The position numbers and the translations under genes are program-made. A stretch of 64,000 bases of DNA, from assembly GCA_029964075.1 (NCBI GenBank), contig CM057129.1, positions 27,457,430 to 27,521,429 of the forward strand, given 5' to 3'. Shown here one piece after another: positions 1-64,000 of the stretch (position 1 is its first letter; every line of letters begins with the position of its first letter). The notes beneath the pieces are model-generated. The model saw only the letters and a list, made by a program, of their open reading frames with translations, was not told where the DNA came from and searched no databases. Source of the stretch: Patiria pectinifera (taxonomy: Eukaryota > Echinodermata > Asteroidea > Valvatida > Asterinidae).

Positions 1-915
1 CGGGTTTCCAACATTGCTAATGGGCAATTCCACGGTAACGTAAATAATAATACCCAAGAAACTATTGAGATAAAGATAGGTGCCTGCAAAATTAATGATA
101 ATAAATGAAAAACGAAAACAATCCCAACAAAACCGTAATTCACGAACACAGGATTACCACAGAAATAGGCCCATCACCTCAATCCTTAAAAGTTAAAATA
201 CACGGTATTTGAACACTGGAGTATATTGGTTACATGTTCACCGAAAACTTTTAATAATAATAGGTTCAGTGGTTTACCTAAAGGGTTGGGGGCCGACCAT
301 GCAGCCTACATTTAAGTTAAAAACATCTACCGGTAGACCTGATGGCATCAGAATCATTATACTTTTTAAAAATGTCCATTTTTAGGTGTTGCTTTTAATT
401 GAGCTCCAACTTCAATGTTTGAAATCAAATTAGAGTAGTAATAATAATTAACTTATAAACATCCAAACTGAGGTTGTTAACTTTGGCATAATTTGTCAAA
501 AAATGCACCTCACATGTCTTACACATGTAAATTGTATGAAAGTGCCCAATAGTACTTTCTGCCGTCTCATTTTTGACAATTTGCTTCTAGAATGGCTTCA
601 CAGAAATTGTATCTTTCCATATATTGTCCATGAATGGTGATGGCAGCAACCTTATGATTTCATTTTCTGCAAACACTCCTGTAGGAGTACCCGGTACATT
701 GACACACATGTACCGTGTATGTGCATGTACATTGTACATGTTGTACATGCCTGTGCCAACCTTTGTAAGGAACACCTTGCCCTGCTTATCCCGCTTTTGT
801 GAAGGTGGGTTACATAAATGTCCTTTTAATGCTCATTATACATAAATGTATTTACAGTGATTTCATTTTTCAAACATGAGCACAAATGTTGTAACATTTG
901 ATGAAAATAACATTT

Positions 916-962
916 GTCCTTCCGTTACCGTCCTTCCGTTACCAATTTGGTAACGGAAGGAC
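916..962. repeat. CCTTCCGTTACC palindromic motif, copy 1
   Basis: The 14-mer GTCCTTCCGTTACC occurs twice head to tail (916-929, 930-943), then after AATTT comes its exact reverse complement (949-962). The second and third words can form a perfect 14-bp stem with a 5-nt loop. The same arrangement is kept in the duplicate at 15340-15386. Its role is unknown. Confidence 0.85.
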
Positions 963-2235
963 GTGATTTAAGTGCATGCAGCAGCCACCGGGCATGATGA
1001 TCCAGCAGTGTTTTAATTACAATCGTTCAATAATTTGAACCTTACCGACTTGATATAAGCAAGCATTACAGAACTATTGTTTAGGCGTGGGAGCCTTTCC
1101 GTTAGGCCTATTTGAGTAAGCAATTTCATTAATACAGAATTAAATACATGTAACCATGATATATAACACTCGTCTTTACAGCTGTTAAGGATTTTTCTGA
1201 ATATTCATACCACTTTTTATATTACATTTAAAGTTGGTATATGTGCTTTTCCAAAAATTCGCTGCTCTTTTCCGAACGAAATGTAAAGGAATATAATGTC
1301 CTGTAACAAATAAATTTGCTTGTCTATTTTTGCAGGCCTTTATACAGGTTTAAAAAGTGGTTTTAAATGGCGCGCTCCAGTTCAGAAATTGCGCACACTA
1401 TAATTCAGAACGTATTCGGAGCGTCCCGCTCTTAATTCAAAAATTGAGCTTTACTGATTATTTGTCGTGGGCCAATTTTTTTCGTGTGATTTCTCATTGG
1501 AAAGCTAATAACTAATGTTAACGCTAAAGAATTATCAAGCCAATTGTGAGAAAAGTGTGTTTTGCCTAATTCATTTTGCAATTTTATTTTGACGAAGATT
1601 GAAATGAACAAACTTTGATATTAGTTGAGCAAGGAATATCCGTTTTTTTGTTAAATCTGGTTTAGGCCTAAACTGATGTTCACATTAAGAAATCAAGAAA
1701 GACAATGATCATCATCAGTAAATAGAAAGGATAGTTCGATTATTTAATCGTTATATAACCACGAAACGTGTTTGTTAAAGTTTGTTACATTATGTATGGT
1801 ATTTAATATTCTCAAGTTGCGACCTTTTTGCAATTAACTTTATGAGACCCATATTCACAGGCCATTCTAGACTAAATAAATGTGTCAGTGTTTAAAATAT
1901 TGATGTTCACATAGATTCTTAATTGATACATGCAGAAAATGGAATAAATTGTGGTTAAAGAAATACAGGTAGAAGACGCTCGTTCATCGTTTGTGTCCAC
2001 GAAATGGTAGAACAAGGATTGTTTAAAACTGGGTTGATTCTAGTGGTAGAGGTTGGCGGAGACTGATCAACACTGCCGGCCCAAAAGCTTTATAAAAAGG
2101 CAAATCGAGATTTCACTCGTGTACGTGCCAACGAACATTAATTTGTTTGTTTTTTAAATATGTGTATTTGCAAACAACACGCCACACCATTGGCGTAAAT
2201 CCCGTAGTTGTGAGGCTACACACAGAGTTGTAACG

Positions 2236-2830
2236 AGTCACTGATTTTTGTGACTCGAGTCGAGTCGATTCATTTTGAAGAGGTGACTCGAGTCGAGTCG
2301 AGTCATTAGGTCAAGAAGGTCGAGTCGAGTCGAGTCACTGTTTGTAGTCGAGTCGAGTCAAGTATTTAGCTCGAGTCAATTAGAGTCACAAATATTTGAA
2401 CACCCCAATAAATAAACACAGGACGGAAAGTCATTTTGTTTTGTTTTTTTAATTTCATATTCGGGCTACTACATGTGACTTTTCATGAAAGTGAAAAGGG
2501 GATGCCAGTAGATCGTCATTCAACTAAAGGGGACACTGATCGAACCACGAACGTATATGTATATATTATTCGCGAACAACGGTGACGTGAACAAAAACCG
2601 GCACCGGCGTAAGTCATTGCAAATATTTTCCGCAAGGTTTTGCTTTTATTTTTGGGACTCGAGTCTTATTAGCTTTCCTCGAGTCGCGTCGACTCATTCT
2701 GATGAGGAACTCGAGTCGACCCGAGTCATTTGCTCACAGTGACTCGAGTCGAGTCGAGTCATTTGAAATATAGGGACTCGAGTCGAGTCGAGTCCTCGAA
2801 AATTGTGACGCGAGTTGGACTCGAGTCGAG
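2236..2830. repeat. (CGAGT)n pentanucleotide array, copy 1
   Basis: Two clusters (about 2236-2390 and 2655-2830) of degenerate GAGTC/CGAGT pentamers, rich in the palindrome CTCGAG, are separated by about 270 bases of ordinary sequence. The same two clusters occur in the duplicate block at 17340-17890. Open reading frames through it code for simple Ser/Arg/Leu/Asp repeats and are not genes. Confidence 0.85.
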
Positions 2831-3014
2831 CCATGGACTCCCATAAGGTTTGTACACGAAATTCTCCCGAGGACCTGGCCCATTGAAATCGCACACACCC
2901 CATTGTCCAGGGTCTTCAGTCTGAAGTCCATCTTTTGTTTGTACCTTAACCTTTTAGGAAGACACCCAATATGTTTTGTACACGACCCCGATCGCGGACG
3001 TATGCTGGGAATCG

Positions 3015-3535
3015 CGTACGATACAACCCCGTCCCCAGGGTTGCGAGCAGTACGCACTCACTTCAACCTGCTCTCTCACCCTGGTATTGGATCATTTGCA
3101 TGTGCAAGATTTTTGAACACGATGAGGAATAGTCTGGTGCATTCATATACGTTACATTAGCACTTGTATTTGTTTGCGGTGTCTGGGGTAAAAAGAGCAT
3201 CAATTCGTCGCGCCGTGAGTTATGGGAAAAAAAACGACTTTTTGGAAGTTATAAAATGTTACAATCTGGCCCGCCAATATGCAGTATCACATTTCATATC
3301 AATATGAGCAATCTGGAAAGAAAAGGGCTATTATTGAGAAGACGTGCGTTATAATTACTATGATCGTGAACACACGTAATGCACGTTAAAAATAACAACA
3401 CCAACTACACGACATAAATCCATTATTAGCAAATTGCAGTATCGAATCAGGATACAGGAAGAAAGTTTCCTATACAGGGCTTACTTTTGGAAACGAGGTT
3501 GGAAATAAAGTAAGCCATGGGGACTCGAGGTTGCG
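3015..3535. repeat. Copy-1-specific insertion in block A
   Basis: The text flanking this segment (CTGGGAATCGCG on the left, GGACGATATTGTTCTC on the right) is contiguous at about 18540-18560 in copy 2, so about 520 bases were inserted here or lost there. I see no terminal inverted repeats or coding content. Confidence 0.6.
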
Positions 3536-4455
3536 GACGATATTGTTCTCTTTTGTTCTCCAGCATTTTTCGTCCACGGTTTGAATGCCTGATGAACACG
3601 CCCCCACACACATTTTCACGGGGACCGTGGGGGAGGGGGAATTGGATCCCCTAGAGCTTTGTGTTGAGAAACAAAAAAATCGCGATTTTGAGGTTTTATG
3701 GTGACTTTCTAATACCTGTAGTCTAAATGTATAAAAATAGTATCGAAAACGGAGTACAAACGCTTTCAATGCATTGTTTTTGTGTAAGGTTAAAGGACGT
3801 ATAAGTGCGCACATTTGAATTGAAGTGTTACCAGTACTTCCACTGGATTATGGGGATTAGATCGGGCGCTTTACTTTCCTTGCAATCTTGACAACCTTTG
3901 TAGTTTGAACGAGAACATTTACGAAAACTTCGACCTGACAGTAATGACCGAATTCTATGTATATAGGCAGTAGCGGATCTAGAGGGGGTCGAGGTCGATC
4001 GCAACCCCCCCCCCCCCCCCAGCCACTGACTAATGTTATGATAGTAGTAACATGGGGCCAAAAACAACAAATGGAATGCTAAAGTTCCTAAATTTATCCT
4101 CAAATTGCTTTAAAATGCGGGAGCCAAGAGAGACTTCCTATGAATCTTCAACGCGAAAATGAATTGATTCTTGTGTAATAGCTCAATAGCATGTAACGAC
4201 GCGTTTTACAATTACTGCCCGACGCGTTAAGCAACATACCACTTCATTGCACTTCATTGCATATAGTCTCTGTGCACCTCGGCAAAGCACTCTCTCACGG
4301 CCGAGGGTAACGAAAGTTTAACGTAAACTTGTTTTTTGCGACATCACGCCTGGGTTTTATGTTAATAGCTTGTTATAACTTTACAAGAACCGTTGCAAAT
4401 AGCCGTTTAGTTGAATCCTTAAAGAGAGACAAAGATCTTATTGTGAAGTACACTG

Positions 4456-4896
4456 AAATGATATAAGATTTGAGGCTTTGCATGGTGGAGTATCGGTATC
4501 GTTTCGGTTTGCGGTAACACCATGTGGTAATAACTACTGCTTAGAAGATATTTTAAATAGTTCTGAAAAGAACTTGTCCTGCTTATTATCAACTTTCGCT
4601 AAGTAGTTTTTGTTCTGATAAGAATAGTCCTGCTTTAAGTTCTAAAAGATCTTGTCAGGAACTCGTCTGAACTCGTCAGGAGACTGAAGAGAGTTGGAGA
4701 TGCTACTCCTTAAGTAGGCTGTGTTAGGATTGGGAGTGCTTGTATTGGTGGATTCTGATTGGTTGTCTGTTGGGCATTGTGTTAGAGTGGGTTGCCCTGC
4801 TCGCTTGAGTGTGTCAGTTGGCTGTGAGCCCTGGGCATTGTGTTTAACCGGGATGCCCGCTGAGTGTCCTGCTCGCTCAGGTGTGTCAGTTGGCTG
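4456..4896. other. Junction region holding an imperfect 70-80 bp tandem repeat
   Basis: This is the stretch where the missing third receptor would be expected. It contains two imperfect copies of a 70-80 bp unit (about 4765-4895) sharing GGGCATTGTGTT, CCTGCTCGCT and TGTGTCAGTTGGCTGT. No receptor coding sequence is recognisable. It joins directly to the receptor 3' flank at about 4897. Confidence 0.5.
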
Positions 4897-5960
4897 TATG
4901 CATCGAAATGAGGCAATTTGAATAGATTTGGCTCCCTTAAATAAGGCATACAGACAGAATTATTGCTTTTCATGCATTTTATTCATTAATAATAACACCA
5001 CTCAAAATGCAAAGAAGAATGTTCAAAACATAACCAATTGAAGTTTCAGCTCAGTGGATATTTCACTTTTCGAGAAAAACAATGGCAAAAAAACATGCAC
5101 AAACTTTTGATCGCGAAACACAATTTCGTCCATAAAATGGGCCTATGTACAGAACTCTTTATTTCCAAAAATCAATCAATTGGCTGGACGTTTGAATTCA
5201 CCCACAAAAATTCTTCGTTTCTAAATGAAATATAGCCAAAAGGAATAATTTCACAAGGTGTTTAGTATCAGTACCATCTTTAATCTCAGTTTTCGGGGAC
5301 GTAGTTCGGTATATAGGTTATTTTTGAGACAGGCATAATTGAGATAAATTATCATGTGTGCCTTTATACAACTTCGCTGAACGTCTTTTCGGACATGTCG
5401 TTAAAAATCGCACATAGCTGTCGGCAAAAAGGACTCTTAAACCATGAACTACTTTCAAAATCAATTCTATTATGGAACGAAATATCTAGCAAACTTTTGA
5501 TTCATTTACTAACGCGGACACGCAAAGTTTTTCACAAATGTGTTAATAATTTTACAGTGTGTCGTATATCAAATACAGTGATAAAAATATTTCAATTTGT
5601 GATATGACTTCAATTTGTGAAGTTTAGATTCTGAAGTAAGTTCAATTTCTGCACCAGAACTAATATGGCTTTGCAGCAATTTTTTATTTTTTTTCTCACC
5701 TAAATGAATATTTGTAAAAATCTTAGATGTTCTTAATGTCCACAAGGAAAAGGATCAAAGTGGTCTTTGTTTTGGCAGTTGGTGAAAATGATCGTTTTGT
5801 GTTAGTCTTCTAGATGTGAAATGTTAAATCATTACCATTTGCCTCATTTAATTTTGATTTATTTATTTCAAAATTGTGAAGAGAAAAATAGATGTTTTTA
5901 AAGTATATTTGAAGAAAAAATAGTGCAACTGCAAGATGTCCATGCAATGTTAAAAACCTA
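4897..5960 (+). pseudogene. 3' flank relic of a deleted third GPCR copy
   Basis: From GCATCGAAATGAG onward this matches the end of both intact receptor genes (last codons, stop and 3' flank at 12615 and 27667). It keeps matching the flank of receptor 1 to about 13540 (AATTATTGCTTTTCATGCAT, TTTCAGCTCAGTGGA, TCTTTTCGGACATGTCGTTA). The coding exons that should precede it are absent, so a third receptor unit was present and was deleted or recombined away. Coordinates of the distal end are approximate. Confidence 0.75.
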
Positions 5961-6104
5961 GTTTGCACTGGTTTATCGGTTTATCACCGAAATATCAGGG
6001 ATAACTTAAAAAGTGGTGAGAACCCTCAATTGAACTAAATCAGCCAATCCTGGTCGGAAACAATTTCCTTGTCTTGTTTATTCACCGAATTGTTAATATG
6101 AGTG

Positions 6105-6197
6105 TATAACGAGGGGCGACACACGACGGACGATGCGCGACGGATGACGGGTGACGGGCGACGGACGACGCACAACAGTGGACGGGCGACGCGATGG
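6105..6197. repeat. GACGG-rich minisatellite
   Basis: A short GC-rich tract built of degenerate GACGG/CGACGGGCGAC words lies about 60 bases upstream of the promoter-like block of receptor 1. No unit of fixed length is kept throughout. Its role is unknown. Confidence 0.55.
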
Positions 6198-6249
6198 ACG
6201 ATTGTTATAAACCTTATTATAATATCAAACTGTTTGAAGATGCAAAATA

Positions 6250-6422
6250 ACGATTCAATATAGTTGTACCATGGTGACATAGAAGCCAGTGGTAGCGTTC
6301 TGCTCGACGCCATGGGGACGAGGTTGTCTTTGAAAGGTCATGTTTGGCGCGGAAACTGAAAAATGGTTTAACGGTCGTTGAAACTTTGATTGAGCTGCGG
6401 AACAGAAAGTCAAGGTGTAATT
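6250..6422 (+). promoter_or_regulatory. Upstream half of the GPCR 1 promoter block
   Basis: This matches 20840-20990 upstream of receptor 2: GTAGCGTTCTGCTCGACGCC against GTAGCGTACTGCTCGACGTC, then CATGGGGACGAGG, the GTCGTTGAA(A/G)CT words and TGATTGAG(C/T)TGCGG. In receptor 2 the block runs straight into the TATA region. Here it stops at 6422, where a transposon begins, and the match resumes at 9959. Conservation between copies suggests an upstream regulatory block; individual factor sites cannot be named. Confidence 0.65.
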
Positions 6423-7199
6423 TAGCCTTGACCAAGGCTATCAGCTTGTTCCCATACGAGCTTGTTCCCGCTACCGCACACCGCGCGCGCCGCGACGCAA
6501 TCACTAGTTGTACTATACCGTTAGCCCCAACGACCCTTGCGTGTGCTTTGTGTACATGTACGTACGCCCCACACACATTTCCGCAAACAGCCGTACAGTA
6601 AGTCGAGTTGGAAGATAGCCTTGACGCAACCGTGGCGAATTCCTTATGTGTTTCTTTATAGTTTCGACCGAAATCGGCCGAGAATTTCTGATGCGCATAC
6701 ATTACACGATATCCAATTAAAGCCCGTAAACTTTGACCCACGATATACATATTCATGATCCCACAAATTTCTGTATACACCACGTACATGTATGTTCAAT
6801 CCCATATTAAACCATTTCTCCAGTTTTATTACAAACAATGAAATATGCCGCTATATGAGTGAACAATTGTTCAAAATGATACTATTTCCAATGTATTGCG
6901 AATTGGCCAGTTCAAGACAGTCCGCCGACGTTTATTGTCGGTGCAACAGCGTACATTATATCACGCCGCTACCTGCCCGTGCTATTCTGACAGCGAATGT
7001 AGGGAACAGGTCAACTCGGACCCAGGTCAAATCGTACCCATTTAATCGAATGCAGGTTAACTCGTATCTATAATTATAAGCACCCGTATGAATTAACTGC
7101 AAGAAACGAGCTATTGACTTTGGGATGGAAATTATACGAAACTGTCAGGTACATGGTGAAAAAAAAACTCTCCCTGAATTTGTACCATGTGCAACATAC

Positions 7200-7670
7200 A
7201 TCTCATACGTACGACCATGGAATTCCTTCCTCCATGGTACGACACATGTATTTTAAGGCGTAGTATGAATCGTATGTCGTACCTACGACATACGTACGAC
7301 ATGTAAGTCGTAGATGTAAATCGTACGAGATACAAGTCGTTCTCACAAGATATGTTGTATGTACAACATAATCGACAAACAAGTCGAACATACGAGTTAC
7401 ATTTCCTATTTTGTACACACGAGATATTAAGTCCTACTTATATACGACTTTGTCGTATGCGACATATATCGTACCCTGTTGACTCGACATATGCACGACA
7501 TATATGTCGTTCCGGCACCTGTCGACATTATGTCATACATGTATGTTTGATATGTCATACCCTGTCGACATATGTGTCGTACCCTGTCGATGATATTAGT
7601 CGTACCCTGTCAAAATATTTCGTACCCTGTCGATATATTAGTCGTACATACGACATATAACTTATAAGTT
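7200..7670. repeat. GTCGTAC-type minisatellite inside the Mutator-like element
   Basis: Degenerate repeats of words such as TACGACAT, GTCGTACCCTGTCGA and ACATATG occur in both orientations, so the tract is rich in short palindromes. Open frames through it give Tyr/Thr/Arg-rich nonsense. It accounts for much of the interior of the element. Confidence 0.7.
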
Positions 7671-8265
7671 GTTCATACAAGTTAAAATCAGTCTTACGGA
7701 ATAAGGTAGCTGAAGGAGAGATATTTTTTTCCATACCCCCTGGACAGCTTAGAAGAAATACCCCCCAAAAGTCAGCGGTAGATATACTGTACTCAAGTGT
7801 GTGAGCGCTTTTTTTGCCGATGAACGAGAAAGCGCAGCGTGTCTTACCGCATGGCGCCAGCTGGACCGGTGCCTACAGTTCACGGCCCCAACGTGGCCTC
7901 TGTGCACGGTGACATCGTTGTTGCCGGCGTGCGCCGGTTTTGTACCGTTTGCCTTTTTTTGAAGGTCTAATTTTTCATCCTTTTCTATTTCATTTTCGAC
8001 CAAATCTATGTGTAACTTTATAAATATCATTCTACTATTATTTAAGTTTTTAAGGGGGTGTTTTACAATAATTAATGTTACCACAGGGTTACCACAGGTC
8101 GTCTGGTTTATAATCCTTTGGTCGTATTATGCAATTTAATAAATATTCATTTTTTTGTCAGCCGTTATCCAATAAGAGAAGACTATTTACCATAGCTCGT
8201 ACTAATTATCATATTGAGCCTACACGGTTGCGTCAAGGCTATCTTCCACCTCGACTTACTGTACG

Positions 8266-9783
8266 TGTGGCAGGGCCCAGTTTTAGTTGTATGTTTTCAT
8301 AATTTATAGTGTATTAAATAGGAGTAGCTCCCCTTAGAAAACAAAGAAATCATTTGAGTTACTCAAGATCCCCCCCCCCCCTTTTCAGTAGTGTGACCCC
8401 CTGTTTGTTTACTTAAGCCCACATGTCCCCCCTATATAAACTGCCACATGGTCAAGCCACTTAAGTTCACCCAGCAGATCAGCAGAGACAAGTCACATGC
8501 ATATATTTTCCTCCTAACTGGAGTGCCTGTCCTTCTTTAGTTTTGTCTGCTTGTTGGAGTCATTTGCTTTGGTGATTTTTGATATGTTTTTCTGTTTTCT
8601 CTTATTAAGTTGTTAGAAGTTTTGAAAGGTCTTAACAATTAAGTTTTATAAAGTTCATGAGCAGCCTTTTGTGATTCTAAGTTACCAGTTGAGTTTAGTG
8701 ACTTGGAGACTTGGAGTTTTGGGATTTTGTAGGAAAATTGTGTTGTCACAAGAAGGTTGAATTGACTTGGTTTTCTGTGTTTTATTTCTCCATGGATTTC
8801 TTGACTTATTTTACTTCAGTGGTTGATACACATAGATGCATTGCATTGCCTTTTGATTATTAGGTTAATTGTTGATTTGATACTTTTTCTTTTGACTTCT
8901 GATTTCACTTATTTTGGATGGTGTTTTCTTCATTACCTTTATTGTTTTATTGTACCTGTATAAAGCCAAGAGGAATGGTTTTTCCACAGACTTCTTACTG
9001 ATTAGTTTGCCATGTTTATTCATTAGTTAGACTTGTCCAAGCTGTTCGTTTACTGTAGACCTGCATTTCCTTTATTTTGTATTTAGCCACCTGTTGCATT
9101 TAGTTGTTTTTATCTGCTTTGGACCTTTGCAAGTTTACTATTCAGGAATGTTGAATTACCCCCTTGGTGATTAGTCCCACCTGGCATTCAGAAGACAGGG
9201 ATCACTGTTTATCTTGCTCATTAAGTATTCACAAGAGATTTTGGTGTTCTTGGCAAGACTGTATAGCAGGTCCACAGGGCATTGTTTATATTACTTTAGA
9301 CCTAGTGTAGCCCAACTTTGTTTGCTTTGTGTATTTTTTCCTGGCAAAATTCTTAAAAGTATATTCCTTTTGTATTTTTTGTGTTTAGATATTTTGGGCT
9401 CAGTCTGAACGCACTCTAAGGCAATCCGCTATTGGCACTGTGTTGTTGGGTTTTTTTCGTCTTCTTTAGTTTTTTACTTTTTGTTTTCAATTTGATTTTT
9501 TTTCCAAATTTATTAATTTCTGGTTTTGTTTTCCCAAAAGGTTTTTTTTGGGTCACATTTCAAGTTTTTTTGGTGTCACATTTCAAGGTTTTTTTTGTGA
9601 ATGTAAAACTTGCAGTTAATCCTGGATTAATTTTTTTTTTTTGTAAAGTTCCATCCCAATTCAGTCCGTATCTCTTTCCTTTTTTACATTTGTCCCAGTT
9701 TTCTATTAAATTTTTCGCGACTGATCAATTTGAACCAGGCCTTTACAGATATTTTCTTTAGTGAACCGTTTTTCTTCGTTACA
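8266..9783 (+). mobile_element. Probable solo LTR nested in the right TIR
   Basis: This 1518-bp insertion starts TGTGGCAGGG and ends CGTTACA (TG...CA, as LTRs do) and is flanked by the 4-bp direct repeat TACG (8262-8265, 9784-9787). Taking it out makes the interrupted TIR continuous with its partner near 6596. A TATATAAA box sits at 8433-8440. It is T-rich towards the 3' end, lacks any RT or gag-like frame and lacks inverted ends, which fits a solo LTR left by recombination. The superfamily (Gypsy, BEL/Pao or other) cannot be told. A 4-bp duplication can occur by chance, hence the moderate confidence. Confidence 0.6.
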
Positions 9784-9958
9784 TACGGCTGTTTGTGGAA
9801 ATGTGTGTGGGGCGTACGTACATGCACACAAAGCACACGCAAGGGTCGTTGGGGCTAACGGTATAGTACAATTGTGTCGCGGCGCGCGCGGTGTGCGGTA
9901 GCGGGAACAAGCTCGTATGGGAACAAGCTGATAGCCTTGGTCAAGGCTAGGTGTAATT

Positions 9959-10229
9959 GTGCTCGAGCTTTCGTGATATCAGGCGATCATACGCCAATGA
10001 GGCCTAAATGTATATAAGGCCTTGTCCGAAACGAGCTCCCAGAGTTGCGACTACGTCTGCTGTCAGCATTTCTCCACGGTATTTGCAGTGCCGGGACGAA
10101 CACCTACACAATATCCCTAGACAAGATATTCGGATTCGGCCTTATTGGCTAAACCGTGGACAGGTAACAAGTCATAACGGGATAGCGTTCTCATTGAAGC
10201 TTAGGCTCCAACTTACAGGACTTTTACAG
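9959..10229 (+). promoter_or_regulatory. GPCR 1 core promoter and non-coding first exon
   Basis: A TATATAAG box is at 10011-10018. The downstream sequence is similar to that after the TATATAAG box of receptor 2 (21056-21063): GACAGGTAACAAGTCATAACG against GACAAGTAGCAAGCCATAGC, and GCTCCAACTTACAGGACTTT against GCTCCAACTTGCAGGACCTT. Both end in TTTACAG followed by GT (donor at 10230), so this is a spliced 5' UTR exon of roughly 10041-10229. It would join an acceptor at 11054. The start site is inferred from the TATA position. Confidence 0.6.
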
Positions 10230-10312
10230 GTACGTATGTCAAACTTTTTTCTTTCTGCCTCAAAATTCAGACACGGATTCTGTACGTATACATGTATATC
10301 TTTTGGGGAACA

Positions 10313-10400
10313 GAATAATAATAACAACAATGTGGTGCTTATAATAATTATAGCGCTTTATACCAAAGGTCTCAAAGCGCTTCACAGTGCAGAAGGGGTT
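10313..10400. repeat. Interspersed repeat fragment (AATAATAATA / AGCGCTTTA type)
   Basis: AATAATAATAACAACAATG, then TATAGCGCTTTATACC and CTCAAAGCGCTTCACAGTG, is the type of tail seen on dispersed SINE-like repeats in marine invertebrate genomes. It lies in the first intron of receptor 1. It is short and has no visible ends. Confidence 0.4.
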
Positions 10401-11066
10401 CAGCTTGGGTGTGAATACCTCCAATGACAAGGCCAAATTATATGCAGTTCTAGGCCTATATTTCGCACCTGGTACAATGGTGTCTGCTTGTCCATTCACA
10501 TAAACCACTGTCTGTATAATGGTGAAAAGGGTTGTAGGTTGTATCATTCTCCACAGCATATAGGTAAGACTAAGAACCATATAGGTAAGCCCAAAACGAT
10601 AATTTCTTGTGTGAAAAAAATCCCAAAATCTTGTGTCAACCCTATCACTAAACTGAAAGCACTATCTGATACTCGTATTACAGTGAACTCACATGGACCA
10701 GTTTGTATGAGAATAGCCTAATGTAGGCCTATGTGCACACAATATTTTTCAAACGTCAGTTGAGTACACAAAAAAAGGAATCACTGCATAAAAAGTGGCC
10801 ATGTATTTCATCTTTAAAAACAAGACAAAGTTACGGTACCTAGTAACCACCCCGACACCAGCTTCTATATAGACAAAACTGTGGTTGCAATCACGACTAT
10901 CGTATTTAACACAGAGCCATATGGACGACTGAAATGAATGGTTTAATCCTGAAATATCTTCAGTAACAGCCTCATGGCAATAATGATATTGTTGAAATAT
11001 TAGGTATTCCTAATGCGGCCAGGGGCTCCAAACTTTATGTTCAAATGCATGCAGAAGATACAGACC

Positions 11067-12629
11067 ATGGCATCGGTCGTGCTATCCACCCTACCCTCGA
11101 TCTCGAACGAGACAGACCCAACTCCGCCGCTACTTGTCGTCGACCCGTTTTACGGCCAGCCTTTCCAGAAGGCCATCGGCGTCTTCACATTTGTGGTAAT
11201 CGCAGTGGGTCTCGTGGGCAACTCGGCCGTTATCTTCATCGTATTGCGCTACCGTGACATGCACACGACGACCAACTTCTCCTTCGCCAACCTGGCGCTG
11301 ACTGACATCCTCCTGTTGGTCTTTCAAGCCTTGTCCGTCACCCTGGACATATTTGGCTACGCCGTGTCGGTGAGCCTCAACTGCTGGCCCACGTTCTACC
11401 TTCGATACGTATGTATTGCGGCCGCACCACACAATTTACATGCACCTTGTTTCAACCAATTTACTATAAGAAAAGACAGGCAAAATTGAATTACTTGGAC
11501 TGTTCGGAGGATTTTTCATGAAGCATTTGAAAATGTACTTTGATCTTCCTAAGTTTTTTTAGCTCGCAAACCATTTTTGTTGTGATTACGGGAGACGTAA
11601 TACTAATACGAAGTTACCACTTACTCTTTTCAATTTTATTGTGGATAAAAGCTTTCATTGCCCTGACACTTTCATCCGATGACAGGTTATTGGTGAGGTG
11701 ACGGGTCTTACATTGGCGATGATGTCATACGACCGATGGAGATTGGTTGCGTATCCGCTGGAGGCCGTCAAACACATCGAAAGACGCAAACGGGTCTTTC
11801 TGTTCGGTATAGTCATTCTGTGGGCTGGTAAGTGACATATCAGGCAACGGCCAAAGAAACAAAGATTAAGGATCATCTTTCTAGTGATTTTGTATTCACG
11901 GTTACTATTTTGAAGGTCTTGATCTGTAGTTCGTTTCCTGCTTTTGTTTTGCTCTCAGTTTCATTTGCGATGTATGTTCCGGTCATCTTCTACTCGGTCA
12001 AAATAGTATCCCTTGATGCTGCCTTTTGCACCATTTGGTTTCCTTGGGAATACGGCCAGAAGGTTTTCCAGACCTACACCGCCATCACAATGTACATCGT
12101 TCCGCTGATGTTCATCTCAGTGTGCTACCTGAAGATCTGGCTGAAGCTTCGACAGAAGACACCAGGTTCCGCTACAGCGTCGGGTACCAGCACGGCCAGA
12201 AGCTCGCAACGCATGCGCCGAACTCTCCGTTTAATCATGGTTGTGATCGCGGCCTTTGCGCTGTCGTGGCTAGCGCATCGTGCGCTCCTGATGTGGGTGG
12301 TGTGGGACCCCAATTTCCTTGCCTCCAGTCCCGTTTACCTAATCGGCTCGGGTATAGCCAATTTGATCGTCTACCTGAACAGTGTGGTCAACCCTTTCAT
12401 TTACCCATTTGCCGGTACCGGTTTCAGAAAACACCTTCCGGGATACTTACGCGGAATGCTTGCGCGCGATCAGACGGTTTCGTCACGAACCACGCCAAAA
12501 AGAAGTGGCGATAACGCGCAGATCAACGCGTTTACCGCGATGGCCCCTTCTCCGTGTCAGCACACGAGCATGGAGAGTCTGAGCGTCGGCTGCCAGACCT
12601 CACCTCCGCCGCCGCATGCATCGAAATGA
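11067..12629 (+). CDS. Class A (rhodopsin-like) peptide-receptor-like GPCR, copy 1
   Basis: Predicted seven-helix plasma-membrane receptor of 384 aa in three coding exons: 11067-11408, 11686-11827 and 11959-12629, all GT-AG with matching phases. Visible features: N-glycosylation site N14 (NET); TM1 about 36-60 with the GN pair (N52); TM2 with LALTD (D80); extracellular Cys106 and Cys185; DRW at 130-132 in place of DRY; Trp160 in TM4; TM6 ending FALSWLAH (264-268); NPFIY at 306-310; a 70-residue Ser/Thr-rich tail. The start ATG has a good context (GACCATGG) and is conserved in copy 2. The overall pattern is closest to neuropeptide receptors of the galanin/allatostatin/RFamide type, but the ligand cannot be named. 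Odd points: Ala267 replaces the nearly invariant TM6 proline kept in copy 2, and the promoter carries a 3.5-kb transposon. It may be diverged or impaired, though the frame is intact. Confidence 0.88.
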
Positions 12630-13540
12630 GCCAATTTGAATAGATTTGGCTTCCTTTAAATAAGGTATACAGAATTATTGCTTTTCATGCATTTTATTCG
12701 TTAATAATAACACCACTCACAATGCAAAGAAGAATGTTAAAAACATAAGCTATTGAAGTTTCAGCTCAGTGGACATTTCACTTTTCGATCAAACTTTTGA
12801 TCACGAAACACGATTTCGTCCATTTGAGCACAAATAGGCCTATGTACAGAACTCTTTTATTTCCAAAAATCAATCAATTGGCTAGACGTTTGAATTCACC
12901 CACAACAATTCCTCGTTTCTAAATGAAATATAGCCAGAAGAAATAATTTCACAAGGTGTTTAGTACCAGTACCATCTTTAATCTCAGTTTTCGGGGTAGT
13001 AGTTCTGTATATAGGTTACTTTTGAGACAGGCATAAATTGAGATCAATTATCATGTGTGCCTTTATACAGCTTCGCTGAACGTCTTTTCGGACATGTCGT
13101 TATACATCGCACATAGCTGACGGCAAAAAACTACTTTCAAAATCAATTATATTATGGGACGATAGATCTAGCCAACTTTTGATTCATTTACTAACGTGGA
13201 TGCGCAAAGTTTTGCTCAAATGTGTTAATAATTTTACAGTGTGATGTATATTAAAAAGAGTTAACAAAATATATTTCAATTTGTGACATGACTTCAATTT
13301 GTGAAGGTAAAAAGTAATTTCTATTTCTGCACCAGAACTAATAAGGGTTTGCAGCAATTTTTTCATCACCCAAATAAATATTTGTAAAAATATTACATCT
13401 TCTAGTGTCCCAAAGGAAAAGGATCAAAGTGGTCTATGTTTTTGCAGTTGGTGAAAATGATCGTTTTGTGTAAGTCTTCTAGATTTCGTGTAAGTCTTCT
13501 AGAAAAATAGATGTATTAAAAGTATATTTGAAAAAAGGGA
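12630..13540 (+). repeat. Receptor 3' flank, homologous to 4897-5960
   Basis: The DNA after the receptor 1 stop codon matches the relic at 4897-5960 nearly throughout. Receptor 2 shares only the first 60 or so bases (to about 27747). The unit therefore includes about 0.9 kb of 3' flank, probably with the 3' UTR. I see no canonical AATAAA close to the stop. Confidence 0.75.
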
Positions 13541-14426
13541 CAAGTATTCGTAAATTCTGTTTATGTTTGCAACAAACATTAAATGTGAAAGAACCAGTAT
13601 ACTTTTGTATAAAATTACGTATTTATTTATTCCTATTTATTAATTGTTTGTTTGTTTTTTCGATCGAAAACTGTATATCCAAGTACCCTCATATTTAGAC
13701 GTTTTTTTGCAAAGTTCGAGGAATTGTTTCGCATCTCGCTAGTGCTACATGTTGTAGTGGCTTAAATTTATTTATTGGTAGAGTTACCATGTATAGACGA
13801 GGCTTCGCCCCGCCCGATTGAGGGGGGGGGGGTCGCGGTTGAGGGGCCTGTCGCCCGCCAGATTTGTGTGCGTTGTTTGCCTCACTTTGATTTTCAAGAT
13901 GGCGTACCCTGAGAAGGTCTATTGTCCCTCTTTTGTAGGCACTCTAACTTTTTAGGATGACCTCCCATATGTTTTGTTCACGATCGTCAGTTGTGGACCT
14001 TAGGGAATTGTTGACCCTATAATGTCCTCTATCAACATCCCCTGTTAAATGCAAAAACAAACCCACATACACACACCCTTTCTTCGTTAAAGTATAGCGA
14101 GGATGAGATAAATGTAAATTCAAGTTGCGATTCATCGATATTTTAAATGAATTGATAGTGAATTGACCGGATATTATTTCCGCTATACGGTATATTGTAC
14201 CATCTACTTTATCAGAGCGTGTCTTTGTTAGTTGTTTCAAATAACAGTTGGTAGAGCACCGGAACGGTAATCCGAAGGTCGCAGGTTGAAACTCCGCTCC
14301 ACTCAATTTCTTTGTTCAACCATAAAATAATTATAATACACTTAGTCAGTTTCCCTGTGCGGTTTCTTTACAGATTTGTAATTAAAAGCCGTATCCACTC
14401 AGAATGATCCCCGTTTACTATTTTCC
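13541..14426. other. Spacer between receptor 1 and block A copy 2
   Basis: There is no gene here. About 13935-14080 resembles 18095-18220 in copy 2 (AACTTTTTAGG, GACCTCCCATAT, ACGATCGTCA, then an ACACAC-rich end), a further shared fragment of the array. A tRNA-like repeat lies at 14241-14306, and a G10 run with GC-rich surroundings at about 13795-13860. Confidence 0.5.
14241..14306 (+). repeat. tRNA-derived SINE head
   Basis: GTTGGTAGAGCACCGGAACG resembles a pol III A box with D-arm, and GTCGCAGGTTGAAACTCC resembles a B box with T-arm, spaced as in a tRNA. The acceptor stem is not paired, so this is a SINE-like relic rather than a tRNA gene. Confidence 0.5.
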
Positions 14427-15339
14427 GGGTTTCCAACATTGCTAATGGGCAATTCCACGGTAACGTAAATAATAATACCCAAGAAACTATTGAGATAAAG
14501 ATAGGTGCCTGCAAAATTAATGATAATAAATGAAAAACGAAAACAACAAAAAAATACCCATAATTCACGAACACAAGATTACCACAGAAATAGGCCCATC
14601 ACCTCAATCCTCAAAAGTTAAAATACACAGTATTTGAACACTGGAGCATATTGGTTACATGTTCACCGACAACTTTTAATAATAATAGGTTCAGTGGTTT
14701 ACCTAAAGGGTTTGGGGCCGACCATGCAGCCTACATTTAAGTTAAAAACATCTACCGGTAGACCTGATGGCATCAGAATCATTATGCTTTAAAAAATGTC
14801 CATTTTTAGGTGTTGCTTTTAATTGAGCTCTAACTTCAATGTTTGAAATCAAATTAGAGTAGTAACAATAATTAACTTATCAACATCCAAACTGAGGTTG
14901 TTAACTTTGGCATAATTTGTCAAAAATTGCACCTCACATGTCTTACACATGTAAATTGTATGAAAGTGCCCAATAGTACTTTCTGCCATCTCATTTTTGA
15001 CAATTTGCTTCTAGAATGGCTTCACAGAAATTGTATCTTTCCCTATTGTCCATGAATGGTGATGGCAGCAACCTTATGATTTGATTTTCTGCAACCACTC
15101 CTGTAGGAGTACCCGGTACATCGACACACATGTACCGTGTATGTACATGTACATTGAACACGTTGTACATGCCTGTGCCAACCTTTGTAAGGAGTACCTT
15201 GCTCTGCTCATCCCGCTTTTGTGAAGGTGGGTTACATAAATGTCCTTTTAATGCTCATTATACATGGATGTATTTACAGTGATTTTTAGTTTTTCAAACA
15301 TGAGCACAAATGTTGTAACATTTGATGAAAATAACATTT

Positions 15340-15553
15340 GTCCTTCCGTTACCGTCCTTCCGTTACCAATTTGGTAACGGAAGGACGTGATTTAAGTAAT
15401 TGTAATTAAAACACGAGAAGTACAGAAGTGTCAGTTATAATGTCATATTGAAGGCCTACCTAAACTTGCTTTACATAATAACTTTCATTGCATTCATACT
15501 GCAAGTTATTAAAATAAATTTAAAATATGTATTTTGTTCGGTAACGGAAGGAC
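15340..15553. repeat. CCTTCCGTTACC palindromic motif, copy 2, plus an extra word
   Basis: 15340-15386 repeats the two direct words and one inverted word of copy 1. A further GGTAACGGAAGGAC stands at 15540-15553, inside the segment missing from copy 1, making four words within 214 bases. Confidence 0.8.
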
Positions 15554-16081
15554 ATTTTCAAAGGCTGAACTATTAGAAGTCACTGAATTGAAACAAATTA
15601 CGCAAAACGTAAAAAAAAATCAGTCAATTTTTCATGACCTGTACTTCTTATGACAGAAATTGCGTGTAAGTACATAGTTTTGCGTGTATTGGTAGAATAC
15701 TTTCATATCACTATTAATCACATTTTTAGGACTAAAACAGGATTATTACGTAATCCTGTTTTTTGGTACCAAAATGTATCAAAATAAAATTCCGACTTCA
15801 AATCTTGCAAAAATATAGACTTTTAGCTTTCATTTGATACAAAATTTGTTTAAGTCACATGCATTTGAATTGTTGATGTCATGTCCACTTTGGTGTGAAA
15901 TTGCCCTAATGTAAGCATCGTGACTTTGGAAGTGATCTCTGGCTGTATGGCATACTGGTTTATGGCTGCTGACTATAGCGCCCCTCTAACAAAGACATTG
16001 ACTAAATGGAGATCTGCCAACATATCATTTCAACACTATTCTACACAATAAATAATCGTATCAGCCTGATGTTGGTATTCT
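15398..16081. repeat. Copy-2-specific 684-bp segment
   Basis: In copy 1, GATTTAAGT is followed directly by GCATGCAGCAGCCACC (973/974). In copy 2 the same words are 684 bases apart. The segment is AT-rich and non-coding. No clear terminal repeats or duplicated target are visible, so an insertion here and a deletion in copy 1 are equally possible. Confidence 0.7.
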
Positions 16082-17339
16082 GCATGCAGCAGCCACCGGG
16101 CATGATGATCCAGCAATGTTTTAATTACAATCATTCAATAATTTGAACCTTACAGACTTGATATAAGCAAGCATTACAGAACAATTGTTTAGGCGTGGGA
16201 GCCTTTCCGTTAGGCCTATTTGAGTAAGCAATTTCATTAATACAGAATTAAATACATGTAACCATGATATATAACACTCGTCTTTACAGCTGTTAAGGAT
16301 GTTTCTGAATATTCATACCACTTTTCATATTACATTTAAAGTTGGTATATGTGCTTTTCCAAAAATTCGCTGTTCTTTTCCGAACGAAATGTAAAGGAAT
16401 ATAATGTCCTGTAACAAATAAATTTGCTTGTCTATTTTTGCAGGCCTTTATACAGGTTTAAAAAGTGGTTTTAAATGGCGCGCTCCAGTTCAGAAATTGC
16501 GCACACTATAATTCAGAACGAATTCGGAGCGTCCCGCTCTTAATTTAAAAATTGAGCTTTACTGATTACTTGTCGTGGGCCAATTTTTTTCGTGTGATTT
16601 CTCATTGGAAAGCTCTTCACTAATGTTAACGCTAAAACAATTATCAAGCCAATTGTGAGAAAAGTGTGTTTTGCCTAATTCATTTTGCAATTTTATTTTG
16701 ACGAAGATTGAAATGAACAAACGTTGATATTAGTTGAGCAAGGGATATCCGTTTTTTTTGTTAAATCTGCATGGTTTAAACTTATGTTCACATTAAGAAA
16801 TCAAGAAAGACAATGATTATCATCGGTAAATAGAAATGTGAGTTCGATTATTTAATCGTTATATAACCACGAAACGTGTTTGTTAAAGTTGGTTACATTA
16901 TGTATGGTATGTAATATTCTCAAGTTGCGACCTTTTTGCAATTAACTTTATGAGACCCTTATTCACAGGCCATTCTAGACTAAATAAATGTGTCAGTGTT
17001 CAAAGTATTGATGTTCACACAGATTCTTCATTGATACATGCAGAAAATGGAATAAATTATGGTTAAAGAAATACAGGTAGAGGATTCTCGTTCATCGTTT
17101 GTGTCCACGAAATGGTAGAACAAGGATTGTTTAAAACTGGGTTGATTCTAGTGGTAGAGGTTGGCGGAGACTGATCAACACTGCCTGCCCAAAAGCTTTA
17201 TAAAAAGGCAAATCGAGATTTCACTCGTGTACGTGTCATCGAACATAAAAAAAAAAAAACGCACACATTTTTGTATTTACAAACAACACGCCACACCATT
17301 GGCGTAAATCCCATAGTTGTGGGGCTACACACAGAGTTG

Positions 17340-17890
17340 TAACGAGTCACTGGTTTTTGTGACTCGAGTCGAGTCGATTCATTAGGTCAAGAAGGTCGAG
17401 TCGAGTCACTGTTTGTAGTCGAGTCGAGTCAAGTATTTAGCTCGAGTCAATTCGAGTCACAAATATTTGAACACCATACAATAAATTAACACAAGACCGA
17501 AAAAACAATTTGGCTTTTTTATTTCATATTCGGGCTACTACATGTGACTTTTAATGAAAATAAAAAGGGGATGCCAGCAGATCGTCATTTAAATAATGGG
17601 GACACTGATCGAACCACGAACGTATATGTATACATTATTCGCGAACATTGTAACGTGAACAAAAACCGGCACCGGCGTAAGTCATTGCAAATATATTTTG
17701 CAAAGTTTTGCTTTTATTTATGGGACTCGTGTCTTATTAGCCTTCCTCGAGTCGAGTCGAGTCGAGTCGAGTCATTCTGATGAGGGACTCGAGTCGAGTC
17801 GAGTCATTTGCTCGCAGTGACTCGAGTCGAGTCGAGTCATTTGCCCTTAGGGACTCGAGTCGGACTCGAATCGATTCGTCGACTCGAATC
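17340..17890. repeat. (CGAGT)n pentanucleotide array, copy 2
   Basis: This is the duplicate of the 2236-2830 array, again in two clusters (about 17358-17455 and 17725-17890), with different repeat numbers. Unit loss and gain since the duplication is evident. Confidence 0.85.
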
Positions 17891-20009
17891 ATTACAACTC
17901 TGGCTACATACGAGTTGTCCCATGCTACTATGGGGACCGAAGACGCTGTTGGGACAGCAGAAAGTGCCCATAAATCGGTCCTAATTTGCCTTACAATAAA
18001 AAAAAAACCTTCCCAATGAATCGTTGACGGCTGGCCCACACACACAAGTGTGTATTTACCTGCATTATTGACCCTCTATTGTCCTATTTTGTTTGTAATT
18101 TAACTTTTTAGGGAGACCTCCCATATAATTGGGACACGATCGTCAATGGACCCTATTGTCCTCTGTTGATCAACTCCCACCTGAATTCAGAAACAAACTC
18201 ACACACACACACACCCAGCTCGTTTTTACTATACCCACGAGGACCTGATCATTTCCTTCTTTTGTTCCCTTTTGTTTGCACATTTTCTCGACAGCTCCCA
18301 TAAGGTTTGTACACGAAATTCTCCCGAGGACCTGGGCCCAGCTGGTCCTGGGGCCCATTGAAATCGCACACACCCCATTGTCCCAAGTCCTCAGTCTGAA
18401 TGGATAACCAACCCACACCCACATATGCTATCCACACCGTCAATCGTGGACGTCTTTTTGTCCATCTTTTGTTTGTAATAGCCTAACTTTTTAGGAAGAC
18501 TTCCATATGTTTTGTACACGACCCCAATTGCGGACGTTTGCTGGGAATCGCGGACGATATTGTTCTCTTTTGTTCTCCGGCTTTTATTTGTTCACGGTTT
18601 GAATGCCTGAACACGCCCACACACACATTTTCAGAAGGGCCGTGGGGGAGGGGGAATCGGATATTTATTCAATAGTTTTGAAATCGGAGTACAAACGCTT
18701 TCAATGCATTGTTTTTATGTAAGGTTAAAGGACAAAAGCGCGCAAATTTCAATAGAAATGTTACCAGTACTTCCATTGCATTATGGGGATTCGATTGGGA
18801 AGTTAACTTTTCTTGCAATCTTGACAACCTTTGTAGTTTGAACGAGAACATTTACGAAAACTTCGACCCGACAGTAATGACCAAATGCTACAGTATACCA
18901 GTTCCTGTGTATATAGGCAGTAGCGGATAAAGAGGGGGTTGGGGTCGATCGCAACCACCCCCCCCCCTTCCCCCTGTTCAGCCACTGACTAATGTTATAA
19001 TAGTAGTAAAATGGAGCCAACAAAAAATGGAATGCTAAAGTTCCTAAATTTATACTTAAATTGCTTTAGAATGCGGGTGCCAAGAGAGACTTCCTATGAA
19101 TCTTCAACGCGAAAATGAATTGATTCTTGTGTAATAGCTCAATAGCATGTAACGACGCGTTTTACAATAACTGCCCGACGCGGTACATGTAAGCAACATA
19201 CCACTTCACTGCACTGAGCCAATGGCGTGCGATCGATGTGTGGGTGTGTTGAACTATGGCGTAAAACTTCCGCAGCAAGCAGAGTGCATTAGCGTCTTTT
19301 AACTACTTACGGACGCTTCCGTCGCTACCTCCTGAGAGTACTCCAGAGTGTCAAGATAAAAAATCTCGACCTCTCTCAACCTCTCTTTCCTGTGAGAAAG
19401 GTGACTTCACTCCCTTCGAAGACTTTCTACTCAATTGTACGGAAACAAAGATTCATACATGCATCGTGGCATTCTAGTACACGCTTTTCAATCTTTCCCT
19501 CTTGAAGTTTTTTTGATGCATCCGCTCGGATGAGTACGAACATAGTCTCTCTGCACATAGTCTCTCTGCACTCTCTCACGGCTGAGGGTAACGAACGCTT
19601 AAAGTAAACTTGCTTTCTGCGACATCACGCCTGGGTTTTATCTTAAAAGCTTGCTATCACTTCACAAGAACCGTTGCAAATGGCCGTTTAGTTGAATCCT
19701 TAAAGAGAGGTCTTATACAGAAGTACACTGAGAAGACTTTTCCTCGTCCCCACTGCCCTTTTCAAGGGTGCGCGCTCGTGACATCGGCATTATAGGCCCC
19801 TATAATTTCTTTGGGCTCTCATCGGTACTTCCAAGTGCGCACGACCCATGCGCAAAAAATACACGTAATGAACGTGTATAGTGTATGATGATTGTAGAAA
19901 AGCCGGGAACTTGCTTACCTCGAACTCAGGCTACCTCCATTTCTTATCCATTTCCTTGAGATTCGACTTAACGGGATAATTGACACATTTCTTCAAACAA
20001 TGTCTCATG

Positions 20010-20770
20010 GTGTTCCCATGGTGTTCCCATGGTGTTAATCTCCATGCTGTTCATCCCATGGTGTTCCCATGGTGTTCATTTCCATAGTGTTTATCCCCAT
20101 TGTGTTTATCCCCATGGTATTTATCCCCATGCGCGCATATCTGTTGGGTAGAAAAGCAGTCCCATGGCGATGCCATTGGTCCCCATGGCCCCCATTGTGG
20201 TCACCCCAACATTTCATGGTGGTGTTTCAGACCTCATTGGTGCTTTCATGGTGGTTCATGAAACCTCATGGGGACACTATGGCGTTACTTTAACTATATA
20301 TGGTGTTCATATGGGCCACCATGGTGTTTTAAGAGACCACCATGGTATTTAAAAAGACCACCATGAGACCACATGGTGGTGCCATGGGGTTACAGTAGCT
20401 GCGCATGGTGTTTCAAGGGGACACCTTGGCGTTATTTAGCTGTCCATGGGACACCATGCTGTTTTAAGAGATCGCCATGGTGTTTTAAGAGACCACCATG
20501 GTATTTCAAGAGACTGCTTTGAGACCACATGGTGGTGCCATGGGGTTACAGTAGCTGCTCATGGTGTTCCCATGTGACACCATGGCGTTTCTTTAGTGTC
20601 CGTGTTCCCATTGGACACCATGGTGTTTTAAGAGATCGCCATGGTGTTTTAAGGGATCACCATGTGTATCCTTTTGATTCCCATGGGTTCCCCATGGGGT
20701 CCCATGGGGATCCCATGGGGGTCCCATGGGGGTCCCATGGGGATCCCATGGCTTTGCCATGGGACATTTT
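20010..20770. repeat. CCATGG-rich minisatellite
   Basis: About 750 bases are built from degenerate units around CCATGGTG(TT), for example CATGGTGTTCCCATGGTGTT, CACCATGGTGTTTTAAGAGA and CCCATGGGGATCCCATGGGG. The word CCATGG is itself a palindrome, so the tract is full of short dyads. It ends about 80 bases before the conserved promoter block of receptor 2. Confidence 0.85.
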
Positions 20771-20839
20771 TGTAAGGGTCGGGTTTACTGTATAAACCCA
20801 AGATTTTGGAAGACGCTAATATTATTCAGTACTGTGGTG

Positions 20840-21139
20840 ACAAAGTATAGCTGGTAGCGTACTGCTCGACGTCATGGGGACGAGGTTAGGTTTAGTGGTT
20901 GTTTCTCTTTAAAATTCTAAAAGAAGTTTAGCGTGGAAAATGAATACAGAGTTTCATAGTCGTTGAAGCTCTGATTGAGTTGCGGAATTCATTTGGCTGT
21001 CATTGTTGTCGAGCTCACATGATAACGGTATCACGCGACAGTGCTCTCAGAACTGTATATAAGATGAAGAGCGGACAAGTAGCAAGCCATAGCAGGATAA
21101 AGTTCACAGGGAAAGCTCCAACTTGCAGGACCTTTACAG
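20840..21139 (+). promoter_or_regulatory. GPCR 2 promoter and non-coding first exon
   Basis: This is uninterrupted promoter sequence matching the two split halves at 6250-6422 and 9959-10229. The TATATAAG box is at 21056-21063; the first exon is about 21086-21139, ending TTTACAG with donor GT at 21140. The predicted acceptor is at 26064 (GCAG, followed by AAGATACAGACCATGG, identical in both copies), giving a 4.9-kb first intron. Confidence 0.6.
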
Positions 21140-21972
21140 GTATGTCAAACTTTCTTCTTTTCCCTCAAATTTGGGACATGACTTATGCTTGTTTCTTTCA
21201 TGTAACTGGCTCTACATACACCCGCTTCGTTTTCAGGGTTTGAACCCCTGCTCAAGGCAATCACAAGCAGTTTTCTTAGGGGTTACTTAGGTTTTTCTAC
21301 TCAAGTTCCTAAGAAACTCAATCGTTTTTGAATGGACGTATTCAAGCGATTTCGATCATACTGCTAATTCGTTGGTTCTTATTCATGTTCATTGCGCTCA
21401 ATTTCGTATATAGACATGTTCGAATTTGTTCACCAACACATCCTTTATCTTCGGCATCTATTCTTTTATCATTGCTCTATATTTCGTCCGAAATTGTTTG
21501 GGGAAAAAATGGTCATTTATCCTTTTGGAATTAATAATAGTCCCGAATAGGACTGTTTGGTTAACTTCTTAGATGTTTACTGTGCTTCTCTGTCTCTGCC
21601 TTCTTCTCTCAAGTTTCGGACCGTGTTCTTATTGCGGCAATCAAAATATAAGTCGCCGTGTACAAAACGAAATATACAATGAAATGAAATATACTCTCTA
21701 AATGTGTATCGATATTTGCGCTGTATGTTTTTTAAAGCTGTGAAAAAGATGAAGTTTTGAGGCTCCGTTTGTGTGTGTGTGAGACACCCCGTGTATATCA
21801 ATATAAATATAACACTTGGTTTATATCGGATTTAGCTATAGTGCTCTATGCTTTCGCAGAGCATATAATAACATATAGGTTCGGTCTATTCTGCTACCAT
21901 TGGTTTCAGGCACACGCAGACTGCGTGGCCATCATCAGGCGAATGGACTTCTTCGTTTGCACGGCTGGGTGG
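21140..21972. other. First intron of receptor 2, proximal part
   Basis: There is no gene here. It is AT-rich with short TG runs near 21771. The last 100 bases look like the 3' untranslated tail of the adjacent minus-strand Penelope-like element. Confidence 0.5.
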
Positions 21973-24295
<2,323 letters not shown>

Positions 24296-24353
24296 TTATA
24301 GCTCTGCAGAGATGTATCGAGCACTGTGAATTGTGATAGAAGACGATTTCATT

Positions 24354-24534
<181 letters not shown>

Positions 24535-24539
24535 TTTTA

Positions 24540-26060
24540 ATGTTCAGTGATTGTTCTCCAAAATATGATGTAAGTGGTCTATTTGAATTCCTATGCCAAA
24601 ACGTCGAAAATGTTTGCCCATTGAGAATTCATTTGACCACATGGTCTTGCCTCAAGGTTTGGACTTTTTTGAATGATATTCGCGGATGATTTTAATTTGA
24701 ATGAGCGTACTTTTAGATGAAATTGCCGTAATTTTCCGATTGCGTGCTCGAAAACTAAATTTAACATTCATTTTAGTTAATTGAATGGTGATCTTAAACT
24801 GCATTCAAACTATTGCTGAAACGAATGATCCTGAAGCTAAATTGGGTGGTAATTTGTTGAAATTGAATTGAAATTTTGTGGATAGATACAAAGCGGCCAA
24901 AATTATAAAGAATCCCCACTGTGTACACACGTAACAAAGTCAATGCGAATTCTTATACATGTACAAGGTATGACCATAATGACGCACGCAGGTTTATAGA
25001 TGGCGTCCTTTTCCGTGTACCGTATTTTGTGTGATATAGTTCTCTTCTTTGTTCTTTGGCACGAAACATCATCTGTCGTGGGTCGTAAGGCCCCAACATC
25101 CAAAAAGGTATATCCAGAAACTAGGCAATGATAGGATACTTGCCCAACATTGGTTCAAATTTACCTTGTTGTTGGTTAATTCGGTTAAAAATTTACCATC
25201 TTTTGGGATGAATTTGCCCAAGACTGCCAAGAGTGTCTGCAGTTGGTATGCTTACACAATTTGGTCTATACATACCAACCCATTTGCCAAAATTTGTCTA
25301 GTGTATCCTTTTCAGTAAAAACAGAAGACCTCTCAATGAAACCACTATTCGCCGCCGCTGTTGTTGTACTGCCCTAAAAACCGTTTAACCAGTTTATATT
25401 AGAGTTTAGTAAACATGTACACAAAACCGTATGCACGTCATTTCAGGCCAAAAATGGGAATCCCTGTTATAAATAAACCACTCTATCCGATAGAAGACAA
25501 AAAAAACGTCTGAGCTGTATGTCAGGTTACTTATAAGACGTCACCCCGATAGGCCTACACGCCTGCCTAATATTACATACAACATACTTCTGCCATCAGA
25601 AAGTTCGATCTCAATTTTGAATCTGCCACCAATGAAACATCTTAATAACGGAGATCGGAGGCACCTTTATTCGATTAGAATTTCTGATCGCTGTCAACTT
25701 TTTGCATTGTCATTGTTGTTTTACATGGTTTGCACTATAGTTCAGCATTTTGGGGGTAGACCGTCAAACTTCGTACCTTTGTCCAAAGAGCCGACAAACA
25801 AGTGGACTTATACTGCTGTCTTAACAAATTTACTTGTTTGCCTTGATAAATATTGATGCAAGCATTTACCACAAGATAGTTTGAAAGATAAACGGTCGAT
25901 TTTGAAGCAAACTATACAAAGTTGTTTAACAAAGAGTCTCATGGAGATCAAAAGCTAAAACAAAATACGCTACAGACCTTTCTGTTCACCAGGATCGTGG
26001 TGAGAGAGTTGAAATATATACTATTGCTCACAGGGTGTTAATTTTTGTATATGAATGCAC
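24540..26060. other. First intron of receptor 2, distal part
   Basis: About 1.5 kb of AT-rich DNA without recognisable repeats or genes. Short frames here have no family resemblance and no counterpart in receptor 1's first intron. Confidence 0.5.
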
Positions 26061-26076
26061 GCAGAAGATACAGACC

Positions 26077-27681
26077 ATGGCATCGGTCGTGCTATCCACC
26101 CTACCCCCGATCTCAAACGAGACAGACCCAACTCCGTCCCAGATCCCGCTTCCCGTCGACCCGCTATTTGGTCAGCCTGTCCAGAAGGTCATCGGCGTCT
26201 TCACATTTGTAGTAATCGCAGTGGGTCTCGTGGGCAACTCGGCTGTTATCTACATCGTGGTGCGTTACCGTGACATGCACACGACGACCAACTTCTCCTT
26301 TGCCAACCTAGCGCTGACTGACATCCTCCTGTTGATCTTTCAAGCCTTGTCCATCACCCTGGACACCTTTGGCTACGCCGTGTCGGTGAGCCTCAACTGC
26401 TGGCCCACGTTCTACCTTCGACACGTATGTATTGGGGCCGTGCTACACAATTTACATGCAACTTGTTTCAATTCTCCTATAAGAAAAGACAGGCAAAATT
26501 GAATTACTTGGACTGTTTCGGAGGATTTTTCATGAAGCATTTGAAAATATACTTTGATCTTCCTAAGCTTCCTTAGCTCGCAGACCATTTTTGTTGTGAT
26601 TACGGGAGACGTTATAGGGGGGCCTACCAATACGAAGTTACCACTTACCGTTTGAGTCCTTAATACATCAGCAGTGGTACAACTCTTTTAAATATTATGG
26701 ATAAAAGCTTTCATTGCCCTGACACTTTCATCCGATGACAGGTTATTGGTGAGGTGACGGGTCTTACGTTGGCGATGATGTCATACGACCGATGGAGATT
26801 GGTTGCGTACCCGCTGGAGGCCGTCAAACACACCGAAAGACGTAAACGGGTCTTTCTGTTTGGTATAGTCATTCTGTGGGCTGGTAAGTGACATATCAGG
26901 CAACGGCCAAAGAAACAAAGATTAAGGACATCTTTCTAGTGATTTAGTATTCACGGTTACTATTTTAAAAGTCTTGATCTGTAGTTCGTTTCCTGCTTTT
27001 GTTTTGCTCTCAGTGTCACTTGCGATGTATGTTCCGGTCATCGTCTACTCGGTCAAAGTATCCTTTTATGTTGTCTTTTGCACCATTTGGTTTCCTTGGG
27101 AATACGGCCAGAAGGTTTTCCAGACCTACGCCGCCATCACAATGTACATCGTTCCGCTGATGTTCATCTTAGTGTGCTACCTGAAGATCTGGCTGAAGCT
27201 TCGACAGAAGACACCAGGTTCCGCTACAGCGTCGGGTACCAGCACGGCCAGAAGCTCGCAACGCATGCGCCGAACTCTCCGTTTAATCATGGTTGTGATC
27301 GCGGTCTTTGCGCTGTCGTGGCTGCCGTATCGCGTGCTCGTGATGTGGTTGGTGTGGGACCCCGATTTCCTTGCCTTCAGTCCCGTTTACCTAATCGCCT
27401 CGGACATAGCCAGTTTGATCATCTACCTGAACAGTGTGGTCAACCCTTTCATTTACCCATTTGCCGGTACCGGTTTCAGAAAACACCTTCCGGCATTCTT
27501 ACGCGGAATGCTTGCGCGCGATCAGACGGTTTCATCACGAACCACGCCAAAAAGAAGTGGCGATAACGCGCAGATCAACGCGTTTACCGCGATGGCCCCT
27601 TCTCCGTGTCAGCACACGAGCATGGAGAGTCTGAGCGTCGGCTGCCAGACCTCACCTCCGCCGCCGCATGCATCGAAATGA
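26077..27681 (+). CDS. Class A (rhodopsin-like) peptide-receptor-like GPCR, copy 2
   Basis: Predicted plasma-membrane receptor of 385 aa, exons 26077-26424, 26742-26883 and 27014-27681, with the same phases as copy 1. It is nearly identical in TM1-TM4, TM5 and the tail, with an extra stretch in the N-terminus (SQIPLPVDPLFG against PLLVVDPFYG). It keeps the canonical TM6 FALSWLPYR, with Pro at the position where copy 1 has Ala, and NPFIY in TM7; it too has DRW rather than DRY. Variable sites cluster in TM4-ECL2 and TM6-TM7, the usual ligand-facing side, so the copies may differ in ligand response (inference). The promoter is uninterrupted, but the first intron is loaded with a dead Penelope-like element and long AT tracts. 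It is the better candidate for a working gene. Ligand unknown; galanin/allatostatin/RFamide-like receptors are the nearest pattern. Confidence 0.9.
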
Positions 27682-27911
27682 GCCAATTTGAATAGATTTG
27701 GCTTCCTTTAAATAAGGTATACAGAATTATTGCTTTTCATGCATTTCAACGTGCGTCAGTATAATAGAGATCCGTTGCTCGGGCATGTCGTTACATGGCA
27801 CTTACGTAATATAGCGTTACATCCTTTCTCCGATTCATATAGGCCTATTGAAGAGGATACGCAAAATTTTTACACGAATTTTAATTAGGCCTTCTTTGTA
27901 CAGGATGAGTA

Positions 27912-28450
27912 AAAAAAAACACACGAAACCCAAATGGCAGGACCATTTGAATGAAGTTTTGCCCGTAGCACTTTCAAAATCTAGGATATGAAAGCCCAAG
28001 CCCGAGAATCATTCAAATCACTTATGTACTTTTTCACCCTAACAGTCCTGAATCCTCCAATTTTAATATAATTTTGCACACCCCCTAGGTAGTTAGGGTT
28101 ACGGTATTTTGAACACAAACACCGTTTTAAAGTTCTGTCCACGGATAACCCCCAAAAAACCTGCAAAAAGGTAAGTGTTCTTTCAGCAAAACGAAAACAA
28201 TTCACATGCATCCCAATTAGAATTGTTTTCGTTGCGTTGAAAGAACACTTACTTTTTTGTGATCCGTGGACGGAACTTTAAAACGGTGTTTGTGTTCAAC
28301 ATTCCGTAACTTGAAAAGTACAAAAGTGATTTGAATGATTCTTGTACTAAAAAAAGCTTAATAACTGGGCTTTTATATTCTACATTTTAAAAGTGCTACA
28401 GGCAAAACTTTATTCACAAATTGGTCCTGCAATTTGGGTTTCGTTTTTTC
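27912..28450. repeat. Half-kilobase imperfect foldback element
   Basis: The left half (from ACACGAAACCCAAATGGCAG) is the reverse complement of the right half (ending CTGCAATTTGGGTTTCGT), with most of about 250 bases per arm pairable: GCAGGACCA, TTTGCC(C/T)GTAGCACTTT, GAATCATTCAAATCACTT, AACACAAACACCGTTTTAAAG and AAGTGTTCTTTCA. The centre is near 28210. It has no coding capacity, and no clear target duplication was seen. It is a foldback or MITE-type element just after receptor 2. Confidence 0.75.
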
Positions 28451-28454
28451 CTCC

Positions 28455-30075
28455 CCCAGTATATACCATAGGCTTAAAAAACTGTAAACAAAGAAGAAAA
28501 AAACAGCAGGCATAGGCCTACAACAACAAATTCCAGAATTATCTCACAGACAAGGCTTCTGCAAAAAAAAAAATACTAATGACAGTCACTTATAATCGTA
28601 TTTTAACGAAATTAAAAGAAAAAATATTAAACCACTTATTGCTTTAGATGCATATGCCCTCGGTGTTGCTAACTAAAATTCATTAATAAATTACAAATAT
28701 GGAATTGGTTCCTCTAATTGGTACAGGATTATGCGAACAATTGTGGTTTTATTCGGAATATTACCGATCACTTTATTACAGTAATATTCAATGTATTCAT
28801 ATCTATGATAACTGCACTGCACCACTGTTCATAATCTTGCACCATTTCTTGACAAATTCGCAAATAATGAGTGTCTAATACACCAATCCAATCGAGGCTT
28901 TACGATTAATTGTAAAGACTGAACAGGGGAGTCAGGTTTATAATATAAAAAAGGGCATTCTTTACGTCATAATTTTTTGAAAATATGGCATTTTACTCAG
29001 TCATGATTCTCATCGGGCTGGTTTTTTCCTCTTTTGACACAATATATTTAATGGCCGCAGTTGTGTCGCAAATACTGTTATTCTATTCCCTGTGTATGAT
29101 AAATACAGGGCGAGCAGAAGAAAACAAAGTCCCCATGCATATGTCCTTGTCTCCCACAAAAACGGGAAAGGTTACTTTCTCTTCGGCCAACATCCAGTTG
29201 GGTATTGACCACAGTCAGTAAAAGTTTCACTGATATTCAGCTATGCATGAAAAGGATACACGCCTTTCTTTGTGACGACCCCAAAACACCACCAACACAA
29301 TGTTTCCAAATATTTTAAGGGGACATTTGTCGTTATTGGCCAGCACACTGCAACACAGAACATAAATACATACATTAATAAATACAATAAAGTAGTGGTA
29401 CGCCATTAAGGAGGTCCGCTCAAATGATTAGATTTAAGGACGCCAAGGACAATCAAGACAAATAGACAAAATCAAAACACTAGGAGTCAAATTATGCTTG
29501 GTCTCATGAACTTGTTCACAAAAATCGATTACTAGTTTAAACACCCGATCTCAATTTTAACTCAAAAACAAGTGTTACAAAAAGCATAAAAGATTCCATT
29601 TCCAGCTCTATAAATTGTAATAAAGTTGACAATGATAAATTATAATCACAAAGTTTGTATTTCTAAAGTTGCCCCGGTTGGAAGTTGCACTAAGGTTAAA
29701 AGTGAGGTTCCTAAGATTCCCAGGTTCCCCGAACGCCTGGCCAGTAGTTACTACGGCTGTGTTGTGAACTAGTCCTCCAAATTGCACCTGGCATGAAACA
29801 GTCGTATTGTAATAAATCAACATGTGACACACGGTGATTAAAACTTTGAGATTGCGAAGACTAATTCACCCGAAAATCACTCCTTTCGTCAACATGAAAT
29901 AAACTAAGACCTAGCCCAGCGGTAGCAGAGAAGCTGCATTATGACAATAGAATGTAAAGAAACTACAGTTTGCTCATTTGACACTAAAATGTTGGTTTTC
30001 AAGCACAAATCTATGCACACGATACTCACACTTTGGTGTGCAGGCAGAAAAGGGCTGATATTCGCGCGTTCACGC
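28455..30075. other. Gene-poor intergenic DNA
   Basis: AT-rich sequence with no recognisable gene. One ATG-initiated frame (28985-29221, 78 codons, hydrophobic N-terminus) has no family resemblance, splice context or repeat support and is not called. Confidence 0.5.
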
Positions 30076-30084
30076 ACTGAGTGC

Positions 30085-30343
30085 TAGCCTTTCGCCAAGA
30101 ATTTCTTAAGTTTTTCCTTATAATCTAGATTTTTGCTACCCCAAAAGGGTAGCAAAATTCCAAAACAATCGGAAACGACGGAGTCAGCATTCAACAACAA
30201 AAACCGCAAAACCGCAAAATCAAGTTCGAAAAGGCCTCGTGGCTTTTACATTCGTGAGTGCTGATGACTTAATCTTTTCTCCAGTCGCTTAGTGTTTTCG
30301 CAGCTCCGCCGCTGTAAGCCACGATGGCCTTGGCGAAAGGCTA
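30085..30343. mobile_element. 259-bp MITE with 9-bp target duplication (Mutator-like)
   Basis: The 15-bp perfect ends TAGCCTTTCGCCAAG (30085-30099) and CTTGGCGAAAGGCTA (30329-30343) are flanked by ACTGAGTGC (30076-30084) and ACTAAGTGC (30344-30352), a 9-bp duplication with one mismatch. The ends share the TAGCCTT head with the large element at 6423. An internal hairpin with TTTTGCTACCC arms lies near 30131-30157. Confidence 0.75.
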
Positions 30344-30352
30344 ACTAAGTGC

Positions 30353-31145
30353 AGGCGTTTATATACATTTTTTGGGGCTGTGTGCCAATTGTACGATGCC
30401 TCGTAAAAGACGTCTCACTACAATAACATTTCAAAGTAGCCATGGCAAGGCCACAGTTTACTGCTGTCCAAAGGGCCTTGATGGTCTGAAGTTCAGAACG
30501 TTTTATGAAACAGGTGTAGGGTACAAGACACGATATGTCAATTTGGAGAACACCTTCCGGAGATACGGCAGCCTAACGCTAGGACAGTGCGCAGAAACGT
30601 TGTAAAATACGGGCAAAATGAAACAAGCAACAAGAACCTGAAGAGGACTTTTAATCACTCTGTAGAATATACTGTTGTTCATCTTAAGAGTGTTTTTACT
30701 ATCCAGTGACCTTCACACTTTAGTGTAGACTAAATTTCGTAAGGGGTTTACTCGAATTATTGCGTGGCTATATATAAATGTGACGTCATTACCGGTGGCT
30801 TAAACACAATAATGGCTACCGATGCGTAGGCCTTTATCTCTTTTTGGGTAGTAATAAAATGTCACGTCAAATATGTTATCAAAATATGTTATCATATTTC
30901 AAGTGATACTCTAACATTGTTGTATAAAGCAAATACTTGCCTGCACGTTACCGTAATGCGCAGTTTTGTTAAGTGTCACATTGTCTATATTGGAGCCGAA
31001 TTGGGATAGCAGATCTTGAAGTCTAACGTCACTTTCATAACTGTTAAGTTTTTGAATGCAAATCTGCAGCTGTTTAGGTATAATTATTTCAGACGATGTT
31101 TATGATTACGAGAATGTCCATATTCAGAAGCATTGAGGTGATGTC
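30353..31145. other. Intergenic DNA, no confident gene
   Basis: A 69-codon ATG frame (30396-30605, MPRKRRLTTITF...) ends this side of 30606 but matches no family I recognise. The rest is AT-rich. Confidence 0.4.
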
Positions 31146-31148
31146 ATT

Positions 31149-31914
31149 AACCCTAAAAGGGCCGGGTTATTTTGACCATCTCTCAGCCGGGGGGGGGGGG
31201 CGGATTCCGCCCCCCTAAGATCTCAGCTATCGAGTGACGAAAAATTTTGAAACTCGGTACATGCATGCTTTGCATTCTCATTTTTTCTCGATATTTTTGT
31301 ATTGAGCCACGCCTCGGGAATACCTAAATTCCGTTCACATTGCTCACTCCCAGATAGTAACACTCCAGAGTTTCGTTTTCGAACGTATTGCCGTGATTCA
31401 AGGGATCAGTTATTCTGTTTACACCGTGAACAAAGAAACGCAAACTGTTTAATTGTGATTCTCATTGCATCTACACTTTAACCCTAAAAGGGCCGGGTTA
31501 TTTTGACCATCTCACAGCCGGGGGGGAGAGAGATCTCGGCCATCGAGTGACGAAAAATTATGAAACTCGGTACATGCATAGAACAACTGAACGTGAACAT
31601 ACCCAAGAAATTGTATGATTATAGGTCAAAAGGTTTTGGAATTATGGCTAATTAATTATTCATATGCACGAATGGTAATTCTCCTGTGTACACTACGTAC
31701 AGTTTGTGGGGACATTCAGTTTTCACGGCGTGTATAGCGCGGGAAAAATTTTCGCTGCGTGGCAACCCATCGTCCGAATTTTAGGTTTTTGGTATCAAAA
31801 GATGCGCAACACTCGAGGCTAAAAAGTCTGAACAGCTCGGGTTGCGAAAAAAAAATCAAGGGTATCGCGGAAAATGTTGAAGGGGGGGGGGCGGATTCCG
31901 GCCCTTTTAGGGTT
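31149..31914. mobile_element. AACCCTAAAAGGGCCGG TIR elements (one whole, one partial)
   Basis: AACCCTAAAAGGGCCGGGTT begins a partial copy near 31150, with a G11 run and CGGATTCCG. It begins again near 31481, and the second copy ends in the inverse CCGGCCCTTTTAGGGTTA near 31914, preceded by a G-run and GCGGATTCC. The second is a complete TIR element of about 435 bp. Both copies share CATCGAGTGACGAAAAATT-type text and CTCGGTACATGCAT. No coding content was seen; the superfamily is unknown. Confidence 0.6.
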
Positions 31915-31919
31915 ATTAG

Positions 31920-32495
31920 TTCTGGATCGACTTTATGAGAAACAGTCTGGGATGGGATCGGTTAAAGGTTTATGGTATACATTGATATATTATTCATTGA
32001 TACTGAAGTCGCGCGCATAATATGTTTGTTTAGTGGTATTTTAAAATAGAAAAATTACGGTGCACGATGAACTAGCTGGAGCTAAATCTATTGTTATTGT
32101 AATTTCAATGACGTAAATTGTAAATCAATAAATTTGTTGAGACCAGAGTGGACGTTGCACCACAATCAATAAAAACCCCGACCATTATTTTTTTTCACCT
32201 AACAAATCCTGGTTTTATCGTTGCGAGAACAATAATCGGAAAACATGCATCAGTGAACTATCTGATATCGCCGTTGATAGGACTTCGAAATTGGTTTCGA
32301 TATCGTCGCGTTAGGTATAAAGTCTGATGATTAGGTAAACAAAAATACAGTGATACTCGGCCGGAGGAACAAAGCGCCGGGGGTGACGATTAAGAGTATA
32401 CATAGGGGCGTTCACAATCACACCAAATGCTTGTGTCAATCTCTTAAAACTCACTTCTGTCCACTGAAACGACTCAGTCTTCAGTTTTGGCGCCA
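31920..32495. other. Upstream region of the zinc transporter
   Basis: About 570 bases without recognised repeats. No TATA box was seen close to the start codon. It presumably contains the transporter's promoter and 5' UTR. Confidence 0.4.
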
Positions 32496-32502
32496 AGTTG
32501 CA

Positions 32503-35500
32503 ATGGCAAGCTTCGTCAGTCTAACCTGTTGCTTGAAGGCCTGTGTGCTGTGTCTAATGTGCACAGCTACGGTATCCGAATGCGCCAAATTACTGGGAAA
32601 GGAAATGCAAAACTCTCGACCCGGTTTTAAAGTCATAACAGAAGGAAAAAGTGTCGGCGCAGACGCAGCTATTGGCACACCTCAGCAGCTGGATACGAAG
32701 GATATTAGTCATGAAGATCACCTGTCCTGTCGGCAATTCTTTAAGACAGAGATATGCGATGAGGTAAAGTATTCAAGAACTTCATAGACTTTCTTTAAGA
32801 ACAGATGAGTGTTTAATGGCAAAGCTTTGTGGGCGGATCCAGAAATCAGAGGAATGGAGCTTGCATTCAAGTTAATCGAGTCGGCATATTCTAGAACCAC
32901 AGTTGTTGCAGACGGGGTTGGTAATGTAGGGGGGGGGGCTAAAAGGGGTTTATCAAGGAATATGAGGAAGGGATCGAGGCTTTACATCCGGATCCCCGAG
33001 CAGAGGGCTTGCACAGAGCGCCCTCATTGGGGACATGTTTTTGTTTTGTTTTAAATGCAGTGATATTAAAGGACATCACGGAGGAAAAAAATACATGTCC
33101 ACAATGAGTTCATTCTGTGCAAGATATGTTTTCAAAATGAAAAGAAATATATTGATAATTTTGACCTTGAAATAAACACTGTATACTCAGTGTGGTCCCG
33201 AGTAATAATGAGAAAAACTACTCGGGTAAGACTCGAACCCATGACCTCCAGCTTAATAAAGCAGACGTCTTACCACTCGACCACCGAGCTTTCAGGATCG
33301 GCTGGCTGTTCGAATCTGATATAGCAGTCAGTACTGCAACCAACTAGTCAGAGGATGACTTTTTGTTTGCGTTGGGTGATGTAATTAAATTCAATAGTTG
33401 GTTTTACCCGAGTAATTTTTCTCACAAATACTCGGGACAACACTGAGAATACCGTGTTTATAAAACTACGTCGATGAAGGGCAAAATTGACCAAATATTG
33501 AATTTAAGTCACCCCAATGCAAAATTCCATCTTATCAATGCATCGTTATAAAATAGAGGCTTGTTTTCCAAACTCATTGCAGACTGCTCATTACGACACG
33601 ACCATTATTCCGACAAACAAAACAAAAAACCTGAATAATTTTAATTCCACGATAAAAAATTTCCCATTTCAGTGCTTTCTTGAGAACAACAGTGTTTCTA
33701 GCAAAGCACAACTCGGCGGCACAGCCAGCCGGCGAGATGGCCCAGTGGCCCCCGCCACAATCAACGAGCTGGCTCGAGTGGGCTCGGTACTCGTCTCCAA
33801 ACTCCAACAGGGAACGTGCGCGTTGGGCCGGTCCACCGCAGGGAGAGTGCGCAGGTCGGTCGTGGTCGGCGACATAGATGCATCCTTGTTTGTCGAAGCG
33901 ATCTACGAAAAGTACGGCACTTCAGGTGTTATCAATGAAGGTCGTAAGTAACCATAGGAACACATTTTCAATAACTTAGAAAATTAACAGATTTTTTTTT
34001 GGCATATGGGAAATGGCTATCTATGGAATATCCCCTTTGCACAGCAAGGGTCTATGATAATGCGAGCAGATTCGGCGATTAATTATGCAGATTCTGACCA
34101 TTCATCGGGCGCCTTCTATCGGGTCTTCCGTGACCCGTTGTTGTATTACAAAAACGTGTCAGCCAAACTGACCAATCAACAGCTAAGTCCACATTTCTCA
34201 TGGAAATGACGTCACAATTTCTAAAGTCGACTTCGATTAGCTGGCGCGCGTGGCCGCAAAGTAAAATGTGCTTTGCTCACATAAATATCAGACGTTGGTA
34301 ACGAAGGGCTCCCGTTGGACAATGGGTGTTACAGACAGAATTTGACACTTGTAAACAAGTCGTCTTGCATTTTTGCTGCCCTTGGGGTTTGTTTGATTGG
34401 GTGTGGTCAGCTCCTTGGACATGCATGACCACATGAACATGTGTATGTACATGTACACGTGCACACCTATGCAGACACCTACATGTATGCAGACATGCTC
34501 TGACATCACTCTGTAATTTATATGTGACATCCCTTTGGAAGCTCAGCAAAAGTAAGTTTACCGACATTTATTTGGTTATTTTATGATTGTGATTAGAGAT
34601 TTATTTTCTTAATTGAAAAGGAAATTTGTGTGTAAATTCGGATTATTTAGCCAGTCATATTGAACCATGTTGTCCTTTGAATACTTGTTCTTGTTGAAGA
34701 CATTGTAGGATGAAAAGTGTTTGTTATCTATACTTATATATATATTATTATGAAATTACTTGACTCAATAATTTTTTTTTTCTTTCTTTTCTTTTAGTTA
34801 TTTTCTTACTTTCTAATGATTTAATGCAAATTGGAAGAACAAATGGACAAAACATGGGCGCATTAAACATCATTATTATTTGCTTATGTTGTTTTTTTTT
34901 GCTTTAGAATTGAATGTTCTATATAGGCTAATCAGAAAGCGCTGTCTTTTCAGATGTCCATTTTTTGAAATTTCCATGAGATTTTTTACGTTGATGTTTT
35001 CAAATCATTTTCACATTCTTTTCAGATTAAAAGACATAAAAAAAAAAAAGCTTTTTGATTTTAGTTTTTCAAAAAATGAGAGAATTGAAAAGCATAAAAG
35101 CAAAGAAAACCTACAAAGTAAGCCAAAAAAAGAAAAATTGGCTTTGGCCCGTCGATTTTGTTTTACTAGTCGTGGTGTGTGGCCTAATTTTTGGAGAGGC
35201 AGTCCAGTAATAGGCCACATTTATGGGCTAAGCTGAAACCTTGCTTTGCTGCTTGCTTGCTACTTGCTTACTACTACTTGCAACCTGATTAATTGCCACA
35301 TCGTACACATTACTTTACTTTGAGACACCACTGTGAATGTGAATTAAAAACTGTGACAGCAGCAATCCAATGAGTATCACAAAACGAGCTTTGGTATTTC
35401 TGTAATCTGGGGAGGTTACAACGGGTGATACTCAGACTACATGGCAAGAGTAGAGATGTGAAGAAAAATGTTCATTGACATAATGCCGCATCCAAATTAC

Positions 35501-38500
35501 TTAAAGATGGCATAAATGGCTCGTATAAAAATGATGTAAAGTGCCTTGAGCACCTCAAGGTGGATATGTTTGCGCTTTATAAATGTCCAATATTATTATA
35601 AATAACATTGAGACAAATATACGAGTTTACTGTTTGAGTTACAAGTTTGAGTATTGTTCCGAGTTTATTATTGTCGTATATTTAGTTACCATCACTGATA
35701 TGACGATGAAAAAGTGACATGAACAACAATTAAAGCTAAATAATAAGCCTTTCAAAAATTACACTCTGTGTCGACAAATATTACTCCGTTTTATGCTCTT
35801 TTACTCAAGAAGTATATTTATAATCGGAAACAACCCCCCCCCCCCAAAAAAATACCCTGCTCTAAACAAAAAAATACTCCAAACATTTTCCTTCGTGCCA
35901 GGCTTGCATCCCCCCCTCCCCAAAAAAAACCCATCACATTCCTGGACACTTTGTGTTTTCATTGCCCAACAGAGTTTGACAGTCTACTCCAGGATCTAGG
36001 TGTGGGGAAGCTAATGGCTACTACTACTGCACAGTCTCCGACTAACCATTCAGATTCAGTCGATGATCATACTGCCATTAAACAAGTGAGTAGGATGCAC
36101 AAAAAGATTGCTTCAATAATAAAACTCCGTCGTTTTAACACATAAAATGCATCAAAAAAACCCTCAACCGTCAGACAGGTAAACCTATCAATGTATTTTC
36201 CTTTCAGTTCGAACACTCTACATAACTATTTTGTTTGGAAACCTTAAATAATTTCACCGATTACATTCTATGATGAGCCAAGCAAATCTCACAGAAGAAT
36301 ATAGAGTAAGTGAGTTATGATTCGCCACTCATACTAAGACCTGCAGGGTTTTTTTGTATTCAAAAGTGCTTCTTGGTCGACGATCTAGTGGCCATCTTCA
36401 ACGCAAGCAAGGGTATCCCAGAGGAGAGATTCGCATCAATCTGCCCGTCTCTCATCCAGCAGATCACTCAGGGGTGCGTCGCCCCTGTTCCCCCACCAAC
36501 AGAGCTAGATCTAAAAAGTAGGTTGCAGCTTCCCACCCGAAACCAGTGTCATTGTATCTTTCAACATTCCATGTATCTTCCTATGCATTCTAATATTGGC
36601 AGATACTGTACGCATTCATTTTGTTGGACGTCGGCATGGGCAAGGGGGAAGGGGGTACTTGCCCCCCCCCCCCCGGAAAACCAAAAAAAAAAAAAAAAAA
36701 AAGGCGCGAAGACAAAGTGGTGTACATTTAATGAGTTGGGGGCGGGGGAATGTCCCTGTCCCCCTCTAAAACTGATAAATCGAGAATGTGTTGAGAAATA
36801 CAAGCATTTTTTGGCCAAAATTATTTTTGCCCCCCTCTAGAAAAAAATCCTGGCGACGCCCATGGACGTCGGGTGATTGAGGGAAATGACTTTGACCGAA
36901 GATGGACTGTACTTCCCAGATAATAGGGGTGGTGAAATAATCACAAATACATAAATCAAACGGGCGAGGTGTATTGTTTAAAATTCCAACCCCGCATTTC
37001 GACGGGTCTACTTAACTTTTACTTTTACGATGAGTCTCGGCCTTGACACACGCATCACATCACCCACAAAAATGTTCATACGTTTAGTATCATAAATGAG
37101 CTTACTTTCACTTCTCAATGTTTTGTTGCACGGATTAATCCTGCTGAGTATCATGACTCCACACTTCTGCATGCAAACATTTTGGGGGCACATTAATTTT
37201 TACCACTTTTAGTTGGTTATCCGGGCCGCGAATCTTTTTTTCCCCAAACGCCATCCGATTCCTATCTTCTGATTGGTCCATTACGTGCATATCTAATGAA
37301 TTGATCTCCACACCACAAACCCAAGATAGGCTTTACGTCTTATGAGAAATGTTCCTTCATCACTGTAGTTATTTAAAAGGTAAAATGGGAAGAAGTGCAA
37401 ACCACTCACTGAGACTCGAACTCGGATCACCTGATTAGAAGTCAGGACTACTTCCAACCTGTCCACGAATCAGCTGCCAATCGTCGGTGATTTAAACACC
37501 ATTATTTCCTTGTTATATAACTTATTCTCTAAAGCCCTGGACATAATAATAATGATAATAATCGGCATTTAAGAACGCTCTTATTAGTAAACTAAATCGC
37601 AGCACTTACAGGATTATTATTACCCCTGATCATTGGGCCAATTAAACATTCCAAATACCATCTCAGCTCCCGGGGGAGTAGCAGCTGGATGCTGCCTGTT
37701 AGGTGCAAGCAAGCTTATTCAATCACAATAACCATCTCTGCCCTCACAGGTACCCATTTACTCCTGGGTGGAGAGAAGCAATGAGTGACAAAGTGCCTTG
37801 CTCAAGGGCACACGCACCATGACCCCGGCTGGACTCGAACCCACAACCCGCAGCTTTACCCACAGACCACGAATCCAGTGCCCTTAACACGAGGCCACAG
37901 CACTCCACATCATGAATATGCATAACACAGAAAGATCGCCCTCTTTTGATATTGTCCGATCTAGTTTGGGAAAACAAATTTCGCATGGCCGGGCCTTCAA
38001 ATTTACAAAGCCATGAGCACTGCAGTGATGCCATCTTGGGAACAGTTACCTCTGATGATACGTTAGTGTATCGAATGGAATTCAATATTAATTTTATTCT
38101 AAATTCTTCCCCATTGACAGTGTATGCCTGGGCTACCATAGCCGTAGCCTCTATCACAATACTATCCATGCTGGCCATGATAGCCGTACCCACTCATGGC
38201 TCCAGGTTCTACGCTGCTGTTATGCAGCTCTTCGTAGCCCTAGCCGTAAGCTCGTTGTCCGGGGACGCCTTGCTGCATCTCCTACCTGAGGTAAGCCAGA
38301 AGGACGATTTTGATGTAACACAATATCATGGGCGTCGCCAGGATTTTTTCTAGAGGGGGGCAAAAAAAAAAATTGCCAAAAAATGCCTGTATTTCTCAAC
38401 ACATTCTCGATTTATCAGTTTTAGAGGGGGCAGGGACATTTTGCCCCCCCCCCCCCCCAACCCATCGAATTTACACCACTATGTCTTCGCGCCTCTTTTT

Positions 38501-41500
38501 CTTTTCTTTTTTCTCTTTTTTTTTTTTTCCTTTTTTTTTTTTTTTTTTTTTTGCTTTTCCAGTGGGGGGAAAGTGCCCCCGCTTGCCCCCCCCCCTCGCG
38601 ATGCCCATGACAATCGTGAAAGTTTAAGGGATTTGAAGCTTCAGTACGCCAGACAGTTACAGATTAGTCGTTCAAAAACAACGCACGAGTGGAAGCTGAA
38701 CCAATACTATAGAACCGATCAGGCAGAAAGATCACCAAACCAAATGACTATATGTTGGTTAATAGCTCGGGACAAATGCATTCTCGAAACTGCTATAAAC
38801 AAAATAATGATGAAGAGCTGAATACCAATGCATAAGCGAGAAAAGCTGAAAAGGCCATTCATGAGTATATAGGCTACTTATGTAATGTTAATCAAGCAAG
38901 TTAGTAAATCTGAATACTAATTAATTAAGGAATTAAGTCAATCTAAATACTCAAGCTGGATTCAAGAAAGTACGCCAAGGATTTTCAACGTGACGAATAA
39001 ACACTTTTCCCTTCTCTGTGATTCAAGGCTCTAGGCATCCACGGCATGCCCAAGACGGAGGGTCAGCCCAACCACATCCTCATCATCCTGACAGTCATTC
39101 TCGCTGTTTACTTCTTCTTCGTGTTTGAGCGGGTGATGTCACTCTGTCTAAAGGGCAAGCCCCACGGCCACGGTCACGTCCATTCTCGTCCCAGGCGAGA
39201 GGTATGACCCTTTTTTGTATTTTTCTAAATTTATTATTATTATTTTTTTAAAAATAGAAACACCCTATTAATTGCATGGGGTAAGAGCCACTAAAGGTAC
39301 AGGGCTACTAAAATAAGGACACAAAGATAGACAAAGAGTTACTTGTCGCTGTACCCAAAAAGCACACTTGAGCGGTACTAGAGAGGTACCTGGTATATCT
39401 TGGTTCTTGGTTGGTTCTTCTCCTAAATACTCCACGCGGGAGTTTGTACAAGACTGAGGCCAGAAACACCGGGGCAAACCCTTTCTCTGAGCGATAAGTG
39501 TTTACTTGGTACTTTTACGTGCATTACACAACACACGGTACCTACGACTTTACGTCCCATCCGAAGGACGAAGCATAATGGTTAAGTGCCTTGCTTAAGA
39601 GCACAAGTGTCCGCCGGCGGGCTCGAACCCACGTCACTGTTGCCTCTGTAACACAAGAACATGAGTCTGGTGCTCTTAACCGCTAGGCCATGACACTCCA
39701 TATACTTAACCTAATCAAAAAGCATCCGAAGGGGCTATGATTACAAATCATGCTCGATGAAGAGCTGCTTGGTCAAGGACAGGGGGATCAGCACAGATGT
39801 TGCCCTGTACTACCCAAGTTAAACGAAACGAAACGTATTATTTTAGTTATTTGCCATTTTTGATGCTGTCCAGCTCTTGTACCTCGTAGTTTCAACAAAA
39901 TTGACAGGTAAACTTAAGTAGGTTTTTAACCCAAAGCCTGTGTTGTCTAGCTTTCTCAGTGGCGTATCCAGCTTTTGATGTCGGGGAGGGGGGCAACCGC
40001 ACTCATACATCTGAGCCGAAATGTAGATATTTTTTCCGGATGCACTTGGCCTCCGTTCGTAAAATCAAAAATCAGCGGGAGGGGGAGGGGTATCACACCA
40101 GTGAACATGAGCCATTGCAGAGGCGCACGTGTTGCTGCCCACGTGCCAAATGGGCGGCACTTAATTGGATTGCACCTCAACTCGCGTGACTCCTTTCTTT
40201 CAGACTTTCATCGAAGACGACGAATGCGGGACGCATCTTGATGCGATGAAGGAAGTCAGCGAGAAATACCATCACGAGAGCACGAAAACTGATGAAAACC
40301 ACGATGGAAAGCAGGATGACCAGGACACGATATCAAACAAAGAGGTAAGACAGTAAATACGGGAGGCAGATCTTAGGAGTACAGACAGGTGCAAGGGCGG
40401 ATCCAGAACCGAATTTTCGGCGGGCCAAGAGGGCTCAAATATTTATTTTTTTAAAAGGGGAAGGGGAGTAATATCGTGCGCTATGCCAACAATATAATAT
40501 TAAAACTAAAATGTATGTGTAGCTGATGGCTTGCGAGGGAGGTACACGTTTTGATTTATTTCCTGAAAATTTGAGACAAAAAGGTGTCTTCGCTCCTCCG
40601 ATAAAAAAAAATCGTGGGGGCAATTATAGTAAACAGAACGTGAGTGGCAATTGTGACACTATTATTGTTATCATTATTTTGGATGGGCAATGGAAAGTAA
40701 TAACTTCGCAATGTCTTTAAGCTGCTAACACCTGTATTGGAATGCAAACATTGCTTGAAGTAGTAAAAGAAGAAGAAATAAAACCAGACTTAACTAATCC
40801 TTGTTATCCTGGCGGAAGTTAAGTAGATTTGTAATGATTAAGTAACATTGCAAACTGCCGATTTTGACAAAAGTCTAGCCAATTGCTAGCCATGAAATGT
40901 CAGTCGTTTACAGAGGAACATTCTCGATGGACTGGAAGCCCGTGCCATCACAGTTAAATGCCATTGAATGTCTTTCCGGCCTCAACAATACTTTATTTTG
41001 TCTTCTGAAAAGGTGGAGGAAACGACAACCAAAGAAATGAAATTGGACAAAGACAAAGAAGCCGCCTCTGAATTACCAAAATCTCAACAGACAATATTTG
41101 GTGAGAGTAAAGTTCTTTCCTTGAGACGAGTTGGTTAAGTTTGCAAAGGCCACATGGTATAGGCGCAGTGTACACCCCAGGGTTTACCAATAATGACAGT
41201 TAGCGCACTTGGGTCACCTTTAGCACTGACGTCAATGTAAATTTGGTAAACTCATTTAGAATAACCGTATCATTTGCGTGAATGGGTCCAAGGGTCTAGA
41301 ACCGCGTCGGGGTCATTTAAAAGGAGATCATTATCATCTATTTTAGGGATCCAAACATGGCTATCTATATAAAGACTTGAAATGAAAAACAAATGTCATA
41401 AATGTAAGCAATTAGGCCTACTTTATGGCAGGAAGTATGAGAAATAAAAATAAACTGAGTAAACCTCAAGTATTACCAAAGATTACATATTTTAACTATC

Positions 41501-44500
41501 TTCTTTGAGATGTGCTAAGTCCCAAACTACTTTGATCTCCTTAAAATCAACGTCAACGCTTCCACCTGGTAGTGTAAGATGACATTCATCACTTCGGAAT
41601 CAAGTAGGCATTTTCTAATATTATTTAATTATTGCCCCAAACAGCGCATTAACAATCCCAATAACAACATTGATATGACCAAATGTTTTTTAAAAATCAT
41701 CGAGACATATGTTCGAAAATTTCGTTTTATTTCTTTTCAAATAAACATTACTTTTTCGCAGGAAAACAGTGTTTACGACCAACATATATTATTTGTGTCT
41801 ATCTGCGCCTATAAAGGTTATATAGAAAATATTCTAGTACTGGAGTAGAAAAAGGGTCCTCGTTTTCTTGCTGTTTTGTAATGTAGCTCTTTCGTTTGTG
41901 TATATAGGACTGAACATGCTGTCAGTCATGGTGTTAATCGGGGACGTAGTCCATAACATCACTGACGGTATAACCATTGGTGTGTCCTTCGTCAACGGTC
42001 CCTTCGCTGGTATCTCGACGACCATAGCCGTCTTCTTCCACGAGGTTCCCCATGAAATCGGTAAGCTTTAGTAGGACATCCTTTTATAGTAAAAGGTGAT
42101 ACACTGACTAACCACACTAATACTGGTTAGTCAGTCAGCGTTTAGCTGCGCGCGGGGCATGCGACTGAAACGGGAGCTTCCCGCTTCAACGCCTTCCGTC
42201 GCTGACCGTGTCTAAGGGCTTACTCTCGAATTTCCAAAGCGTGAAACTACATAGGGACCCGAGACGTTTTGGACTGAAAATAATTAGTTTGAGATGGATC
42301 GCGATACTTTGGGGGAAAAATCAGTCCAGTGGGTCAAGTAAACTCTCTATTCGATTGAATGAGTTTGGGCCCCTATATAGTTTCGGTCGGATGGAGTGAC
42401 TTTTAACTCGAACAGCCGTGTGGATGCGAAGTCCAATTTCTAAGGGTTACGTAATATTTTATTTTGAATGAATCAACACGCACACGCACACAGGCATGAG
42501 GATGTTCGCAGGTGAAAATCTTTGAAAATAAAAATATCTCCCGTTTGGAAGACCGTATCTTCATGCAACTTTCAACTGTTTCCCTTATAATGTTGCAACT
42601 GTGCTAAAAATCGTTTTGATGTGTTCAGTTGAAATAGGCCTGGCGACTTCCATTTTTAAAAGTTGTAACACTGGTGTTTGCAATATCTGTCAATCTTTTC
42701 AAGCCTCACGAATATTTATAAGGTTCCTATCCATTATGATGTGCAGTACAAATTTGGGGAGTAAAAATTTGCAACAACAGATTAAGCTGAAATTCGGAAT
42801 ATATTTAGATGATATGATTTCCAGGATTCTCCTCAAGTTGTTATTTCACGAGCAATGAACACATTGCTCGTGAAATAACAACTTGAGGAGAATCCTGGAA
42901 ATTGAGATAAATACATATAGATTTGGGGACGTGGACGAACGAGTTATTCCCGACTTGAAGCTCAGCTTTACCAGTACATGAATTTCACCACTCTAGTGTC
43001 TAAGTAGGTAATCGGATTAACTTGCTATAACAACCGGGGCGCTTTGGCCTTCGCAATCACACAGCTGCGAACGGTGGATTTTCACTCTTTGAAATTCTAA
43101 AGGTGTGGAACATAAATAGCTGAAGTAGAATCTGCTATATAGTTGACGTCCCGGTCTGTGTTCACCATATGATTATGGGTTGTACACTATAAAAACACCT
43201 AAATCAGATTTGACTAGAAAACAACACATGTGCACCCACTCTGACGACATAGGGGCTAGTCGGACTGTTTCCTTGTCAAAATTTAACTTTAATGTGTATA
43301 GGGACGTACAAACTTTAGGGTGTGTGAACAAAAACTATATTGAAATTAGAGGATTGTATATGAGGACTGTAGGGCTAAACTTGCATACCCCGCGCCCTTC
43401 AAAATTTATTCCAATTTTGGGCGTCTGTAACCCTCTTAAAATGACTTTCATATGAACCCGCCCTGCGAGAGCCGAATTATTGTCAGACAGCCAAATATTG
43501 GAATTTCGTGAAGAGGTGGATTTTTTTTCGTTTCATGTCTCATTTTCCTTCAAAAGTGAATAACTTTTGTATTGCTACTGAGGAAAATAGTAAAAATCTA
43601 TGTTGTTGTTGAGGTAAAACACGAAAACAGCACAGGGAATTCATCTTTAATTAATGCAGCAGATATGGGCCTAGTGACATTATAGGCCAGTAGTGTCAGA
43701 ACCGTTGTTCACATCGGCCACTTAATTTCAGGTGATTTTGCTGTGTTGCTTCGGAGCGGTGTTTCATTCAGGAAGGCCATGCTGTGTAGCCTGATCAGTA
43801 ACGTGATAGGCTTTGCCGGGCTCTATGCCGGGCTCCTCCTGGGCAGCGAGAATGTCATCCAGAGGTGGATATTCGCCGCTACCGCTGGAATGTTCCTCTA
43901 TATAGCTTTAGTCAGCCTGGTATGAAAAACAGTGATTTTGTTCCAATAAAAAAAATTCATAGTTAGCTAGTAATGAGAAGCAAGTTTTATAACAGGGGTC
44001 CATTTTTAACGAGAATGACTTCATCTGTACCGTTTAGCTATCCATCTATCCGAGTCCAATCCAAATAGATGCATGCAATGCCAGGCAGCTGCTACATCCA
44101 ATCCCATGCCCTTCCGGTAGGCAGCAAATCTTTCTACCAGCAACAACAAAGCCATCAAGCTAATAACCCAGCCTAGCTAGCGTGAAGCATGCGTGGTCAT
44201 TATATCCCATAAATTATGTAAAAAGCCAGAAACCCACAGCGTTTCGTATATATACTGGGCACTCGGGCAGTCTTCTTTGACCGGTCACATCGAGTCAGCC
44301 GAGGAGGCATGAAGCTCGCAAGCTAGAAAACCTACAATAATACAAAATCCTATTTTATTCATGTACTGCATTCTTAAACCACCCCCCCCCCAAAAAAAAC
44401 TTTTTTATCATGTACTATTCTGGTCATTCTTTTCATGTACTGTATTGTGATATTTGTATGTATGATGGTAAATGATTTAGTAAATTTGTATTTCTGATTT

Positions 44501-45022
44501 TGTGTTTTTAATTTGTACGCATTGTGACAATTTAGGCTACAAACACAATGTTAAAAAACTAGAATAATAATAATAATAACCTGCAGCCTGCCAGAAGCAC
44601 TTCAGGCAGCATTTGTTAGCTTGGGTTGGATAGGCTTTGGTTTTGACAAGTTGTAGAACGTTTGTTTTCGTAATGCTGCAGCAGTACGCTGTGAAAAGGA
44701 AGGAGGTGATTGTAACTTTGCCACTTACAAATGCATTCCAAGGGCTGAAGTTAAAACATATATTTGAAGGACCCGTTCAAAGGTCTCCAAACAGCTCAGG
44801 CAACCACCTTAATGTATTATTTCCTTAAGGGTGCATATCTTGACAACTTCCTTGTGTTTACATCCTTTGATTCCACAGGTTCCGGAGATGAACCAACAAG
44901 CGGAAGAGGCTGAGCGAAACCCCTGGAGGGTCTTCTTGAGACATAACATCGGGTTGCTACTAGGCTGGGCCGTCATGTTGGCACTCGGGGTTTACGAGCA
45001 ATACACCGAGCATTTGTTTTAA
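32503..45022 (+). CDS. slc39a: Zinc transporter, ZIP family LIV-1 group (SLC39A4/8/12/14-like)
   Basis: Imports zinc (or related divalent metals) into the cytosol across plasma or organelle membranes. It is complete: 617 aa in 11 exons (32503-32763, 33673-33943, 35973-36085, 36367-36517, 38121-38290, 39028-39201, 40204-40344, 41013-41100, 41908-42060, 43732-43919, 44879-45022), and all phases agree. Layout: signal peptide (1-27), a cysteine-bearing extracellular domain with ICPSLIQQITQGC as in ZIP4/8/12/14, TM1-2 (about 266-320, ending HLLPE), TM3, a His-rich loop (HGHGHVH) followed by an acidic region, TM4 with HNITDG (472-477), TM5 with HEVPHE (501-506), and TM6-8 ending EQYTEHLF. HEXPHE (not EEXPHE) argues for ZIP4/ZIP12-like rather than ZIP8/14. 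The usual DM/EMLPEM after TM7 is SLVPEM. The start has a fair context (GCAATGG) and directly precedes the signal peptide. AATAAA at 45489 is a possible poly(A) signal. Confidence 0.93.
33180..33455. mobile_element. TIR element with a tRNA-like core, in intron 1 of the zinc transporter
   Basis: The ends are inverted: TCAGTGTGGTCCCGAGTA (33190) and the reverse complement of TCAGTGTTGTCCCGAGTA near 33446, followed by GAGAAAAA(C/T)TACTCGGGTAA on each side. Just inside the left end, on the minus strand, lies a tRNA-like unit (33225-33290) with A box TGGTCGAGTGG and B box GGTTCGAGTC. The mix of TIRs and a pol III promoter is unusual. Confidence 0.6.
35530..35600 (+). repeat. SINE 3' tail fragment
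   Basis: AAAGTGCCTTGAGCACCTCA...TGCGCTTTATAAATGTCC...ATTATTAT is the typical tail of dispersed SINE-like repeats. It lies in intron 2 of the zinc transporter. No head was found. Confidence 0.45.
36635..36864 (-). mobile_element. hAT-like MITE, CATGGGC family, in intron 4
   Basis: This 230-bp element is flanked by a perfect 8-bp duplication GACGTCGG (36627-36634, 36865-36872). Its ends are CATGGGC and GCCCATG; the right end, read inversely, is CATGGGCGTCGCCAGGATTT. It has long C and A runs inside. The 8-bp duplication fits the hAT superfamily. Confidence 0.75.
37385..37480 (-). repeat. tRNA-derived SINE head in intron 4
   Basis: On the minus strand, GAAGTAGTCCTGACTTCTAA followed by GATCCGAGTTCGAGTCTCAG resembles an anticodon arm and a T-arm/B box. 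The stems are imperfect, so it is a SINE relic rather than a tRNA gene. Confidence 0.5.
37541..37906 (-). repeat. SINE with tRNA-like head, intron 4
   Basis: Minus strand: head from TGGAGTGCTGTGGCCTCGTG with A box GTTAAGGGCACTGG and B box GGTTCGAGTCC; then a body with CCCTTGAGCAAGGCACTTTG and CACCCAGGAGTAAATGGGTA; then a tail of ATTATTATC repeats. The order head-body-tail over 360 bases is that of an intact SINE. Confidence 0.75.
38327..38609 (+). mobile_element. hAT-like MITE, CATGGGC family, intron 5
   Basis: This is the same family as 36635-36864 but in the opposite orientation. It starts CATGGGCGTCGCCAGGATTT and ends GCGATGCCCATG. The two copies share the TCTAGAGGGGG and CTCGATTTATCAGTTTTAGA words. 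The interior has long T and C runs. The target duplication is degenerate (ACAAT shared). Confidence 0.65.
39280..39700 (-). repeat. SINE with tRNA-like head, intron 6
   Basis: Minus strand: TGGAGTGTCATGGCCTAGCG, GGTTAAGAGCACCAG and GGTTCGAGCCC give A and B boxes, then GCTCTTAAGCAAGGCACTTA and CCTTCGGATGGGACGTAAAG, and a long unique tail. The head and first body domain match the SINE at 37541-37906, while the tail differs, so they are related subfamilies. Confidence 0.75.
39955..40165. repeat. GTGGCGTATCCAG-type dispersed repeat
   Basis: It starts GTGGCGTATCCAGCTTTTGA, has a GGGGAGGGGGGCAA run, then CCGGATGCACTTGGCCTCCG. The last words recur at about 57693-57710 inside another copy that starts GGGGCGGATCCAGGAATTTT. 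It is a dispersed family of unknown class. Confidence 0.5.
42817..42902. repeat. Perfect 41-bp-arm hairpin in intron 9
   Basis: Left arm 42817-42857 and right arm 42862-42902 are exact reverse complements with a 4-nt loop (AACA). A smaller dyad, ACTGACTAACC/GGTTAGTCAGT, lies upstream near 42101-42137. There is no coding role. Confidence 0.9.
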
Positions 45023-46655
45023 AGAAAAGTACCTTAGGCGATGGCTCCGCTCAATGAAAGCTACAATCCTGGCCAATTTTTGCTTGGCCCCCAACCCCCT
45101 GGCTACCGCCGAGTGTTGTCTTTCTTGACATGGTGTATGCTCCATCAGCTGGAGAGAACAGCATTGACCGGGGGAGCGAGGGAGTGGGTGACCGTCGGAG
45201 GCTAAGGAAGTGTCCCCACCATTTTGGCCGGGATTGTAGATAGATAACCACTTTATCTGGTCAAAAGTGCAGCTTAAGAGAAAATGTATTTCAAGTATAT
45301 GCTGAAAGACACATAGGATCATCATTGCATTTATTCAAAAAGTTACACTCAAAAACTTTACTTGTATTTACGATCGTACTGGCACTAAACACCCCATGAA
45401 ATTGTTCAATATGGCTTATTGTCATTTAAATGAAATCAAGAAATGTAGGTGATTTCTAACGATCGGTCAATTGACTGATTTTTTTGGAAATAAACAGGTA
45501 AAGGACAAAATCGTATGTCGTGATCGAAAGGTTGTGCGTGGTTTTCCATTGTTTTTTCAGAAAGAGTAAATTACAAACCAGTGAGTTGAACTTTAACAGG
45601 TAAGGTTGCCCCTTCCACCTTTTGGATGCGCTACTGGACGTCGTTTAGGCTCTTAATGGATATTCTCTAAACCATAGAATGATGAACCATTTGAATGATT
45701 ATCAGTTGCAATCAGGCATCCCTAGAATTTTGTATCAATTAATTTTTTGAAATATATTTTTTAAGCGTTTACAATAGGTAATCTCATGACCTGTATTCAA
45801 AAGTCATTTCATTTATGAAAATTCAACCAATTACATTGTTTGTTTTCTCTTTAATACATGTGCATGCTAATATAATTCACATTTATACTATGATTAGAAA
45901 TAATATGTACTACAATTAATAAAAGTTGTTGAAGTTATTGAAATTTAAAACAATCCAAACACTTTTTTGGCAGAGTTATTTTTTTCCTTTGTGAAATTTA
46001 CCTTTCTGAACTTAAGAATATTTGTGATCATATAGCCAAGCTACATGTACATGGACTTACAGTACACAGTTAACTGAAAATATAATAATGCACATTACAC
46101 AGTTCTTAAAAATATTCCCAAAAATAAAATATTCCACCAGTTGACATATATTTTAAATTGTAGGGATAATTTCTGTACAAACGAAAAAATCTTTCATACT
46201 TGTTTTTAACAACCATGCATGTAAATCAACCTAACCACTAGTTTACATGACGTTTTGGCTGTAAAAAAACACATTTAAAACTGACCTTAACGTATTTATA
46301 CTTAAGTAAACTGGCCTAATTCTTACACAGATTTGATACAAGGGCAGATCCAAGGCGGTTGATTGTCGTGACGGTGGCTAAACACCCCTAACCCTCTCAC
46401 TGACCAATATCAATTATTTATGAACTAGCAAAGAATTAAAAAATATTATCATGTTCCTAGAGTAACGTCACCATTACACCTCTTGATCAGTTGCTTTAGG
46501 CCCTTTGGACTTTCATGCATTGACTGCGACCCCCCGCCCCCCTCCGAACAAATCTTGGAACATCCCAGTCAACTCCTTTGCGATACCCCTGATTCACCAC
46601 TGTCATACAACCGTATGCCAACTTGTATTCCTCTCAAGCTGCTACTATTATGTAC
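45023..46655. other. Intergenic region after the zinc transporter
   Basis: The first 470 bases are probably 3' UTR (AATAAA at 45489). The rest is AT-rich and shows no gene. GGGCAGATCCAAGG near 46343 is a diverged form of the dispersed GGGCGGATCCAG motif. Confidence 0.5.
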
Positions 46656-46661
46656 CAGAAT

Positions 46662-47474
46662 TTAATTCGGGTCATGTTTAATCATACTAAGATGAGATGG
46701 CAGCTTTGTTGCCATGGCATCCGCATCAGGGTGGTACTTCCTGAAAGTGTCCATCTGACCCCTGGACAATGCATCCGCAGCCAAGTGATACGGGTTACAC
46801 TTTTTATCCTTCCCACATAACAACTTCACATCCAAATCTATCTCAAAGCTCAGCGCCCTTGATTTAATCTCGTCAAACAAAGGTTTGGTGTTTGGGTTTC
46901 CGCAGTTGCTCTTTGTATTGAAACTCAATACTACTTCGCGATGATCGCAGAAAACTTGAATGCAGCAACCAGCCCAGTCTGCCCCAAATGCTTCGATGCT
47001 ACACAAAATGGCGTAAGTTTCACAAAAGTCAGGCTTGGGCTTGTATTCTTTGAGGCATTCTTCGGTCCACTGACCCTTTACCCATTTTTTACCCCACACA
47101 CAGCCGATGCCAAAGCGGCTGGCATCTGTGTATACACTAATGACTTGCTTTTTACTACTGGATGCATACATACAGCCTGGTTGTTGGAAAGCATGGTCTT
47201 GTTGCCCTAAGTACACAGGTACATGCTTACCATTCTTAACTTTGTGACCCACCCGTAAAATACTACACTCGGTGAACCGGCAAAGTTGCTGACTGAGTAA
47301 ATTTGGTGCCAAGCTCAAATGGCATTTTGGATTAGACAGACGCGTTAACTCTGGTCTCCAACTGCCAAAAGCTGACAGCTGCTGTCTGATAAAAGATTGC
47401 TGCACAAGAGCGGCATGCCTTGGCCCAGCAGTTGACAGCATGCTTCCAATTTTCCTGGCATGTTGAGACCACAT
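46662..47474 (-). mobile_element. Retroelement RNase H fragment (DIRS-like)
   Basis: Uninterrupted 270-codon frame. From about residue 110 on it is an RNase H domain: VYTDASRFGIGCVWG (first Asp), a Glu in CETYAIL, VFCDHREVV (second Asp) and HLAADALSRGQ (last Asp), then MDTFRKYHPDAD. The ADALSR ending followed by an aromatic/basic tail is typical of DIRS-type and some Gypsy-type RT/RNase H polyproteins. No RT fingers or palm precede it; the N-terminal 100 residues are not recognisable. All four catalytic acids are present although the element is truncated. It lies just after the glutaredoxin-like gene on the same strand. Confidence 0.7.
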
Positions 47475-47613
47475 GTTATTTAGTCAGGTGAAAAGTTTCT
47501 GCGTTGCGGAAAAAAATTGGTGAGTGAAAGTGATGATGAAGGTTTTGGAATGGTTGCAAACTGTCACTGATGGTAGTTGATAGTGGATTCTTGCGATCAC
47601 CTGCCCGTGTCGT

Positions 47614-50600
47614 TCAGTCAACGGCACTCTGCTCGTACTCTGCAAGGACCTTCTTGAACAGCTCTTCGTCTACACGATGCTTCATCAGAAACTCCCCGTT
47701 GAAGTGGAAGACCGGGATGTCGTAGCGATACCTCTTGAAGTACGCCCTGTTTTCAGGTTTGGTGATGTAGACTTCCTCCAAGACAAACTGTAAATGTTTG
47801 AAGTCATGATTCAAATAAGATTTGCAACAATTTTGGAATAATGTTTATCACTGATGATACAACTCCAGTGAACAAATATACGATTATTTCTCAATTCCAT
47901 GAGGCAGGATGTATACATGGACAGTTATACATGTAGGAGTACATTTTCAAGACTACAAGTACAGGCAAAATAACCCCCTCCCTTTTTCTGAATGAACAAA
48001 TCCTTTTCAAAGGAAGAAAACCCGAGGACAAGGATGACCTCATATGAAACAATAAGTTATCTTTGCATTGATACAAGAATATTGTTCACGGAGGCAGGGA
48101 CAGACAGTTTTTGAAACAGTTACGACTTGATTTCTCGAATGGCACTGAACAATTTCGTACTGAACAACTGGTGCAGCTTTTTGACAAAAATAATTCTGTA
48201 AGCAACTAAAGCACAGGGTACTCAATACGCACACCAAAAGTTTCACCAAAAAATCAAAGCAAAACAACGTACCCATCATTCCTATCCTATTTGAAACTAA
48301 TCAATAAACTTACCAACTTTCCCTCAAAACGACACACAAGAACTGCCTGCTGTCACAAGTACACTGATCGATGAACAGTTTGTAAAATTCTTTGATATAG
48401 TTTTTTGATTTGCTCCTTCTTCATGTTTTTAGCAAGTCACTTATATAGGGTAGGCCCACATTTGACAACAAGTGACATCATGGGAAATTGCTCATTGAAT
48501 ACTGCATTTCTCAGAGGGGGAATTCCCACCAAAGATGAATCACCATTAAAAATATGTTCCCCCCACCCCCAGCCTTCAATGTTCATCACAACACAGTAAA
48601 GCATTTACTACCATGGTGCTTAAATGTAACCGAATGATATAAAAGAAAGTTTCTGTTTTCTGTATAAAAATTCCCTCCTAGAAATATTCACACTACAGAA
48701 AAAGGAAAGTCTTAAGTATCCATTTTGGGATAGAACTGATTGTGATCTACCTTTAACAGTTAAGGAAGCTTTGGAATTCATGTGTAGGCGATACTACGAC
48801 ACTACAGTACATGTACATGGAATATGTATGGTCTACGCTGACTTCCTGTGCATTTAAGCACCGCCAAACATGGGCTAATGCCAAAATTCAGTTAGAACGG
48901 AGTTTGGAACTTAAAATTATTTAAAGCAGAGGGCTGTTCTTTAAGGGAACATGGCACAGTGAGACTGATCTTATACTGTACACACTTTCAGCAATGTACG
49001 TAATTGGGGTCCCACATTTGGAGGGCATCGTTTTCTGGAGGAGGGGCAGGCACTTCAAGTGATGTTTTTTTACAAATTAGAAGTTAAAGTTTGCACTTCA
49101 CAAATTTTGATTGGGGGGGAGACCTTGGAACATGCCTTGATTAGGAGGAGGAAGGGGGGGGGGGCAAACCCCCGTCCCCCTAAGTTCTGCCACTGATTTT
49201 CAGTGGACGATGCTCTATTACATGTATCTGTCAGAGACTACTTCCTGTTCCTGTCGACTGAGGTTTCAAAATGGTTTCAAAAGTGAGAAACAATGATCAG
49301 ATAACCTGTAATGTCATGGAAGTGGGCAGTGGTTTGTCATTTGTTGCTAAGGCTCTGTCATTGTTTCTTCCTGTTTATAAAACTATTGTCACAGACTTAT
49401 GGATGTTTAGGTCAACAATGGAAATTACATGATTTTGCAGAATCTATTGAATGAGAAGCGTGGGAACTATTATTCTCTTTATGTATATGCATGCACTTCC
49501 CAAAATTTAAAAAATGTGAATCTTTTTTGTTCAATGATTCGTTTAAAGCTAAAAATCGTGAAAGAGGATATGTTTCAGCTTGGCAGAAAAAAAAGTTAAC
49601 CATGAGAATGACAAAGTGATCAAGGCATGGGTTTGAGATACAAACTAAATACATGTACATACACATGTAGTACATATGTCTGTGTAAGGCTCACAATGCA
49701 GGATTTACACATTCAAAGTTACTTTGACCATGTGAAACATGTACAATGTATACATTGTACATGGAAGGCAAAGTATTAGTTTGTAATGATGCATGTCCAA
49801 AGTTCCAACCGAATGTTTGATATGCTCTGTGACTTTATGAAAACATCTGCACTTTGTTTTCCAAAATGGTAAAATTGCCACGATGTGAAAAGACAGTGTA
49901 CAGTTGGAGAACAGCTGCATGTATTCAGATTATTAGGGCCGTCCATTTTCGATTAATTTAGTATTCGAGTACCCGAAAATATGTATGACCGAATATTCGG
50001 ATATTCAAAACTGCCTCCTGTAAATGCGTATTGCGCTGGTAAAAAAACAGATGTACGAAGAGAGCGTCACTGACAAAAAAGTGGCACTTGACAAAAAGCG
50101 CATAATTAACTTTACAATAAAATAAAACAACACAGTTGTGTGATTATGGTTTTTTTTAATATTCAAGCTGGCAAAAACCTACTAGAATATTTGGCTGATG
50201 ATTGAGTATTTGATATATTTAGGACAGCCCTAAAGATTATTTGTTATTTTCAGATTATAACATGAAAGATTGAAAAAGAATGAATTGATGGATGATTGTG
50301 TTTAACCCAAACTACACAAAGTAACATCCCAGTTGGGTCAATCCCAACTACAGTTGGAATGATCCCAACTTTTAGTAGTTGGGACCATCCAGACTCTAGT
50401 TGGGATCGATGCTATAGTTTGGGTGTAGACAATACAAAATCAGCACTTGAATAAAATTCTATAAAGTAAAACCATCTTACCCTGTCGCCATATTTCCGTA
50501 AAACCTCTTTCGCATCATCACAGAGTGAGCAATTGTCCTTTGGATTAAAAGACATGGAGAGATAGTTATAAAAAAGTTTGACCAATTTTATTGAAGTTTG

Positions 50601-51213
50601 TGTTGGTCATATCACTTACAAGATAAATCACAAGTACGTCACAAGTCAAATCATCAGCCATGAATCAAGGGCGGATCCAGAACACAATTTTTTTTTGGGG
50701 GGGGGCCAAAAAAAAAATTTGTGTCTCCCAAAAAGTGGGTCAAAAAATTACGGCATGGGGTTCGGGGCCCGCTTAAGGGCCCCGAAATTTGTTTGGATTC
50801 TCGATGCTTTGTGGTGCGATCTGAGGCAAATTCTGACCACTTTAGCCAATGTTTTTTGAGGAAAAGATGGTGGTGTACTCATTGCCTGCCTTTATTGCGA
50901 CGTCACATAAAAAAAACAATTGGTTTCGGGGTTTTTTTTGGGGGGGGGCGGGCCATGGGACCATAGGGGGGGAAAAGAAACTCTGAGAAGGACCTCTGAG
51001 AAGTTGAATTTTTATTCTTGAAGGAGGGGGGAGGGGAGTGTTCATGCTCTTGTTAACCATGTCAAAAACACCTACCTTAGTAAACAGGGTCAATGTCGGC
51101 AACTGCTTGCGATTGGAGAACAGCGCACAGGATCCATGCACAGTTCTGCCGGCATGTGAATAGAGTGTTGGCGCTAACACTGAAAGCTGCTTGAGATGCG
51201 TGGACAAAGCCAT
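47614..51213 (-). CDS. Glutaredoxin-like protein (C5orf63 type)
   Basis: Small thioredoxin-fold protein, 122 aa, expected to act in thiol-disulfide exchange; the precise substrate of this family is not known. Three exons on the minus strand: 51213-51076, 50537-50481 and 47787-47614, all in phase 0. A basic, Ser/Thr-rich N-terminus (1-38) could be a mitochondrial targeting peptide. LTLFTK is followed by the redox site CSLC (49-52), DDAKEVL, then the cis-proline strand YDIPVFHFNG (87-96) and EFLMKHRVDEE, all as in the C5orf63/DUF836 glutaredoxin-like group. An acceptor-like TACGTGCAG just before the ATG suggests an upstream non-coding exon. Intron 2 (2.7 kb) holds a hAT-like MITE. Confidence 0.9.
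49934..50232. mobile_element. hAT-like MITE with 8-bp duplication
   Basis: The ends TAGGGCCGTCC (49934) and GGACAGCCCTA (to 50232) are inverted with one mismatch. They are flanked by CAGATTAT (49926-49933) and AAGATTAT (50233-50240), an 8-bp duplication with one change. It has an AT-rich interior with GAATATTCGGATATTC. It lies in intron 2 of the glutaredoxin-like gene. Confidence 0.75.
50330..50420. repeat. AGTTGGGAT word cluster
   Basis: About six copies of AGTTGGGA or its complement TCCCAACT occur within 90 bases in both orientations, so several alternative hairpins can form. No flanking element was identified. Confidence 0.5.
50665..50965. repeat. GGGCGGATCCAG dispersed repeat in intron 1
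   Basis: It opens GGGCGGATCCAGAACACAAT, then a T8G10 run, and ends in another T8G9 run (about 50933-50949). The same opening occurs at 32831, 40395 and 57609. It is probably a dispersed element of one family; its true ends are unclear. Confidence 0.5.
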
Positions 51214-51409
51214 GATGTTTGACTGCACGTAAAACAAAAAAAAATTAAATTTATCTTAATTTGTAGGCCTACTGTCCATGCTTTTTTGGTTTTACCCTGA
51301 AAATAGATTATTTGCAATTGCTACTTTCTAGCAGTTATAAATTGTTATACACTTTTGAATGTTATTCACTTTTGAATGAGACATATGAAAATAATTAGTT
51401 GATGTTTTA

Positions 51410-51752
51410 GGCCAAAAAAAAAATAAGTCGGTCTCTGGTCAGCGCGCGCATCGATTTTAATCATGCACGTCACTCCTTTTTTTTTTCTTCAAAATGTTCC
51501 GCGGTAGCTCCAACAGTGCCCTCTATTGCCGCACCTCCTCAATTTTGTTTACCAAAGAGCACCAAAGCAAATTATGGAGGACACCAATGTACATCAGGAC
51601 ACCAAAAAAGCAAAATAGTACCCCACCTTGTCTGTACAATCCAAGCTTGAAGAAAAAAAAAAAAGCCCAAAAAAGAAAAAAAAAGCTGCATCGCCGCGTC
51701 AATTTCAGAACTTTGGTCTGACCAGAGACCGAATATTTTTTTTTTTCCGGCC
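51410..51752. mobile_element. Harbinger-like MITE with TTA duplication
   Basis: The ends are GGCC, an A-run and GTCGGTCTCTGGTCAG on the left, and CTGACCAGAGACCGAATA, a T-run and GGCC on the right. They are flanked by TTA at 51407-51409 and 51753-51755. It is 343 bp with no transposase. A 3-bp TTA/TWA duplication fits the PIF/Harbinger or ISL2EU groups. Confidence 0.65.
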
Positions 51753-51844
51753 TTAATTACACTTTATAATTATTTGCGGCCTGACCCATTATGAAATACC
51801 TAACCTGTGTTTAATTGAGTGACTAATAGACTTGAGCATCCTGT

Positions 51845-52175
51845 GAAATCATGGCACCTGGTGTGATGTCATTCTCAACACGTCTCCATAACCCCCAAAC
51901 TAAGTGGCGTACTGGAGATCGTGCCTTTCAAGCCGCTGCTCCCCGACTGTGGAATTCCCTACCCCGTAACATCCCGGAAGCCAACACACTTCAGCTCTTC
52001 AAAAATAGACTCAAAACCCATTTATTTGTTTAATCATGCCATATGTTATTTTGCTTGTATAGTTTTTTTTGTATCTGTATCAACGCATTTTTTTTTTGTA
52101 CCTTTAATTATTTTGTCAGCTTCTGTAAAGCGCTCCGATCCTTGTGGGGCGCTATACAAATGCCCATATGTATGT
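51845..52175 (+). mobile_element. 3' end of a non-LTR retrotransposon (LINE)
   Basis: The frame to 52033 reads GDRAFQAAAPRLWNSLPRNI and FKNRLKTHLFV before the stop, the standard C-terminus of CR1/L2/Jockey-like ORF2 proteins. It is followed by GTAAAGCGCTCCGATCC, GGGGCGCTATACAAATG and a TATG microsatellite tail, as LINE 3' ends have. The RT core is missing, so it is 5'-truncated. Confidence 0.8.
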
Positions 52176-52179
52176 ATGT

Positions 52180-52245
52180 AAAAAAGTAGAATTTTTGTAT
52201 CAATTTCCAACGATGGTCGGCCAACCATCATTGGAAAAATCTGCG
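52180..52245. repeat. Second, partial copy of the TTAA MITE family
   Basis: GTATCAATTTCCAACGATGG, then TCGGCCAACCATCATTGG, matches the inverted central part of the MITE at 23353-23822 (there, on the minus strand, GTATCAATTTCCAACGCTGG and CGACCGACCAGCGTTG). Ends were not identified. It abuts the LINE tail. Confidence 0.5.
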
Positions 52246-52439
52246 TGCACGTTTCAATTGTCAGGTTGGCTCACTGCAGAAAGGGCATATTTTTCATCAT
52301 TTTTTGCCTAAAAACCGACAGAATCCACTGATGTTTGTTGGGCGCACTAAAAGTAGAAGCTGTGTTAAGCTGTCTATGTGTCGCGGAGCCTCAAAGTTCT
52401 AGGAGTACACTGAAATTTTCAAGACCACTCAAGATCTAC

Positions 52440-53086
52440 TTACGAAAGGGAACACTGAAAATCAAACAGCTTTCGACAGACGAACACAGTGTCACTAGCC
52501 TGTACAGCCGGACGTTGCTCGTCATTCAGTTTCCAGTGTGTTGTCTTGCTTCCGTACTCGTACCAGTCGTACACTAGGTTGCAGGGACGACACCGCAAAG
52601 TAATTTTCTTGGCAGACTCATCAAGACCAGTGAACGAAAAAAAAATTCACAGTCGTAATGGCATGATTACGTGTGAGTTTCTTCTCACAAACCAGGCATC
52701 TCGAAACTGGTGGAGCAAATACGGTATTAGTTGGCCGCGGACGAATAGAGGTAGCAGTAGCACTAGTGGTAGGCCTAGTAGTAGCAGAAGCAGCAGCTTC
52801 ACCTCCTTCCTTATCTTGCTCTTCTTGTTGTGAACTTGGCAAGTAATGATGCACACAGTTCAGCATCTGCCGTCAAACATTCAGCAAGAAGATCTGCGTC
52901 TTCAATCCCACTGGTTGCAATACAATTACGCACACGTAAAACTTCATCAAATGAAAACTTTGAAACAAGCAGAGAGAGTTTATCGTTCACTGATAATTTT
53001 GAATGAATTAAGTTCGTTGCTAAAGCGTCGCACTTCGACGACAAATATGTAGAGATGGCCGAATCTCGTTGGTCTAAATCATCCAC
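52440..53086 (-). pseudogene. Broken cysteine-cluster protein of a transposon-like family
   Basis: Three minus-strand frames make one coherent protein: MDDLDQRDSAISTYLSSKCD to LLAKF (53086 to about 52820), then a low-complexity linker and CLVCEKKLTRNHAI (to about 52640), then, after a frameshift at an A9 run, LRCRPCNLVYDWYEYG, QASDTVFVCRKLFDFQCSLS (to 52443). The CxxC...CxxC pairs look like a small zinc-binding domain. Such domains accompany large transposon-derived genes in marine invertebrates, but I cannot name the family with certainty. At least two frameshifts and no downstream domain make it a fragment. Confidence 0.45.
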
Positions 53087-53089
53087 AAA

Positions 53090-53970
53090 AGAAAAAAAAA
53101 TCTAATTTCTTTTTTCTTGACATGACATCATCTAGGCGCACACGTAGAACTTCATCAAGACATCATCGTACTAAAGAAAGACACACACGCTGAACTTAAT
53201 CAAGATTGAAAACTAATACTTATAATTACGAAGAAATACTTCAGAAAATTAACAGGAAATTTTGGAACGGAACACATGTGACAAGCTTAGACACAGAACA
53301 ACGTGGCATGCAGAAATCACTGGTACCATGGCATTAAAACATTCATTAGCGTGAACTGGGTCGCTGGTACTCAACTAGAATGGTTCGGGAACACTTTCTT
53401 CATTAAACTTAGGTGTACGTGTGTGAGGCGGAAACTAGTTCCATATATCATTGATGTGAGCGGTAAGTTCAGAGTATTTTGTTCTTTTTTCAAAATTACC
53501 GGTTGTTTGGAACAATTTAAGGGGTCTTATGGAATGTCATGAATGTGTGGATCTATCCAGGGTAACTTACATTGTCTTTCTCATTTGTACTCACTTTACC
53601 AGTTTTTTGGGGACCTTTTGTCTTCGCGAGGGTATGCACAAAATGCATACCGTGTTTATGTCACCAAAGTATGCTGAATCAGTGGAGCATTAGAACGGAG
53701 GGTACCATAGTTCAATGCTCCACTCAGAAGAGTTATAGATATAGCATGGAGAAAGTAGACAGTACTTTTGGCCGTGCACTTTTGTCCGTATGGTCCGTGC
53801 ACAGCAAGATGGCAACAATAGCAAATGCTATGTGACAATCAAGATACGGTGAGGGTGAGATGTTATAATAATTTCACTTGCTAGGCTATGGCTCCGTGCA
53901 CAAGTACCCCCTCATCGGCAAAAAATGGAGAGTTCGCAGGTTGGGAGAGACCATCAGCATGATCAGCTAC
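53090..53970. other. Intergenic stretch with a 15-bp-stem hairpin
   Basis: There is no gene. About 53130-53160 partly repeats 52930-52952 (GCACACGTA(A/G)AACTTCATCAA). AGTGGAGCATTAGAAC and GTTCAATGCTCCACT (near 53680-53730) form a stem with one bulge. Confidence 0.45.
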
Positions 53971-53972
53971 AC

Positions 53973-54303
53973 ATTTAAACTTAGGCCAAGTTCGGGCAAG
54001 GACCATTAGTCAACAAGCGGTTGATTTGTGACGTACCTTACGCCTGTGCACTAATAGCAAAGTGCGAACGTCTCCAATCGAACGCTGGTCAAAATGTCAT
54101 TGCAAAACGTCTGGATCCTGGCTCCCTGCTATACGTTATGAACGCACGTGGCTATGGTTACCAGCGATGCAACCAGCCCCAGTAGGTTGGTTCCAAATAT
54201 TCGACTAGCGTAGTTAACCATCGTCGACTAGACAGAGTTCGGGCAAGCGTTAGTCGACCAATGGTTAACTATAGTCCTTGCGCGAACTTGCCCTAAGTTT
54301 AAG
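53973..54303. mobile_element. 331-bp MITE with CTTAGGCCAAGTTCGGGCAA ends
   Basis: Left end: AAACTTAGGCCAAGTTCGGG, then CAAGGACCATTAGTCAAC. Right end, read inversely: AAACTTAGGGCAAGTTCGCG, then CAAGGACTATAGTTAACC. The match covers about 40 bp. No unambiguous target duplication was seen because the TTTAAA-type flanks are themselves symmetric. Confidence 0.65.
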
Positions 54304-54323
54304 GGACTAATTACGTTGATGTA

Positions 54324-54926
54324 CCCTAACGTGGCGCGGCCCCTAACGTGGCGCACTTTGATTTTTCGCCTGTAGTGCCTAGCTAGAGCAAATGTTTTAA
54401 CTGAAATTTCAAAGAAAGTGAAATTTCATCAAGTACTAAACACTCCCGTTCATAAATCGCGACTTTATTTACCAGTTACAAAGTTAAAAGAAAAAATAAT
54501 TTTGGCGTGATTTTCCGATTTTATTTTCAAATGCAAAGTGAACCCTTTGAAAATGCCCCGAAAAATAAGAAATAATTTTCTGACAAACATCTGGCAGGGT
54601 TTGTAAATAAAGATAATAATGATTTATCAGAATTTATCAAGTTTACAGAAATTCTTAAATGTTAATTTGGAATTTTCCGAGATTTATTCAAGTGCGCCAC
54701 GTTAGGGAACACTCTGCCAATTTGTGCCCAATTTCCGGACGCGACCGTTTTTGCATTTCGGATTAAATTTTATGAAACCGAAATTGTTCACAGAGGTTAA
54801 ATAGCAAGCATTAAAAAGGTAAAAGTACTAGTATTTTACTGCATGAATTTCAGGTTTGTCAACAAAGAGGTTTGGCAACACTACACGAGGAAAGTTGGGT
54901 AAGCTTCGAAGTGCGCCACGTTAGAG
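54324..54926. mobile_element. CCCTAACGTGGCGCACTT TIR elements, nested or doubled
   Basis: An 18-bp perfect inverted pair CCCTAACGTGGCGCACTT (54341-54358) and its complement (54690-54707) defines a 367-bp element. A second left-type end lies just outside (CCCTAACGTGGCGCGG, 54324) and a second right-type end further out (AAGTGCGCCACGTTAGAGAA, to about 54926), giving an outer pair. There is no coding content. A copy inserted in or beside another copy explains this best. Confidence 0.6.
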
Positions 54927-55361
54927 AACACGACTATACCATAACTACACTTTACCTTCCTAAAATTCAATGCTTAAAAATCCTTTCGAACGGCAGCTGC
55001 CGTGTTCTGTTGTTAAATCAGCTCACAAATTGCACCTGCGAGTGCGAAGTCAGACATGTCTGTGGTCTGGATCGAACGGCACGTGGCGTGTGCGATGTTT
55101 TGCATTAGCGCGCCCTCCAGTGCTAGAAAAATTAAAAAGGAATCTGACCGTCCGCGGTTGCTTTAGATTTCGGAGCTACGGCTACGTCGTCAACATGTAC
55201 ACGCACCTACAAGTTCTGACAGTGACAAGCCATTCGTATGGCTGGAGGGCAATGGCTATGGTTTGTGACCAATTAGGGCGCCATTAATTGCTGCAGTGTG
55301 CGTGTGCAATATTTCCTTTTGCGCGAAGCCTCCAAAAGTGTCTCAAAAAAAGACATTTATC

Positions 55362-58263
55362 ATGATGGATGAAGTGGAAGATGAGGATTGGTCAAAACCT
55401 ACATACTCTGATGAGTCGTTTAGAACATCGAACCCATCAGGTCAACATGGTCAGTATGATCATCAGATTGTTCATTTAGTTTAGGCCTGTCGAGCGCAAT
55501 TTTAGTCCCCTGCGCAAGTTTAAACTTACGCGCGCATTAATTTCCTTGCTACAAATTGCGCACGCAAGTTTAAACTTGCGTACTGCATAAATTTTCCCGG
55601 CCATGCATATACAGAGCCGCTTAACTATTTTTTTTCCGGGTTAATCATGCAGATATGTAACATTATTTTTAAAGCAGATTTTTTTCTCCGATTTAATAGC
55701 ATCACTGAGCTTGGGGAGACATTGCCTTTATGCCTTTTTTTGAAACATTTGATTAATATGCTAATGATGTTGACTGTGTGGAAATTGGAGAGGTGGTAAT
55801 GCGAGCAATTTAATGCACTTTGCATCATGATGTGTACTATTATTGTTTATGGCACATTAGGATTTTTGTTAAACAACATATTTATTCATTAAGTCGAAGT
55901 AATTAATTAAATCAATAAACTAAATTCATTAATTAATCCATTTGCAAGTTTCTTTACTTTTTAAAATATTTACCATTTTATATGCATAGTGTTTCTAAGT
56001 TGTAAACATTAATATGAATTATTGAGCCTGCAATAAACTAATTGTTTAAGTAATACATTTAATTAGGGGCCTAATTAATTAAATTAGTATATGCGTTCAT
56101 TAATTTTGTTTTCAAAATATGCATTTTAGTCCTTGGGACGAGGCCTTTTTTGCGCTCGGCACGCGGTCTGGTTCGCCGAATTTTATAAAACTTCACAGAC
56201 ATGTAGATTATGGTGTACCATGTCGAAAAAACTTTGTTACCCGGTCCACAGTTTGTTTGAGAATGATAAAATCTGGGATAAAAATGCCGAAAATTCTACA
56301 TGAGAAAAAACATAAGAAACATTGCTCTCTTGACATAGTTGGAAACCTTTTCTCACGCAATGGCCGTCCGAGTTCGGACGGTCTGTTTTTGACGCGAGTA
56401 TTTTTATTGTTCTCGGGCTCGAACGGCGGCAACACGACCCACGAACATTGCACTCGGAACAGGATTTCACACCACCTACCCATCAGGGTTTGCAAAAATG
56501 ATATACCCGTGTCAAGAACAAGACCCGCCCGAACTCGGCCAATGAGTGCTTGCTAGTTGCTAGATGATACTTCTTTCATATTATATTCTAGATTGTTTTG
56601 TTATTTCTCATCGTGATGCTAAAGTATCTTCGTTACAGTTTTGTCGAACATGAAATGATCAACTATTAAATTTAAGATCGAATGTTATGTATTACAATGT
56701 AGCTACAGATACATAGATTGGTAAGATTAAACCCCAGATCAGAATAATTTTGTGATCTCTTATCAGGGTAACATATTTTCAATAATAATAGAAGTACAGG
56801 CGTACCATCTGGTGAAGCATCTGAACTTCTGAAACATCTTTTCAAAATGTTTCACCTGAAATAAATTAAAAAGTAATACAATTTTGATGCAGCCTCAAAA
56901 GAGGAAGCAGGTGGGCCGTTGGGGTTTATTGGTGGTTTCACGGAATGGATGGAACAACAACAAAGCATGAATCGGTTCTTAAAAAAAGTTTCAAAATAAT
57001 AAAAACGGTAAGACGGTTTCGGCTGAAACAAATTGCAGTTGTAATGCTGCCACTCAAAGATTCCGAATAGTGGAATATAAACTATTTTCTCTTCTTAAAA
57101 AAATTTACAAACAGAAAGTGGGTCCTTCAATCTGATGAGACTTTCGATGCATGTTACAACAATTATGTAATCGGCCTGTGATGTATACAGGTGCTTAGCT
57201 CGTTTTGTCAGTTAAAATAAACGAGTAACTTCATTCAGTACAGATTGAACAAACTTATGTCATCTAAATACCATTCTTCTTGTGTGGGTAAAAACTGTGA
57301 AGGTTAAAATTGCCCCGACCCCACAAAAATGAATAAATAAATAAATGAAATAAAACTACATTATATTAAATAAATTTGTATTTCTTTTGGTGTTTACTTA
57401 AACCACATTGCACCTGGAATATAGACAAATTACTAAAACGGTATTTGCAGTTTATTGCTGTCTTTATTTTTTGAGTCATTTTTTATATAAAGGTCTAATC
57501 AGAAATATAATCAACCCAAGTACATATTTGTGTAAGAATGAGAACTTGCCATTTTTTAGTGGTTTTGTAGTAAGACGCTTCAACTTATCTGATACATGTA
57601 TATAACAGGGGCGGATCCAGGAATTTTCGCAGGGGGGGGGGGGGTTTCATCAGCCCAAAAATCTGAAAATGTACACAGGTTTTTTTTCTCCGGACACTTG
57701 GCCTCCGTAAAATTTAAAACTAAGTAAAATTTAATATGAAGCTTGAAAAAAGTATTATCTGGCAAGCACTCCTTGCGTTTTGTCCTGTTTGCAGGGTGGG
57801 GGTACGAGCGAATCATTGCGTACGAAAAGGTTTCTGGCTGTGTCAATAGAGGGCGCTGTTTCTTATGTTTTTTCTCATGCAGAATTTTCGGAGTTTTTAT
57901 CCCAGATTTTCTCATTCCCAAACAAACTGTGGATCGGGGACCAAAGTTTTTTAGATATGGTACATCATAGTCTACATGCCTTGAAAGTTTTATAAAATTC
58001 GGCGGACCAGATCGCCTAACTCGAAAACTAAAGCGTTTTCAGCCTCTCGTCCCATGGACTATTTTTGAAGTGTAGGCTACACAGTGTGCTTAAGTTGATT
58101 GCTTGCCCGGTCCCCTCCCCGGCCCCTCCCCGACGTACCCTTAAACAACTTCTCTGATATTAAGCACTGCTAAATCTCAATGTTTCTTTTCATTGACGCT
58201 AATTGAATTCCCCTTTTTAGCTGTTTCGGTGACACACCGAAACAGCTCTTGTTTTCGTTAAGA

Positions 58264-58295
<32 letters not shown>

Positions 58296-61200
58296 TTTTC
58301 TCCTTTTTCAGACTTTTTCTCCATAGGTTTAACACACGTTTCTTCTACAAGTCCACTTTGCCACTTTTTAAAATCCGATTGATTTCAGACTTGGTACATA
58401 CTTAGACCACCACCCACAGATGGTCCTAGAAGAAATTTGTGATCATGACGTCATCAGGTGTCAGGTTACATCACATTAAAGATGCATTTTTCCCCATATG
58501 TTTTGTACACGTTCTAAAACACTCCAGTTTGGCATCTTCGTAAATCCGATCGACTTTAAACTTAATTCATAATTAGACCACCACCCACAGATGGTTCTAG
58601 GCGAAATTCGTGATCGTGACGTCATCAGGTGTCGGGTTACGTCACATTAAAGATGCGTTTTCCCCATATGTTTTGTACACATTTTAAAACACTCCAGTTT
58701 GGCATCTACGTAAATCCGATCGACTTTGAAAATATGAAAATATAGGTGCCGTCATTGTGACATCATCGGTTCTCATGTGAGGGCGCCCTATCTTTACATG
58801 ATGTGCAGCCCCATAACTCCGCAAGTATGGGTCCGATTGGATTGATACTTGGCATTCTCTCATATTGGGATCTGTTATACATGTATTTGATAATATAGCT
58901 GAAATCATCGTGACGTCCTTAGCTGTCATGTGAGGGCGCTCTAACTTTGCATCATTTCTAGCCTAATATCTCCACAATTACATGTATGCGTCTGATTGGG
59001 TTGAAACTTTGCATTCACACAAACTTGGATTAGTTATACACCTGAATATAGGTGAAGTCGAGAGGACATCATCGGTCGTCATGTGAGGGCGCCCTACCAT
59101 GGCATGAAAAAACCGAAACAGCTTGTGTTTGTCCACAAACACATCTCTAGTTATTTATTTCTTTGTTCATTTATTTATTGCATTATTTCTCCATGTACTC
59201 GTGTTTTGACTAAAATTTTCTTCATCAATGAAAATCCCACCCGCAAAGAGGTTGCGATCGCCTTTGCGCAAGTTTAAACTTGCGCACGCAAATTAAAATT
59301 GCGCAGTGTAATTTGCGTGCTTCGGGAGTCCCTCGCGCAAGTTTAAACTTGCGCGCGCAAGTTTAAACTTGCGTGGGGGACTCAAATTGCGCTCGACAGG
59401 CCTAACTAATTCCAGAAATCTCTGTGTGTCTGTCTGTCTGTGTGTCTGTCTGTATTTCGATTATTTCCAGAACAGGGCACCGAATGAAGTTGAAAATCGT
59501 TGGGTGTATTGCTCGGGACAACAGAATGTGCAAACTCCGCATGTAGATCGGGGGATGCACCTACGACTGTTTCATGACAACCAGGTAGCCATTGTCTAAT
59601 CGTCGTGCATGCGTGCCACGCCACATGATACAAGTACAGTGCAGTGACTGCCTTGTCATGAAACAGTCGTAGGTGCATCCCCGATCTACACCGTACATGC
59701 GGAGTTTGTGTACCGACGCAGGTCATGGTCGTGTCCCCACGCTTCACGTACGTGTTTACATGTATAAAAATGTCCATGGTGACGTGCATGTAGAAATGGG
59801 TTGATAGATCAAAGCCATCAATGATCGCTGTATGTTGTCTGTGCCATAGTGGTTGAAATTCACGGATTTGCAGCCCAAAAAATAATCGTGAGTAACATTG
59901 AAGCCCCATTACTTTATCTTTGACATGTGGAGAAGCCAGTAGGTGCTTTCAAAGGTAGTTTTGTTACAGGTATTTTGCGTGATTTTTAGAAATTGTTATA
60001 TTGACAATAGTTCCTTAATGGGTCGCTAGTACGACAGTAACATCCCAAATGTCAAAAAAGGAGTTCTTGCGACCCAGTTAGTGGGACTAGTGCATTGCCA
60101 AGTTTGAAGTTGTTTGGAAGAGCGGTTCTCGAAAAAGTTTTAAAAATCAGCATTTTCTGAGGCAAACGTGGCAGTATTTACACAGCCCAGACCACCACGC
60201 ACTGTCTTTCTTTTACGTCATGTTTGCTAAAGCGTGCATGCTCAATATGACGCAACAATGGACACAGGACATGCAGGATGGGCACACGCAGTACCATTGT
60301 CCAGTATAGGACTGCATACATGTTTCCTTATGCATGTTATGTTCGCGTACATGGCCGGGTGGCTGCACAGGCACATGCATTTTTGCAGTTGACTGAGCAA
60401 CCGTCGATGTAGTGGTCAACTAAGCAACCCTTACTGAGTGTACGTTCAACCTGTAAGTGTGAATTCATGATCAACCTGTGAAAACAACACCATTGAATGT
60501 CGTGTGCGTTGTTTGTGTATGTATAGTAAGAGCAGTTCTCTGCCCCTCCTGAACAAGGCGTTGAAGTAAGTGACTGATTAATAAAAAGGAATAAAGGAAA
60601 GGAGAGGGTGAGAGTAGACATGGTAGAGAAGGGAAAGTGGAGGAAATGACCATAGAGCCATCCTGCCGTCTTGTCGCGTCATGCCATCACGTTGTGTCGT
60701 GCCGTCATGTCGTGCCGTCCCATCGTTCATGTTGTCCCATCATGCCATCCCTTCGTGCTGTCTCATTGTGCCGTCACATCGTGTTGTCCCATCATGCCGT
60801 CGCATCGTGCCGTTGCATCGTGCCCTGCCATCACGTTGCGCCGCGTCATCACTTTTCGCCGTGTCTGTCGCATTGCATCATGCCGTCGTGCCGTGCTGTC
60901 GCGTTGCATCGTGCTGTCATGTTGTGGTGCCTCATCGTGTGTTGAAGAGGTGATGTAGTGAAAATGATTCTGTATTCCTGTTTTTTTTTCATGCAGCGGT
61001 GGCATCATCCAGTGGCAGTCTAGACTTGAAAGTGATGAGCCACACCCGTACAATAATCCACATCGACCTTGACTGCTATTATGCACAGGTTGAAATGGTC
61101 AGAAACCCAGCCCTTCGCACCAAGCCACTCGGTAAGTTTCTCAGGACAGCTTGAGCAAAACTGAGCCAACGTATTTTGCTCTTTAGCTCAGACAAAATTC

Positions 61201-63676
61201 TTCGAAATTTCCGCAATGAGACCTTGACATTTTATTTGAGGTCGCACAGTTGAGTATATTTGAAATAATCTGTCATTCAAGCATTTCAACTTCAAAGGAT
61301 CTCTTCGGCAGAGAAGCCTTGAGACTTTGCTGGTAATCAGTTGAATAAATATGGCTGCTCACCAATTGTGTGTTTTGAGCGTTTAATATTTTAACGTTTG
61401 ACACACTTACTCCTGAAACTTCGATTCCCTTGGCATACACTGCAATGCCCCTTTCAAACCTCATGATGAAGTGAAGCAAGTGCATTTTGTATCTTGCCGA
61501 ATGATACTTCACGCACAATGTCTTTCCTGGCATTTTAAATACACGTTAAAGCAAATGCAACCATTTCGGTACCTGGACTCGAGATTGGAGCCAAATGGGG
61601 AACAAAGGTTTTGCTAGAGCACTGAAATAGCAAATACCAAGTGGAGTCGGGCGGGCCAGGTGATTAGATGGAATGACAGCAAATTGACAAGGAGCTTGAC
61701 AGACCGACAGCCAAGAAACGGCAAAAGAAGTAGAGGAAGACCAAAGAAGACATGGAGAGATGATCTTGAAGACTACAAGATGGGCTACATCAGGCCAGAG
61801 ATAAGAAAGCATGGAAGAGCTTGGACGAAGGATCGGTTAAGTCTGCTGCGTCTTCCTCAGGTCAGTCACAGGACAACCTCTCTTTCTGAAATTAACGATT
61901 GATATCTTTTGTTTCCAGGGATACAGCAGAAGTACCTATTAGTGACTTGCAACTACGTTGCCAGGGCGCGCGGCGTGACCAAACTGATGAGGATTACCGA
62001 TGCTCTACAGCGATGTCCGGACTTGGTCATCGTCAGTGGGGAAGATCTGACGCACTACAGGGAGATGTCTTACAGAATGACAGGTGGGTTCTGATTATCA
62101 ATCTTAGAAATGCAGTAAAACAAAATGCAATAAAATGTACATGTGTGACATGTGCAGCCTGTATGCATACCAACGTGTGCATTTAGATGTATTTTGAAGG
62201 TACTACTCTCATGTAAATTCACATCCCATTTAAATCCCCTCGACATCCAATTTTATATTTCATGAGCACACCGAGTTCACGTGAGGCCTTTTCAGGACAA
62301 ATTTTTAAAATTTTCATTTTACTTAATTTTGCTTAGCCTCATGCTCAAATTTCAAATTGTGCCTTTTCATTTGCGAAATAGATAATTATCTATTTCGCAA
62401 ATGAAAAGGCACAATTTTAAATTTTTTTCTTGTGTTAAGAGCTTAAATTCTAGACAATCATCTTTATCTGACATTCCTCACATGAGGTACAGATATCCAA
62501 AGTTATACTGAATAGTTGTATACTCTTTAGGGAACCAAGATGGCCTTTGGAATGTTTTCATCGGCACGATTAGCGGGGTAATAGTAATGTACTGTACATT
62601 AAGCACCTGTTTGGTGGATATGGGTACCACATAAATCAATTTTATTATTATTATTATTGTTATTAATACAGAGCTTCTTCAGCAGTTCAGCCCCTTGGTG
62701 GAGAGGCTAGGATTTGATGAGAATTTCATCGATGTGAGCCATCTCGTGTCTCAGCGCTTGCAAAGAGAAGAAGAAAGAACTGAAGTCTTTGGTCACGTGT
62801 ACGGAGACACAGCTACAAATTCTGGTATGTACAAATGAGAAGACTTACTTAGAATTTTGTTGATGTAAGCCATCTTGTGTCTCGTTTATAGGATTCTTAT
62901 ATATTATATTTCAAGGGCAATCAACATCAAGGACAATCAACATCGAAGAAAATATGAACAAGAAATGTGTACATTTGTGACATCAATAAATCTGTGACTT
63001 TTTAAACTCTTTACAGTTGCACTTTAGAAGAGAGTTTAAGAGTGATGTTATTGGGCTCTGACATTTTCATTGGAAATTTTAGGCATATAAGAAAAGTTGT
63101 CTGCAATTTGTTGTCTACATTTTAGGAGAAAATCTTTTAACTGCAGGATTTATATTGTTTGTTAAAGCGTTGAACTCATGTACATTTATAGCAGGCATGC
63201 AACGTTTTCTCTGATCCGCTCATTTCTTAAATTTTTTCTTCTCATGTCTGCTATTGAAAATGTCCGCTATAGAAAACTACACTGAAGAAAGTCTTATGCA
63301 GCTTTGAATGTCCAGATTTTCGATGACATTTTTGATGACTATAATGTACATGAGGTGCATGTCTGTTAGTCTTACCTGTACAGTACCACACACTGTCAAA
63401 AAATCCCTTTTTTAGTTGTTGCTATAGAAACCAACTCTCCGCCAATCTGCACCTGTGGCTGTCACCAGCGCCTCCTCCTCGCCTCACACATCGCCCACGA
63501 GATGCGCGAAGCCCTCTGGACCCAGCTGGGTCTGACAAGCTGTGCGGGAGTGGCCCACAACAAGCTGCTTGCCAAGCTGGTGGGCTCGACTCACAAACCC
63601 AACGACCAGACGACACTGTACCCTCACATGGTTGGCATGCTGATGGCAAGCCTGACTAAAGTCACTCAGGTTCCAG
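55362..63676 (+). CDS. POLI: DNA polymerase iota (Y family), 3' end outside the window
   Basis: Translesion polymerase that bypasses template lesions in the nucleus. Exons visible: 55362-55449, 60997-61131, 61919-62083, 62672-62824 and 63416-63676; every join is phase 1 and the last donor is at 63677, so the gene continues to the right. Motifs: IIHIDLDCYYAQVEM (first catalytic Asp53), QQKYLLVTCNYVAR, GEDLTHYREMSYRMT, LVERLGFDENFID (Asp145/Glu146, the second acidic pair), FGHVYGD, and LTSCAGVAHNKLLAKLVG, each close to human POLI. The acidic first exon (MMDEVEDEDWSKPTYSDESF) is inferred from its phase, donor and acidic character like the human N-terminus; if wrong, Met43 in the second exon is the start. 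Intron 1 is 5.5 kb and full of nested repeats; intron 2 carries a LINE fragment. Confidence 0.92.
56127..58061. mobile_element. Inner element with about 240-bp TIRs
   Basis: 56127 to about 56365 and about 57815 to 58061 are inverted copies: TAGTCC(T/A)TGGGACGAG at the tips, then CCGCCGAATTTTATAAAACT-type text, CCACAGTTTGTTTG, AATCTGGGATAAAAA, and ATGAGAAAAAACATAAGAAA. The interior is AT-rich and non-coding apart from the repeat at 57609. Long TIRs suggest a Mutator-like or foldback element, but no clean target duplication was seen. Confidence 0.7.
57609..57720. repeat. GGGCGGATCCAG dispersed repeat
   Basis: GGGCGGATCCAGGAATTTTC, a G11 run, then CCGGACACTTGGCCTCCGTA. It shares the last words with 40037-40060, which ties the two variants into one family. 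It is nested in the inner TIR element. Confidence 0.55.
58222..58250. repeat. AGCTGTTTCGGTG hairpin
   Basis: AGCTGTTTCGGTG, ACA, CACCGAAACAGCT is a perfect 13-bp stem with a 3-nt loop. A further CCGAAACAGCTTGTGTTTG stands at 59112, so the satellite between them is bracketed by related words. A T-rich run follows at 58265-58300. Confidence 0.75.
58370..59095. repeat. Satellite with about 180-bp and 160-bp periods, CRE-like sites
   Basis: 58370-58552 and 58553-58735 are two copies sharing GACCACCACCCACAGATGGT, TGACGTCATCAGGTGTC, CCCCATATGTTTTGTACAC and CCAGTTTGGCATC. Downstream, TCATGTGAGGGCGCCCTA returns three times (about 58774, 58927 and 59079) at about 155-bp spacing. TGACGTCA is the consensus CRE. 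The copies are diverged by several percent. Confidence 0.75.
59406..59708. repeat. TGTC microsatellite and imperfect inverted repeat
   Basis: A (TGTC/TGTG)n run lies at about 59420-59455. 59531-59580 and 59653-59708 are inverted copies (CAAACTCCGCATGTA, GTAGATCGGGG, ATGCACCTACGACTGTTTCA) with a 72-bp spacer. It is of foldback type, with no coding role. Confidence 0.65.
60655..60950. repeat. TCGTGCCGTC-type minisatellite
   Basis: About 300 bases of degenerate 10-13 bp units (ATCGTGCCGTC, CATCATGCCGTC, GTTGCATCGTGC) lie directly upstream of POLI exon 2 (acceptor 60996). All three forward frames are open through part of it and give Cys/Val/Ser/His repeats, an artefact of the repeat. Confidence 0.75.
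61650..61890 (+). mobile_element. LINE ORF2 C-terminal fragment in POLI intron 2
   Basis: The frame gives QVIRWNDSKLTRSLTDRQPR then SRGRPKKTWRDDLEDY and RAWTKDRL, the familiar C-terminal segment (RGRPxxxWRDDL...W...A.DR) of non-LTR retrotransposon reverse transcriptase proteins. It is only about 80 codons; the RT core is absent. Confidence 0.75.
62354..62417. repeat. Perfect 64-bp palindrome without spacer, POLI intron 3
   Basis: The two 32-bp halves (62354-62385, 62386-62417) are exact reverse complements meeting at GATAATTATC. No element ends or duplication are visible around it. Confidence 0.9.
62580..62668 (+). repeat. SINE 3' tail fragment
   Basis: TAAGCACCTGTTTGGTGGAT, ATGGGTACCACATAAATC and a TTATTATTATT run resemble the tail at 35530-35600. 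It ends at the polypyrimidine-poor acceptor of POLI exon 4, so the repeat may supply part of that splice site. Confidence 0.45.
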
Positions 63677-63833
63677 GTATAAACAATATCCATTGTTAAC
63701 CCTAACTCCCTGGGGACTTTTGCTAGGATGCATGCCTCAATCCTACAAAATCCTCCAACTGCCTCCATGTACAAATTGCATACAGCCTCAATCCTCCAAA
63801 TTAAACCATTGCTATGACATCACACTATTGTTA

Positions 63834-63935
63834 AAAGTGTGGATTCGGATCTACGAATCTCTTACACTGGTCACAAAGTGTGGATTCGGAACTACGAATC
63901 TTTAGTAAAGTGTGGATTCGGAATTACGAATCCAC
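63834..63935. repeat. GTGTGGATTCGGAACTACGAATC direct repeats with terminal dyad
   Basis: Three copies of AGTGTGGATTCGG followed by A(A/T)CTACGAATC-type words, the last closed by its complement (CGAATCCACACTTT) so that it can form a hairpin. It lies in the intron after POLI exon 5. Confidence 0.7.
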
Positions 63936-64000
63936 ACTTTGAAAACGTCGGACAATTGTTCTCCATAATGAGCATGAATAGGACCGTCTGCGTGAAAATT

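Follow-up and report, generated by a model that had tools for sequence, protein, structure and literature searches.

Nested transposon insertions near genes are common, and as a kind of event the nested split described here is ordinary, common and well described. Mutator-like elements (MULEs), in one account, make target duplications of 8–11 bp and commonly possess terminal inverted repeats (TIRs) of hundreds of bp, and the Rehavkus elements described there have 9-bp duplications, TIRs of 26–400 bp and, preceding the 3' TIR, a minisatellite (PMC6446971). Most arthropod MULEs, according to a second source, have a conserved G/C in their first three bases (PMC13359780). In rice, a unique region of ~2.7 kb lies 0.4 kb upstream of PsbS1; this region, which includes a MULE, a 9-bp duplication and inverted repeats of ~80 bp, is absent in most indica lines (PMC4178011).

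The locus analysed here resembled these systems in part. Its outer element had long terminal inverted repeats and 9-bp duplications, as do the MULEs and Rehavkus elements of PMC6446971; the Rehavkus elements described there carry a minisatellite before the 3' TIR, and the interior of the element analysed here had degenerate short repeats at ~7276–7657. A PHD finger in the transposase is a further criterion for Rehavkus, and no transposase was found in the interior frames that were scanned. Unlike most arthropod MULEs, as characterized in PMC13359780, the outer element had ends beginning TAGCCTTG. As at rice PsbS1, an insert with a 9-bp duplication was situated upstream of a gene; the rice case (PMC4178011) is an allelic difference in a plant, accompanied by a transient reporter assay, whereas here the difference lies between receptor paralogs, an LTR is nested within the insert, and the case is known from sequence. 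The inner insert resembled known solo LTRs: it consisted of one LTR (TG...CA) bounded by a 4-bp duplication, and full-length relatives were present in the genome. It differed from them in being a mosaic. A literature search, limited in depth, found no paper on this receptor array.

The locus is very probably explained by a transposon that split the promoter of receptor copy 1, and an LTR that entered the right repeat of that transposon and became solo, with the expression of copy 1 probably altered as a result. A non-autonomous TIR transposon would have inserted ~54 bp upstream of the TATA box of copy 1, duplicating 9 bp, and would thereby have moved the upstream block from beside the core promoter to a position 3,536 bp away, a distance that the sequence-only reading had correctly put at ~3.5 kb. 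An LTR retrotransposon would have inserted in the right terminal repeat of the transposon with a 4-bp duplication, TACG, and LTR-LTR recombination would later have removed the body of the retrotransposon. Both insertions, with their boundaries, their empty sites and their membership of dispersed families, were evident from direct comparison with other sequences in the genome, while the formation of the solo LTR by recombination is a step that we infer.

The receptor array

The window, i.e., the whole stretch of 64,000 nucleotides that was analysed (27457430–27521429 of C1), was joined to the 80 kb on its left, so that 144 kb were examined for receptor copies; the genome searched comprised 613.5 Mb in 1,020 contigs. 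The earlier count of two GPCR copies was too low, as the 144 kb contained at least seven in tandem (g1–g7). Five of these were found within the 80 kb left of the window by a genome search with 6250–6422, and the array may be longer, continuing beyond the left end of the 144 kb. Copies g1–g5 are upstream of the window; copy 1 is g6, the sixth of seven, and copy 2 is g7.

The coding exons of copy 1 (11067–11408, 11686–11827 and 11959–12632 with stop, + strand) predict an intact receptor of 384 aa, and those of copy 2 (26077–26424, 26742–26883 and 27014–27684 with stop, + strand) one of 385 aa. The last coding exon matched Pfam 7tm_1 (E = 9.6e-16) and the best solved match of copy 1 was galanin receptor 1 (2e-29), which identifies the array genes, by homology, as predicted class A peptide GPCRs of galanin-receptor-like type. 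The ligand class is not settled by these matches, because the Y2 receptor (111.8 bits) was slightly ahead of galanin receptor 1 (110 bits) for copy 2. Copy 2 outscored copy 1 against the Y2, galanin 1, KiSS-1 and somatostatin 2 receptors, whereas copy 1 outscored copy 2 against galanin receptor 2. Copy 1 reads SWLAH where copy 2 has SWLPY, the proline of which we take to be the conserved TM6 proline; the idea that copy 1 is a decaying receptor was rejected, since g1, g3 and g5 read SWLAH too.

Several other observations were made on the array. Pairwise dN/dS among the six copies with intact frames ranged from 0.55 to 1.28 in 14 of 15 comparisons and was 0.20 in one, and the receptor differences among these copies were concentrated near TM5, TM6 and the loop after it. 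In copy g4 (L013–L015, window coordinates about -32013 to -14955) the reading frame was broken in the C-terminal tail, and two introns were long (~3.1 and ~12.3 kb). The promoters of g3 and g5 were identical over 525 bp, yet these copies are ~48 kb apart. A relic of a receptor 3' end with its 3' flank was located upstream of promoter 1 (4898–5815), being 85% identical to 12616–13484, and four of the five upstream copies were preceded by a similar relic, which for g4 was ~10 kb away.

The split putative promoter and its uninterrupted counterparts

The promoter of copy 1 was divided into two parts on the + strand. The upstream block (6233–6422) matched the five upstream paralogs and copy 2, and included at its end one exact copy of GGTGTAATT (6414–6422); the second exact copy (9950–9958) immediately preceded a stretch conserved in six copies (9959–10229), to which the roles of core promoter and untranslated first exon are assigned from its sequence. 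These were the only two occurrences of GGTGTAATT on the + strand of the window. Left and right blocks were contiguous in all five upstream paralogs, with BLAST identities to the blocks of copy 1 of 92–96% and 89–97% respectively, and each paralog had a single copy of the target, reading GGTGTAATT in g3, g4 and g5 (3/5) and GGTGTATCT in g1 and g2 (2/5). Of the seven copies seen, copy 1 was the only one with the insertion, and the contiguity of both blocks around one target copy in five paralogs marks the insertion as the derived state. The sequence-only reading had proposed both the 9-bp duplication, which the exact pair and the inverted ends of the element bear out, and the derived state of copy 1, which now gains five nearer paralogs contiguous at the same site; it had named as contrary evidence blocks that are not contiguous in related species, and within this genome the reverse was found in 5/5 paralogs.

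That reading had relied on copy 2, whose uninterrupted promoter is located at 20806–21200 (+ strand) with the target site reading GCTGTCATT. The joined flanks of copy 1 scored 156 in alignment with copy 2, against 128 for the left part alone and 122 for the right; 500 mononucleotide shuffles of each part produced a top score of 38, so the match to copy 2 is not due to chance. Promoter differences from copy 1 were fewest for g4 (13/501), followed by g2 (19/500), g3 and g5 (21/501 each), g1 (47/491) and copy 2 (88/346), these counts starting after alignment column 20, as g4 is unmatched before that point. Five of the six uninterrupted sister promoters were therefore 90–97% identical to copy 1, and copy 2 is the diverged outlier of the array. 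The promoter block is conserved in copy 2, as had been claimed, in the sense that it aligns across the site at 81–82% identity over aligned bases, and copy 2 was the poorer comparator. Similarly, the view that copy 2 is not the rearranged copy is upheld at the insertion site and not further downstream, where ~130 bp just beyond the TATA box are absent from copy 2 and present in the six other copies.

The gene bodies of copies 1 and 2 (11044–12694 and 26054–27746, introns 2 and 3 included) were 93–98% identical, compared with the 81–82% over aligned bases of their promoters and first exons; this suggests that the bodies may have been homogenised by gene conversion. Lastly, the left flank matched the inner terminal repeat at 15/21 positions. 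This match was left as a coincidence: it depends on a 3-bp gap seen in copy 1 only, and 3 of the 127,958 21-mers of the window reach 15/21, a number that must include the flank and the terminal repeat themselves.

The nested elements and their order

The left terminal inverted repeat spanned 212 bp (6423–6634, + strand), with a boundary common to other copies, and was followed by an interior without recognised coding capacity (6635–8222). The right terminal inverted repeat was on the - strand in two parts, the inner ending in the left TACG (8223–8265) and the outer at 9788–9949. Once the flanks of the inner insert were joined (9949–9788 plus 8265–8223), the right arm was 205 bp long and matched the left arm at 201 of 205 ungapped positions, with one 7-bp indel; the outer element measured 2,005 bp when the LTR and one TACG were discounted. 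A genome search with the left terminal repeat gave 384 preliminary candidates, of which 40 were scored; these, among them the repeat of the window itself, were all 94–100% identical. Twenty loci were extracted, and all 15 on the + strand started TAGCCTTGAC at the identical base, although L036, L037 and L048 are not independent because they have a common flank. Both ends were sought in 13 of the 19 other loci and were present in eight; the remaining five provided no usable right end, either because it was beyond the extracted piece (three) or because the right repeat was broken (two). All eight copies with both ends had 9-bp duplications, of which seven were exact and one matched at 8/9. Interior matches longer than 1 kb to other copies were 82–89% identical.

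By these features, the long inverted repeats and the 9-bp duplications, the outer element is classed as a non-autonomous DNA transposon belonging to a dispersed family. Neither a significant Pfam domain nor a transposase was found in the 10 scanned of its 17 interior frames of at least 55 aa; one frame had two sub-threshold viral Pfam matches (E = 0.058 and 0.11), which were taken as chance. Its structure, i.e., the 9-bp duplications and long inverted repeats, fits a Mutator/Rehavkus-like superfamily, and to that extent the earlier label 'Mutator-like' was apt; the superfamily is unproven and no clade assignable, since a transposase was not found in the scanned frames. Candidates for an autonomous partner in L036, L042 and L054/L067 were rejected, as their interiors, judged by eye, contained retroelement-like frames or little coding sequence. 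L067 (with L054) had a frame of 606 aa that is presumably gag-like, and L036 a frame that we take to be reverse-transcriptase-like.

The insert in the right terminal repeat was an LTR of 1,518 bp (8266–9783, + strand), beginning TG and ending CA, with TATATAA at 8433, and it was flanked on the + strand by TACG at 8262–8265 and 9784–9787. When the insert and one TACG were removed, the right arm followed the left arm exactly across the junction, so that the left arm represents this site in its empty form; this restoration substantiates the proposal of an LTR in the right TIR with a TACG duplication. Of 276 candidate genome matches to the LTR, 40 were scored, and these comprised 53 pieces, counting the LTR itself. 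Full-length relatives were recognised as two pairs of long matches in the same direction, ~7.4 kb apart: L024/L025 (99.0% identity over 1,575 columns, flanks CATG) and L032/L026 (94.8% over 1,590 columns, flanks CGAG). In both pairs TGGTGCCGAAACCCGGGA, a primer-binding-like site, lay 4–5 nt in from the 5' LTR, and the 3' LTR was preceded by a purine-rich stretch. As the insert is a single LTR without internal end repeats, it is identified structurally as a solo LTR of a dispersed family with full-length members. Positions 1–299 of the LTR matched one group of copies at 93–96% and positions 303–1518 another at 82–87%, which makes it a mosaic.

The nesting indicates that the LTR entered the transposon. 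Nesting and duplications are compatible with entry either before or after the transposon reached the promoter, and so the claim that the order could be reconstructed from the duplications holds for the entry of the LTR into the transposon and fails to fix its entry at this promoter. The further claim of three dated events must be amended on both counts, because the solo LTR implies a fourth event and because only a relative order follows, the terminal-repeat clock being unreliable. Terminal-repeat divergence in the window copy (4/205) was the lowest of nine copies, the others showing 3–6%. Seven of the eight right repeats from other copies grouped together and apart from the left repeats, while the two terminal repeats of the window transposon grouped with each other; exchange or conversion between them is therefore likely and their divergence is not a clean clock. 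For this reason dating by terminal-repeat divergence (4/205 against the 13/501 to the nearest promoter) was not used.

The LTR was seen in none of the 10 other right arms, which leans towards its entry in the transposon of copy 1 and proves nothing. It seems unlikely that the composite moved as a unit, with the LTR already in the right terminal repeat elsewhere before the jump into the promoter. The nesting and duplications would be equally expected under that order, and the right repeat is uninterrupted over its outer 162 bp, making a mobile composite conceivable; set against this are the LTR-free arms just mentioned, and the probability that a long insert near the end would hinder movement. 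It is scarcely credible that copy 1 is ancestral and that the contiguous promoters are derived, the other copies having lost the element by precise excision. Nothing was found in favour of such a history, although copy 2 has its own rearrangement near the TATA box. Five close paralogs and copy 2 are uninterrupted, and each copy would require an exact excision that removed one 9-bp duplication too; no footprint was seen.

Predicted promoter structure and possible effects on expression

The core of copy 1 had TATATAA at 10012, and a GT donor at 10230 followed the conserved stretch. The five upstream copies retained the TATA box, the first exon and the donor, and an intron of ~0.83 kb preceded the ATG exon in five of seven copies. 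The flanks of the insertion resemble a TATA promoter together with a first exon that is untranslated, and we infer that this promoter works; a bacterial promoter scan was uninformative here.

The upstream block itself contained an older dispersed repeat (6252–6333, + strand), for which 33 of 40 scored genome matches (54 candidates) were outside the receptor array. The matches usually ended near 6327, and in six outside loci compared (L017–L022) the similarity to the window stopped at about this point, with a core of ~36 bp (GGTAGCG...GACGAGGTTG) better kept than the rest. The repeat was present before the array diverged, given that copy 2 also has it, and may be a transposon remnant, a useful motif, or both. 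At L022 a second, inverted copy of the repeat was located ~20 bp away.

The split has probably resulted in weaker or altered expression of copy 1, with the core left intact. A neutral outcome, in which the upstream block has no promoter function, the TATA core is sufficient and the expression of copy 1 matches that of its sisters, has a substantial chance of being correct, if rather less than an even one. Part of the block is a dispersed repeat, the insertion left both the core promoter and the first exon untouched, and the receptor of copy 1 is intact, as would be expected under neutrality; on the other side, the block was kept at 92–96% in the five upstream copies, an argument that carries little weight because the whole unit is kept at similar levels. 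The solo LTR is in gene orientation and its TATATAA could conceivably provide GPCR 1 with an alternative promoter, which is considered very doubtful. Transcripts from it would cross the right repeat and the old core and splice from the donor at 10230, and copy 1 would have an expression pattern unlike its six sisters. There were 36 ATGs between 8463 and 11066 (intron included), compared with none in 10042–10230, and so many ATGs in a leader started in the LTR count against this possibility. The array places one split promoter beside six uninterrupted sisters in a single genome. It is a natural experiment on two questions: whether a proximal promoter block remains active at a distance of 3.5 kb, and whether tandem duplicates diverge in expression through the insertion of transposons.

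Elsewhere in the window, a tRNA match at 33218–33290 (- strand) scored 30.7 bits, just above the Rfam cut-off of 29. In intron 1 of copy 2 (23919–24531), two long (TA)n arrays flanked a stretch of ~190 bp, which contained a near-perfect inverted repeat.
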